In this document: one piece after another, positions 1-64,000 of the stretch | How the letters are laid out: each line of letters opens with the position of its first letter | How positions within the stretch are numbered: position 1 is the first letter of the stretch | Source of the DNA: Allacma fusca | Lineage: Eukaryota > Arthropoda > Collembola > Symphypleona > Sminthuridae | Length of the DNA stretch: 64,000 nucleotides | Direction of reading: 5' to 3' | Assembly (NCBI GenBank): GCA_947179485.1 | Contig: OX359249.1 | Span: forward strand, 5,704,001 to 5,768,000 | Translations under genes and position numbers: made by a program | The notes under the pieces: model-generated | Seen by the model: only the letters and a program-made list of their open reading frames with translations | What the model was told of the DNA's origin: nothing | Database searches by the model: none

Positions 1-1768
1 CGAGTGAGAGAGGAGAAAATGAGTTGTGCATTCATTTTCGCATTTATGTCCTTCCACGGTCTCCCGTCACCTCTCTTTTTTTTTGCAATAAAACTCCCTC
101 ATAAAAGGGCTTTCAACTTGCTCATAAATACATGACGAATTCTCCGTACTGTCAGTATCAGTATTTTCCCATATGCAAACACATTGACGTACATAGTTTT
201 GGAGACACCTCAACCCACCTACTCCCTCTCATTCCATTGACAGAGCAGGGAGTTGAGGAGCAACTCAAGAGACAGAGTCCATACACAAGTCCTAGGACGG
301 ATGGCTCTATAGGATAGGAACTTCCTTATAACGGACTTTATAGTCCCCATGCTCCTACGAAGAGTCCTCGAGGATTGGGCCTAATAGTGCATGAGGATTA
401 AATAGTTCTAGAATAGAACCGAGCTCCAGAGAGAGAGAGAGAGAGTGCGCTATAGCGAGACTGGCCTCTAAATGAAAAACAATTTATCAGGTCCAGGGCG
501 AGACACCAGCGACGCCGGTAAAGGACCCCATCAAAATTAAATCCCCATTCTGCCTGACAGCCTCAATTCTCACTTTGACTGTCTCAGCTCAGAGTCAGAG
601 AAATAAAACATCTCTGTATAACGGCCCCTCTCTCAAAGTAGCCAGACGTGACATGATCATTATTAATTTAAACTTGTTTCCCCATTAAAACAGCACCCGC
701 TGCTTCGCTATGAGTTTAATAAACCCCAAGCATTTAGAGATTTTTAAAGCCTACTGCCTTTTATGTAATTTTTACTCCCTTTCCTATGGGACTGGATGGC
801 CCAAAAATCAAACTAATCACCATCGATTTAGTCATTACTCCAAAACTCCCCACATATGCTAGTGTTTGGCTGAGCTAGTGGCTTTTAATGGGCAGTATAA
901 ATACTCCAAAGTCCCAGGAGTTTTCCAATTCTTAACGCACATATTCATATCCTAATAAAATTTTATGGGGCGGCTGTTTTGAGGGAGGTTCGTTGACATC
1001 CTGTCATCCATTAAATATTAACAATCATGATGAGCAGGTAAATATATGGATATCTCCTTATTGTAATTCAGCCAGCTCCCTCTATAACGGACCCCCCTCG
1101 TAAAAATATTATTGTCTCTGGAGCCTGGAAAAGTAGATATTAAAAAAGAGTTTAGTCCAATGAGGATTTTTATCCTCTCAAAAGCAGGTGTTGGATTTGG
1201 AAGATGAGATTCTTGATCACTGACGGCTGCTTTCTTATGGATTGACTGTCATGCATAGACTTGCAAATGACAGGAGATTCGAGGAGGTTTAATTAATAGG
1301 AGCTGTAGGACAAGTTGTAGTGGAGTGTTTTCTCCAGCGACCCCTCAGGGCATAATTCGGAGGAGAAAATAGTAAAAAGTGTGCCATTGGAAGAGGAAAA
1401 TAAGTGTGGGATTGTTTTAGGAGTCGGAGCGTGAAATGTGGGAAAGGGGGAAGAGGGGGAGGGTAACAAAATAAAGGAAGAGCGGAAGGGCGGTATTGAG
1501 AGAGACGTCCTCGGAAGCTCCACGTACGTATGAACTTCTGTATAGTGAACAAATAAGGACAGGGGATAGATCTGAGGGACCCTGTAGATATATCTATATG
1601 GGGGAGTACTAAAAGAGATAATAAAGTTGAAATAAATCCTTTCCTCAGAAACAAATTGATTTTTTGGGAGAGGAACTCCTGGGGTGAGCTAAGTTGTCAT
1701 TTATTGGGGACAAAAGTGTATTTTAGAAAATGTACGGGACTCCAAAGTCAGTGTGTTTTTTGAGGATC

Positions 1769-1801
1769 AGAGAGAGAGTGAGAGAGAGAGAGAGAGAGAG
1801 A
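1769..1801. repeat. (GA)n microsatellite
   Basis: An AG run with one GTG interruption. A shorter copy lies at 428-445. Confidence 0.95.
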
Positions 1802-1979
1802 AGTGAGCGGGGCGGGCTGGTGATTGGAGGAAGACGTAAGGTGCTATTAAATGGAAAGAAGATCCCAATAAAATACCTTTTCCTCATTTCAAGTCCATAC
1901 TCCCCATGTCTTCAAGACAGATCAAACGTCTGTGCCCCTCTGTTGACTTACCTTGTATGTATTTGTGTACTCTAGGGTA

Positions 1980-2157
1980 CAGTCTCGATATAATGGCAGC
2001 CCTGAGGTGTAAGGCCGGAGTCCGGGCTTACAAATGCAACCATGCTTTTTGTATAAAGAGGGATGAGGAACATCATTCCAGTTGGAATTTCCTAAGAAAT
2101 CTATGCTTGCAGAGAGAATACCCCTATAAAGGGGTCTCTTATAACGAGACCAAACTG
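1980..2157. mobile_element. MITE with TA on both flanks
   Basis: A 178-bp element runs from CAGTCTCGATATAATGGCAG to a right end whose complement is CAGTTTGGTCTCGTTATAAG. TA lies immediately outside both ends (1978-1979 and 2158-2159), the duplication made by Tc1/mariner/pogo transposases. There is no coding capacity. This is one of the best examples of the dispersed family in the window. Confidence 0.7.
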
Positions 2158-3439
2158 TACCTGTGTCTTAGAGCGTATTGACAGGATTCAAAATTCTATT
2201 TCAATTCCAGACGCAAATTCATGAGGTGCATATATACTTTCACTGAATACGTTATTAGTGTGCTTGTATCCACAATGCGACTTTTCTTAAAAGGGTGCCC
2301 CTAAAATGTAAAAACAAATATTAAGGCAACTGCTTTTATAACGAGAAATAAATGGTAACCGAATTGCATTAAAGCTGATATCCAGAGAATTTTACGGGCT
2401 TTCCAATGAGCTTCCTTCAAAGTCAATGCTCTACAAATTGCGGGGGGTTTTTATATCAAAACTGTGGAGGAACCTTGGTAAAATTTTATCATTCAGTGCA
2501 GAAGAGAGGAAATTATGGGGTGGAGGATAAAATACAGTTTATTTATTTTTTCCACTGCGTACAAGATATGAAGAAACTATGTCAGTGGGCAGTGTTTACA
2601 TAAATTTTTCTTAGAAAATATTTTCCCTTAACGTGTGCAAATATCGGGGATAACATTGGTAAAAACGGAAAGCAGTCATGTTTGTTTATATGTACGCTTT
2701 AAATTGAAGCACATGCATCAAATTTTGAAGGATAAAATTCAAAATTGTCTTCAAATTTGTTTCCAATGCAGTAAATTAATAAGAAGCTCACTACTACAAA
2801 GTCTGCAAGATTTTCAAAGAATAAGTATATGAGCATCGGGGGAAAAAAAGGAGCAAAATTGGATCTGATGAATGAACATGGGCTTAAAAAAAGGGCTCTT
2901 ATAACGGAATAACAAATTGTGGGAAATGAGAATGCGTGGGAATGTTTTTGGAATGCTAAAGGGAAAATGCTCTTGTAGAGCTGTCTGTAACAGCAAGTGC
3001 ACTTGTGGCAGGAGCGGTGAAAAAACTGAAGGAAAGGGGAAATATTTTGAATTGACATGTCGAACTTTCCCTAGAAACTGTAAGTAATTACTGGAGAATG
3101 GTAGCCAAAGGTAAGTACTGACATGAGCTAATGAAATAAATTTTCTAAATTTCCAAGAAAACCCACAAACACAGTCGAAACAATTAATTTTGGAGCTACA
3201 AGGCAGACCTGAATGTGAAAATACTCTTCACATTCTCCACAAGTTGTTTTGATATAAAAGAAAACTTTGCATGTTCAATGGCATCCTCGAGTTTCACGTT
3301 CCCAAGCACGTGGGACGTGGGTTTGTAGCTTGGGTTACAATTTGAGGGGATGTCTATTCGGCTATTCGGTGTACAAATATTTTTCGCTTCCAGAATTTTA
3401 AGCATAGTTCTTATTGGGACAAGTTACTCGGCTTACAAA

Positions 3440-3540
3440 TTCGAGCTCGTGTACGGGCTTTAGTATAGGAGTTCGAACTCGTGTACGGGCTTTAGTATAG
3501 GTGTTCGAGCTCGTGTACGGATTTTACTAAATATAGGAGA
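3440..3540. repeat. 32-bp tandem repeat, three units
   Basis: Units begin TTCGAGCTCGTGTACGGG at 3440, 3472 and 3504, a strict 32-bp spacing, and continue CTTTAGTATAGG. The third unit diverges in its second half. It leads directly into the TTCAAGT-rich block. Confidence 0.85.
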
Positions 3541-4440
3541 CCGAGTTCAAGTGTTGTTCAAGCTTGGGTTTGTAGGAGCTAAAATTCGAGTTCAAGTGTA
3601 TACATATGTGTTCAAGCATACGTTCATTTATTTTCATGTATTAAAATACGAATTCAAGTAGGTGCTTGTGTTCAGGTACATATTCAAGTAGGAGCATGTG
3701 TTCAAGTACGAATTCAAGTAGGTGAATGTGTTCAAGTACAAATTGAAGAAATTGCATTTGTTTACTTGTGTTCAAGTTAGTTCAAGTATGATTTATGTAG
3801 GATGGGAATTTTAGTTCCTGTAATTATTCAAGTACGAGTTTGAGTTTGAAATCAGTTACTTGTTCAGGTTCAAGTTTGAGTTTGAATTGAGTTACATGCT
3901 CAGAGGTTCAAGTTTGAGGTTGAATTCAGTTTAAATACATATTCAAGTAATTATGTCTGAGTTCTTGGTCAAGCGCAAGTTTGAGCTCACCGTATAATTT
4001 AGGAGTAAGGGCAAGTTGAAACTTAAGAGTTTAGTTAGAGATTGCAGTCAATTAAAAGTGAGGTGTACATTTTCACGGGCGAGCTTGAACAATAAAATTC
4101 AAGTAGGTTTCACGGGTGAGTTTGAATCCAATTTGTTTCTAGTTTGAGTATGAGTTGACGTAAGTTTTAAGTGTGAGTATAAGTCGAAGTAAGTTTCAAG
4201 TGAGAGTTTGAGTTCAAGTGCGTTTCAAGCGAGAGTATGAGTTCAAGTAAATTTCAAGTGAGACATTTCAAGTGATAGTATGAGTTTAATTATATTTCAA
4301 CTGTGAGCATGAGTTCAAGTGAGTTCAACTAAGTTTCAAGTGTGTTTCAAGTGTGTTTCAAGTGTGTTTCAAGTGTGTTTCAAGTGTGTTTCAAGTGTGT
4401 TTCAAGTGTGTTTCAAGTGTGTTTCAAGTGTGTTTCAAGC
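3541..4440. repeat. TTCAAGT-rich cryptic satellite
   Basis: Some 900 bp are dominated by TTCAAGT, CAAGTTTGAG and GAGTTCAAGT words without a single fixed period. The block ends in a clean array of TTTCAAGTGTG (11 bp, nine full units plus a partial, 4334-4439). No reading frame survives. It looks like a decayed hexamer/heptamer satellite with a recent local expansion at its right end. Confidence 0.85.
4334..4439. repeat. 11-bp tandem array (TTTCAAGTGTG)n
   Basis: Nine identical 11-bp units and a partial tenth start at 4334 and repeat every 11 bases to 4433. The identity between units indicates recent expansion compared with the degenerate surroundings. Confidence 0.95.
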
Positions 4441-4654
4441 ATGAGTTTGAGTTGAAATAATTACTTATTTAAGGAATTGAAGTATACCCCTGGAAATATG
4501 GTTTTTATGGCACTTGTCCATAGCCTCGTGATTGTGAGCTGAAGGAAGTATTTACCTACATAAATATGTAGTACGAGTCCGGGACCTGGGAAGAAACCTA
4601 GAATTGCCAATGGAATTACAAAGTTGGCCAGAATTGAAAGATTTAGTTGAGGAC

Positions 4655-4735
4655 TTCCTTTAGCGCTGGGAGCGCGGCCTAACGGAACGAATTAGAATTT
4701 GGATCCCTTGCGGCCTCCTTCGTAACTGCTGTTGA
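4655..4735 (+). promoter_or_regulatory. CpG-rich patch, candidate STRIP promoter or first exon
   Basis: In otherwise AT-rich DNA this short stretch holds clustered CpGs, including GCGCTGGGAGCGCGG (4663-4677) with an imperfect GCGC palindrome, followed by AACGGAACGA and TTGCGGCCTCC. It lies about 450 bp before the STRIP start codon and just after the TTCAAGT repeat block ends. A promoter or non-coding first exon is a reasonable inference from position and composition. No TATA box or defined initiator is evident. Confidence 0.25.
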
Positions 4736-5110
4736 GCAGAGTACATGTTAGTACGTTGATTTGAATGAGGAATCATTACTTGTAAAGTGAAAAGTGAATA
4801 GGGAGAAGATATGAATTGGTACTTGTGAAGGAGTTAATTGTATTTATAGTTTTAAAAAAATATCAGTTGGGAAAATCCATTGACTGAGTGAGTCCTGTTG
4901 GGGGTGAAATGTCCAAAGAGGGACTTGGAAGTAGTTTACATTTCCAATTAGGGTAGGCCCGTGATCATTAGGGAGAGTTGCAAATTTTTTATTTTAAATC
5001 TCCATCGAAACAGTCAAAAACACGATGCTCCTGTAAACATCAGAGTGACATTAAATTAGCAGATCCGAGTCCTTGTGGACCATCGGCTGAGATCTTGTTG
5101 AGGTCCTCAC

Positions 5111-5147
5111 ACATCCCACTCCCTTCCTCCAGGTCCAGAGTCACAGG
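5111..5147 (+). promoter_or_regulatory. Probable 3' splice acceptor and 5'UTR immediately before the STRIP start codon
   Basis: A pyrimidine-rich run (CCCACTCCCTTCCTCCAG) ends in AG at 5131-5132, fifteen bases before the ATG at 5148. This looks like a splice acceptor, so the first coding exon may begin at 5133 and follow a non-coding, or short coding, upstream exon. The STRIP frame stays open upstream only as far as a TGA near 5090 and has no earlier ATG, so 5148 is the first in-frame methionine in contiguous sequence. The splicing is inferred from sequence only. Confidence 0.5.
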
Positions 5148-8100
5148 ATGGATGGAGAATTAAGTAGTTCGGAGAGAAATGGCATTTCCAAAATTCGGGA
5201 CTTAATTCGAAGACAGAGACAGGAGTCGGACGGGGGCTGTGACGATAGTGGTTCCGAGTTGGAATTCACATACGATGACTCAGACACTTACACCAATGAG
5301 ATCTCCGAATTGTACAGTTACACGGAGGTCCCGGAATTTCGCAAGAATCAAACTGCCTACGAAAATGTTATGAATCGATGGGGGATCCCTTTACAATGGC
5401 AAAGACTGTCTCCAGAATTGAGGAAATCTGCTGTCCTACGTCTTCTCAATCATCTTGAACTGTCCAACAAAACTCTTAGAGCCGAAGCGGCCAGAGCTGT
5501 TCTTTACATTTGTCAGGTATTTTTCAAAAAAAAAAAAGTTTATTCATTTTTTAATTCATTTTTGGGATCTTTTAGGAGTCATATGCCTTTTGGAAGTTTG
5601 GTAGAGTCAATTTACTTTTTTGTCACGTATTTATAATATCTGTTGAACTGTCAGTTGTGCTAGGAACGTTTCGAAGAAAGACAGATGTCAGTTTAAGTTG
5701 TAGGATTCAATTGGCATGATTTAGTTGGTTTTTTAAAATTATACTTTTGAATTAGACCGTATTTTCGTATTGGTAAAAATTTGTGAACCATATTGTCTTT
5801 TTGTATTTTTTTGTATTAATTTTTACTAGTGTTTTTATGTGGTATTGTGTGATTTAATTAATGTTTTTTGTACATTAGTTTGCGTTTTTTGAATTACAGT
5901 GTACTCCCTTACTAAGAGCACCCTTGAGGGGAACACATTTTGATTGTAATAATCATATGCTCTTATAGTATTTAAAAAGAAGAAATAATATTGTGGTTCA
6001 AGTATTTGGAATTCCAGGGAATTAGAGGAGGGGTCCGTTGTAGCGAGAGTACACTGTGGTTGTATTAGGTTAATTGTTTGCGAGGTTTTTTGTGGTTGGA
6101 GGATGTTTTTGTAGTAGTGTTTTGTGTATGTTTTCTGGATTAGCTGTTTTGGACTGAAATATTGGGTAGTAGTTTGTTTATAATTATTTAGGTTATTCAT
6201 TTGTATGAGTGGGGTGAATTGTTTAATTATCGGAGTAACGAATGGGAGTTAATGAAGGGTATGCTTTGAATTTACAGGGCTGCTGGACGGAAGTTCAGTC
6301 AGAACAAGAGCAGCAGCAGTGGACACGATTCAACGTGGCTGTTCTCCTGAAACATGGAATTTTCCAGGCTGTCACAGACCTACTAAGTTTAGAAATAGAG
6401 TGAGTGGATTTAAATAATTATTTAAAACGACTTGCGGAAGGCTCTGTCAGATTCTTTTAAGTTAGGGGTAGAATGCTGAAGTACAGGATTTATGTTTGAC
6501 GTTCGAATTTTAATGAGGGTTTTATATTGAAATTATGCAAGTGGTGATGATAAGTCAGTATTCATTATGGTAATTGTTTTGTTTGAGCAGTTTCGGTCCT
6601 ATGACTGTCCGTAAGCCTGCAGTGAGTTTAGCGGATTCGTCGGAGCTCCGAGTTATCTTAAGCATATTGTATACAATTATTGAGACAGTAAGAGTTCCAG
6701 CGGAGGATGGAGACACGGAGGAATTTGAAGAGCTCCGGAAATGGTTTATGGCGGAATTAGGTTCGTGGATATTATTTGAGGGGAAAACTGTAATTGGGAT
6801 GGTGAGGCAATATTGTCTGATGAATCCATGTTTGATTTTTATTTACAGCTCAACCTGTTCGTGATGAACTTTTAGCAATTAAATTGTTGAATATGGTTAC
6901 CAAGTTTTGCGGTGGCTCTGCTCCTCATTTTCCAATTAAAAAAGTACTTCTTTTACTGTGGAAAGTCATTTTGCTTTCGTTAGGGGGCACAAATGAACTT
7001 CGAGATTTGAAACGTGAGTTGATTTTTTAATGTGTGTAATTTTATATTTGTGTGGGAAATAATAATGGGAAATTTATGTGTACAGAAAAATATAGAGAGG
7101 CAGCTGGTCTTGCTCCTCTGAAAGAAGACACTTTGGAAGTATCGCGTAATATGAGAGCTTCATCACCGCCCGCCAGTGCTACTGACCTTATAGATGTTCA
7201 AAATGAAAGGAGAAGTTTAAGGCCTTTAAAAAGAGTGTGTTTACTCAAAAGAATGTCATTGTTAAGAGTAACATTCATCATGTCTTGAGTTAGGTATCTA
7301 ATTTTTTTAAATTCTTTTTGAACAACAGCAAAGTTTAATCAAGCAAAGTAGTTTGGACGAATCAGCCACATTGGACTTGGAGATGAATGACCAAGTCGAC
7401 GATGAAATGCGGGAAATTGAAGAGAGAAGAGCCATGGAGGAGTCTGGTGAACTACCTCAGCCTCCATCTCCTCGACCCTTGACACCTGTTCCTACTAAAA
7501 ATAGAGGTATAATTTGGCTCTGTTTGAACTAATAAACTACACTGCTTATATCAATTGCGTGTAGAAGGATGTACTTATAAAACAAAATTGTCTAACCCAA
7601 GGGCTTCCATGGACTCCGAAAGTTCGTCAGAAAGATTTAGATGCATTTCTGGATAACTCAAGGATGAAATTTGTGGGATTTCCTGTTCAAGGAGATCGGG
7701 ATACCCTTGCAGGATTACCGGCTCCAATTCATGAGGGAGTTAAAGTCTTGAAACAGGTTAGCTGTATTATTTATGCATGTTTGCATAGAATTTATAGGAA
7801 GGTCTTGATATTTCATGATCATAAAGAATGATAACGATTTCAATCTTCCAGCATATTTACGTATCGTTAAGCGAATGGCAAATGAACCGGGAGGAAGAAT
7901 TATGGAAATGCCCAATGTCTCATACTGAAGGAGAAGTGGATATTTGCAGTAACCCAGCCGAAGCTTTGTACTCAGTTATGCTTCCCAATCTGCCACAATA
8001 TATTATTGCGCTCTTAAAAATATTACTCGCTGCAGCACCTACCTCCAAGAGTAAATCCGAATCTATAAATATAATGGCGGATGTCCTACCTGAAGAAATG

Positions 8101-10272
8101 CCGTAAGTGAAATTAATTTCATAAGCCCTTTCATGAACTTGATCTTGGAAACATTTAAAATTCGCGTGTATTTTTCAGCATGACGGTCGTCCAGTCAATG
8201 AAATTAGGCATTGATGTTGCCAGACATAAAGAAATAATTGTAAAGGCCATTTCGGGCATAATTCTCCTGCTGTTGAAGCATACTAAAATAAACCACATCT
8301 ACCAGTTCGAATTCATTTCTCAACATCTTGTCTTTGCCAATTGCATCCCCTTGGTTTTAAAGTTTTTCAACCAGAATATTACTGCTTACATCACTGCTAA
8401 AAATACGTAAGTTCTGGTACTAAAGCTATACAGTACCGAAGGATCAAGTTTTACAAGATGTTATAGTTATAACAACAGTTGTGCTAACTTGCGAGCATAT
8501 TTTTTTTATTTTTACAAATTTAGGATAGCCTTGACAGACTTCCCTTCATGCGTTCTAGAAGATTTACCAGAATTAACACCTGAAAGTTTAGAACTTGGAG
8601 AACCTCAGCCTTATTGTTGGCGGAATTTATTTGCTTGCATTAATCTACTAAGAATACTCAATAAATTGACAAAATGGAAGCATTCACGAATAATGGTAAG
8701 TTTCAGTTTTTTCTCGTGCCGGTAGTTATTTTATGTTTTCATAAAATTGTAGAGATACTGTAAGCAGAAGCTAAAGCATTCATATATATGGAACTTAGCA
8801 AAAATGATTTTTATCTTTGACTAAGAAAGGTAACGCTTGATTTAATTGATTGTTTGCAGATGTTAGTTGTTTTCAAATCAGCCCCGATTCTCAAGCGATC
8901 ACTGCGAGTCAAGCACCCCGTGTTGCAGCTGTATATCTTGAAATTGTTAAAAATGCAAACGAAATACTTAGGACGTCAGTGGAGGAAGGCAAACATGAAA
9001 ACCATGTCGGCAATTTACCAAAAGGTTCGACACAGGCTAACAGATGACTGGGCGTATGGAAACGGTAAGGCTTGCTCAAGAAAATATTAGAAGTAGTTTC
9101 TCAGATTTTTATCTTCAAAGTTCTTTAGTACAGGCATGTCCCAATCAGTTGTAGTTGCATTGAGGAAGCAAGATGTTATCTTTGATTTCATCACGTTACA
9201 TTGACCTTGAGTGCTGATGCATTTAATTATTGAGTTTACAGGTATTTGACAGATATGCAGTTTTGTGTCTGACGTCAAAGTGTCAAGTTGTACATACCCG
9301 GTAGATCGGGTAGATGCTTATTGTTATTTTGAAATCTCTAGGAATATGTAGCAGTGTCGATAGGGATCTTATAGAATACTGAAATAAAAGTATTCAAATG
9401 AGGAGCATGATAATTAGGGTTCCCAGGGTCAGTAACTTTATGAGTTTATTTGCTGAATCTATTTTTAGGAAAAGGAATAACAAATACAAATCGATATAAT
9501 GTGCAGTGTTATCACAATGCAATCAGTAGCACCACGTTGACGTCACCTGCTACTAAATTATAGAGTGAAATTAGAATTGGGACTCTATGTATCCTAGATA
9601 TTGCCTACGTAAATGCTTATGTACTTGAAGCATTATGTGTGAATACAATTGGGTAAATATTACTTGGCAGGTTATAAACATTGCTTCCCAATTTTTCATG
9701 TCGTAAAAAATTTGTTGTAACTGTGCAAAATTGTAGTTTCTAGAGCAGCTGATCTAAATTGCTTTCTTTACAGATTTAGACGCAAGGCCATGGGACTTCC
9801 AGGCGGAAGAATGTGCTCTCCGTGCAGCTGTCGATCGTTTTAACAGTAGAAGATACGGTGATGCAACTAAAGTTAGCACCGTTTCTCACTTACTTTTTCT
9901 AAATTGTTAAGAGGTTGTGTATAAAAGCGAAGTAATCCTGAATCTAAACGTCTTGAAATTCGTTGGGACTTAATTACTTCAATTTAAAGCTCTAGTAGCA
10001 AGTTATTTTAATTTGTAGCGCCTATTATTATTTTCTAATATAACAAAACATACATGGTAGCTTATGTAAATGCTAATGAATGTCATCTTACTTGATCATT
10101 TTAGATGCTTCCGGATTTTGAACCCGTGGATCAATGTGTCACAAGCGTTCTGGGTAGACCCGTCCATTTGACGAGTACCTTCAAGGAAAATTACGAGGTA
10201 TGGCTTGAACAGGAAGTCTTCAATAATCCTATCGATTGGGATGAGCTCATAAGAACAAACGGGATCATTTAG
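5148..10272 (+). CDS. STRIP1: Striatin-interacting protein (STRIP1/2 orthologue, FAM40), 13 coding exons
   Basis: This encodes the scaffold subunit of the STRIPAK complex, which ties striatins and PP2A to GCK-family kinases and acts in Hippo signalling, cytoskeleton and endosome traffic. Coding exons: 5148-5516, 6278-6399, 6591-6760, 6849-7013, 7086-7234, 7329-7506, 7602-7756, 7852-8102, 8179-8406, 8524-8695, 8860-9064, 9774-9871, 10105-10272. They join in frame to 809 codons ending in TAG; human STRIP1 has about 837. Landmarks shared with the family: ELSYSYTE-like ELYSYTE in exon 1; [14 protein letters not shown] (about 238-251); [15 protein letters not shown] (297-311); [13 protein letters not shown] (385-397); [20 protein letters not shown] (483-502); [10 protein letters not shown] (511-520); [20 protein letters not shown] in exon 11; [14 protein letters not shown] in exon 12; [16 protein letters not shown] near the C-terminus. 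The first half matches the N1221 domain and the second the DUF3402 domain. It lacks the proline-rich N-terminus of vertebrate STRIP1. All donors are GT and all acceptors AG. The exon 6/7 junction and the start of translation are the least certain points. Whether it corresponds to STRIP1 or STRIP2 is moot in invertebrates with one copy. Confidence 0.96.
5897..6056. mobile_element. MITE inside STRIP intron 1
   Basis: A 160-bp element with inverted termini. The left end reads CAGTGTACTCCCTTACTAAG; the complement of the right end reads CAGTGTACTCTCGCTACAAC, so the first ten bases are identical. The left end is preceded by TA, while the right flank is TG, consistent with a decayed TA target duplication. 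It carries no coding capacity. It sits in the longest STRIP intron (761 bp). The family recurs throughout the intergenic DNA of this window. Confidence 0.7.
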
Positions 10273-12870
10273 TGTAGTGAGATTTGAGCCGTAACTAATA
10301 TCTACATTATTGTAAAATATTGCCAGATTTTTTTTAAACAGGCAAGGGCGAAGGCTTGTATGTGTGCAAGGAAGGTTTAGAAAAAACGTGCTGTTTTACT
10401 TTATTTCCTTATATAGTAAGTAACAGTCAGTCTTTTTAAGACCCTGGTATCTTAAGTTTTTTCAAAAGTTGTATTTTTTGGCTAACATGTTTAATGAAAA
10501 CACACAACAATGTACAAGATTCATCCAAGTCAAATCTTGTTCAAAGACCAAGGATTTTGAATTTATTTAACGGATGCCTGTTATTTGTAATCTCACAATA
10601 TTAATATCTATATATAATAATTATAGCCAGTCTAAAATGGGATTCTTTTACTTATGTGAAAAGAAAAATGAAGCTATGCATACGCTGATTTTAATCGCAT
10701 TTAAATCCATAGGATTGCGTTAGTGTAGTATGTACAGTGAGTTATTTTTACTAATTTATTTTACGTACATTGCATTCATATATAGGACTTGATCAATGCA
10801 TCATACCGTTAAATTATTTTCCCCATGTTTTCTCGGTTAGTTAAATATAACTTAATAATGCTGCATTTAATATTTTTCAATTTAAATTGCATTTCAATAA
10901 TATCACATGATTCAAATTTTTGTATACTAGTAAATTTCTGTTTATGGGTGGGAGAGCTATCAAAAAGAAATTGAATTAGGGATGGAACCTTGTTACGTAG
11001 TTTTGAGCAAAATCTGGTATGGATTGAACGGTAGGTTACTAATTTAATGTTCTTTTAACCCATTATGATAGCCCTATCCGTACATTTAAGTAAAGTCATG
11101 AAGGGAAAAAGTGTGGCAAACTAAATAATACAGAGTAGGTTATGTACCTATAACTCAAATCGAACAATGTCAGTTTTAGTATCATACAAATTTATTCGTA
11201 CCAATCGCCATGTTGTAGACCAACCTCTGTTTTTACAAGAGTTTTAAACATAAAGCCTTGCCTTTGGTTTGTATTTATTTTTTTAAACCACTAATAATTA
11301 GATATGCTATTTGAGAATCATTTCGATTGCAAATACTGTTGTTTGCTTATATGTTACATTATTATTGTCAATGATACCGAAATGTTACTACAACAAATGT
11401 ATCTTCAAAAACAATCAAGTACTATGCTTTCGGTTTGACTTAGAAAATTTCCGGCAGTCGTATGTATAACTTGTATGTTAATATTAGATTGTAGGGTACT
11501 TGTGATAGTCAGATAAGAAAAGTTTCTGATATTTACTCTCTTTACCACTACTACAAAAAATGCAGAAGAAGTGGTAACCATAGCATGTACCAAGTATGGA
11601 TGACTAAGTGCATGAAATCAATTATTTCAAAAAATAATAATCCAAGAGTTGTAAACTCTACCAATAATGCTGAATGTGTATTATACATGTAAGAGTAAAA
11701 CTATATTGTAATGAGTCAGGTAATACGTAATGCATTAGAGTTACATAAGTTATTGTCTATAGGAATTAATTTGTAGGAACAATATGGGATCATGTGTGTA
11801 GCGAGTGCTAATTGATACGTTAGCATGTTAGTAACTATTCTTAAAAGTGTCATCTGTAATTGTATGTACGTTGGGGTAAATTTAAGGTCATATTATGGAA
11901 ATGAGAGAAAGAGAGACCGAAGGAAAACAAATTATGTTTTTAGTTTTAAAAAAGCGTTCTATATAAGACTAGTAATAATTAGAGACCTACACTTGATTTA
12001 ACTTCATGTATAAGTGTAATAACATGTGTTGGCGTGCTACAATAATAATAGTAATACTTCGAACTTGAATATCACATGAGTCATTACGAGACTGAATGCA
12101 TGTTTGTGCTCTTGTTAATTTTGAGCAACATTATTCAATAGTGTAATAATTATTATGTTGTTCACTTTTTTCTTACATAATATCATTGCCGCCCCGATTA
12201 AGTTACAATGTCTTATTATTAATAATGATCACAGTATGTATGTCTGTAAAACTATTCTTTAAAATTCTGCCAACCTTACATACAATTATTTTTAAGCGCC
12301 CCACAAAACAGTACGTTTTCAGTTTATTGTACACTTTCATATAGTTTAATAGACCTTTACTCAAATTACAATATGATTCGTGTTGATACATATCATTTCT
12401 GTGCTCAAGCACTGTATGTATGCATGTTTTGTAAAATTCAGGGATTATGAATTTCCTCCCAGGATTATGTTCGACAAGCCAATATATTTGAATGTTTAAA
12501 ATCATTGAAAATATGAGTGACATTTTTGTATTTCCAGAGTGTTAAAAATAATTTAAATGTTAGCTTTTATCAAATACCTTTATAAATTATTTAATTAACT
12601 TGATTCCCCTATGTTGAGTTTACGCCTGTAAAACTGTCATATATTGTATATGGACTATTATTGGAACTTAAACAACCGGAGCAGACACAGCTTGTACAAG
12701 AAATACGAGGAAGAAGAGAAGTGTATACATTGGAAAATTTTTGACAACGACAATCGACGAAAACCCAAGGAACAATTATTCCATTGTAAAACAGAACCCC
12801 AAAAGGTCCCAAGTTTCATCAAGTCAAAATCATATATGCAAGTTCAAAATAAAATGCAAGAAATAATGTC
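10273..12870 (+). other. Probable long 3'UTR of STRIP
   Basis: About 2.6 kb of AT-rich sequence follows the STRIP stop codon with no recognisable coding frame and none of the MITE ends that crowd the rest of the window; the first clear ones appear near 13.6 kb. The first canonical AATAAA I noticed after the stop is at 12848-12853. Many ATTTA and TGTANNTA words are present, as is usual in AU-rich 3'UTRs. The extent is inferred, and a shorter UTR using a variant poly(A) signal is possible. Confidence 0.45.
12848..12853 (+). terminator. Candidate STRIP polyadenylation signal
   Basis: A canonical AATAAA hexamer lies at 12848-12853, followed by TGTCTGTACAAGTT, a mildly U/G-rich stretch. It is the first AATAAA I noticed downstream of the STRIP stop codon and comes before the first MITE cluster. 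This is weak evidence on its own in AT-rich DNA. Confidence 0.3.
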
Positions 12871-13595
12871 TGTACAAGTTTAATTATTACTGTATAATAC
12901 TAATTATTTATTATTTTCAAACTTACACGTTTTTTCACCGGTACTCAACACATACACAAAATAAGCTATAAAAATTCAAACCTAGGTCGATTTCCATTAG
13001 ACACACAAAATTGTCGCCGTCCGTCAGACAGTGGTTTGTTAACTGAGGAGTTAATTACAATGAAGCCGGTTATGACTCTAAATTTGAGTCTCGAGACTTA
13101 GGAGCGGAACCATTACCAAAAATCGCCAAGTACCATAGTAGTATATTTACCTATACGATAATAGATCAACAGACAAAAAAAATTAACAATACAAAGCTAT
13201 AATATGATACAACAAGTTGTTCAATCTCAAGGACTCTGTAACCTTACTTTATGGAAGGGTATCTTTTTTTTAAAAAAAATAATCACAACTTATTTTTTTG
13301 ATGTGCGAATCATCGTTTGTATACACCGGACTGATCCTTACAGTTTATACATACGTCACTGCTGTTTTTCCATATATACAAAAGATATCAGTTGATAAAG
13401 TCAGTTGTACCTTTTTATTATCTTATTTGCAAGTAATTAATAATAATTACTGTAAGAGTTTAACTTTTTTTTTCCTTATGTCACTTATCAATTTTAGCCT
13501 TTGATGTCATTTGATGGAAGTTGTAAAAATACATGAAGTAACTCATAGTCAATGGGAACACCCATTGTTCACTTTGTTATCTCTCCATATATACT

Positions 13596-13772
13596 TTTCA
13601 CTATCGCTATAAGAGCGCCCTTAAATCGAGCAAAATTTTACTCTTATAATGGCATGCTCTTATTACGAGAGAAATTAACATTGAAGTATGTGGGGGGATG
13701 TGTGGAAATATTTTTGTCATATAGAGAAATCTGTCAATTCTTAAAGGGGTCTCTTATAGTGAGAGTACTCTG
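13596..13772. mobile_element. MITE, first of a side-by-side pair
   Basis: The left end (ACTATCGCTATAAGAGCGCC from 13600) and right end (GTCTCTTATAGTGAGAGTAC followed by TCTG) fit the dispersed family. The interior holds CTCTTATAATGGCATGCTCT and GAGAAATTAACATTGAAG, which are shared with the next copy. The first bases of the left end are degraded. Confidence 0.6.
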
Positions 13773-13774
13773 CT

Positions 13775-13953
13775 CAGTGAACTCCCTGTATAAGAGTCTA
13801 CTAAAATTTAATAAAATTGACTCTTTTAATGGCATACTTTTATAAGCAGAAAAATTAACATTTTAGTCGCCGTGACTGTATCCAATATGTATATTTATGT
13901 CCCTATGGAGAAAATGCTCTTTTAAGGGAGTCTCTTGCAGGGAGAGTACACTG
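13775..13953. mobile_element. MITE, second of a side-by-side pair
   Basis: A 179-bp copy runs from CAGTGAACTCCCTGTATAAG to GGGAGAGTACACTG, followed by TA at 13954-13955. The interior CTCTTTTAATGGCATACTTT and AAAAATTAACATTTTAG align with the preceding copy, as does the GTCCCTATGGAGAAAATGCT stretch before the right end. Two bases separate it from its neighbour, so this is either a nested insertion or a tandem duplication. Confidence 0.65.
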
Positions 13954-14079
13954 TACGTAGGTCTGTAGTTCGAAGTAGTGTAGATTACTTGTATGTGAGT
14001 TCTTAGATATGGTTAATTAATTATTAACAATAATACAATTATTTGCGCTCTGGCTATATATTCTATCACTAGTGCTAAG

Positions 14080-14244
14080 CAGTGAAACCTCGTTATAAGA
14101 GATTCGGAACGGACCGGAGATTTTGTCCCTCATAAGCAGTTTTTAAGCATTGTGTGATTGGATAGCAGTGGGATTTAGTAATATCTGTGTTCCTTATAGT
14201 GAGAAATTCCGTACAAACCGGTCCGTTATAACCAGATTTTACTG
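14080..14244. mobile_element. MITE of a related but distinct family (CCTCGTTATAA ends)
   Basis: A 165-bp element has ends CAGTGAAACCTCGTTATAAG and, in complement, CAGTAAAATCTGGTTATAAC. Both arms also contain AACGGACCGG about 35 bp in, so the inverted repeat is around 38 bp. Such CAGT...CTCGTTATAA termini are common in pogo/Tigger-like elements. Flanking TA is not visible. Confidence 0.7.
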
Positions 14245-17200
14245 CACTCCCACGTAATAGAGACGGCGTTCTTACTAAGTACGTGTTTAAGTGTAGTTTT
14301 GAGTAGAATTTTTTTTATCAGTTTTCTCTTACTCAAAACTTTGTTGTTATGTTAGACAATACAAGTACCTCAATAGTATGGCTGCAGCTTGTTACTAAAA
14401 TTAATATCCAATCCAGTCTATTTACCCAATACAAGAACGTTGGTAATAAAAGTTGGTTTTAATCGTTTCAGTCCTCCTTTGCTTCATTTCATTTCCATTT
14501 TTAATTATTTACTAATGAACTATGCATTATTTCTTTGACAATATGTGCTTCAATTGTCTTAATGACTTTACTGTGAGCTTCTAATTTTTTTTCGTGACTT
14601 GGTGTATGCTGAAAAAATGTAAGCATAAATTAACGTCAGTTGTTTTTATGCCTTTGCAACATATTATTTCAGCAATTGTTTTTGACATTTTATTTCAACA
14701 TTTTATCTTGACAGGGCGAAAGTACGTGGAAAAAATATTGAGAAAGAAGAGCAAATGAGGAGTTTAAAATAAATTACTAGTGTGGTAAAAAATCCTCTTA
14801 CAAGTCCTAGGAGAGATTTCGATGTTACAACGTTGAACGAATTTTTGCAAAAAAGCACATGAACTACAATATTCATTTGTTCTCCTGCAATAATCACTTT
14901 TTTTATTATATTACATCACTTAAAAAAATTACTTTTACTTAAACCACATACACAATTACATGTGTATGTTGCAAAATCCCTACCTGTTTTACGTAATTAT
15001 GATCACTCGTGCTGACCAATTCATAGACAAATTAGGAGCTACAATATTCCGACGAGCTTCAAACTTCACAGGGTGACATGAACATTTTCCTTGCAGACTG
15101 TAGAAGGATATTTCCATCGTACTAAATTTCAGTTCTAGTGACGAATTTGTTCGCTGTTAATGGTAATATTGACCTAGGTCACTACAAATAAATGCCAAAA
15201 TAAAGTAAGTAGGTCAGGTGCTACAAAATCGGCGAATTTATTAATTTTGTATAGCTATTTGTTATTTAGTCAAGGAAAATGATCCCAACATTGCCTTACA
15301 TTATTGACCCCTGTGACCACAAATATTGACCTAGGTCAAAGGAAATAATTTCATGATATCTGGAAGAATCCAAAGAGTGAGGGAACTCAATATTTCCCAC
15401 CGAGGTGTCTAATGTGGACTAGAGGAGAGAAATGAGTTATGACATCCTGTAGACTGCCTTGTATTGTGAATGATGTACATACTTACTCCGTCTTGCTCAT
15501 AAGCTGCCTTGAAAGTGACAATAACCTGTATTTCACATGATGGACAGTCATGAACTTCTTTTTAGGTCTTTTACAATAGTACATATGCACATGACTCTGA
15601 GCTATCGCAAGTGTGATAAGTAAATGAAACTCACAATCAGATATGGAGAAATGGCTTGAATTAATTCAGCGAGAATAAAATTTGTTGTGAAAGGCAGATT
15701 ATAAAAATGAGGAAAAAATTGTTTTCAAAATATCTCCTTCCATTAATATTCACGCCTGATATTTGTTTACACTGAGAGTCTCTTTTGCAGGCGGACTCTC
15801 CCTTTTTAATATGACCAGCGCACAACATCCCAGCTACTATTTACCAAGTTTCCCAAATGAGAGATGTTTTTACAAAACGGGGGACACTTGTGAATGTTCC
15901 CGCAATCAGGGATGGCGGCCCATAAAGATATTTTTCTCTTAGTAAAGTCTAAAGCATTAAGTAAATTTTGACATATTCCCGTTTACCAGATTAATACTTT
16001 TGTGTCATTACAAGAGAAATTTTCCTGTGATTTACGTAGGTGTGCAATTGACAGTGGACTCTTTCACAGGAGGACATGATTTGATGGGTGGCTTTTGACA
16101 CCTCACAAACACTATGGGAGTCAAGGATTTGTCCTGTAAAAATGTTATTTTGGAAAACATGTTGAAACTTTTGCATAATGTTGGGCCCATTGTAACGCCC
16201 CTCGTTCTTTCATTCTCGATGTTATGCTCGTTCATTGTGTAAGGGATTTATATGGGGGGAAGAGTTTTACATTAAAAATACATCACATTAGAATCAACAA
16301 CCAAGGGAGATTACATTAGGGTCATAATACTGGGCTCGATCAGATGTGACGGGAGACAAGAGAAATCTTTTCCCAAACACAAACGTAGATACACACAAGG
16401 AGAGACGAAGGAAAGGTTTAAATGTAAATTTCCCCAAGATCCGAGATGACGTTTTGAGTATGTACAAGTTTACATGATACCGTCAAGAAGACTATCCATG
16501 ACGGATCTAATGAACTTGTCCACGATGGGAGTAAACCTTTTATGCACATGTTATTCCAAAACCTCTTCCTGCCCCTCTGACCCTATAGAACCAATGGTAA
16601 ATATAAAATCAGTTTTGTTATTCCCATTTTGCAGCCACTTTTTCTTCAAAATTGTCTCACTTTCCCCCCCAAAATCCAAGTCTATATTTCTGAATTCACA
16701 AAATTTTGACGCAATGCAGGCATATTTTGAGAAGTTTAATTTTGCTTACTGAAATGATCGCACATTTTGCACAAAATTTTAGCCCACATAGAAGACAATA
16801 TTAAAAATGTGATTTGGACAATTTGACTTGACTCAAACAATGGGAAAAAATATATAAAAAATAACAATTTTCCTATTTTGTAGATAATCCCCCAAATTTA
16901 TATAATTTCATTCATTGACCTAAGTGATTATTTTTAGGCGTAGGGGTTACAAACATGAAGTAAAGTCGAAAGAAAGTAATTAGAATTGACATTCACATTT
17001 AGCATTTTACACTTCACCTTTGACCTTAACTTTTAGAGATAATTGTTTATTTGAGGATTTATTGAGAATTCCCGATTGAGGGTTCTCCCACAACTTACAA
17101 TCGGAGCTCAAAGCCCTACATTAATCTCCGAGATCTAGAACATGAGCAAGGTCAAACGAATTTTCCCCCACTATTGTCCCTAATATGGGTCATGGGGGAG

Positions 17201-18927
17201 ACGAAGATTTAGTGACGCCATGAATATATAAATACATGTATGTATTTCTCCAGTCCATGAGTTGGAACTGCAGGAAGAGAATAAAAAGGAAGTGGGTTGG
17301 GTCTGAGACGAAAAGTGCTTTTTAACCAGGAAATTATTATTCTCTTTCATCTTTTTTTTCCAAAACATAAACCTGAGAGGATGCATGATGATGAGGACAC
17401 AATGATGGTAAGAAGCTCATCTAAAAATTTACGTCCACAATGTTTCTTCCTAATTTGGAAACTTTCAATGAGTTCCTACAATCTTGTCTATCCATTTAGT
17501 CTTGTATGTGCGGGCAGGGCTGGGAGATGAACAAGTCTTCTTTGGCATGGCTTCTTCCCTTCTCTTCATGGAATAAATATCCCTGGAGTAACTCCTGGAT
17601 TAAATGTCCTCCCGTGTAGTGTAATTCAAAACAAAAAAAAAAGTTCATGCCCATATGTCGGAGAGTCTCAGGCCTCAGCACTTAAATTACTTTTTCCGCA
17701 TAAAGTTTTCCCTTCAAAGACCTTCTCACAGTCCTCACTAGCCACGTCCACTGACCTCTATCTCGAGAAACGTTTCCTAAAAGTTTGACACTCCCTTGAC
17801 TCTTGAGATGCTCTTATTGGGACGAGATTATCATTATGCTAATTTACCCCAGTATTTTTGATCCTATAGAAAATACACCGGGATGACTTGGAACGAACTA
17901 CATTGCTCAATTCAAGCACTTTATGAAGGCACCCTTTAAAAGGTCCTAATTTTAGACTTTTTACAGTAAAGCTTTTCTCATGAGAAATATTAATAGGAAA
18001 ATGTGTCTAAATATTTCCGCCCCAGTAGAAAAAATGCACTTACAGGGAGTGGGCCCTTTACGGTGCAGTCTCTTTATTAGAGCATCTTCGAAGCCCTTAC
18101 AATTTTATTGCTCCAGTAACGAGCTATTTTAAAGTTACAAAATTAACCCAATTGTAACAAATGGGAGAATCCCAAAGTATTACCGGATCTCATACAAAAA
18201 AATAATATTATTACGGGATCTGTTATGACAGCAATTGCTGTACAATAAACTGTCCCTCCAGCGACATTTTCCCAACAACGATATTTCTCAATTTCTGTGG
18301 GCCAAAATTTGCAGAGCTACATCGTGCAGCATGAATACACACGGGGAACAAGAGCCTAAAATTTTTTCCCAAGGAGAATCCCTTACTAGAAACCTCAACC
18401 TGTACATGTAGAAATGAAGGTAATGAGAAAAATTAATTAAAGTTCGTCCTAAAAGCAGGAAATTGTAAATTATGTCCATACAAATATTCTTACAAGGGGA
18501 AATGTTATAACGAGAACTTACAGTACATAAGACCTTGTGTGTGTGTTATGTATGTTGCTTATTTGTGGTGAGGTCGGTTCAATAATAATTCATTTTGAGA
18601 TACTATCGAGAGATTCCTCCATTAAATGGTTCTCCAATACTCCAGCCAATAATAATGCAGAGGTAGCCTGAGCTTGAGATCTGGTCCTTTCACTTTTCTG
18701 GACATCACCTCAGAGCCCAAGCCAGTAGTAATAATGAGTGCCTACTTAATGTCACTTCTTCCTTTTTCATCTGGGATGGGCGTTAGCCCTTGATGAACTT
18801 CTGGTAAACATGATAAAAAAAATCATGGAGATTGCATCAGAGTATACGTCCAAGACCAGAACTCCAGGTCGTCCCCATGTCTCAAAGCGCTATGAAGTTA
18901 GCAAAAACTACCTTAGGCCTTCAGATT
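14245..18927. other. Intergenic DNA with few MITE ends
   Basis: No gene recognised. Two copies of the palindrome TGACCTAGGTCA lie at 15170-15181 and 15327-15338. A decayed MITE-like segment (TACAGTAAAGCTTTTCTCAT to GGAGTGGGCCCTTTACGGTG) occupies about 17963-18075, and a right end GTTATAACGAGAACTTACAG lies at 18504-18523. Confidence 0.5.
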
Positions 18928-18999
18928 AGCAGAGTGGCGCAGTGGAAGCGTGCTGGGCCCATAACCCAGAGGTCCGTGGATCGAAACCACGCTCTGCTA
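18928..18999 (+). tRNA. tRNA-iMet: Initiator tRNA-Met (CAT anticodon)
   Basis: A 72-nt cytosolic initiator tRNA folds cleanly. The acceptor stem AGCAGAG (18928-18934) pairs with CTCTGCT (18992-18998), with discriminator A. The anticodon CAT is at 18960-18962, in the GGGC-CCATAA-CCCA arm typical of initiators. The T arm pairs CGTGG with CCACG around the loop ATCGAAA. The A1:T72 pair, the GGG:CCC anticodon-stem pairs, and A54 with A60 in the T loop are all eukaryotic initiator hallmarks. There is no intron and CCA is not encoded. The A-box is TGGCGCAGTGG and the B-box is around GGATCGAAACC. The T stem (CGTGG/CCACG) differs from the common GATGG/CCATC by a change that keeps pairing, so the gene looks functional. 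Confidence 0.95.
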
Positions 19000-19004
19000 A
19001 CTAA

Positions 19005-19009
19005 TTTTT
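19005..19009 (+). terminator. RNA polymerase III terminator of tRNA-iMet
   Basis: A run of five T residues lies six bases past the tRNA discriminator base, the standard position for a Pol III stop. Confidence 0.8.
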
Positions 19010-20362
19010 GCTTGTTTTAAATATTTTCCAATACTACCTATATTTTGAATTATATTTTGCTCCCCTTGTAACGGCTCCCCTAAAATTAGTACACTTTTCC
19101 TGTGCACTCTTCCCATGCTCTGAGAAGGAGAGAAATTAATACAGGAGCAAATGGGAAAGTGACAAAAGGCTTTTGTTACCTCAGAAAATACTCCTACAAA
19201 AACTACTAATTCCAGAGTCAACCCACAAATGACTGCGTTCAGGATAGGGACGGGTGTGCATAAATGGATTGAATTCAAGTACCTGTGACAACCTGTAAAC
19301 TTGATTAAGTTACACAGTGCAATCTTGTTGTAATGGCACCCTTGTCAGGGCTAGACCCATTACTAAATACCATTACAAATTTTGTAGCTCTGGAGAGCTA
19401 ACAGAAAGAGTACGAAAAAAGTTGGCTCACCTCAAGGTGACAATGCTGGTCTGACTTGGGTCTGTAATGTAAGGAGAGGATACAATCTCTACTCCTCCTG
19501 CTCGCGAAACTGGAGTAATTAGGAAAGGGAAGGAGAAGTTCGCAGTGAGTGCACCTGCTCATTGAGCCAATGACAGAATACAATGTAATTATCTACATTC
19601 ATCTAATTGTGGTCTACTCTACCGAGAATAATTAATCCTTCACCGACCACAGACCCCAACCAGCTCATTAAGTCCACAGGGAGGGAAATTAGAGAGGTTT
19701 CTCAGATCAACCGGAAGTCCCATTGAGCAAGGGTAAGACAAACAGACTTGTCTGTACAGTGCACTCTCCTTTTGTACAGTACAGGAACCCCTGGGCAGAG
19801 AGTTGCAAAATTCCCCTCCTACGAGTATCCACACTTGCAGTGTGCTGATAAATAAACATTATCTGGAGCCAGACTAATAATTGAGTCTGAATCATTTTTG
19901 TGCACTATAGGGTCCACTCAATATATGACATTAGCCCAAGGAGTGAGAAAGTCCAGCTCTAATAGCATAATCTTATAAATGGAGATTGTCTGGTGAAGGG
20001 AGAGGAACTTCATAGGATCATCAATGCATATATGACAAAATCCTTGTTGAACGGGACTCTCCTCCAATACTTTTGTCCGTATTGAGAAAATGCTCTTAGA
20101 AGAGCGTCGCTCCTAAGAACAATCATAATTACTTGTAGATGCCATCACGCTCTTGTACAGAGTTTTCGTACACTGGAGCAAGGCTCTTCTATGTATAGAC
20201 AATACTCTTATAAGGAAGTCTCTTAAAGTGGATCATGGATCTCAGTTGGATAGTCAGAATAATATAACCTGATCGGAACCCACTCATTCCTCCCGTTCCT
20301 TCAAGATCAGGAACTTTAGTTCGGTAGATGGCGCAAGCAACCTCGAAAATGCTATTTAACAA

Positions 20363-20413
20363 CTCTCTCTCTCTCTCTCTCTCTCTCGCAGCTCTGATCC
20401 TCTCTCTCTCTCC
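20363..20413. repeat. (CT)n microsatellite, two runs
   Basis: Runs at 20363-20387 and 20400-20413 are separated by GCAGCTCTGATC. Confidence 0.95.
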
Positions 20414-20885
20414 TTGATGCCTGGAAGGAAGTTATTATCAAAATTGCCAGAAAAGGTATAAAATCCTACAGATAATGTTTTCATCACTAGTAAGTAAATC
20501 ACTGCTGGCTGTTAAACGTCAAAAATATCAATTGATGGGATAAATAGCTCTGACAATAAGGAACCGTCCGAAACCCCCAGAGGAGTGCCTGATGATAAAA
20601 AAAATTCTGCTCTGAGGATAATAATCAGGAATCCCTTCAAGGGATTTATTATTGACGGTCCATACATACGCTCTAAATATAATAATTATTCTCGATTCCC
20701 AGTCAAAAATAATTAAATCCAGCATGCATGGGTTCCCTTCGGGGGGAAAAATACATGAGAAAAAAGTAAGTTTCGTGTTGTAAGGAAATGTGTAATTAGT
20801 CATTTTGGGGAACAAATTAAATCTATTTGGAACATTGTAGGGAAAAACGTGGATTTGATAGTAACATGAGCATATTTGAATTTGA

Positions 20886-21054
20886 GGCTGTCTTTACAAG
20901 AGCACCCTTGAATAATTACCATCATTTGATTTGAACTTAAAAGCTCTAACGTAAAAAAGTTAACTTTGCCGTAAATAGGAATTTGTCTTTTTGTTCTTGC
21001 CCCTGTATTGAAAATGCTCTTTAATGCAGTCTCTCATATAAAGAGCTCACTCTA
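20886..21054. mobile_element. Decayed MITE
   Basis: The left end GTCTTTACAAGAGCACCCTT and right part AAAATGCTCTTTAATGCAGT with CTCATATAAAGAGCTCACTC match the dispersed family, including the interior AAGTTAACTTTGCCGTAAAT. The terminal CAGT and CACTG are eroded, so the limits are approximate. Confidence 0.5.
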
Positions 21055-21082
21055 TCTTTAGAACTAACAACAATAATTTTTA

Positions 21083-21248
21083 CAGTAGAGTTTCTCTACA
21101 AGAGCATCCTTGCATAACTAACATTCTCCCTGGAATGGCTCATAACGTATTTGCAGGTATTGCTTTAAAACTCCTAAAATGACAGTTCCCTTATAATGCA
21201 CAAAAATAATTCAAGTCCATGGGGTGTCAGTGTCAGGAGAATAGACTG
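21083..21248. mobile_element. MITE with TA on both flanks
   Basis: A 166-bp copy starts CAGTAGAGTTTCTCTACAAG and ends GGAGAATAGACTG, with TA immediately outside at 21081-21082 and 21249-21250. The inverted ends are degenerate, matching at roughly half of the outer 27 positions, so it appears old. Confidence 0.55.
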
Positions 21249-21871
21249 TACAGGGAGGGTTGAGCTGAAGTGTGGTTATAAAAAAAAAACAAAGACCGTT
21301 CCATATAAAAGATGGGCTGCGGTTGATTGTGTGACTCGGAGGAGAATTAAGATTTCAATTTAAATCAATCGCAGCATTCCCACATATAATTACGGGATTA
21401 AGAATAAAATTACTTGATTTACAAGGAGGGATGAGAGGGCTCTTGAGAGGGATGGAAGTCATCGCCATGTAGAACTGGGAGAGTTTAAATTGTATAAAGG
21501 AACCCTTTTAGGCCGGAGCATATGGAGAGTTGATAGCTTACATTTTATTTAGTTGCTCCGAGAGACGTCCGTAATTCCCTTAAAGAGAAATATGACAAAA
21601 GGGAAGAAATTCCTATCTAGGATTTAAATGCTTTTTGGGATGATAGGACCGAGAAGCGAGTCTCCTCCAGGACCTTTCATTACAGTAAAAGTAATGTACT
21701 TGCGGCAGTGCCAATAATGATAGGTTTATGAGCTTCATTTTTTCAACAGGCTTTTTTCCTCGAAGACAGTTCCTCCGTCCGCTCTTAAAAGGGTGGGAGA
21801 GCCGCAACAGGGTGTACACATTGGGAAGGAAATGGTGGGAGTCTGGAGGTAGGGAGAGGAAGATCCTTACA

Positions 21872-22090
21872 CAGTGTACTGTCCTTAGAACCGCATCCCC
21901 CCCCCACAAATATAGATACACAAATCCGAGACCTATAATCCCCCATGCTTTTGTAAGGAACAAAAATTGATATTGTGGAATTGTGGTAGAGGGAATTTCT
22001 CTGTACTATTTTCCCTCCTTTGAAGGAACTGCTCTTAGTATCAAAGGAAATACTCTTGTTGAGGGGATCTGTTGTAGTGAGAGTACACTG
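21872..22090. mobile_element. MITE copy
   Basis: The left end CAGTGTACTGTCCTTAGAAC faces the right end ATCTGTTGTAGTGAGAGTAC followed by ACTG, both of the dispersed family. The interior contains TCAAAGGAAATACTCTTGTT, a variant of the usual AAAATGCTCTTATAAG. No clear TA duplication remains. Confidence 0.55.
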
Positions 22091-25000
22091 CAGCCCTTTG
22101 ACTCTCGGATCCTCGGATCCCTCTCCAAATACCATAACTATCCTGTTTTCATAACCAGAGAATCCGATCCCATTAAGTATTTACGTAATATTTCCCTCCA
22201 CCCCACCCCACATTATTATTATTACTGTATCTCTCCTCTCACACCAAATCTCTTCCCAATCTCCTTGTCTCCTGTGATCTCTCCTCCACACAAAACACTT
22301 TCTAAGTCTCACACACAATATTTGCTCTCTTGTTTGTCCAGAGCCTCCTCGGTTCTTACGAACAGAATCTGAGGGTACTAAGATGTAGATATTACATTTT
22401 TCAAAGATACATTCAAAATTCCGGATTTTTACTAATCCTCAGACTCTCCTGTTACCAAATCTTCGGGTTTCCCATGTACAGCATCTCCTGTTTCCTTACG
22501 CAAAAATTCTGTTTTTTTCTTACCTGACATTTCTGTTATTTTCTTACGTACAAATTCTGCTATTTTTTATTTCTGCTTGCCAGTGGTCAAAATCTACAAT
22601 TGCATGATATACATTACTACACTGACGCAAGAAATCCCAAAGATCTATTCCTGCAAAAATTAATATTTTCTCAGGTAGATAATCTCACAAAAAAGTATAT
22701 GCTCTATTAAATGCTCCATCTACTAAATGCGCTATTCCCTGGGATACAAAATCTTCTGGTGTTTTTCACCCAGGAAAGACGCTCCGACATACAAAATAAA
22801 CTAATCTCGTCCAAGGAGCACGTAAACTTCAGCCCCATAGAAAATATTGGGCTTGGGGAGAGGTACATAGAAAATTTGTAGGCTTCTCTCATAATTAGAA
22901 AATGTGGTCCTCTATTTAAAAAATGTGCTCTCCTCCTGGAGCCTCTGTGTTCTGGACCACCACCCACTACCGTACTCACCAGCATCTCTCTGGAACGTTA
23001 AACTCAGAAGATTATCTTCTCCCTCTCCGTCTCTTTCTACCGCGCTCCTCCGTGAGTGCACATAAATATTTTCCTACAGTATTACGTAGTAAATGCTCAC
23101 GTTCACATCTCAACTGCGAGACCATGATTCCCCGGATTAGCAGTCAAGTTCCAGCCGGTCTCAAGCAGACGTTCCACAACCGTAGTCCTATATAAAAACA
23201 ACCAGCAGTATCTATACATACATATGTACATATAATTATACAACTACAGTCCGATCTCATATCCCTCAGAGATGCATCACTTAAATTGTGGACACTGACA
23301 GTCCCAACATACATGATGACATTACGTCCATACAATGACAGTCCTCACATTCTAACGTGAGTGGAGCTTCCAAGGACGCTACTATATATATGTATATAGC
23401 AGGGGCACATACTCTACGCACATACGGAACCCTTTAGTGCCTATCAGTGCTCCTATGCTAATGTGTCCTTTCCAGTTCATATCATAGGATTTGAGTATCT
23501 ACATACGTACATGTTCCCTGCTGGAGCTAAGAATTTGTACTGGTGGGAAGATTTACTATGGTCATAATACAGATTGACTGTAAATATTGAAAATATGTTA
23601 CTATTACAAATGATATGCATCCTGAGATTGGTTTCTGGGAGATATGTGGGAAGTAGTGTCAGCGTACACTCCACGAGCATTCCCAGGACTCAGGAGTACA
23701 GTGAACTAATAGTATCCCAGTGACCCTGGAGCACAACAGTCCCAGGCTCTCATTGGAACTACATCCTTGGACTCCACAAATTTGAATTAACACTGTGTGA
23801 AACGGGAATGTGCCTAAATATAGTTGGCTGTATGGGAAGGAGATTGGGATATGTAGAGAGCGGGGCCGTTGGAGTGAGTCTCCACTGTGGATAGAATGTG
23901 ACTGCTGAAGTTGTGGCACATTTCCACATAGTATTATTATTACTCCAGCCGTGTACTGTATATCTATATGTGCCTATACCCAGGGGTTAGATAATAATAG
24001 GAGTGTATGGGAAGGGATCCGACTCCGAGATTGTGTAGCAAATGCTAAATAAGAAGACACTATATAAGGAAAAATCCGAGCGTATTTATGTATGCACAGG
24101 AGATAAAATAGTCTGAAGGAAAACCTTGTACGCAATGAACCCAGCCAGACACGCTCACATTTCTGTAGTATCCAGACAGAGAAAAAAGCCAGACAGGGAG
24201 ATGAAGAGTGAAACTGAGGACAGAAAGAAATGGAAAAAAGTGCGGGCATTTTTTGTTCTCAAGTAGTAGTCGAAGGAAGCAACAATGGGGATGGAATGTG
24301 GGCTCCGCATCCTTCCCTTCATCTCCCATACTCTTCCAGGCCTCTCACATCCTATGGATATAGTCCTCCTCTCTCACGTGTCCAAACATCCCTCCACTTT
24401 CATACCCTTCAATTTCAAGTCCAGGGGATGCCTACATATAAATAGTCAGATTAAAATATAAGATGTCATCCTGGGAAGAGGATCTCGGGAAGGAGGGAAA
24501 TTTCCCTCTTCCAATATTCCACTCCATTTTGTAACCAAACAAATTAACGGAAAATGTCACTGTGTCTCAGCATTTTTGCACCTGTTATTTTCATGTACAA
24601 GGCTAGCTCTTGTTGACTCATTATTTGGACGCTATTTCCAAGGCAAAAATTTAACATTGTGGTAAATGGGAAAAATGTCTCGGAATATTTTTGACCCTAA
24701 AGGTTCAATTCTCCCGCCTTTAGTGAGAGTACCCTAAAAAGATCTATACCACGTGGAGATGATCATGCTTTCGGAAGGAAGTCTTCTATAACCAGAGTTT
24801 GCTAAAAAAAATAATTAATTACTCTTATAAAAAGAAAAATTTAAATTCTATTGAAAGGGAAAGTGTCTGAATATTTTTGTCCCTATAGATTCAATCATGT
24901 TACAAGATGAAGGTCTGATTAGCGTAGAGAGCAGACCCTGGAGTTTAACTGAACACGGGGCAGGGAACTATTTATACATAATTATGTATCTCCCAGGGGA

Positions 25001-25250
25001 ATAGACTCCCTTCACCCAACAATCCAATAGCAGACCGTCTCTCACTTCCCAGCAATTTTTATTATGACATTACCATAATGCGGCCTCCAAACTTAAACAT
25101 TTTTACAGCAAGTTCAAAGTTGAAAGATTACTTTGAAATGTTCTGACTTTCGAGACTTCCGACGACCAGACAGACCCAAAACCACCCGCTCCAAACACCA
25201 ACCATCCACCCTGACGTCCATGCTCGTATCCGTACTGGAGTACAGTATAT

Positions 25251-26112
25251 ATCGTCGGTGAAGAGGCAAAATGATCTACGTGCATGATCGATTAGAATCA
25301 AAATGATCTACTTGCAGTTTCACTAAAGGCAAAATGATCTACTTGCATTGAATTTTAAAAGCAAAATGATCTACATGCAGCTTTTCCTAAAAGCAAAATG
25401 ATCTAGATACAAATTATAATAAAAACAATATAAGTAAACACATTCTAATGCCGGTGTACAAAAATGCGAGGTATTCCAAGAGGTATTCAAAATCTTTTAT
25501 ACATGGATTTAATTCCCCAATGCCTCCATTTCTTTCTTTCAGTAACATTGAAAAAAAAATGTTGTCAATTATGATTTAGCATTTGAAAATGATTCCGAAT
25601 GTTATGATAATGGTGATGATCGTAAAATACGATTTGAAAAAACTCCAGGTTGAGAATTATTAAAGGGAAAACCAATTCAATGTGCACACTAACACATGAG
25701 CTTACTGTGATTTTGATTCGTCTTTTAATTCGTCGATTTTAAAATAAATGAATGTTGCAGTTTTAGTAACTAAAAATGTATTAGATGCAATAAGTGAAAT
25801 TAACTTTAGTTGCCGGAATGATCCTTAGTAATAGCAAACCCTTCAGACAATATTAACCCACAACCCTAGGTAAATTACAGTCATGGTTAGCCCTTATAAG
25901 CCACGTGTCCTCCTTACAGATGCTATTTTTCTCACAAAAAAAAATTGACCAGCACTTAGATCATTTTGCTTTTAAGGAAAATTGTATGTAGATCAGTTTG
26001 CTTTTAAAGAGGCTTGCACCCAGTTCATTTTGCCTTTAGGGAAAAAGTTATGTAGATCATTTTGATTCTAATCGATTATGCACCTAGATCATTTTGCCTC
26101 TTCACCGACGAT
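25251..26112. mobile_element. Foldback-type element with 5 x 32-bp repeat arrays as terminal inverted repeats
   Basis: The two ends are inverted copies: the left starts ATCGTCGGTGAAGAGGC and the right ends GCCTCTTCACCGACGAT. Each arm of about 165 bp is a tandem array whose unit carries GCAAAATGATCTA. In the left arm units start at 25266, 25298, 25329, 25361 and 25393; in the right arm the complementary units end at 25969, 26001, 26033, 26065 and 26097, exactly 32 bp apart. The arms flank about 540 bp of core without a usable frame; the longest suggestive piece (about 25580-25655, acidic, NYDLAFENDSECYDNGDD) is only a few dozen codons. ATAT borders both sides if the element is taken as 25253-26110. 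The architecture resembles Drosophila FB elements, whose inverted repeats also contain tandem 31-bp units, but sequence kinship is not claimed. Confidence 0.85.
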
Positions 26113-28127
26113 ATGTAAGTACCACAAGAGAGTCAGGATCACCAGAAGACCACACCGCTTGATCAACCCCTAAAAGTTCTGGTAATTCGATCCTTTCCTC
26201 TAGAATTTCTTCAACCGAATAAAAAAAAATACAGTCGTTCTTCAATTTATGCCTTCACAGAGTCCTTCCCAAAATCTCAGAATCTGGGACATGCTCCAAG
26301 CCAACATTTAAATTTACGAAGGGGAGATAAATGGGTCGAGTGGCTCTGGACGAATTAGTATCAACAAATGGACTCCACACCGGTAATTACTACAGAAGAG
26401 ACACACAAGTGTCAAATTTTTCTCCCTAGTATCATTTGTTATATCCAACCTCTTCACACATCTTACATAATTATAGATACTCGAATAAGAGATGCCCTTT
26501 GAAGAGCAGTTCCTCAGTAGATACAGAATATGTCCTCACAATTTTTGTTCTTACAACAGTAAGGGATATTAAGAATCAAAATTTCCTCTCTTAGCGCTCC
26601 TTGAGGGGAAAAATCCAGTGCCCTGTAAATAGATACTGCATAAAAATATATCCTAACAGCATACATATCCTAGCAGATCCCATAACTCCTGACATTACTC
26701 TTATATTTACAGCTTGTCCACCCTCAGACCAAAGATTGGGAGGAATTACAAACAGCGTCTAAAGAGACCCCGTGTAAAAGTATCCTGGTTGGAAATTCTA
26801 GGAATATAGTAATGCGTGAGTGAAATTGCTTCTCATAACTTGACAGGACACATTAGGACCCCTCCCCCCACAAAAAAAAACATTGGGACAATCTGAAATA
26901 AGAAAAATTGCCAAAGAAAACTATTAAAAATATCGTAGCTCTTCTGTAATCAACTTTAAGACTCATATGTGTCAATCCCAGAATTTCCCAACAATTTCCC
27001 TTCAAAAATGTCCAAAGGACCCCAAAGCTAAAAAAATCCTCCTCACACCTCCGCCTTTAATTTATGACTCGAAAAAATAATTTAGGCATGAGCAGTATTA
27101 CTCCCTATTATTCCCACAACAATTAGAGGGAGACGCGGAGATTGATTCTCTGGTCGAGCTACAGCAATAACAAGGACAGTGCTCTGTTTATAAAAGCAAC
27201 CCTCTGAGTAATTACTAATGTTAGGGAAATTCTCCTCTAAGGAGAAAAATGTAAATCTGCTAAATGACAAAGCATGGGATTTATCCTTGCTCTTTTAGAA
27301 CATGCTCCTAGAAGGGGCTCCTGCACAGGGGAGGACACTGTACTGGGAAATAAATAAAGTCATTGAGGACCGGATGGGCATTTAAGAACACACCATTGAG
27401 GATTTGCGAATTGATGTCCACATAGATAGATACTCCTTCCCATATGAATTTCCTTCCATCCCAATCCTATACAAACACTCCATAGAAACTGTGACTTTCC
27501 CCAGCAAGGGACGTTGCGGAAAAGGAACTGTAATGCATACAGTAGGTATACAGTAGTAGCATAGTAGATACTCCGTAACATTGGAAGAGTTCAGGGTGCT
27601 AAATTGAAACTGGTCGGACACGATCATAATCACTTCCCCAGCGGAGCAATGACTTCAGAGAAGTCAGACTGCACATTTTACTGTATAGTAAAAATCTTCC
27701 CTTGCATTCATTGAGTGTCTCATTTGATGCAGTCGTCCGGATCCGTACAGTTCAGTCTCTGTCTACAAGCACTCCTCAGAGTACCAGCAACATTGGGCTC
27801 TTCACACGTGATGCTCTCTTTAAATAAAAAAAATTAACATTGAAGGGGAAAGTACTCAATAGTTGTCATCTCCTTCAAAAAAAAAAACAACCTCCTAACA
27901 GGGATCTCTTCACAACCCGAGCATCCTGTAGTCTTACCGCATCCTACAGCTCTTTAAAGAATCCAAGCTCACAGCATGGGAAAGAATTACCGCCTAAACT
28001 TCAAGAGGATGCATCATACATATTGCTCTTGTGAGCAGATACAGATTAGCTACAGACTGCTCTCTCCCTCTCTCTCTGTAAGACACCTCTCAAAGAACGG
28101 CTCCTTTCCCAAACAAAAATGCTTTGT

Positions 28128-28194
28128 AAATCATAAATTTTAAAATCATTCCATTTTAAAATCTTCATAAATTTTAAATACTAATTTTAAAATA
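28128..28194. repeat. AT-rich repeat of TAAATTTTAAAAT
   Basis: ATAAATTTTAAAATCATT, CATTTTAAAATCTTCATAAA and TAATTTTAAAAT form a short mixture of direct and inverted copies. Confidence 0.6.
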
Positions 28195-28946
28195 GCAGGC
28201 AGTACTGTCTCTCGCTATAACAGGCCCCCCTTAAAAGACGATGCTCTCACTAGGGTCAAAAATATCCCCCAGTTGTAATTTCAATCCTTATTAAAACCCT
28301 TTTATATATAATTATCTAATTACATATAATTATGAAAGAGCCGAATCTCCTACAGTGGACTTTAGCTACAAGCCCCTTTTATAAGAGCAAGTTCAGCAGG
28401 GCCTGGAATGTGCAGGGGGTGTCGTTATATTATAGAGACAGGCACCTGTGACTGCAGCCCAGTGCAAACGTACTAGGCGGAAGAGGGAAAAGGCGGGAAA
28501 AACTAAGGCTTGGAATGCAGCTACGCTTGGAATTGCATGTAAATACAAAATGTAAATGCACTCAAGCTTATAATGGAGTGGCCTGGAGCGCTGTTGGAAG
28601 CATACAGTGGATTTAGCCTATATAGCCCCCACAACTGGGCTATGAGGTAGTGGGAAGAGCATGGTAGAGACGACTCATGGGAACTACCTACATCTATATA
28701 GGTACAGAGCCCGAGCATGAGAAAAGTGGAAGAGTAAAAAGAAAAAGATAATTTATCAGACGGTAAGGTGAGATGCATGAGGGAAGAGAGGAGACTAGTA
28801 GGATGAGACTGTCTCATGAGAGATGGGATAATATTATGAGTCCGATGCACTCCTGTGAACCTGTTTCAAGGTGAAATGAAATAGGCGGGAAGAATTCTTG
28901 AGCGTAGCGAAACCCTGACGTCAAAGAACATCTCCAGAGAAGGAGG

Positions 28947-28976
28947 CACACACACATACAAACACACACACACACA

Positions 28977-29050
<74 letters not shown>
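28947..29050. repeat. (CA)n microsatellite, about 100 bp
   Basis: Nearly pure CA dinucleotide with a few TA interruptions. It is the longest microsatellite here and creates spurious cysteine/valine frames on the minus strand. Confidence 0.98.
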
Positions 29051-29055
<5 letters not shown>

Positions 29056-30688
29056 TACACAGGATCCATTGCCCTCTCAATGGCTTTGTAGCATTCTAGT
29101 AAAAACTACTCACTCGTGTGGGCTAAAGTCAAACCTTCAATGGATGTCTCCACAAAAATACTTTCCAGCATCCCCTGACTTCCCACTTATGAGAACTATA
29201 CAGGCGACTCTCTTTACACCAACATCCTCAAACTCACTCAATTATCCCCTCCCAGCCGCTCCTAAACAGTCTGAGACGTCTCCAAGTGGAGGATTTCGTT
29301 CGGCTGGAATATATCCAAATGCTTTTCACATTATAGGACAATGCTCTCACAGCCGAGGGGGTCCGTTATAACGACAGCCTGCTCTAGTAAGTCTTCTCGA
29401 CTGTAATCACACCCCAGGAGTGCATTGATGAGAATTAGATTTTAGTATTCAGTTCAGGGGGATTGTCTCCAATGAGTTTGCTCTCTATTGACACCATGCT
29501 ATGAATCCAAAGGGTCTCTTGTAACGTACAGTCTGCTCCTCCTATAATAGCACCAAAAACATTCCAATGAATAGTACAATTTCAAATTTTTTCCTCCCTG
29601 TCAAATCTTACTATAAGTAAATACAGATACTTCTCATAAGCAGAACACACTAAAATAAACATAAGACAGAGTAGACTGAAAAGACATGACATGTTTCCCC
29701 CATAAGATTAGGACATACAGAATTCCCAGGAAAAGTCTCCTCCCGGTCCCTTCAAGAAGGTATGAGTCACATCCCATGAGCCTATACGTATCCTCCATAG
29801 CTTTCAATTCCAAGTGACTGCTCACATTTTCTGAGCCATTGCTAAATAATCATTACATTTTGAGCTTCCATCCTTCCTTATTATTTCCGTCAGCTCATCA
29901 CAACCTATAGTAGACTTTGTCCATAATTTTTTATTACTTCCCAGCCATCCGTCCATGGTTTCAACTTCCGGGATTTATTCCTCAAAAACTTACTCACTTA
30001 ATCGGGATTGTCCAGAAGGTTCTGGAGTCTCCTTATCAGGGCTTTGCACTGGAGATGCTAATTTTTGTCAATTTTAAAAATAGCAGCCCTTGTGATATAA
30101 AGCTTTTACAGTATAGCACGTGGTCCATGGATTACAGGACCGAAGGACTGTCTTGAGCCTTGTGTCTTTACAAGGGAATAAAACTTTGTCCTAGTGAGGG
30201 TCAACTGTACTCCCTGGAGAAGCTAAGTATGTCCTTACAGGGGCAGTGTCATTGGAGAGAGTCGACTGTAGTCCAATGCAGTGGAAATGATGTAGACAAA
30301 AGTTGTTGGAAGTGAGTAAAAAAATGAGAAAAAAATCTCAAGCAAGGACACTACTACAGCAAGGGAATGATGAGTCAATGGGCTTGAACATGTGCATTCT
30401 CTACAGCGTGCTCTCCTCTCTGCCCGGGAACTCAGAGCAAGGGGAAAGGATTTGTGTGCAGAGTTTTTGCCCAGTAGTGATGAAACTCATCATCGCTGAA
30501 GCAAATCGCCTTGTCCTCACCAGAATTATTACGTTAGCCACAAGTCTATAACTCTTATCACCCTCGGATTTTTTTTCTCTCTCTCTCCCAAAAATCTAAA
30601 GGGAAGGAATTGAAAAGATACATGGAGGATGGCATTGGAGCGTAGACTGTTTACACCTGTCTCCTACCTTTGTCTCCTCGTTCCTTCC

Positions 30689-30689
<1 letters not shown>

Positions 30690-30724
<35 letters not shown>
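30690..30724. repeat. (CA)n microsatellite
   Basis: A pure CA run of about 34 bp followed by GAGACAGACA. Confidence 0.98.
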
Positions 30725-30727
<3 letters not shown>

Positions 30728-31100
30728 ACAGACACCAAGCCTTGTTGATTCTTTCATTTGACTCATTGTTCCCCAGTGGTCGTCCTCCTCTGTACAGTCC
30801 GGTCTTCCCATGACAGACTCATTTGTAAGAGCAGGGGCTCTCCATGTAAAGATGGGACATTGGAACACCGTCCCAATCCAATTTTTCCCCCTTGTAACGG
30901 CCGTTAAATAATTTGAGCAGGAATACTTTCCTCCTCCACGGGATCCCCTTCGAAAGAGACTGGACTGTATTTTTTGTTTTCATTAAGATCCACACATGAT
31001 GAATCACTTTGTTCCTTTCATCCCTTCCCATTCAATCCGTTCCCTTTTGTTCCTTCCATACACTCTGACTCTGGAGGTAATTGCGCGAGGAAATCAAATA

Positions 31101-31337
31101 CAGTGAGCTCTCTCTATTCCGACGGGAGCTCAGTCCGAATTTGAAGGGTCATATTCCCATAATAATAATAATTGCTACATTTTATATAAATTCTTACAAA
31201 TAATTATAAGTTAAGAATTGTCCCATGAAAAAAATATGATCGTCACTCAATGGGAATGTCTCCAAATATTTTTTCTTACGTGGGAGGAATAAAGAGTGAT
31301 ACTCTTTTAAGGGAGTCCCTTGTAGCAAGAGTACACT
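31101..31337. mobile_element. MITE copy with intact ends
   Basis: The left end CAGTGAGCTCTCTCTATTCC is preceded by TA. The right end CTTGTAGCAAGAGTACACTG closes the element at 237 bp. The interior GGGAATGTCTCCAAATATTT and ACTCTTTTAAGGGAGTCCCT are recurring internal motifs of the family. Confidence 0.6.
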
Positions 31338-31496
31338 GGGCATGTGACCACACCTGAGATTTGTTGAAATTTACTGGGAAATTAGGCAATTAAGTAAGTC
31401 CAAGTTAAGTTCCTATAAATGCATCCCTTGTGACGAGAAATCCTCATGAGATTTACGAGACTTTACTTTAGGGAAAGGCATAGCCCTTGAAAAAAC

Positions 31497-31640
31497 TCTA
31501 CCATAACAAAACACATGGACAAATTTCAATCGCACAAAATAAAATGGGGTATAGAATTGTACCATACAAAATAAAATATACGTATGGAACTGTACCATAC
31601 AAAACAAAACAGACGTAAAAAATTGTACCATAACATAGCG
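31497..31640. repeat. 33-bp tandem repeat
   Basis: ACCATACAAAAYAAAA recurs at about 31500, 31533, 31561, 31594 and 31627, a period of 32-33 bp. Because 33 is a multiple of three, the minus strand keeps an open frame with a repeated LFCMVQF peptide, which is a by-product of the repeat and not a gene. Confidence 0.8.
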
Positions 31641-31702
31641 CCAGTGTCCTACTATACAGTCCCGCAGACAAACACGTGTATTATAAAATAGTATTTACCA
31701 TA

Positions 31703-31815
31703 CAGAGTCAAATCTCGTTCCAAGGGTCATCCCATACTAAGCACATTTGATACAAGGGATAGTCCCTGGACAAAAATCTCCGACCCAGTTTGAGTTATAA
31801 CCAGGCTTGACTCTG
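31703..31815. mobile_element. Very short inverted-repeat element (113 bp)
   Basis: The left end CAGAGTCAAATCTCGTTCC and the complement of the right end CAGAGTCAAGCCTGGTTATA agree closely over about 19 bases. The left side is preceded by TA. A related left end (CAGAGTCAAATCTCATTGC) occurs alone near 35167. Confidence 0.65.
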
Positions 31816-32069
31816 ACATTTAAACCGTCCAACGTCCAACCTTGGAAATCTTTCTAGAATCTGCGTGAAAACATGAAAAAAAAAACATGGGCAAAAAAAA
31901 AAAAAGAAAAGAAGGAAAGTGTTGTTGCTCCCACTCATGGCCAAGTCAATACTGAGGTTAGTTTACTACGCAGTTACGATGAGGGAAGAGAGGAACACAT
32001 GGTTTTACTACAAATATAAATTCATTTTGATGGAGGCCGATGTACTCTGTCTCCGTTGATTACCTCCAA

Positions 32070-32071
<2 letters not shown>

Positions 32072-32114
<43 letters not shown>

Positions 32115-32184
32115 TCTCGCCTTCTCCTCACGAGAGCTCATTCAAAGGCAAATTAGCTCTTACTCACTCTCTCTCTCTCTCTCT
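32072..32184. repeat. (CT)n microsatellites
   Basis: Runs at 32072-32109 and 32166-32184 with CT-rich sequence between them. Confidence 0.95.
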
Positions 32185-33184
32185 GTTTTTGTCCTGTCCG
32201 GTGTACTCACATCTGAGTCGGAATGAAATACTGGAGTAGGATCTCATTTACCACAAGGAATGCCTAAGTACTGGCTGATCCCAAATTCAACGACATTCTT
32301 CTCCTCTCTGGATTTATGACCGCCCTCACGTCCCCTGACATAGGTTAAATAGGCTACATACTTTTCCTACGCTGAAGCATACCCTCCCTTATTATTTCCC
32401 AACGTCAATATGCCCAGCAAATTAAATGCACATTAGTCTCCTCATTTTAATTTATGACAGTCTGGGCTTGCTGGCGTGAATCCCCTTTAGAATAGCTTCA
32501 TTTCTAGTGCCGACAAAGTTGTTAAAGATTTTGCACGCGTTCTTGGAAAAATCCCTGTCAAAACATACAGTCTCGTTATGAAAGCAGAGCTCGATAGAGC
32601 GGCCCCCCATTTATAAAAGTTTCTTCCACAGGGACTAAAATTTGTAGACACAGCCATGTTAGAAATTGATTTGAGGAGATGACAGTTAATTTTTATTTTA
32701 AAGAAATTATATGTACATACATTGGAAAAAAATTGAGAATAGTTTATAAAGGATATATTTCTAATTAATTTAAAAAAATTGTAATAAAAGCTTGTATTCA
32801 AAAAAGTTGAATATTATTTATTTTGGGAGGTGCTTGAATATGTTAGGTGACTGTAAGCAAGTTGGAAGGAAGCTCTGGACAGTTTCGCTATTAGGATTTC
32901 ACGTTAGTTGGAGCCTTTCCGTATTATCAAAAAGTTTCACAATGCCCCTTTGATTTGTATCTATACTAAGTGAGCAGAGCTGTAAGCTATAAGTGTATAT
33001 TTTTGTCTATGTACGTAATGACGTTATGACTATGTACGTAAGAATTTGATCCTGTAAGTACCAATCCAAGGCTCAAGCCTTTTCCCCTCGTGTATGTATG
33101 TACATATATGTGTATTCAGAGCGAGAAGATGCGAATGTAGGATTTTCATCTCAATTTTTTATTTGGCAAGTAGTTATTACAGGA

Positions 33185-33365
33185 AAAACTGCAGGCAAGG
33201 AAAAGTGAAATGGATGTCAATGTGAAACTAGGCAATTTGAACAAGTCCATTGGGAAGAAGCCAGGTTCAAGCCTATTGCACTCAAAACAAGGCAATTCAA
33301 AGCCTGATACTACAAACAAGCTCCTGTAGATAAAACAAGCCAATGTAAACAAACCCATATTTTTA
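33185..33365. repeat. Cryptic CAAGCC/CAAGGCAA repeat
   Basis: GGCAATTTGAACAAGTCC, AACAAGGCAATTCAAAGCC, TACAAACAAGCTCC and AAACAAGCCAATGTAAAC form a loosely periodic series. Periodicity is approximate and no gene is apparent. Confidence 0.45.
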
Positions 33366-34540
33366 GAATGCAATTTTCCTGTAATATAATTTTTCTAAGA
33401 ATCAAAATCTCACATTTAAAATTCAAAGCTCATCTTTTACATGACGAGTGCAGTGTTCACAGAAAAAAGTTTTCTAACCCCCCCTCTTCCCCTCTTTCTT
33501 CCCAAGTGATGACTCTGTAAATGCAGCAAAAGAAGCCGAATTTGACAGCAAATCAAAGACAGACAATGTAAAGTAAGTCAGTGTGTTCAGACCGGAAATG
33601 TATGTATATTCCCATGGAGTTTCTGCCTACATTTACAGCCCTGTTTAGTACATTGTGTAGATAAAAAGAAATACAGTGGGCATTATACACAGCCTATGCA
33701 CTAATGACTATTTTTTTTGTAGAGGGGAAAATAAAGGTGGATTTGACCGGTTGTTGCAGGGCTGATTTTTCTCAAGCAAAAGCATATATGGGGTTCTGTG
33801 AGTGTCAAATTTTAGTAAGTACGTTGAGGGATGGATCTGTGAAGAGAGTGGGCTGTAATAGGTATGTAATGGATACAGGAACTTGGCCAATAATTTTATC
33901 AACATTGGATCACTCTATTTAAATAACTAACAAGTTCCTACTGCTGAGAACTAATTGATGCTGTCCTATTACAACCGCTTTCACAGGGCTTGTAACCAGT
34001 AATTGTGGTAAATGGAGTGGTAATTGAGGTAAAAGGAATTTTCCCTATGAGAGGCATAATTACCTATAATCTGACGGACAACATATGAGGTCAATATCTT
34101 TGAGATCAAGGAACATGTAAAAGGTTGGAAGTCCGAACACACAGTCACTGGGAAATGCCAGGAGATAAAATTTACATGTGAGAAATAAAGAGACGCTATA
34201 TTTTCTATTAAAAAATACTCCGCAACCACAACAACCACGGTAAATGGCACTGTTACATTCCTATACGATCCACTCTAGCTATAAGAGATCCCTTTGAGTA
34301 AACGCAACAGACTTGTTATAACGGACCCTCTTTTAAAAAAAAAAATTCTGCAGAAGCAAAAATATTTTGACACACACCATTTAAGACTGCCTAAAATTTG
34401 GTCTTGGGAAATGATTTGTAGCTACTGAACTCTCGTTATAGCGGACCACATTTTGGACACTTACACGGTTAGAATAATGCAAATTTTTCTCATTATATTT
34501 TTGGGAATTTGAATATGGGGTCCTTAAAAAGAGTCACTGG

Positions 34541-34685
34541 GAAATCCTTGTAGAGAGGCGTCACTGTGAGATCCCTTGTAGAGAGAGATCTCTGAGAGAT
34601 CCCTTGTAGATAGAGATCTCTGAGAGATCCCTTGTAGATAGAGATCTCTCTGAGAAATTCCTAGTAGAAAGAACTCTCTGCAATT
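34541..34685. repeat. 28-bp tandem repeat made of MITE-end-like sequence
   Basis: ATCCCTTGTAGAGAGAGATC recurs with starts at 34544, 34571, 34599, 34627 and 34657, spaced 27-30 bp. The unit contains CTTGTAGAGAGAG, which resembles the right end of the dispersed MITE family (CTTGTAGCGAGAGTAC). Confidence 0.85.
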
Positions 34686-36292
34686 TGCGTCTGTTAGAGC
34701 TGTCCTTATAAACCCTGTGGACTGTATCCATCCGCTGCATTTCCATTGAGTTGCATCCACAACGAATCCAGTGGCATGGACTTGTTTGGTGTTATTTTCA
34801 CACCTTGGGAAAATACACACATCATTGACGGGATAATATGCGTAGGAAAAAAAAATTAGGAACGTGTGCATGTAAACAGTGAGGGTGAGGATTTGGAATG
34901 AGTTGATGCACGGGGAGTGATATGGTGTGAGAATGTAATTGTAGCTGTCAAAGGGTTACAAGTTGACAATGAAACCCAGTGGAGAAATCCTTATCTCATG
35001 ACATTATCAATTATCCTTAATATGTGAGCAGCATTTTAATATGTATTTTCCCCACCTCTTCCGGTCTTGTCAAAAAACCCCAACTTTTTGTCTTATGTCA
35101 TTGGCCTAATCAACAACTTTCATTCCGACACACACTATGTAGGACGAGCCCAGTCTGAAATGTACAGAGTCAAATCTCATTGCAACGGCCTCCTATGTAT
35201 ATCCAATTAATAGAACATTATTGTCAAGGGTTGCGAGCCCAAATATTTAGACACTTGCCTGACTAACAAAATACGATTTTTCCTCTAAAAAACCTACTCT
35301 TCAGAATTAACTCTGCACGAACTAAATGTTCCCTATAATGGATAAGAGCATTGCTTCCATGGAACAATATTATTTGGAGTCGTTCCCATCTGTCTTAATG
35401 CTAGGTTTTTCCCTTGTAAATGCGTTCCCAGTAGACTCTCTCTATATTGGAATTCGTCTCCATTTGGCAAGAAAAATATTTGGATGCATTTCCAATAGTA
35501 CTTTAAATTTTCTCTGTGTACGATAGCCTGGGGTTATAAGAGGGAAATTTGACTACTTTCAAGGGTGCTATTATACAGAGTCGGGATATAGACTGCACTG
35601 TATGAATTCAAATGTTGTCATTCAACCCACAAGGACCATTATTTTCCACAGCTGTAAAGCGTCTCTTGAACTTGTCTCCTTTCCTATAACTTTAGTGTCA
35701 CGTCTTAATCTCGAACTCTCTGCTGCGTGCCTGAACCGTTTTCAAAACATGAGACGCAGTTGCAGTCGGAGTTTGTAAACACAACGAATGCACGAGTCTT
35801 TACATCAACATCAAAATGTACAGTGTAACCTCCCCTCAAGAGACACCCTCCTCAGAGTACTTTCTCTATGTATAGGGTCTAATGGCCGTAGTTTGTACAC
35901 TCTGGAAATATTTTGACTCTCCTCAAAATATCCTATTTCCCACTATTTCCCAATATTTCGTTATTTAGACATGAAAGTCAGAATTTTTATATTGAAGGGG
36001 CAAATTGATCTACATCCTATGTTTTTGTACAGCCTGAAGATCTTGTTCCTCTTTAGTGAGGATACATCCCATTATTAAATATGGGGTGGGAGTAATTAAA
36101 TGACATCCTCCAGGAATCTCCCAACTAGGCAAAATAATACTAGAAATTAATTCCCATCTGAATAGTCTGCTGGACTCTCACAGCAGTTATTACAGCTCCA
36201 GAATTTATTTCAAGTGGGGTCTAGTGTTCTCCCAGATTTTCAAATTTACAGGAATATTGATTGCCAAATGTTACTGCTGAGTTAGCAGGATT

Positions 36293-36610
36293 TTGAGGAT
36301 TTTGTTAGTGAGGGGAAGACAAGTCGTGGAGGAATCCCGTTCGTATATAATTACAGTAACACTTGAATTCATAAAAAATGTGAATAACAAACCTAGTCGG
36401 AGAATTGGGCTAGTGCTCACTGTCACTGAAGTTAATAGTCAGCAACATAATTTCCTGGCGTCATTTCCTATGAATACGTTTGCGAAGATAACCTTGTCAG
36501 AATTTTTGTTGACATTTATCAAGCATGACAATGCATCAGTAGCCTTGGTAGCTTCCTATGACCAATTGTTCCATGACTTGGAATATCTTATTAGAATCTC
36601 CAGTGCTTAG
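36293..36610 (+). CDS. Unrecognised ORF, 105 codons, doubtful
   Basis: An open frame begins MRILLVRGRQVVEESRSY and contains VTLEFIKNVNNKPSRR and TLSEFLLTFIKHDNASV. I recognise no domain. There is no obvious promoter, splice context or codon-use argument, and a frame of this length can arise by chance in 64 kb read six ways. It is recorded because this stretch is free of MITE ends and is followed on the same strand by the longest unexplained frame in the window. Confidence 0.12.
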   Translation: MRILLVRGRQVVEESRSYIITVTLEFIKNVNNKPSRRIGLVLTVTEVNSQQHNFLASFPMNTFAKITLSEFLLTFIKHDNASVALVASYDQLFHDLEYLIRISSA

Positions 36611-37008
36611 ATACTAGAACTTATGTAAGTTTCTCTTTGAGCTTATAAGCAACCATGCCCCCCCCCATCCCGCCTTGGGATCATTGAGATCAGGGAAGGG
36701 TCAAGTATGACGATATGCTGATTTTAGGTCAGTTTTAAGTTCAAGTGTTATTATTCTCTGTTATTAGTCAAAATGTTACTATTTCCCTCAAAGTCAATAT
36801 TTCGCAAGTTTAAATCCAGGTTTGGGTTTTATCAAGTGTCTTCAATTTAGGTCAACTTAAGAGCAAGCCCAGGTCAGGATTAGCAAAATTTCAATTAAAA
36901 AAATGATTTTAAAAAATTGCTTCAAGAACCCCAACAGCTGGATGTTAAACTGAACTTCGGGACTATGTAAGGAGCTGAGGTGGGACGGCTCTGGGGAAAA
37001 TATGATTT

Positions 37009-37542
37009 GTGTGCGTCTTAAGGAAAATTATGAAAGGGAGTTGTAATGATGCCACGAAATCCAAAGAGTGTAATAAAAGATTGTTATTTAGGTTCCAGGA
37101 TTGTCAACATTGTAAGAACAAATGCGTCAATTCCAGAGAGTCCTTCATGCAGTGTTATCAAGGCAGGGCCATATGCATTTTCGTATCATTATATGTACGT
37201 CCGAACGCTTTAATTTCATATACATGGAGTCAACGTTCCGCAAAGGCCAATTCCAGGGAGAGAGTAAACACTCTTATGTCCTACTATATACATACGTGCA
37301 ATGATGATAATTATCTACATGTGAGTCAACCCAGGGTTCAAGGTCTATGGACAACTGCGACGGAGAGAATGCTTGCAAATCCTTTCTCGGGCTGCACAAT
37401 TAAAATAAACCTGAGCAACGTATGTATTAGCATGGGATTAATTGTGCAATTCATTGGAAGGATTGAGTGGGAAAATATTTTAGCGCTCTACTTTCCGTTG
37501 CAAGTCATAAACTCCGTGTTTATTTTCCCGGAGTTTTATTAG
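37009..37542 (+). CDS. Unrecognised ORF, 177 codons, doubtful
   Basis: This is the longest uninterrupted open frame in the window (longer than STRIP exon 1) and it is not explained by a tandem repeat. The N-terminal part is cysteine-rich (CNKRLLFRFQDCQHCKNKCV) but matches no zinc-finger pattern I can name; the C-terminal part is hydrophobic (LSNVCISMGLIVQFIG). No homologue is recognised. It could be chance, an exon of a lineage-specific gene, or part of a non-coding transcript. Confidence 0.18.
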   Translation: MCVLRKIMKGSCNDATKSKECNKRLLFRFQDCQHCKNKCVNSRESFMQCYQGRAICIFVSLYVRPNALISYTWSQRSAKANSRERVNTLMSYYIHTCNDDNYLHVSQPRVQGLWTTATERMLANPFSGCTIKINLSNVCISMGLIVQFIGRIEWENILALYFPLQVINSVFIFPEFY

Positions 37543-37709
37543 AACGAGCAGCTTGGGGTCTTCCTTCTGTACACTTATGCTCTGAATGCACAGTGAAGTC
37601 TCTCTATAGCGGGCCTTCTTATAGTAGTATGTTCTCAGAGTCAGAAATGTTTGAATGAGCTTGTGTTTAAAGCAGTGCTAATTTTTAGTATTGTGCTTAT
37701 GTGCTCCAT

Positions 37710-37711
<2 letters not shown>

Positions 37712-37747
<36 letters not shown>

Positions 37748-38093
37748 ACAAGGATCTTCTCCACTGGGCGAAATTATTTGGGCAAATTTTGGCTCCCTCA
37801 ATTTTATGATGGTTAAGACATTCATGGGATTTTAGGCTTGAGATTTAGTGTCGGCTGCTACAGACCCAGTGCACTGTATGGGGTTACAAGAGATAGTAAA
37901 AAGAGAGATTGTCATTTTATGACTCAATTTGAGTGCTGGATGGAGGACTCGTAAAGAGTGAAGGTCGTTGTTTGCAAGTTGAGCATGGCCTTAATATTTA
38001 CTTTAAATACTCATTCACTTCTGTTTCATCAGAGGATTGAGCACAAGTTCAGGGATACAGCTCTCTATTCTCTCTCTCTCTCTCTCTCTCTCT
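37712..38093. repeat. (CT)n microsatellites
   Basis: Two pure runs at 37712-37744 and 38070-38093 flank about 325 bp of unremarkable sequence. Confidence 0.95.
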
Positions 38094-41000
38094 TTTTCTC
38101 TCAATGTCATCTCCATAAAGGAGCTTTACCTTGTCAGGGTTCAAGCACATCTGTGTCCTCGCTACGCCCGTCATGTACATACTCATTACGGAGATACCTA
38201 TTCAGGAGCATAGGCGTCCATGCAAAATCTAGAAAGAAAAAATAATTTATTCTCCCTACAGCGGACATCCTTATACAAGCATGTTCTACATAGGGTCTCG
38301 TTACAAATGCATTGATAGATATCTATACATACGATGGATTCTTCCCTCATAAAAGCATGTCTCGTTAAATGCAAAAATATTTTCATACATTCCCGCTCAA
38401 GACAATTTTTTTTTGCATTTTGTTAACTACAGTGCCCTGCTTGTTCTTTAAGGATCCTGTAATACAAAGAGCCCACTGGATATTTGTACGAAAGATGCAC
38501 TTCAAATTGCAAGCATTCCCCAATGCAAATATTCCCACTTTTAACCTTCACCTCCGACTTTGAAAATGTCCCTTTGGGAAAATAGCGCTCTATTTATTGC
38601 TCCGAAAGTACCTATGTATATGTACTGACAAGTTAAAAGGTCCATAAAATGAAGAAAAAAAAATCCCCATGGAAACTTTGTAAATATTACTTGAGATTTT
38701 ATTACCAGTTTCGTAGAATTCCGTAATCTAGGAAATGGGCCTGCCAAAGGAGGCTTGAGTAATAGGAATTGGATTCCAAGAATAAACATGAGGATTGAAG
38801 CTGTATGAGCTACTATTGCTAATCGAGCATACATAGTAGGACTTTATTGGTTTAGCCTTCCTTCCTCAATTCCATCCCTGGTTGAGAAGTCTTTTTTTGG
38901 ATTTTATTATTTTATATTTCTTCCTTGTTTTTTTTTTTTTTTTATTTTTTAAACCAGCTGGATTTTATTGCAGATTGTTAACTTTACCATTAAGTGAATG
39001 AAAGGGATTTTTTACTTTTATTCCCCTCGCAAAATTAAATGGATCTCTGGGAAAAGGAACTTTTCCCCGCTAGATGGTTCTGGCGACTCAAAAGTTGAGT
39101 TACTCTGAGATCTTTGGAAACCCTGGGCTGGATCTGTGGATACAAAAGTCCCTAGTTAAAGTCTCTAGTCAAAGTCTCTAGTATATAAAATATTTCCTCT
39201 TTACTCTCGCTATACTGAACTTCGCTTATTTTCTAAACGGGGGAAATATTTGGATAATTTTGCAATATTAATTTTTTTTCAATCTGCATTATAATTCTAC
39301 GGTAATTATTACAAAAGCCACATTCTGATTGAGCGATTTCTTTGAGAAAAATATGCTGGATTTTATGGAATTGTTAAGGGCCGTCCTAGTAAAGAGAATG
39401 GACTGTACAGTGAGTCAGTGTCACATGGTGGGGGAACTCAAGCCATGTGTCTATTTGCCATCGGAGTGAAATTGTTTGTCAATAAATTTTTACAGCTAGT
39501 GATTATTTACGAGCGAGGAGGAAACTCTTCTCGGAGTAGGAGTTCAAAATCATGTAACACACTCCATATATACATATGTGTTTACACAGGCTGGAAATAA
39601 ATGCCCTGACCCACAATTGTAATTTCCCAGGGACATACATATCTACATACAGTCACAAGTAATAATCCTATAGGGTTATTATTCCTCCTGATAAAATGAT
39701 TCGTTAGATGTGAATGAAATGAAATTGACCTTAAATGCATTAGAGTAATTACCTTTGGAGAGGAAATCCAAATATAGGAAATAAAATACGACTTCCTCTC
39801 CCATTTCATTCCAACTCATCTGATTGTGTCTCTTCTCCAAAGAGCACTTCATCCATCTACAATCCAGGCTGGATGTGAGGGACCCCCTTCAAAAACATTC
39901 CTCTCCCTTCAAACCCATGTCCCATCCCCTTTTCAAAGAAGGACAATTCCCGTAGAAGAGCAATAAGGATTTTTTTTGGTAGTTGTAGTAGTAGTAGTTA
40001 TTTTTTCGTATAATTTCCGTTTGGCCTTTATAAGCTGGGAGTGCATTGGATGTAGTTAGAGCTCCGTAATGACGGAGGGCTAATCATCAGGTGAGTGTTA
40101 TTCTCTGTTTGTTTCTCTCTCAGCCTCGTCCCACACCACACTCTCCTATTGACTTGTAATGTTCTACTTCCCTATGGTATCTTCCTATTGCAGCCTTACA
40201 TACAGCGGCCCTGTCATCCCTTCATAATGCGCCTGCTATTTTCTACACGGACCCTTACTATTGCTCAACCCTTCCCTCCCAGTTGCTAGAATGTTACGGA
40301 GACGGGATCATAAAATAAATTAATTATTATACATCTGACAATAATTTTAATTCGGATCATAAAATCCCCAGTTTTTTTCCCCAGCCAGGAATTCCGGTGA
40401 TGACTCATGAAATCATCCAGTGACAGCTCAATAATAATAATTACAGCCTGCTCCCACCATAAGGGATCCCTCTTTTGTAGGAGGTTTTTTGAGAACAAAA
40501 TATTTACAAACATTTCCGTTTAAGGTAATACGTTTTCTCGTTAGTAGGGCATGTGATTATAATTATTTTTTTTTGGCTTTTTTAGAGTACCCTTGCCCTT
40601 ATAGAGAGAGTGCACTGCACTCTGAGAAATACCAAAGTTTGTTTCAATCCCATGGATTTCCCAGCAACACAATTTTGCCAGCAACACAATAAAAGGCCAA
40701 CAATTTATTAAGGATAATAAATTACAAATTATTGTTTATTGTCATTTACTAAATAATTGGGATTTTTAGCATTGGGACACTTTTTACTTGCTGTGTTCTC
40801 AGAATTTTTTTTCTTTAGATATAAAAATATTGTATGTGTGTTTTTCACAGTTAGGCAATATTCGAATATGTGAATGTTTTTTGTTTAGTTTTTTAAGGGC
40901 TTTCTAAATCTGTTCTCGTTTTGAGGGTATTGAGAAAAAATTTGATGACTGATATTAATTTACAGGTTGTAATCATATGCCTCGTGAATAATTACTAGAG

Positions 41001-41381
41001 TTTGAATGCGGGGCAAATTGTGAGAGTCAAATTCCTTTGATGGTATTCTTGGAGGGTATTTATTAACGGATTGTTGACAGTGTGCTCTCTGAAGTTGAGA
41101 GACTCTGAAGGGAACATAAGGGCAGGGACAGGAGGGCACTTGGTGTAGAGGGAAGGATTGGACTTTGGAAAGGGTTGGAGGGATTAGACCTGTAGAGAAT
41201 AAAATGCAGCTGTAGCAGAAAAAGAGCACATGAAAGACTATGGCTATTAGAGCTCATTTGATTTGAATAATATTGTTCGAGAAAGGAAGAGTGTTACAGA
41301 GGAGTGGAGGGAAGATGTTGGGGTCTGCATCACTTGCATACAAGGACTAGTATATATTTACTTGTGTAATAGGGAAATGCA

Positions 41382-41400
41382 TCTCTCTCTCTCTCTCTCC
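41382..41400. repeat. (CT)n microsatellite
   Basis: A short pure run. Confidence 0.95.
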
Positions 41401-41987
41401 CGCTCCAACTAGGATTTTTCTCCTTTAGATACAAAAAAAAACTGAGGTTCATGTTCTAGCTCACTGTATCCTTCTAAATGGCCGAAGCCAAAGCCCCAGC
41501 TCGTTTCCATATGCTTTGGCACTGAAGGAAAGCTATGGGATAAAGTGTACTTTAAATATCTCCATGTTTACTATAAATATTCCGGTTCCCGTATATTCCC
41601 ATTATTAGAGTGGACGTGCATACTAAACCGTCGAGATTGTACGGACAAGGTAGGACAAAATCCCTGCCTCACCCTCTGGCTCATTCGAGAAAAAACATTT
41701 AATTCCCTCATTCTGTTTCCACATTTTCCAACATCCTTGGCACTGAACCAGGTCAATTTTTTAGGTCACACGGATCCAACTTTCAGGAAGTAATGTCGAA
41801 ATTTTTTAAGGGCCTCTTTTACAATTTGTCATTCCCAAAAATTAGAAAGTAGGAAAAAAATTTAGGAAAATTAGTTTTCATAAAATATTATGTCGACTTT
41901 TTATTGAAGCAAAAAATTTGCAGTCAATTTTGGATTTGAAGAAACAAAAATGAGTTTAAAACTAATGAATTTAATTAAAACTAATAA

Positions 41988-42033
41988 AATTGCAAATTTA
42001 ATTTTAAATTTAATTTTAAATTTAATTTTAAAT
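41988..42033. repeat. 12-bp AT tandem repeat
   Basis: AAATTTAATTTT is repeated about three times, flanked by more A/T-only sequence. It is low complexity. Confidence 0.8.
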
Positions 42034-42388
42034 AATGGAATTTTACGCGGGCTGTGTAATTGCTGCAAATATAGACCTGGATGGAAACGCATTTAAAACA
42101 TTGGAAGGAAATTTGATGTAAGAATAAGGGGGCTGGAATATTGTTTGTACAAAATCCTTTGGTTGGTTCCAACGGGGAGACAAATGTTAGGAGGACTTGG
42201 ACCCTTCTGAACTGTATTTTGTATGCAGGGTTATCATGGAAATATGTAGTAGTTATTTTGTGCCTCTAACCGTGTGGTAGTAGAAAAAGGCGAGGATTCT
42301 TTTTCTGTTAATAAATGACAAGACCGAGTACAGACAGTTCGGTGACTGTTCTACACATTCATGTAAAAGTTACATGACTCAAAGCTTG

Positions 42389-42402
42389 GAGAGAGAGAGA
42401 GT

Positions 42403-42433
<31 letters not shown>
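42389..42433. repeat. (GA)n microsatellite
   Basis: A GA run with a GTG and a GG interruption. Confidence 0.95.
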
Positions 42434-43224
42434 AGTGGATCCACAAAAACTACATACATAAGTACGAGATATTTGCATGAATTTCTCTCGTACTCCAACC
42501 CCTCCATTTATTTCAACATTAGAAATATGTACATGAGTTTTAGGGATCCCATTCGACACATAGTTAATTTATCCGTTTATACTCCAATGTCTTTGCCGAA
42601 GGAAAAAAAACATCGGGTTTTTACTTATACTGTAGTCAACCCTCACTCACATATTACGCCACTTACAAACACATTGGATACATCCACATGACATTATACA
42701 GTCCACTCCTTCTTTCACAGCCGTCCCTAAATTCCCCAACAATTTTTACACTACTCCCGCAAGCTGTCATAACAGCAAGAAAGATTTAAATCCTCGGAAC
42801 ATATTCCATCTTTCCAACAAAACAAATCTCCCTTTGAAAGGGGGTCCAATGACTCAAGTCTTACTGTATACAGATGCTTTTGTAAGTGTAACTCTTATAG
42901 CGAGAGGGCACAGTACATACACTCACAGCCCTCCTTCCAGAATTACATATGCGAACACGTGCACCTACATTAAAAAAGCTTAAGTGTCAATACCCACACA
43001 AGTCCCCGTACAGTTATCAATGTCATCCATTTCTTTCTGTGGGCTCTCTCTATAACGGTCGAGACACTTGGTATTTAGGGATTGTGTGTGCGAGGCTTCT
43101 TATAAGAAAAACATTGTGGTAAGTGGGAATGTGTCCTAGTGAATGAGTCCTGTAGACACTTCATAGATTTAGAGCACAGAAAAAATGCTGCTCCAGATTT
43201 CCGTATGTACAATGTAATTATATC

Positions 43225-43320
43225 TACTACATATATGCACGATGCATCCTATATGTACGATCCATCCTATATGTACGATGCATACTATATGTACGATATG
43301 TACTATGTGTACAATATGTA
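43225..43320. repeat. 18-bp tandem repeat
   Basis: ATGTACGATSCATMCTAT recurs at 43253, 43271 and 43289, with degenerate flanking units, giving a strict 18-bp period. The multiple-of-three period leaves an open frame (repeated MYD motifs on the + strand) that need not be coding. Confidence 0.8.
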
Positions 43321-43415
43321 CCGTGTACATTTACTGTTAGCTTAGTAAGGACAGTAGGCCCGGCTCCCAATCCCATGCTTTTTCTGAGGACAAAAGTCAA
43401 CGTGTTTTAATAATC

Positions 43416-43465
43416 AATTAATTTTCTAAAATTAATTTTCTAAAATTAATTTTAGAAAATTAATT
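43416..43465. repeat. Perfect 24-bp inverted repeat with 2-nt loop
   Basis: The arm at 43416-43439 (AATTAATTTTCTAAAATTAA plus TTTT) is matched perfectly by its complement at 43442-43465, leaving only CT between them. A similar word, AAATTAATTTTAGAAAATT, occurs singly near 63915. It is an A/T-only cruciform-capable palindrome. Confidence 0.9.
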
Positions 43466-44470
43466 AATCCGGTCCATGTTTAAGACAGGTGGGTAAGTTC
43501 ACAAAAGTAATTAGATTTTAGTATTTTAAATCCAGGAAAAAATAAGATTATAGGGAGCGATGTTGTTGAAGATCCTGAGAGTCTATGATAAGGAAATACT
43601 CTAATGAGAGGATGGTTGTTACAGTGAGAGGTGACTGTGCACATGGAAGGATCTGTGGGAGAAGGAAAGATAAACTGGGTCTCGACAAGTTTCGGGTGGA
43701 CGGAAAATGGAAATGAAGCGATGCGGTAAGTGGGGTATATTTATACAGGGATAGAGTGAGTAAAGACGAAGGGAAGATAGAGTATAGACTCCACACAACA
43801 TCATCCCTTCCAATATTAACTCCAAACTCCAGCAGCCCTTACAGCCGGAGTTCTGTACAGGGACACAAGATTTGAACTTTATGGAAATACTTTGAGCGGA
43901 ACGTACAGCTGCTCATTGTCCTTAGTGTGACTGAATCTGTACAGGGACCTCTAGCTATAGGAGGGCTCCTCCTCAGAGAGGGCCCTCTCCCGTGTCAACA
44001 ATCCCTCATCTGCCCCTGTTAATTTCCCTCCTTGGGCCCAACAGCAGCTCTGTAAGAGTCAAATCTTTGAGGGTTGCTGTTGGGAAGGGGCTTGACATTA
44101 ATTAACCTCCACAATTCCGTTTACTGTCTGCATGTAATTACTTGTACGAGGATATGGACATGGTTTCTTCTTATTTGAGGCCCTTGCTCTCACATGCATA
44201 TTTGTATACATGGACTTAATTATTTACAAAGTTCACTCACGGTAGCATCCCCCCTCCAAAATTGTTTGCTCTCTCTCTGGAGTATCGTACTCAACGATAT
44301 TTTCTCCCACTCCCGTGTATTTCACTGTTTGGATTTTTATCACTGCAAAAACATGTTATTATTACAACTGTTTTCTAATTTAGAGCTTTTGTGTATACAA
44401 TAACGTAATAAAAACCCTCAGTCGTTATGAGGAGACTTCACTGTAAATTCCACGCTCTTGTGCCCTCGCA

Positions 44471-44508
<38 letters not shown>
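44471..44508. repeat. (CT)n microsatellite
   Basis: A CT run with one TTT interruption. A short (CA)n tract follows at about 44840-44870. Confidence 0.95.
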
Positions 44509-46368
44509 ACTCTCATGTTTTCTGTCCGCGTGTTTGTCTCTGGCTGAAAATCCATAATCAAGATGTAGCGAAGAGGAAAGCGGAGTGTATGCTCATAAAC
44601 CAATTATTAGGAGGGAATACAGCGGACTGTATCTGTACCGGCTTCCAAGTAACATTTGTTCAGTGATTAAGAAGGTTTCCAAAAAAGGGACATATTTAAT
44701 TGCAGGCGTGTAATAACAACTTTTGAGGGTACATATTTATAGAGAGGAGCTCATAGGGAAGGGAAACCGTTGTAGGGAGGGCTGACTGTACAGCAACTCT
44801 ATAATGATAAAGGGCAGGGTACTTCAATCCGCTCCACGCAAACACACACATACACATACACACACACATGCGACTCACTTATCACTGAACTGCCCTGAGC
44901 TAATCGTATCGATTGAGCCCATCAAATTTGAAGTAGCTCCCATACAGAGAATGCGATCTCCTCAAAATGTAAGGATGACAAAATATTTCCCATAGAGGAC
45001 CGACAAATAATTTCCTCTCAACTTTAATTCATTACACTCTGCTCCGCTCTCCTGACTCTCCGAAAAATTAAATCAACGCACAAACAAGCCGGCTTTTGCA
45101 CATGTCTGCGAGTGTGGAGCTGGAGGAACCCATGCGAAAAGTATTTTCACTCGTTATTAGCGTGCAGTCCTTTCCACTGGGATCCTTCCCATTGTCAATA
45201 GTCCTCTAGTATTTGTTTAGATCCTTCCCCTGAAATTAAGGTCTCATTTTTATAACACATTTTTACATTCAACAACGTACATTCCTATAATTACATTATG
45301 TTCCATTATACACATCCGAACAATATTTCCCTGCTGTTTTTCCAAATAAAAATCCTCACCTATATTTTATTGAATAGCGTTGAACATCTAGTGCTATACA
45401 CGTTATTTTCCAACTACAAAGATTTGAAAAATTGGGAGATTTGACACCTGTAAATTGAAAAAAATTCTTGCAATCTCTACAAATTTGTATACACAAGGAA
45501 TGTCACTTTTAAGCACCATAAACTAAAAAGCAGTAACATTTTCCTCTCAAAAATATTTATTTTACATGTTTTTATGCTCTTATTTATTTTCACAAGAAAA
45601 CAAATTTGCAATGCTGCAAATTGGAACGCATTTAAATATTTTTGCCCTTCTGTGTAATTATACAGAATAGGTTCCTCTAAGAATTCTCTTGGAGCTATGG
45701 AGCTCACTGAGTATGTAAAAGAACAGGAGTGCTCAGGAATACAATCATTTACAAACACGATTTCTTTTACAGTACAAAAGTATCTATTTTTATTAGTAAA
45801 AAAATAATTTCTTTTACATACAAACGTTTGTTTTGGAGCATTTTGTTTTTTCATGTAAATTTTCCATTTTTTTTACGGGATTTTTCCCAAAAGAAAGATT
45901 TCTATAGGAAGTAAGAATTTGTCCTCAAAATTGTGTCAATGGAGGGAAATGTTCCCATGACTTTAAAATAATCCCTTTGAGTAACTTCAAATGTCCCTGT
46001 CAAGTATATACGTATGCCTTTGTATGTATAATTATGTAGATATACCTGTGTGAGCAAACACATAAATGAGTATGTATTTACACAAGAGTTCCCACACGCG
46101 CCCATGTATCTCCCCATGTCTATGAATTTCCACGTGCATGTTAATTTAGAATCTGAGAAACAGGAGCATTTGAGCGTTGAAGGAACAAGTAGGATTTTTT
46201 TCCGCCTCTGTAGTCAATTTTCCCTCCAGTTTGTCAATTCCATCCAAGTCTTTTGATGCGACAAAAAAGTTACTTTAATCTTATTTCCATGTGGTCTCCT
46301 ACCTTCGTAAAAGGAGTCTTTTTCCCTGCATATTTTTTTTATCCCGCCCTGACAAGTCTCAACTGCAG

Positions 46369-46386
46369 GAGAGAGAGAGAGAGAGA
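46369..46386. repeat. (GA)n microsatellite
   Basis: A short pure run. Another lies at 61650-61669. Confidence 0.95.
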
Positions 46387-49300
46387 CAGAGAAAAAAAAG
46401 ATACGAAAAGTTTAAAAACAGGGAACACAAGACAGGAAAAAACTTTTGGAAACATAAACCAGGAAAAGAGTCCATGAAAAATATGAGCTACTTCTGAGGA
46501 GGAAATGGATACAGTGCTCTCTCCCTATCCAAAAAAATCCCCAGGTTTTACTCCCAGACTTACAAGCTCTTATGGACAGGACCAAGTCAGCAATTATTTA
46601 AACAACAGTTAAACAGGAATGGGCTCCGGCGCTGCTGACGCTAGGACAAAAATCCCCTTAAATTAAACCCACCTCTCCTACAACGCATAGTGAATTGTAA
46701 AATCTCCTACGAGTAGATATAGAAGTTGTACACAATTTTTTTTTGCCCGTTAAAACGAGATGTTATTACCTATCTATATATGGGACAAAAATCCCCAGTC
46801 CCTTATAATGGAATTTAACTGTAGACGCAATATTTACTATTATTGGGGCAAAAAAAAAAGCGATTCCTTGGAAATCCCCCAAAGATATTTGATACACGGA
46901 TTGTAATAGGGATGGAGTCAGAGCCAGAGTCCACTGTACAAACACTAAGCATTTATTCCGCCTACTTTTCTCTCAAATATAGTTCTCCAAGAAAAAACTC
47001 CAGTGCAAAAACTTTATCCAATGTATGCCTACAAGAATGAATGAATAAATGAATGAAAAGTTACATATGGAGAGGGACGAGTGCTCACAATCAGCATATC
47101 GTGTGCGAGTTGTTAAGTCTCCAGTTTACAGAGCCGAGAGATAGGACAAGGTCTACAGTACGCTCCCTATCTCACAAACACTCATCCAAAAAAAAAAAAT
47201 CCATCCTCTGACAATTGGCCAAATTCCTGTCAGGAGCATGAAAATAACATTAGGTTAAATGGAGCAAGTCCTCAAATGTTTTTATCATCTTGAGACAGGG
47301 CTCCTCCAGAAAGGGGATCCTTCCAAGAGAGAGTCCACTGGAGACAATTGAGTTCCAAGGAGCCCCAACTATTTCTGCCTTACGTACATATGTATCTATG
47401 TATGTACATACACACGTATTTATCTCAATGATAAAAATATAGTTTATATCTCCCTATATACATAAAGGATAAATGTGACAGAGCCCGTGTTTACAAGAAG
47501 CTAAATAATATTATTTTTTTTCCTCTTGAAAAAACTTGGAAACTTTTCCTCTTCCTTCTTTTCTCCTCTTTTTTCCCCCACGCTTTATTCTTCAAATTGA
47601 TGGACATCTCCATATTTTATTTATTTCCTCTGTACACCAAAATATTTCCATCCAAGCCAATAATATTTTCATCTTTTTATCCTCCGTCTCCGCCCCGCTC
47701 AAAGAACATGTAAACATGTGAAAGGCATATCAATAAAGAAAATTGACAATTATTACTTCTCCTTGCATATAGCTCTCCATTTCCAAGGAGTCTCAACTTA
47801 AATAACATGATTTAGTGGGGAGGGAGCTGTGAAGGGAAAACATTTTTTTTTCTTTAGAGCTTCAAATCTAAGATAGTAAAACATTTGAGGATTTACATCC
47901 CGAGCTTCCTATTCTTTTTGTTAAACATTCTTCCTATACTGTAAGTACATAGTTACCTTGGACTAGTCAGTTCAACCCACCCCCCCCCCCACCCCTATGA
48001 AGAATCCCCAAATAAGATTATTGTATGTACAGTGTCAAAAATAAAGTAGATCCCTGGTTTCAATCATATTTCATTTTAGTATTTTCTTCGTTTAACACTT
48101 TTTAAATTTGTTTCGTTTTGAAAGGGTTAGATTTTATGCGTGAGATCGTATGCCTGAAATTTTGTGAATTTTAGGGGTACTATTAAGAAGACGCTGTACA
48201 GTAATCCGTCAGTGTTACCTTCCAATTCCAAGAGCCTATATGTGACTTGACAAGTATACTGAGAATCTTGTGGGAGTTGGTGGATTTTTGTACACTTGTG
48301 CCAAAGGGCTGCTTGAGCAGAGGACTATCAATTTTCGTGCAGGGACGAAAAACAAGCACACACGCCTCCTTTTTTTTCCTATCATTTCCGGTCTCAAATT
48401 CAACTGCACAAGTAAGTGGGGCAAGGAAACACAATCGTCTCTGGGAACACGTCCCGTGTCTGCCTTTCAAAGAAAGTCAATCTCTCTCGAGAAATTGTAG
48501 ACGCAGCCAGGAACGACAAAGCAACATGTTGCTCGTTCCAGGAGGAGGGCTGGTCCTCCAACGGTTTACTTTACAAAATCCATAGGTAACCCTCACAGAT
48601 AGAAACCCAGAGATTTTTTAGGGTTATTCTCCGAAAAAATACAATCCACTCCCGATCCCTGTAATGACATTGGAAATCAACCCTTTTGTAAAGAGTTGAG
48701 GGGAGGGTGTCATATTTTCAAAATACTTGGGAATGATAATAATAATTAATTATTACTCCCATCGTCCCAAGAGAATCAATAATTTTTTTGTGAGTTCTTC
48801 AGCCTGAAATAATTATTCAAATTGTGTAATAATTATATTGTAGAGGAGCTCTTATTGCGAAAATACATTGTCATTATTTGGGAAGGCCGCTATACCTATG
48901 GTTGTGGAACAAGGAAATCAAGGAAGGGATAATATAATAATTCCAGGGATGCTGTAATAGAGAGAGTGGACTGTGATCAGGGAGGGAAAGGTCTCTCTTT
49001 GGAAATATCTGGAGCAGAAAGGGAATCTTATTTAATTGACTAAAGATGTGTGTGTGTGGAGAGGATTACGGGAGACGAAATTAATGATTACTTTGCTCCG
49101 AGCCGACACGCATAATAAATGAAAATGATTAAGTACGCGTAAGAGGAGTACATCCTACTCAGGGATTGGTTTCAATCAGAGGGGAAATAATAGGAGAGAT
49201 GTCTATATATAACCACACTATATGCGGACGTTCCAGAAAAAGAGAGAGAGGAAAAGACTTTGAGGCAAACGGAATAATAAAAAGTTGATTCATTAATTTT

Positions 49301-49794
49301 CCTCTTTCCTTTCTATCATCTCCATAATATTAGAGTCGTTATCAGTGAGATGCTCTCTTTAATCCTAAAAGAGCACGCATTGAACTTCACTTCCATTATG
49401 TGACTTATGTATCTATTCATTTCAACATATTGTTCTCCCTTCACTCTGTACAGCGGCTTAGGAGGCAAATATCTTCCCTTATTGAGGTTGATTTTTATTA
49501 ACTAGCGTAATAGTCATTTTTCCTATGCTTTACAATAGAGTCGTCTCTTGTTATCAAGACTCCACACATCCCCATCAAATTTTTTCAATATTATTTTATG
49601 AAATGCCAAATTGGTAAATGTAATGGTATGAACATTGAATCAATGTTAAGTGTGTTCCAGAGCCTGCTGACTGACAGGGTCATTCTAAGCTCCTTAAGAC
49701 TTCGTCGAATACTGTAAAGACCTAATTTTGTTATATGTTAAAGTGCAGTCGACTGTGCTAATAAAAAGCGTCACTTTTTCCGGTTGTTGCCGTG

Positions 49795-50055
49795 ATCCTC
49801 CAGTGGTTAGAAAATGCTATGGGGAATTCTTGTGGATAAGTAATCCTATGGGGAGATTCTAGTGGTTAGAAAATGCTACTGGAAATTCTTGTGGATAGGT
49901 AATGCTATGGGGAGATTCTAGGAGATAGGAAATATTATAGGGAGATTCTAATGGATAGGAAATATTATGGGGGAAATCTGGAGGGTAGGAAATGTTATGG
50001 TGAGATTCTAGTGTTTTGAAAAGGTTTTGAGGAAATGTGTGGAAAAATTCCAGTG
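49795..50055. repeat. About 30-bp tandem repeat, roughly eight units
   Basis: The unit is approximately GGTTAGAAAATGCTATGGGG followed by AGATTCTAGT, with variants GGATAGGAAATATTATGG. Units diverge progressively toward the right end. It is non-coding. Confidence 0.8.
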
Positions 50056-51282
50056 GAGCTTTGACTTGGACTGTATTTGGGGATGTGGGGTCCGTGTGTC
50101 CTTTGATACACGGAAGCTTTGGTTGGGGTATTGAAATCCATTGTGGGCTGAATTAATTATGTTCGAATTTCTTCTTAGTTTTATGGTTGATTTGCGTAAT
50201 ATAATTTGACGTTGAGGTTCCTTTGATCCGAACTATTAATACGGAGGGCTTCTTTGATAGGCTTCCCCCTTTGTGACTCGGCTTGAGAACGTAGGAGGGC
50301 TTTTGGAGGTTTGCACGGATTTAATTTCCATAATGGCATGTTAGTAGTGTTCGGCTGAGGGAGACAAAAAAACAAGAAAGTTAGATTTCATGTTAATCAG
50401 GCATTTCCTAGTAAACATTAGCTCATTCATTACTCATTCCTTTGTTTATTATTCTTACCAGCGGAGTCATTACGCTATGAGTCTTCCTTATGTAACTGGA
50501 TTGTGTACACAGGGTCCCATAAAACATTTTCTACAACTGCTGTAACGAGACCATGTACCAGCAAAAATAATTGTAAAAAATTGTTTCACCCGTTCCCAGA
50601 TTTTATTAAAGTTGCTTCATTAAACCACGGGAATAATTTCGGGTCAAAAACGATACCAACCAAAATTCGGTATTTTACAATGCCAAGAGTAAACATTTTC
50701 TTTGGAAAAATTTGTAAACATAAAATAGACACTGGACAACAAAATCCGCCAGTTTTGAGTTTGACTTCCAAAACAAAAATTCTTTGTATTGACCTCTGTC
50801 AAAATTTGAGGTCAACGGGGTCATAAAAAATAAATTCGGATTTTTTAAGGAATCTGAATGCAACATTTTGGTTCATGTGCAATTGGGACAGTGGCAATTA
50901 ATTCTCCGTAGCTAGGCTTCCTCCAGATGTTATAAAATATGCTTCATTGACCCCGGTAAAAACTTGATGTCCAAGGGTAATGGAATGATAAAGGATTCGA
51001 ATTTCGGTTAATTTAAGAATTTCAAGGATTTTTTATTCTTGAAAAACTAAATGAAAGTTCTTACAAAATCCTAGTATCAAAGATCTGGGTAATAAAGGTC
51101 ACTCCCGCGTATATAATTAGGTCAATGTAAATAATGTGTACAAAATCCATAAGAAATATTTTTGACCGAATGAGGGATTTTAGGTTTTCAAATGTGACTC
51201 CCTGTGGTTGGCGGGAAGAGATGAACCCACCTGTACGGTACGACGTTAAATGATTTTGGGATTGCGCAAGTGAAACCCAGTA

Positions 51283-51417
51283 CAGGGACTTTCTTATAAC
51301 GTACAGTCTCGGGCCAGCGGATATGTATCTGTAGCCTAATTAGCTTGCAAAATTATTATAAGAAAATCCGACGGGATTAATATAGCTATAGCCGGTCCTT
51401 ATAGCGAGTGTTACCTG
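51283..51417. mobile_element. Short MITE with TA on both flanks
   Basis: A 135-bp element has the left end CAGGGACTTTCTTATAACG; the right end complement is CAGGTAACACTCGCTATAAG. TA lies outside both ends (51281-51282, 51418-51419). There is no coding capacity. Confidence 0.6.
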
Positions 51418-52320
51418 TACGTAATAATTTGAGTTTCTAATTTCCTGTGCACGTTTTCCCCACTCTACTACGCGGTTCTGATCTCAAACGTTTTTACGCT
51501 GTCAAAGACGCAATTTGCCAAGTGAATACGACGTCATAGAGAAGTGGAAGCTCCGCATGGAACGAAGCAGTAATAACATGGCATTGATCCCGTCATGTGT
51601 AGATAGTTGTATACTATATTGTATACTTATATATATAGATATATATACAATGTATGGTAAACAATTCTGCATGCAAATTGATGTCCTGCATGAAATCCTA
51701 TGGAAATACGTACTGGAGGATCCCAGAGCACTGACTTTGTAATTATGCACAGTATGTACATATATCTATGGCCACCTGAGATCTGAGATGTTGAGAAATG
51801 GGGGATTTCGAAACATATGAGTATTTCTCATATTGCAATCATAGTGGATCAAATACTCACAATCAGATAACCCTCATCTCCCTTCGGCTTCTTCTTGCAT
51901 CATGTAAACATTTAGCTCCCACGGTAAAATCATTTTTTTTATTTGTTCTTGGTAAAAGCTTATCGAAGAATTTCGGAACAATCTTTTTTACGCCTCATTC
52001 CGTTGCTCCTTCTTTGATAAGCATCACATCACTCCAAAGATGCAATCTTATTTGTGTCATCATTTTCATACTTGTCACTTCATTTGACAGATCTCTATAA
52101 AGTTTCGTACACTTTTCTTTGCTGAATTTCATACACTGGTTGTTGCAAATCATTTTTCTCCCCCTGTCTCATATCACGAATGGGTTAAAAAAATATGCTG
52201 ATTATCCTGTTTTGTAAAGAAATTTCTTTCAGATTTTTTGGAATTTGTTTCATTCCACTGGCCCAAAGTGGGGCAAAGACAGATTATTTTTGGAAATGGG
52301 AATTTTTGGATTAGTTTCTA

Positions 52321-52545
52321 TTCAAACCAATGTTTGTTTTCGGTTAAGTTCCTATTCAAACCAATGTTAGTTTTCGGTTAAGTTCCTATTCAAACCAATG
52401 TTAGTTTTCGGTTAAGTTCCTATTCAAACCAATGTTAGTTTTCGGTTAAGTTCCTATTCAAACCAATGTTAATTTTCGGTTATGTTCCTATTCAACCCAA
52501 TGTTAATTTTCGGTTAAGTTTCTATTCAAACCAATGCAAATGTTT
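52321..52545. repeat. 34-bp tandem repeat, seven units with exact spacing
   Basis: TTCAAACCAATGTTAGTTTT followed by CGGTTAAGTTCCTA starts at 52321, 52355, 52389, 52423, 52457, 52491 and 52525. The middle units are identical and the outer ones carry single changes. It is a young minisatellite in non-coding DNA. Confidence 0.95.
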
Positions 52546-55493
52546 TGTAGTTTTTATAGTCAAGTGGGAGTTCTATCAAAAATTATTTATGCCGCCCCTA
52601 TAATTCTTAGTTAAAGCACACTTTACACAAAGTCAATCCTTCCGTCAATAATACCAAACCAGGGAAACGATCCTCCTAACTTTAAAAATGATGAACATTT
52701 GCTCAAAACTCTCCAATAACAAATTAACTACTTTGGACCTGTCATCCACTAATTTGTTTTCCCTCCCCTAGTGCAAAAAAATCGATGCCTACAAAATTTT
52801 GCAATGTTATTCCAAAAGATACTCAATAAGAACTCAATCATTAACTTTAATACGAGCTCACTAATAATTTCCTCGGTCAATCATCTGACTATGTAGAGCA
52901 AGGAAGATGCTAACTAAATTTGTGAAGTGGAATCAAGGGGAAAGAGCGACGCCACGATATTCGATCAAGAGTGACATAAATATACTTAACAGGATTTCCG
53001 GAGCTTTCAAATTCCAAACGCATCCTCTCTCTAAATTCCAATGTACGTAATGTACAGGAAAATCTCGTTATATATAAGAGACTGGAGAATTGTTTTCCTT
53101 CTCAAATCTAACCCCTGCCCTGTAATCATTTTCTTACACATTTTGTAAAATTGTGGCGTGATCCCTTTTTGAATCCTATGTCCCGCACAAGGTGATTTAC
53201 CTTAATATTTTAAAAATTAATAGAATAATTTAAAAAAATACAAATTTTAAAATCTAAACACGATAGAAAATATACAGTTGACAGGAAAATGACCGTCCAG
53301 ACTACTAAGTAAAAGTACCATAACAAAACACATGCTATTTCCATTGAAGCACAAGCATGGTAGCCAAGACTCGTGAAATTAGATCTGTAGGTTGAGAAGT
53401 TTCATTTGGGATTTTCAAGAGATGGTGAGGATGAGATTGAGATAAAGTGAAAAACCTGTAATCCTTTTCACTCCATGGAGATGAGGAACGTCCAGCCTTG
53501 AACTTCCCAGCAGGTCATTCCCTTCACTGTGTAGTCACAACCATCCCGTAATGCTTATCATATTGAGTCTTCCTATCATTTCTCTATCCTGAGGATATGA
53601 ACCTTGCCAATTATCATGCATGTCACTGTAGTCATAATCCTCTCCGGCACTACTACTTTGATCGTCAGTAATTATTACACAAAGCCCATATATGCCAGCA
53701 GGGACTCCACACGTCTCTTATGTAAATTTATCATCTGGCAATTCATCCATCAAATTATTTGCAAGGCTCTGTAATATGCAGAAGATGTCATACTCAATTC
53801 TTTATGAAGGCAGGGTTCAAGTAAATATTTTCTATGATGGATCTTCCCCATACAATGAACCCTCTGTCTACAGTACAAGAGACCTCCTTTTTTCTCTTTT
53901 TGGCCAAAAACAATTCCAACAAATTCCCATCCATCCCAAAATAAATTCCCAAAGTACTAAAAGCAAACATAGGTCTCGTTATAAGGGATTGATATCCTCC
54001 GCCCCCTCAAGCTAATCCTCCGGGGAAAGGTATCCCAGGGAAAAATGTTCTCTCCGATAAAAATCACCTGTCCCCATGGAAATTACCCACACAGAGATTT
54101 TTTTTCCTACAAGCGAAAGTTACGGTGGGAAATAAAAAGGAGAAAAGACTCCAGTTGAGGAATACTAATGATCTAAATAATAATTATCATTCGGGTTTGG
54201 ATTGAGAAAACTTCGATAGGATTACAATTCTTGTGATATTTGATCCTGATAAAAATCACTCTCTCTTCCTCATCCCTGGCTTGCCCCAGGAAGATGAGTC
54301 AAGATGAGTCCTTCAATGAGAGGGAAAAAAACCAGGAGTTGAATAACCATCGGGAATTCCTCTTGGAACTCTCCCTCAGTTTTCACAATATCGAAGGTCG
54401 GACTTATCCCTTTTTTTATTTCAACGTCTCCGTCTCTGTAATCAGATCGTCTTTTAAAAATTAATGGGATCTGTGTATAGTAGAGACTGTGGAGGACGAT
54501 GGGAGATGCTACTCCAACAGAAGTCATACCACAGGAATTCCTATGCAAATACATACAAACACTTGTATGCATTTGGATACAGTCACCTCTCGCTCTACGG
54601 AAGGACCTCAGGAGATCACCCTCCCTGTCACCCAAACATTCCGGTACATTCCCATTTACCACAATGCAAATTTCTTTCAAAGAACATATGTAATTACCTA
54701 CATGGAATAATAAAAACCAATTTTTTCTCGTGTTGACAATTAAGGGGAATCTTATAAGCAGGGTTGTAATAGCTTTAGGAATTATAAAGTGCGAATTAGC
54801 ACTTCAGTAACTTGCATGCTAAATACTATTTTAATTGTAACTTTTGATTTGTTTTTACCAAAATTAGGGAAAGTCTCTTTAACGAGATTCGACTGCATAT
54901 TTTGTGTCTATAGTTTCCTTTTGAGGACTTGTGGTTTAATTGGAAGTTGGCTTACGAAGATTTCCCTCTTTCTTTCTCTCCCTCCCCCCAAAAACAATCC
55001 CCTGTTTTCCCGCTTGGGCCTGTCTCCTTAAATTATTTCATCCTCAGGAATGTGTTCACGGATGAAAAAAACTAAGTGCATACTTAAGGACTGGATTTAG
55101 TGTGGCGATCCCGTCCCAGCCTCTCAGTTTTTGACAAGATATATTTGTCCACACTGTGGAAGCTCTCTTTTATGGGGGCTGTGCGGAGTGTCTGTGTGAC
55201 TGGGACTCTGGGCTTGTGTGTAGGGGTACAGTTGATATTTAAGAAGCTGGAGCTCCTTAGAAATGAGTTAATTTGTTCCCGTCGGAGTTTTCATCTGAAA
55301 ATACCCAAAAAACTCATATGCTTCCTATAAATTAGGAAAAATAGTTTCAAAAACAGAAGCTCATTCGGAGCTGATCGTAAAAATGTCTTGTTCCACTTTT
55401 CCCGTCCCATTGCGGCTCCCTCAGATTTCTCTTTCCAAACTAACGAGCTGTCCTCTCCTTTTCGAGATATTCTGTCAATAGTAAATTTGTGTG

Positions 55494-56010
55494 CAGTGCC
55501 CTCCCTTTATAACGGTGCCTCTTTCCATGACCATGAGAAAAACTGAAAATCAAATGTGAGGCTTGTATGCAAAAAAAAATCGGGTTACATATTATGTTTG
55601 TAGGAATTCGGCTGAGCATTATTTCTGCTCTGGCAAGGATGGCTGTTATAACGAGAGTTTCCGGGATGGAGCCATTTAGCAAAAAAAAACAGGTTTGTTT
55701 TGCTATGCACAAGAAATTATTCTAGTAATTTTAAGAGCAGGTGTAAATCCAATGCTGGGAGGTGAAGGAAGTCTGTTATAACGAGAGGTTATTGTATGGG
55801 CTGTCAATAGGGGAAAAATAACAGGGATATTTACACAACAGGGAAAAGAAAAGTCTTTCCAGGGAGCTGCTATGACTAGAGTCCGATGAGAAGACTTTTA
55901 CCAGTAAAGAGACAAATTTTATAGGAAAGGAGACATTCAAAAGTATAGACTCGCATGAGGGACGAAATCCCGTTATAAGGGGGTCTGTTACAGAGAGAGT
56001 GCACTCTAAT
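55494..56010. mobile_element. Cluster of overlapping MITE fragments
   Basis: A left end CAGTGCCCTCCCTTTATAAC at 55494 is followed by three right-end-like sequences: GGCTGTTATAACGAGAGTTT near 55641, GTCTGTTATAACGAGAGGTT near 55772, and GTCTGTTACAGAGAGAGTGC with ACT near 55983. This suggests nested or repeated insertion. Exact boundaries cannot be assigned by eye. Confidence 0.5.
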
Positions 56011-56439
56011 GGATAACAAGCTGACATTCCGGAGTCCTGAGAGGATCCCATCCCTGTCGTCACTGTCACTTGATTTTTAAAAATGATTTCGGGAAGGATC
56101 TGAGACTGAATTTGGGAAATTATTATCCTTCGACCTCAACGTGTTTTACGGCTCTCGTCATCCACAGATCTCATGATGGACTGATAACAACAACAAGGAA
56201 CTACTTTTAAGTAGCCGGTCGAGCTTCCTTTTTATTACGCGTTTGTTTGCCTTTCCGTGTTCTTACTTTTGGTCACATTCCAGCCGTCGTTGTTCCTTCT
56301 AACCCACAATCCTTTTATGTACCTATGTCAATGCACTCTTTACATCTCTAACTCTAAAACATACGGCTTGTCAGATTTCCTTTTGTCAATTTGGACTCCG
56401 TAGCAGAGCTACACCCTCAAGGTCAAGTAATACTTGACA

Positions 56440-56900
56440 AGTGAGGGTCAAGTGGAGATCGAGTTTGAGTTGATATTTTTTATATGTGTCATGGTTCAAG
56501 CTTGGAAATTTTATTTCTTCTGTAAATTACATCTGATTGAAGAGTCACAAGTTCATCAGGTCAAGGTTGAACTTGAAAATTAATAATTTCATTTGAAATT
56601 TAAATTAAACTTGAATTAATAATTCAACTTGAATTCATAACTTTACTTGAATTAATAATTGAATTTAGAATTAAAATTAAATTGGAAATTCAATTTGAAT
56701 TCATAACTTTACTTGAATTAATAATTAAATTTGAAATTCAAATTAAATTGGAAATTCAATTTGAATTCATAACTTTACTTGAATTAATCATTAAATTCGA
56801 GATTGAAATTAAATTTAAACTCGACTTGAATTTAAAATTAAACTTATGGTCAAACTTAAATTTAAACCCCGACTTGAAATTCCATTAAATTGAATATGAA
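56440..56900. repeat. TTGAATT-rich block with a 66-bp tandem repeat
   Basis: CTTTACTTGAATTAATMATT recurs at 56641, 56707 and 56773, giving a 66-bp period; each unit also contains AATTGGAAATTCAATTTGAA. The left part of the block (AAGTGAGGGTCAAG, GAGTTTGAGTTG) resembles the TTCAAGT-type sequence at 3.5-4.4 kb. Confidence 0.85.
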
Positions 56901-59900
56901 TCCTGCAAATAAGAACCAAAATACAATTTAAAAAAAAATGAGCAAACAATTCTCTCACAACGAGGACCCCTCTAATGACAGGTCCCTTACAACGAGACAT
57001 CTCCTACACCAAGATGTAAATGGAAGAGATGATGAGTGCTTAATTAATTGCTGGAAGGGATTATGCCGAGGCTGAGACAGATCGTGAGGAATGTTGAGAG
57101 GTTGGAAGCGACAAAGAATAGAAATAAAAGGTGGACTTGTCCTCCCTGCAAGATAACAAGGTTCATTGTGGACAGATTGAATAGTTAAAATGGATAGGAA
57201 GACTTAATGGTGTTGGAGTGTGAGAGTTACGGAGGTAGAGATCCATGGAATGGCGGGGGATGGAAGAGATAATTGTGAATGGAGGGAATATTTTCCGACA
57301 GACACCAAAAATTTCACATGGAAAAGGACACACCCTCCCCGCACACTAACGCTCCAAAGTGCCAACAACGCCAGCTGAGCAATTAATCTAGTCTCATTAA
57401 AAATCCATTGATTCGCCAGTTTTTTCCCGATTGAAAAAGTCCCAATTAATTATTCCATCGTCATTTATTTTCAACTGTCACACTTTCCAAAGGATACAAA
57501 AAAAAAACACTAGTCTTTTTCTCCGCTCAAAACCTCGGGCGACACAACGGAGTCCCAGTCTCTTTTATGCCTAATTAATAGCATTGAGGGTGGCTTTCCC
57601 ACCATGTCCCCGGAACAATTTTTCAGAGCGTCCTTCCGCTTTTACAATTACATCCCACACATTTTATCTCCCTAGCTAAATGGTCCATGTAATGATTTCA
57701 ATGTCCCTTATTAAAAGATTCCCTACGACAAAAACTCTACTATAGGCAAAAAATTTGGATTTAATAAAGAAGGGCGTACAGGAGCAACTGGAGCTCAACT
57801 CTATCATAGCTATAGGTTTAACGGAGGGCTGTATTTAAAAACAGCATCCTAAAATTTGGGGCAAAATTTAACTAAAAGTTGTTGAAATCAGTTACAGAAA
57901 AAAACTGTCCTTCAATCTAGTGTTCATCCAAATTTTGGCTGGTAAAAATACACTTGCAAAACTGATCCCATTTGTATATCACAGGAATATTAAATTCCAA
58001 AGGTTTTGATGCTAACATTTTTCCTACCAACCCAGTACCTGGGAAAATATTGAGGGCAATTTTACATATGTACGTAATGAAGAAGGGACACTACAAAAAA
58101 CGTAACCTCGATTTTGGTGGAGCCCCGTTACATCGCCTTTGACAACAACTTTGGCGTAATCCCATTCATCCTCAAATGTGTTGAGAATAAGAGAGGGACA
58201 GAGTGCGGGGAAGAGTGTGAGTTGAGACTGGGGACATCAAAGAGGGGGAATTTCTTTGATAAAAAGATACTCATCGATGGATCATAATGTAAAATTTAAG
58301 GGTTATTCAATTTACTTTCAAACTTACTCGGGATTGGGGTTGAGAGAGTTCCAGCCGCAAAGACCCGATTTCCTGGGATTCTCCTCTTTAATAAAAACCT
58401 GTCAATTCTAACTTACTTCCTTTGTGGGGAAAGTCCCTATAGTCACTTTCAGGCTGTAGTGGACCCCCTAATAAAAATTTATTTACTAGGAGTAAAGCTA
58501 TTTTTTAAATAATAATTATAACTCCTATATTATTTTTAAAAAAATTAAATAAAATTTTTTTTTTCGAAGTTGATCCTCCAGAGCGAGATTGAATAGGTAA
58601 TTATAGATATGTATAGAGAGAGGAAGAGGATTAGGTATGGAACTTCTGAATGGGATTTTACGGGAGAGTTGATGGAGAAGAAGGAAATAAAAGTGAGGAT
58701 ACTCCTGCAATAAAAAACATGTAACAAATCCTCTCCTTCGCCCTTCCTTTCAGTTTCATGAGCTTGACAGACATAAGAAGATGAGGAAGGTCGTAGGATT
58801 AAAACTCAAATGAATAGATAATGTGACTGAATAAAGTTCATGAACTATTTTCACTTGTGTCGTTCCCAAAGCCTACATTTCCAAGGGACTTAACTCTCTG
58901 TCATTTATGTATCTATGTACATATTTATTTTGACATTTATGCAATTACAAGTACAACAGCCCTAACCAACGAGAGTTTATTTATAGTCTTAGTTTAATCA
59001 CACTTAATTTTTTAAAATTTATTTTAGAATTTGCTCAGTTGGGAAACAAATTTTTAAGAAATTTTGAGGGGGAGGGGCTGCTCTGAGAAGGGTGTCTGTC
59101 CTAGGAGAGTGTGACTGTATAAAAAGACACACACCCGTCAAATGGGACCAGCACGGGCCTATAGAATCTAAAGGGATCACATCAACCACAGCCTGGCCCT
59201 ATTGTTCCGACTCATAAAAAAGGATATTACAATCAAAAGTATCATTGTACAATGACATGGTCATGTGTGGGATGGTGCAAAGGGAGAAATCATATTACAG
59301 CATGTGCTCCTCCACGTCAAATCCCCATTTCCTGACTGAGTGAGGACACTCGGCCCAGTTGAGACATCTTCAATTTCCAAAGCTACAGAAAATATTCCCC
59401 ACATTATAAAAACCCACAGTCAAGAAATAGATACCCCTGTGGATGTGATCCCAATGATCCCGAAGTGTCCCAATAGTTTACGCCCGTAAAATCCTACACT
59501 CTCCCTATGAGTCTCAGAAGGGACCCTCCCCCCCTATCATAAAATTGACACTTGACTGGAGTCTCGCTATAACGGACCCCCCCCCCTGTAAGGACTCCTT
59601 CAGGGTGAAATTTTAACCTGTACCAGTCCCTCTTATGAGAATTGTGTCTACAATGTATAGTCTCTTTAGTACGGACCTCCTCATAAAATTACAGACAAAA
59701 TAATATAGAGAAACTGTCCAGTAACCATAAAAATTCGGATGCTTACAAGTGCGAAATTGTTCCTGTCAAGTGTCCACTGTACCCTTGTCTAAGGAGATTT
59801 GTCTAGATGAGAGGAGATCATTTGGTTTCATTGGTGAGGATCTCTCCCGTGGTTCTCAAGACCACTAAAAGGACTGTCGGAGACTGAGGAGCTCTTGAAG

Positions 59901-60970
59901 GAATCAATGTGATCAATTAAGAGTTTTATTGGGACTGAGAGCGAGGAGGACGGAGATTGTGTATGTATGTGTGGAAGGAGAGCTTGTTGTCTAATCCGAA
60001 CTTAAGCATTTGAATTCATAGGTCGACCCTCTTTTTGTTAAATTAATTCTTCTCTTGATCCCTCTCCCGCTCTGTTCTTTTTTTCTCTCTTTTAAGAGAG
60101 TGTCAAAGTCTGAGGGAGATGCTGGAAAAAAATACTTTTGTTGTTCAAGTTCTCTGCAGTCATTGTACATTGTTTAAGTGTTGTTTAAGGCTCAACGGAA
60201 ATATTATTTCTCAGCCCAAGTCAACACTCCTCACAATCACACAATGGATTATTTCTCCCCTAAATTTATCTGAATACATTTTAGTATCACAGACCCCCTT
60301 TTTTTTTACATACGAGCATTGACTTTGGAGAGGAAAAAAATATTTGCACATCACCTCTGAAGGAATGAATTCAAAATAGGAATTCTTTTTATAAGGGCCA
60401 AATAACAAGAGGATTTCATAAATTCACCAGAGCTATTTCTTTAATTTTATTCCTATTTAAATTAGTGTTGTCACAAAAACGGATTCTCAAAATTTGCTTG
60501 CACTCTGAGGGGCGCTCCTTCATGGAGAGTGTCAATAACTGTGCTATGGACTGTGCCCTTCCGCTTCGGATTTAAAGCTCTTTGTAATGCATTGAGAGAG
60601 AGAGTGGGTCATTCGAGAGATTAAGTTAGTTTGACTTCAGGCTCAACAGTCGGATGCGGATCTGTAACTCCCCTTTGCTTGTTACAGTAAAATTTGTCCA
60701 GAACGGACCCATAGTATTTTGTATTGGATCTCAAATATTTAGACGCAGCCCCGATTGAGATACATTAATAGTTTTTGAGCTGATGGAGAGCAAGGGCTTG
60801 GAAATATCCCACATTTAGGTACAGTTCCATAGGCGGATCTTATAAAGGGAACTCACAGCAGACGCTGAAAGTCTCAAGTATCCACAGCTCCTACTGCCAA
60901 TGATGATCTGTTCTTGTGCAAGGATGCGGGAGGGATTCGAGGGGCAATTAAGATCAAGCTTGTCAAAGGA

Positions 60971-61166
60971 GGAGTGCACTCTCGCTATAACGGGCCCTTT
61001 ATTCCAAAGAGCGTCTTCGGGATGGAGGGAAAATATAATTCCGGATTTTTTCTCATGTGCTCAGAGTATTTAGTGCAATGTTAATTTTTATTAACCTTGT
61101 ACGAGCAAATAATGGTCTGTTAATTTTTGGGCTCTTGGGGAAGGGACTGTTATAAAGAGTTGACTG
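60971..61166. mobile_element. MITE copy
   Basis: The left end AGTGCACTCTCGCTATAACG (first base changed) faces the right end ACTGTTATAAAGAGTTGACT followed by G, with TA at 61167-61168. Its ends are close to the window-wide consensus. Confidence 0.6.
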
Positions 61167-62289
61167 TAGCCTGACTTCCCCTTCGGATCTCTATCGGCTT
61201 GGGATAAACCCCTGCAGTGCATCTTATTCAATGTCATCATTACAAGTTTAAATTAGTTAATCGTCAAAATTCCCCCTGATTTCATTCAATATGGGGAGGG
61301 AATACAGGATCTATGTATTTCCATGGGAGGAGAGAGGAGGGCGAGTGGAGAGATCCCTTTTTTCAGGCAATTTAATCTCTTCGTTTAAATTGACACTTAA
61401 ATGGGTCCTTAGGTCCTCAATCAACTTTATACTCCATTCAGTCATTTAAGTACCACCAATTAAAAGCAACTCTTCCAAAAAAAAAATTTGACCAAAAAAA
61501 TATTACAAAAAATATCCCTGGGACACTTATTCCATTCAATATTAAATATCGCAGGGAACTGTCAGTACAGTCCAGACTCCTTGCACTAGCCCCTCTTGAA
61601 ATGAGCAAATGGGAAAGTTGTTGAATATTGTCCGTTATTGAAGTGAGGGTAGAGAGAGAGAGAGAGAGGGTCGAGCAGTAGGAATGAAAGGGCAATGAAG
61701 ATATTTTATACCCAGAGCTAAAGGAGTATAAACAAATTGGTAAGATTTGAAGACATCTTCTTGGGATTAAGTTAGCCTTTGAATTTCAAGGGATAGAGGA
61801 AATTAATGAGGGATTTTGCATTGGTGTGGAAAACTCGATCACTTTGAACTTCACTACGTCTCGTATGTTAATTAATGGAAATTGGATGGGACGGCCTTTA
61901 AAACCTTGTACTGAATCCTCAATGAGGAGATGACTCGCCCACGGTGTCTATTAAATCTACAAGTATTGACTCACGAACAAAATCCAGCCTCATGGAGAAT
62001 AGGGACTGTTGAAGAATCCCTTAAGAGTTTGTTTGATGGGGAGATGCATTTCAGGATAAGACTTAAATATTTAAATACAGGGCATACAATCCAACTACTG
62101 TATCAAGGGAACTTTTGTCCTCCGTGGACTGGATCCCGGGATAGATGAAAAGATAAGGTTTTCTTGAGAACGTACTTTGCGTCATGCTATTTTTTTCGGA
62201 ATTAAAAATGTGCTTACAAACAATTCGGGGAACATTCAAATTTGGAGCGAAATTCAGAATTTTAATGTGCGAGACGATTAGTAATTACT

Positions 62290-62850
62290 TGAGTTTAGGC
62301 TAAAATTTAAAACTTAAGAGCATTCTCGATATTCTGTAGTATTGGAGTTTGGAGTTCAAGTAGGATTTTAATGGTAAGATGCACTTTTCTTTGTGAAGTT
62401 TAAAGTTTTTGGTCATTTTTCCTGTTTGGAGTTCAATATCAATACTCTAGTTTGTAGTTCAAGTTCGATACTCTAGTTTGTAGTTCAAGTTCAATCTCAA
62501 GTGAGGTTCGAGAGGAAATTTAATTTCAATCTTTAGTTTGGAGCTCAAGTACAATCGACGATTTAATTTCAAGTGAAGTTCGAGAAGAAATTAAAATTCA
62601 ATCTCAAATTTGAAGTTCAAGATTAATCCATTGCCTGAAGTTTAAATTTGCTCTCAAAGGATGTTAATTTCAATTAATGCTTTTCTTTCAAATATATTCT
62701 CGCGTTTGAATTAAAAATTAGCACTCAAATTTGTGAGTTCAAGTGTACTCTTGAGTTTGGTTTTAAAAAAATAAACCCAAATTTTGGGGTACGCTCTGGA
62801 TTCAGGATGCTTGCATTGTGAACTCAAGTTTAAACTTTACACTTTAGTTT
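62290..62850. repeat. Second TTCAAGT-rich cryptic satellite
   Basis: Words such as TAGTTTGTAGTTCAAGTTCR and TTTGGAGYTCAAGT recur through about 550 bp with a loose period of 20-35 bp. Composition and motifs match the block at 3541-4440. Confidence 0.75.
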
Positions 62851-64000
62851 CGATTTGGCGGAATTTTAAAAATACATTTTTGGGCGACTCAAATGACCAC
62901 AAAGATTCTGGAAATTACTTTGGTAAAAATGAAAAATGATGGAGGAGCATCAAAAATAGTTTCCTTGTGAGTGAGAGCGTCAGTGACCGGCCTTCACATT
63001 AAATGACGATCGTTCCTCCAAGCGTTGAGTCATTACGTCTACTGACCAGACTCTGGGAATGCCGTATCTTAATGGAACCATCACCTGCTCCTGTCCTTGT
63101 ATTTATGTGAATAGGGAGTGCATTTGAATAAATAGTTCCTCAACACCCATTAGTTCATTCACGTGTCATTCAAAGCACTGCCTTGGAGACATTGAGAAGC
63201 TGGGGATGGCAGGAGGAAAGAACTTATTTGTTTTTACGTTGTAATAATTATTTCATCACCTTATTTCCATTAGATCTCGTCTCCAGGTACGTTAAAAGGG
63301 CCGGTGACATTTCAATGGAATTTTTCATCCGACATTTGTCCAAGAGGTAATGTGGCAATCGAATGACAGTAGCTCTTTCAGCGGATCTCTTTTATCAGAA
63401 CATTTTTTTAAATTAGGGTAAAAAAATTTGAAGTCTCAATTTGTTCAATGCAACAGGGTGTACAGTAAACTCTCCTTATAATGAAACCCCTTGGACACAC
63501 TTGTTTTTATTATAGTAATAATTTTTCTCACTTAATAATAATATTTTTCAAGATTTGCCTTTTAATAGTGTCATTTTAAAAAAAGAATGTACTGCATATT
63601 TTCTTATGCTCTTTTTTATATTGTAATGGAAAGTATCTAAACACGTGCTAAAGATGCGGTAAAAATTTACAAAAGTCCTGGAACGGATTGGACTTCTACC
63701 TTGAAATGAGATGCGGGAAAAAAATTCATACATTATTAAATGAGGCTGGGCGTCATTGAAATTAGTATATTGAAATTAAGCCGGAACAATTACATGCTCA
63801 TATGAATGCATTATGCATTAAGAGTTCCTACAAACAGTTTTCACCACCCCCTATCTCTTAAGTTCATACGTATATGTGCAAACAATTTAAAAACAATTTA
63901 AATTCCATTGTGAAATTAATTTTAGAAAATTGCCGTAAATTTTCTCAAAATTTCCCTGATCTAGGTTAAGATCCTGCAATTTCCAGTAAAGCTATGGGAT

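Follow-up and report, generated by a model that had tools for sequence, protein, structure and literature searches.

The element described here is very probably a young, non-autonomous cut-and-paste DNA transposon, a MITE of foldback architecture, for which mobilisation by a transposase supplied in trans and protein binding at its repeated units are proposed. It lies in the window, the whole 64,000-nucleotide stretch of Allacma fusca DNA that was analysed. Like a MITE, it is short and non-coding, has terminal inverted repeats (TIRs) and a constant target-site duplication (TSD), and occurs in many near-uniform dispersed copies. Like a foldback element, it has TIRs built from tandem repeats and arms able to pair. 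The dispersed copies and their shorter relatives make this a real transposon family of known architecture, though with an unusual TSD length of 4 bp. A literature search found no description of the present element, and the extracts of PMC4455052 and PMC10294476 that were consulted hold nothing decisive on it.

A sequence-only reading had placed two inverted arms with five units each at 25251..26112. The arms were confirmed by a motif scan and an arm alignment (Table 1). The measured unit spacing is 32, 31, 32 and 32 bp in the left arm, where 31-33 bp had been given, and exactly 32 bp throughout the right arm, as described. The 13-mer GCAAAATGATCTA is exact in four of the five left units and two of the five right units; the remaining four have one or two mismatches. 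With up to two mismatches allowed, the window contains 12 matches, ten of them inside the arms, against a mean of 3.25 and a maximum of 8 in a shuffle control (n = 100). The arms align over 158 bp with 85% identity (E 1.7e-45), and their outer 66 bp are 95% identical. A terminus common to both arms was correctly recognised, but the outermost AT letters of the proposed 17 bp belong to the TSD. The core had been given as 540 bp without a transposase; no coding capacity was seen, and the non-repeat core is close to that length at 513 bp. Pfam returned nothing above cut-off for 10 of the 17 frames overlapping the element (best E 0.094).

Table 1. Boundaries and arm architecture of the window copy (units on the minus strand start at the higher coordinate).
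Feature	Position	Strand	Remark
Whole element, family A	25253..26110	+	858 bp; boundaries common to 51 distinct copies
Left TSD ATAT	25249..25252	.	flank comparison between copies
Left 13-nt terminus CGTCGGTGAAGAG	25253..25265	+	
Left unit 1	25266..25297	+	
Left unit 2	25298..25328	+	31 bp
Left unit 3	25329..25360	+	
Left unit 4	25361..25392	+	
Left unit 5	25393..25424	+	
Core, non-coding	25425..25937	.	513 bp; longest stop-to-stop frame 62 aa
Right unit 5	25938..25969	-	
Right unit 4	25970..26001	-	
Right unit 3	26002..26033	-	
Right unit 2	26034..26065	-	
Right unit 1	26066..26097	-	
Right 13-nt terminus, inverted	26098..26110	-	
Right TSD ATAT	26111..26114	.	flank comparison between copies

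Elsewhere, the window contains exons of a STRIP/FAM40-type gene (5148-8725, plus strand; Pfam N1221 and DUF3402), a tRNA-Met gene (18927-19001, plus strand) and a tandem array with a 34-bp unit (52313-52536; 6.6 copies, 95% matches).

The source assembly (393 Mb, 91 contigs) was searched with the arm and with the core. The best 40 of 1426 first-look candidates for the arm were scored; matches at 99-100% arm identity lie on C58 and on six large contigs, and the elements at all 40 loci are full-length (835-860 bp), with the termini CGTCGGTG...CACCGACG. For the core, the best 40 of 404 candidates were scored. The loci of both searches, with identical 60-base flanks counted once, gave a set of 51 distinct full-length copies which, as best matches, are 95-100% identical. 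A diverged neighbour in L072 was excluded from the set, as it falls short of full length when aligned. This sister element (L072:5792-6561) is ~86% identical, adjoins a family-A copy and has a decayed TSD (ATAT/ATTT). The sequence-only reading had asked for numerous dispersed copies ending alike, and these exist; within the scope of the tests, the window element is not the only copy. That reading's view of a non-autonomous transposon is also upheld by the shared ends and TSDs of dispersed copies in which no coding capacity was seen.

Aligned copy flanks, the proposed route to the duplication length, gave 4 bp in 51 of 51 copies: ATAT in 49, GTAT in one and ATAA in one. Since the last two are GTAT/GTAT and ATAA/ATAA copies, all four bases are duplicated. 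A pyrimidine stands immediately 5' of the TSD in 47 of the 51 copies and a purine immediately 3' in 43. Complementarity of the flanks is low at individual sites (18/51 copies at the first outside base, 11-21/51 farther out), so that the target is palindromic at most in consensus. The joined flanks of 40 copies had no empty-site match among the fetched loci. Flank similarity outside the termini ends after a few AT letters. Because the flanks cease to match there, the window element is not a segmental inverted duplication; as far as tested, the arms do not run on past the shared termini.

Some copies look young enough for present activity. Two further loci are 100% identical to the window copy across 858 bp. 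Singleton substitutions number 64 across the 43,450 aligned bases of the 51 copies, a value in which youth and uniformity are biased upward because the copies were picked as best matches; the family overall is more diverse. Left and right arms (~85% identity) diverge far more than most of the 51 copies do from each other, so the copies inherited the differences between their arms.

The exact 14-nt terminus of family A occurs 431+461 = 892 times genome-wide (reversed control 2), a count that slightly overstates the family, as at least two of 18 probed unpaired termini (L085, L091) belong to an unrelated repeat. The terminus subset CGTCGGTGAAGAGGCAAAATGGTC has 45 occurrences (control 0). The first 100 of the 892 termini, on contig C1 up to 44 Mb, form 34 convergent pairs, 33 with lengths of 364-857 bp and one of 1676 bp, and leave 32 termini unpaired. 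The variant terminus of family B, CGTCGCTGAAGAGGCRAAATGG, occurs 398+378 = 776 times (control 0). Its first 100 occurrences form 32 pairs of 77-425 bp, 14 of them exactly 334 bp, with 36 termini unpaired. The 334-bp element in L106 is a bare foldback of five units, a short loop and five units, with the TSD ATAT. Family-B arms are 79-81% identical to family-A arms, and the ends common to the families follow CGTCG[GC]TGAAGAGG. The terminus has no match in viral contigs. The unit pattern has one match there, which lacks a surrounding arm and was taken as chance. Genome contigs of other sources gave one match, in a bacterial contig (GC 50%), again with no surrounding arm.

Minimal elements have one unit per arm and are 77 bp (L110, L115, L116, L118, L121) or 83 bp long (L107, L098). 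Two of the seven, L116 and L121, have a perfect TSD ATAT; one mismatch is present in L098, L107, L110 and L115, and two in L118. Such mismatches are as expected of old copies, yet they give weaker support. A partner terminus is recognisable in 18 of the 19 family-B and minimal loci L106-L124, L120 being the exception, and 14 of these 18 have a perfect 4-bp TSD. The window itself contains, at 35987-36060, a stretch with 81% identity over 42 bp to a 77-83-bp minimal element (E 2e-5), including the common middle TTTTTGTACAGC; from this similarity it is a probable decayed copy. At C1:40630071-40638022, three family-B termini of the same orientation are each exactly 3965 bp apart, probably a tandem array that has acquired a family-B copy.

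Left-arm units start at bases 14, 46, 77, 109 and 141 in 51/51 copies, and right-arm units at 14, 46, 78, 110 and 142 in 50/51; the scan finds three units in the exception. Weak half-step matches of the scan at 30 and 125 are read as chance. Representatives of A, A2, A3, B and B2 have the same grid, and in four of these five one arm takes its 31-bp step from unit 2 to unit 3. One arm of A2 has six units, and its 31-bp step falls one unit further in. The sister element in L072 has six units in one arm, the additional one being an exact 32 bp. Unit 1 begins at base 14 of both arms in all 18 partnered family-B and minimal loci and in L098. Arms of five units predominate among family-B loci, but units have been gained or lost, or steps have shifted, in L114, L119, L122, L123 and L124. 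Each 32-bp unit contains the conserved 19-bp motif GCAAAATGATCTAcNTGCA. In 50 unit windows, a few of which are half-step matches, conservation is strong at letters 2-8, 12-13, 16 and 18 and mostly absent at letters 20-26; a TTAAAA-like block ends the unit. At a B-DNA helical repeat of 10.5, the 32-bp grid corresponds to about three turns, and in sequence terms it would look like a phased set of putative protein sites.

The autonomous relative that the sequence-only reading had envisaged was not among the termini and inward stretches probed: no transposase-encoding element with the same ends was found at 18 unpaired termini, in L075, L083 and L084, or in five inward stretches of 4.0-5.7 kb. These loci and stretches gave nested insertions, other MITEs, solo arms or unrelated sequence. 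The first 100 of the 892 family-A termini include 32 unpaired ones, and probing covered 19 of these, namely L083 and the 18 loci L085-L102. By our own assignment, the 18 comprise five A-like and four B-like elements, three of a further family C, one minimal element, three terminus-only or truncated copies and two of an unrelated repeat. Half of the 36 unpaired family-B termini among the first 100 of 776 were probed (18; L107-L124), and 17 have a partner within 425 bp. L125-L129 yielded no partner terminus and no transposase recognised by eye.

Several candidates for the partner were rejected. L075 (2826 bp, TSD ATAT) is a family copy interrupted by 2.1 kb of inserted sequence, which contains a Myb/SANT frame (PF13873, E 2.1e-6). 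L083 and L084 are family copies carrying insertions of ~1.9 kb and ~0.8 kb, respectively. The edges of the insertion in L084 share 8 bp of the element, as would be expected of a hAT-like 8-bp TSD. L078 and L080 have in common with the element only the outer terminus and up to ~125 bp of arm. L080 extended by L103 and L093 extended by L104 showed no second terminus in ~7 kb; the other end of L099 was likewise taken, as L105. A PIF/Harbinger element in L103 (about 0.5-3.9 kb), near L080, is separate and has a DDE_Tnp_4 frame, a MADF gene and its own 33-bp TIRs.

The families share termini and TSD, which points to trans-mobilisation by one transposase. This enzyme would cut at CGTCGG and insert with a 4-bp stagger, as Sola-type transposases do, among others. 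The 19-bp motif is most likely a binding site for the transposase or a helper protein, and with a period of about three helical turns, successive putative sites would face the same side of the helix. Both proposals, transposase binding and the single helical face, agree with the conservation of the motif, with the 32-bp phase and with the constant start of unit 1 at base 14 in related families. By analogy, the unit may be bound as the repeats of Galileo are by a THAP domain. One unit per arm can probably suffice: the 77-bp elements L116 and L121 have intact TSDs, so the array is probably a booster and not a requirement. Arms with five units would presumably improve recruitment or synapsis, an effect consistent with their copy number.

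The arrays could instead be slippage by-products of a hairpin-forming element, free of binding sites and kept only through the youth of the copies. Units do expand, as the exact extra unit of the L072 sister copy indicates, and they were lost or gained in some B copies; the whole window element, as a single strand, also folds back strongly (RNA energies, without a shuffle control). However, the motif and the 32-bp phase are common to families whose arms are only ~80% alike, while unit letters 20-26 have drifted. The start at base 14 is kept even in 77-bp elements, and five-unit arms recur in A and in most of the B copies measured. We regard slippage as rather unlikely. A local segmental inverted duplication or satellite, with no transposon at all, has a counterpart in C8:8.80-8.92 Mb (L070, L071, L073), where four family-A copies at ~40-kb steps probably belong to a large tandem segmental duplication that includes the element. 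The probability of this reading is next to nil, given that copies at 51 distinct sites have the same ends, each with a TSD, and that the arms stop at the termini. Going beyond the trans-mobilised MITE preferred here, a transposase superfamily that is new, or unknown as a foldback driver, might read the helically phased array of 19-bp sites from its fixed 14th base and form an ordered multimer along each arm, with graded substrates (one unit, five units, five units plus core) in one genome. We regard this as rather improbable.

The superfamily was judged from the TSD. Its 4 bp differ from the 7-8 bp of P elements (including Galileo) and hAT and from the 3 bp of PIF/Harbinger, and the GTAT/GTAT and ATAA/ATAA copies disagree with the TA-only duplication of Tc1/mariner; these assignments were rejected. 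Ginger and Chapaev also duplicate 4 bp and are alternatives to Sola, although their termini begin with TGT or CAC and not with CGT. Mutator/MULE elements, including Rehavkus-type foldbacks, were rejected because their TSD is 7-12 bp in the consulted extract of PMC10741241, against 4 bp in 51/51 copies. A kinship with Mutator-type foldbacks (Rehavkus, Tm1, Tetris) or with Galileo/P would account for the similar arm design, and foldbacks mostly seem Mutator-like in the part of PMC4079207 used here; with 8-10 bp in Tetris (same source), the TSD leaves it very improbable. The 4-bp TSD suggests an origin of the foldback design outside Mutator and P as well. Sola is the best fit by this character, as a guess rather than an assignment. 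Extracts of PMC10741241 give Sola a 4-bp TSD, TIRs of 11 to 1124 bp and very variable ends, and those of PMC3627910 give Sola2 AT-rich 4-bp TSDs including ATAT. The partner would then be a Sola transposon and the arrays merely variable long TIRs. A Sola DDD transposase linked to the element ends was not found in the part of the genome examined, and the chance of membership falls a little short of even. Phased 32-bp arrays go unmentioned in the extracts of both sources.

Tandem units within inverted repeats are known from other transposons. In Tc1/mariner IR/DR elements, each inverted repeat contains several transposase-binding direct repeats, as the arms here contain direct repeats, but the duplication is TA, whereas all four bases are duplicated here. 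Drosophila FB elements have inverted repeats of tandem 31-bp units. They had been named as a precedent by the sequence-only reading; the architecture is indeed alike, but kinship is unsupported, the 4-bp TSD arguing for a different superfamily. FB and Tetris of D. virilis are likewise non-autonomous, with long inverted repeats of tandem units and a non-coding middle, and Tetris shares only its TIR ends with a relative (PMC4079207, in part). Tetris arms reach 1,735 bp and its TSD 8-10 bp (same extract), compared with ~170 bp and 4 bp here. The present element differs from both in that nearly every family-A copy measured has five-unit arms and in its many near-identical copies. Galileo also has tandem repeats within long TIRs, and these repeats provide its transposase with additional sites that the THAP domain binds (extract of PMC3688188). 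Its P-type transposase and TIRs of 0.5-1.2 kb (same extract) have no counterpart seen here.

The role of the repeated arms of foldback elements is an old question, which the binding sites of Galileo have answered only in part. In the present genome, families with common termini and a common unit occur together, some with a single unit per arm and others with about five, and some with a core and others lacking it. This series of unit numbers would make the function of the array directly testable.
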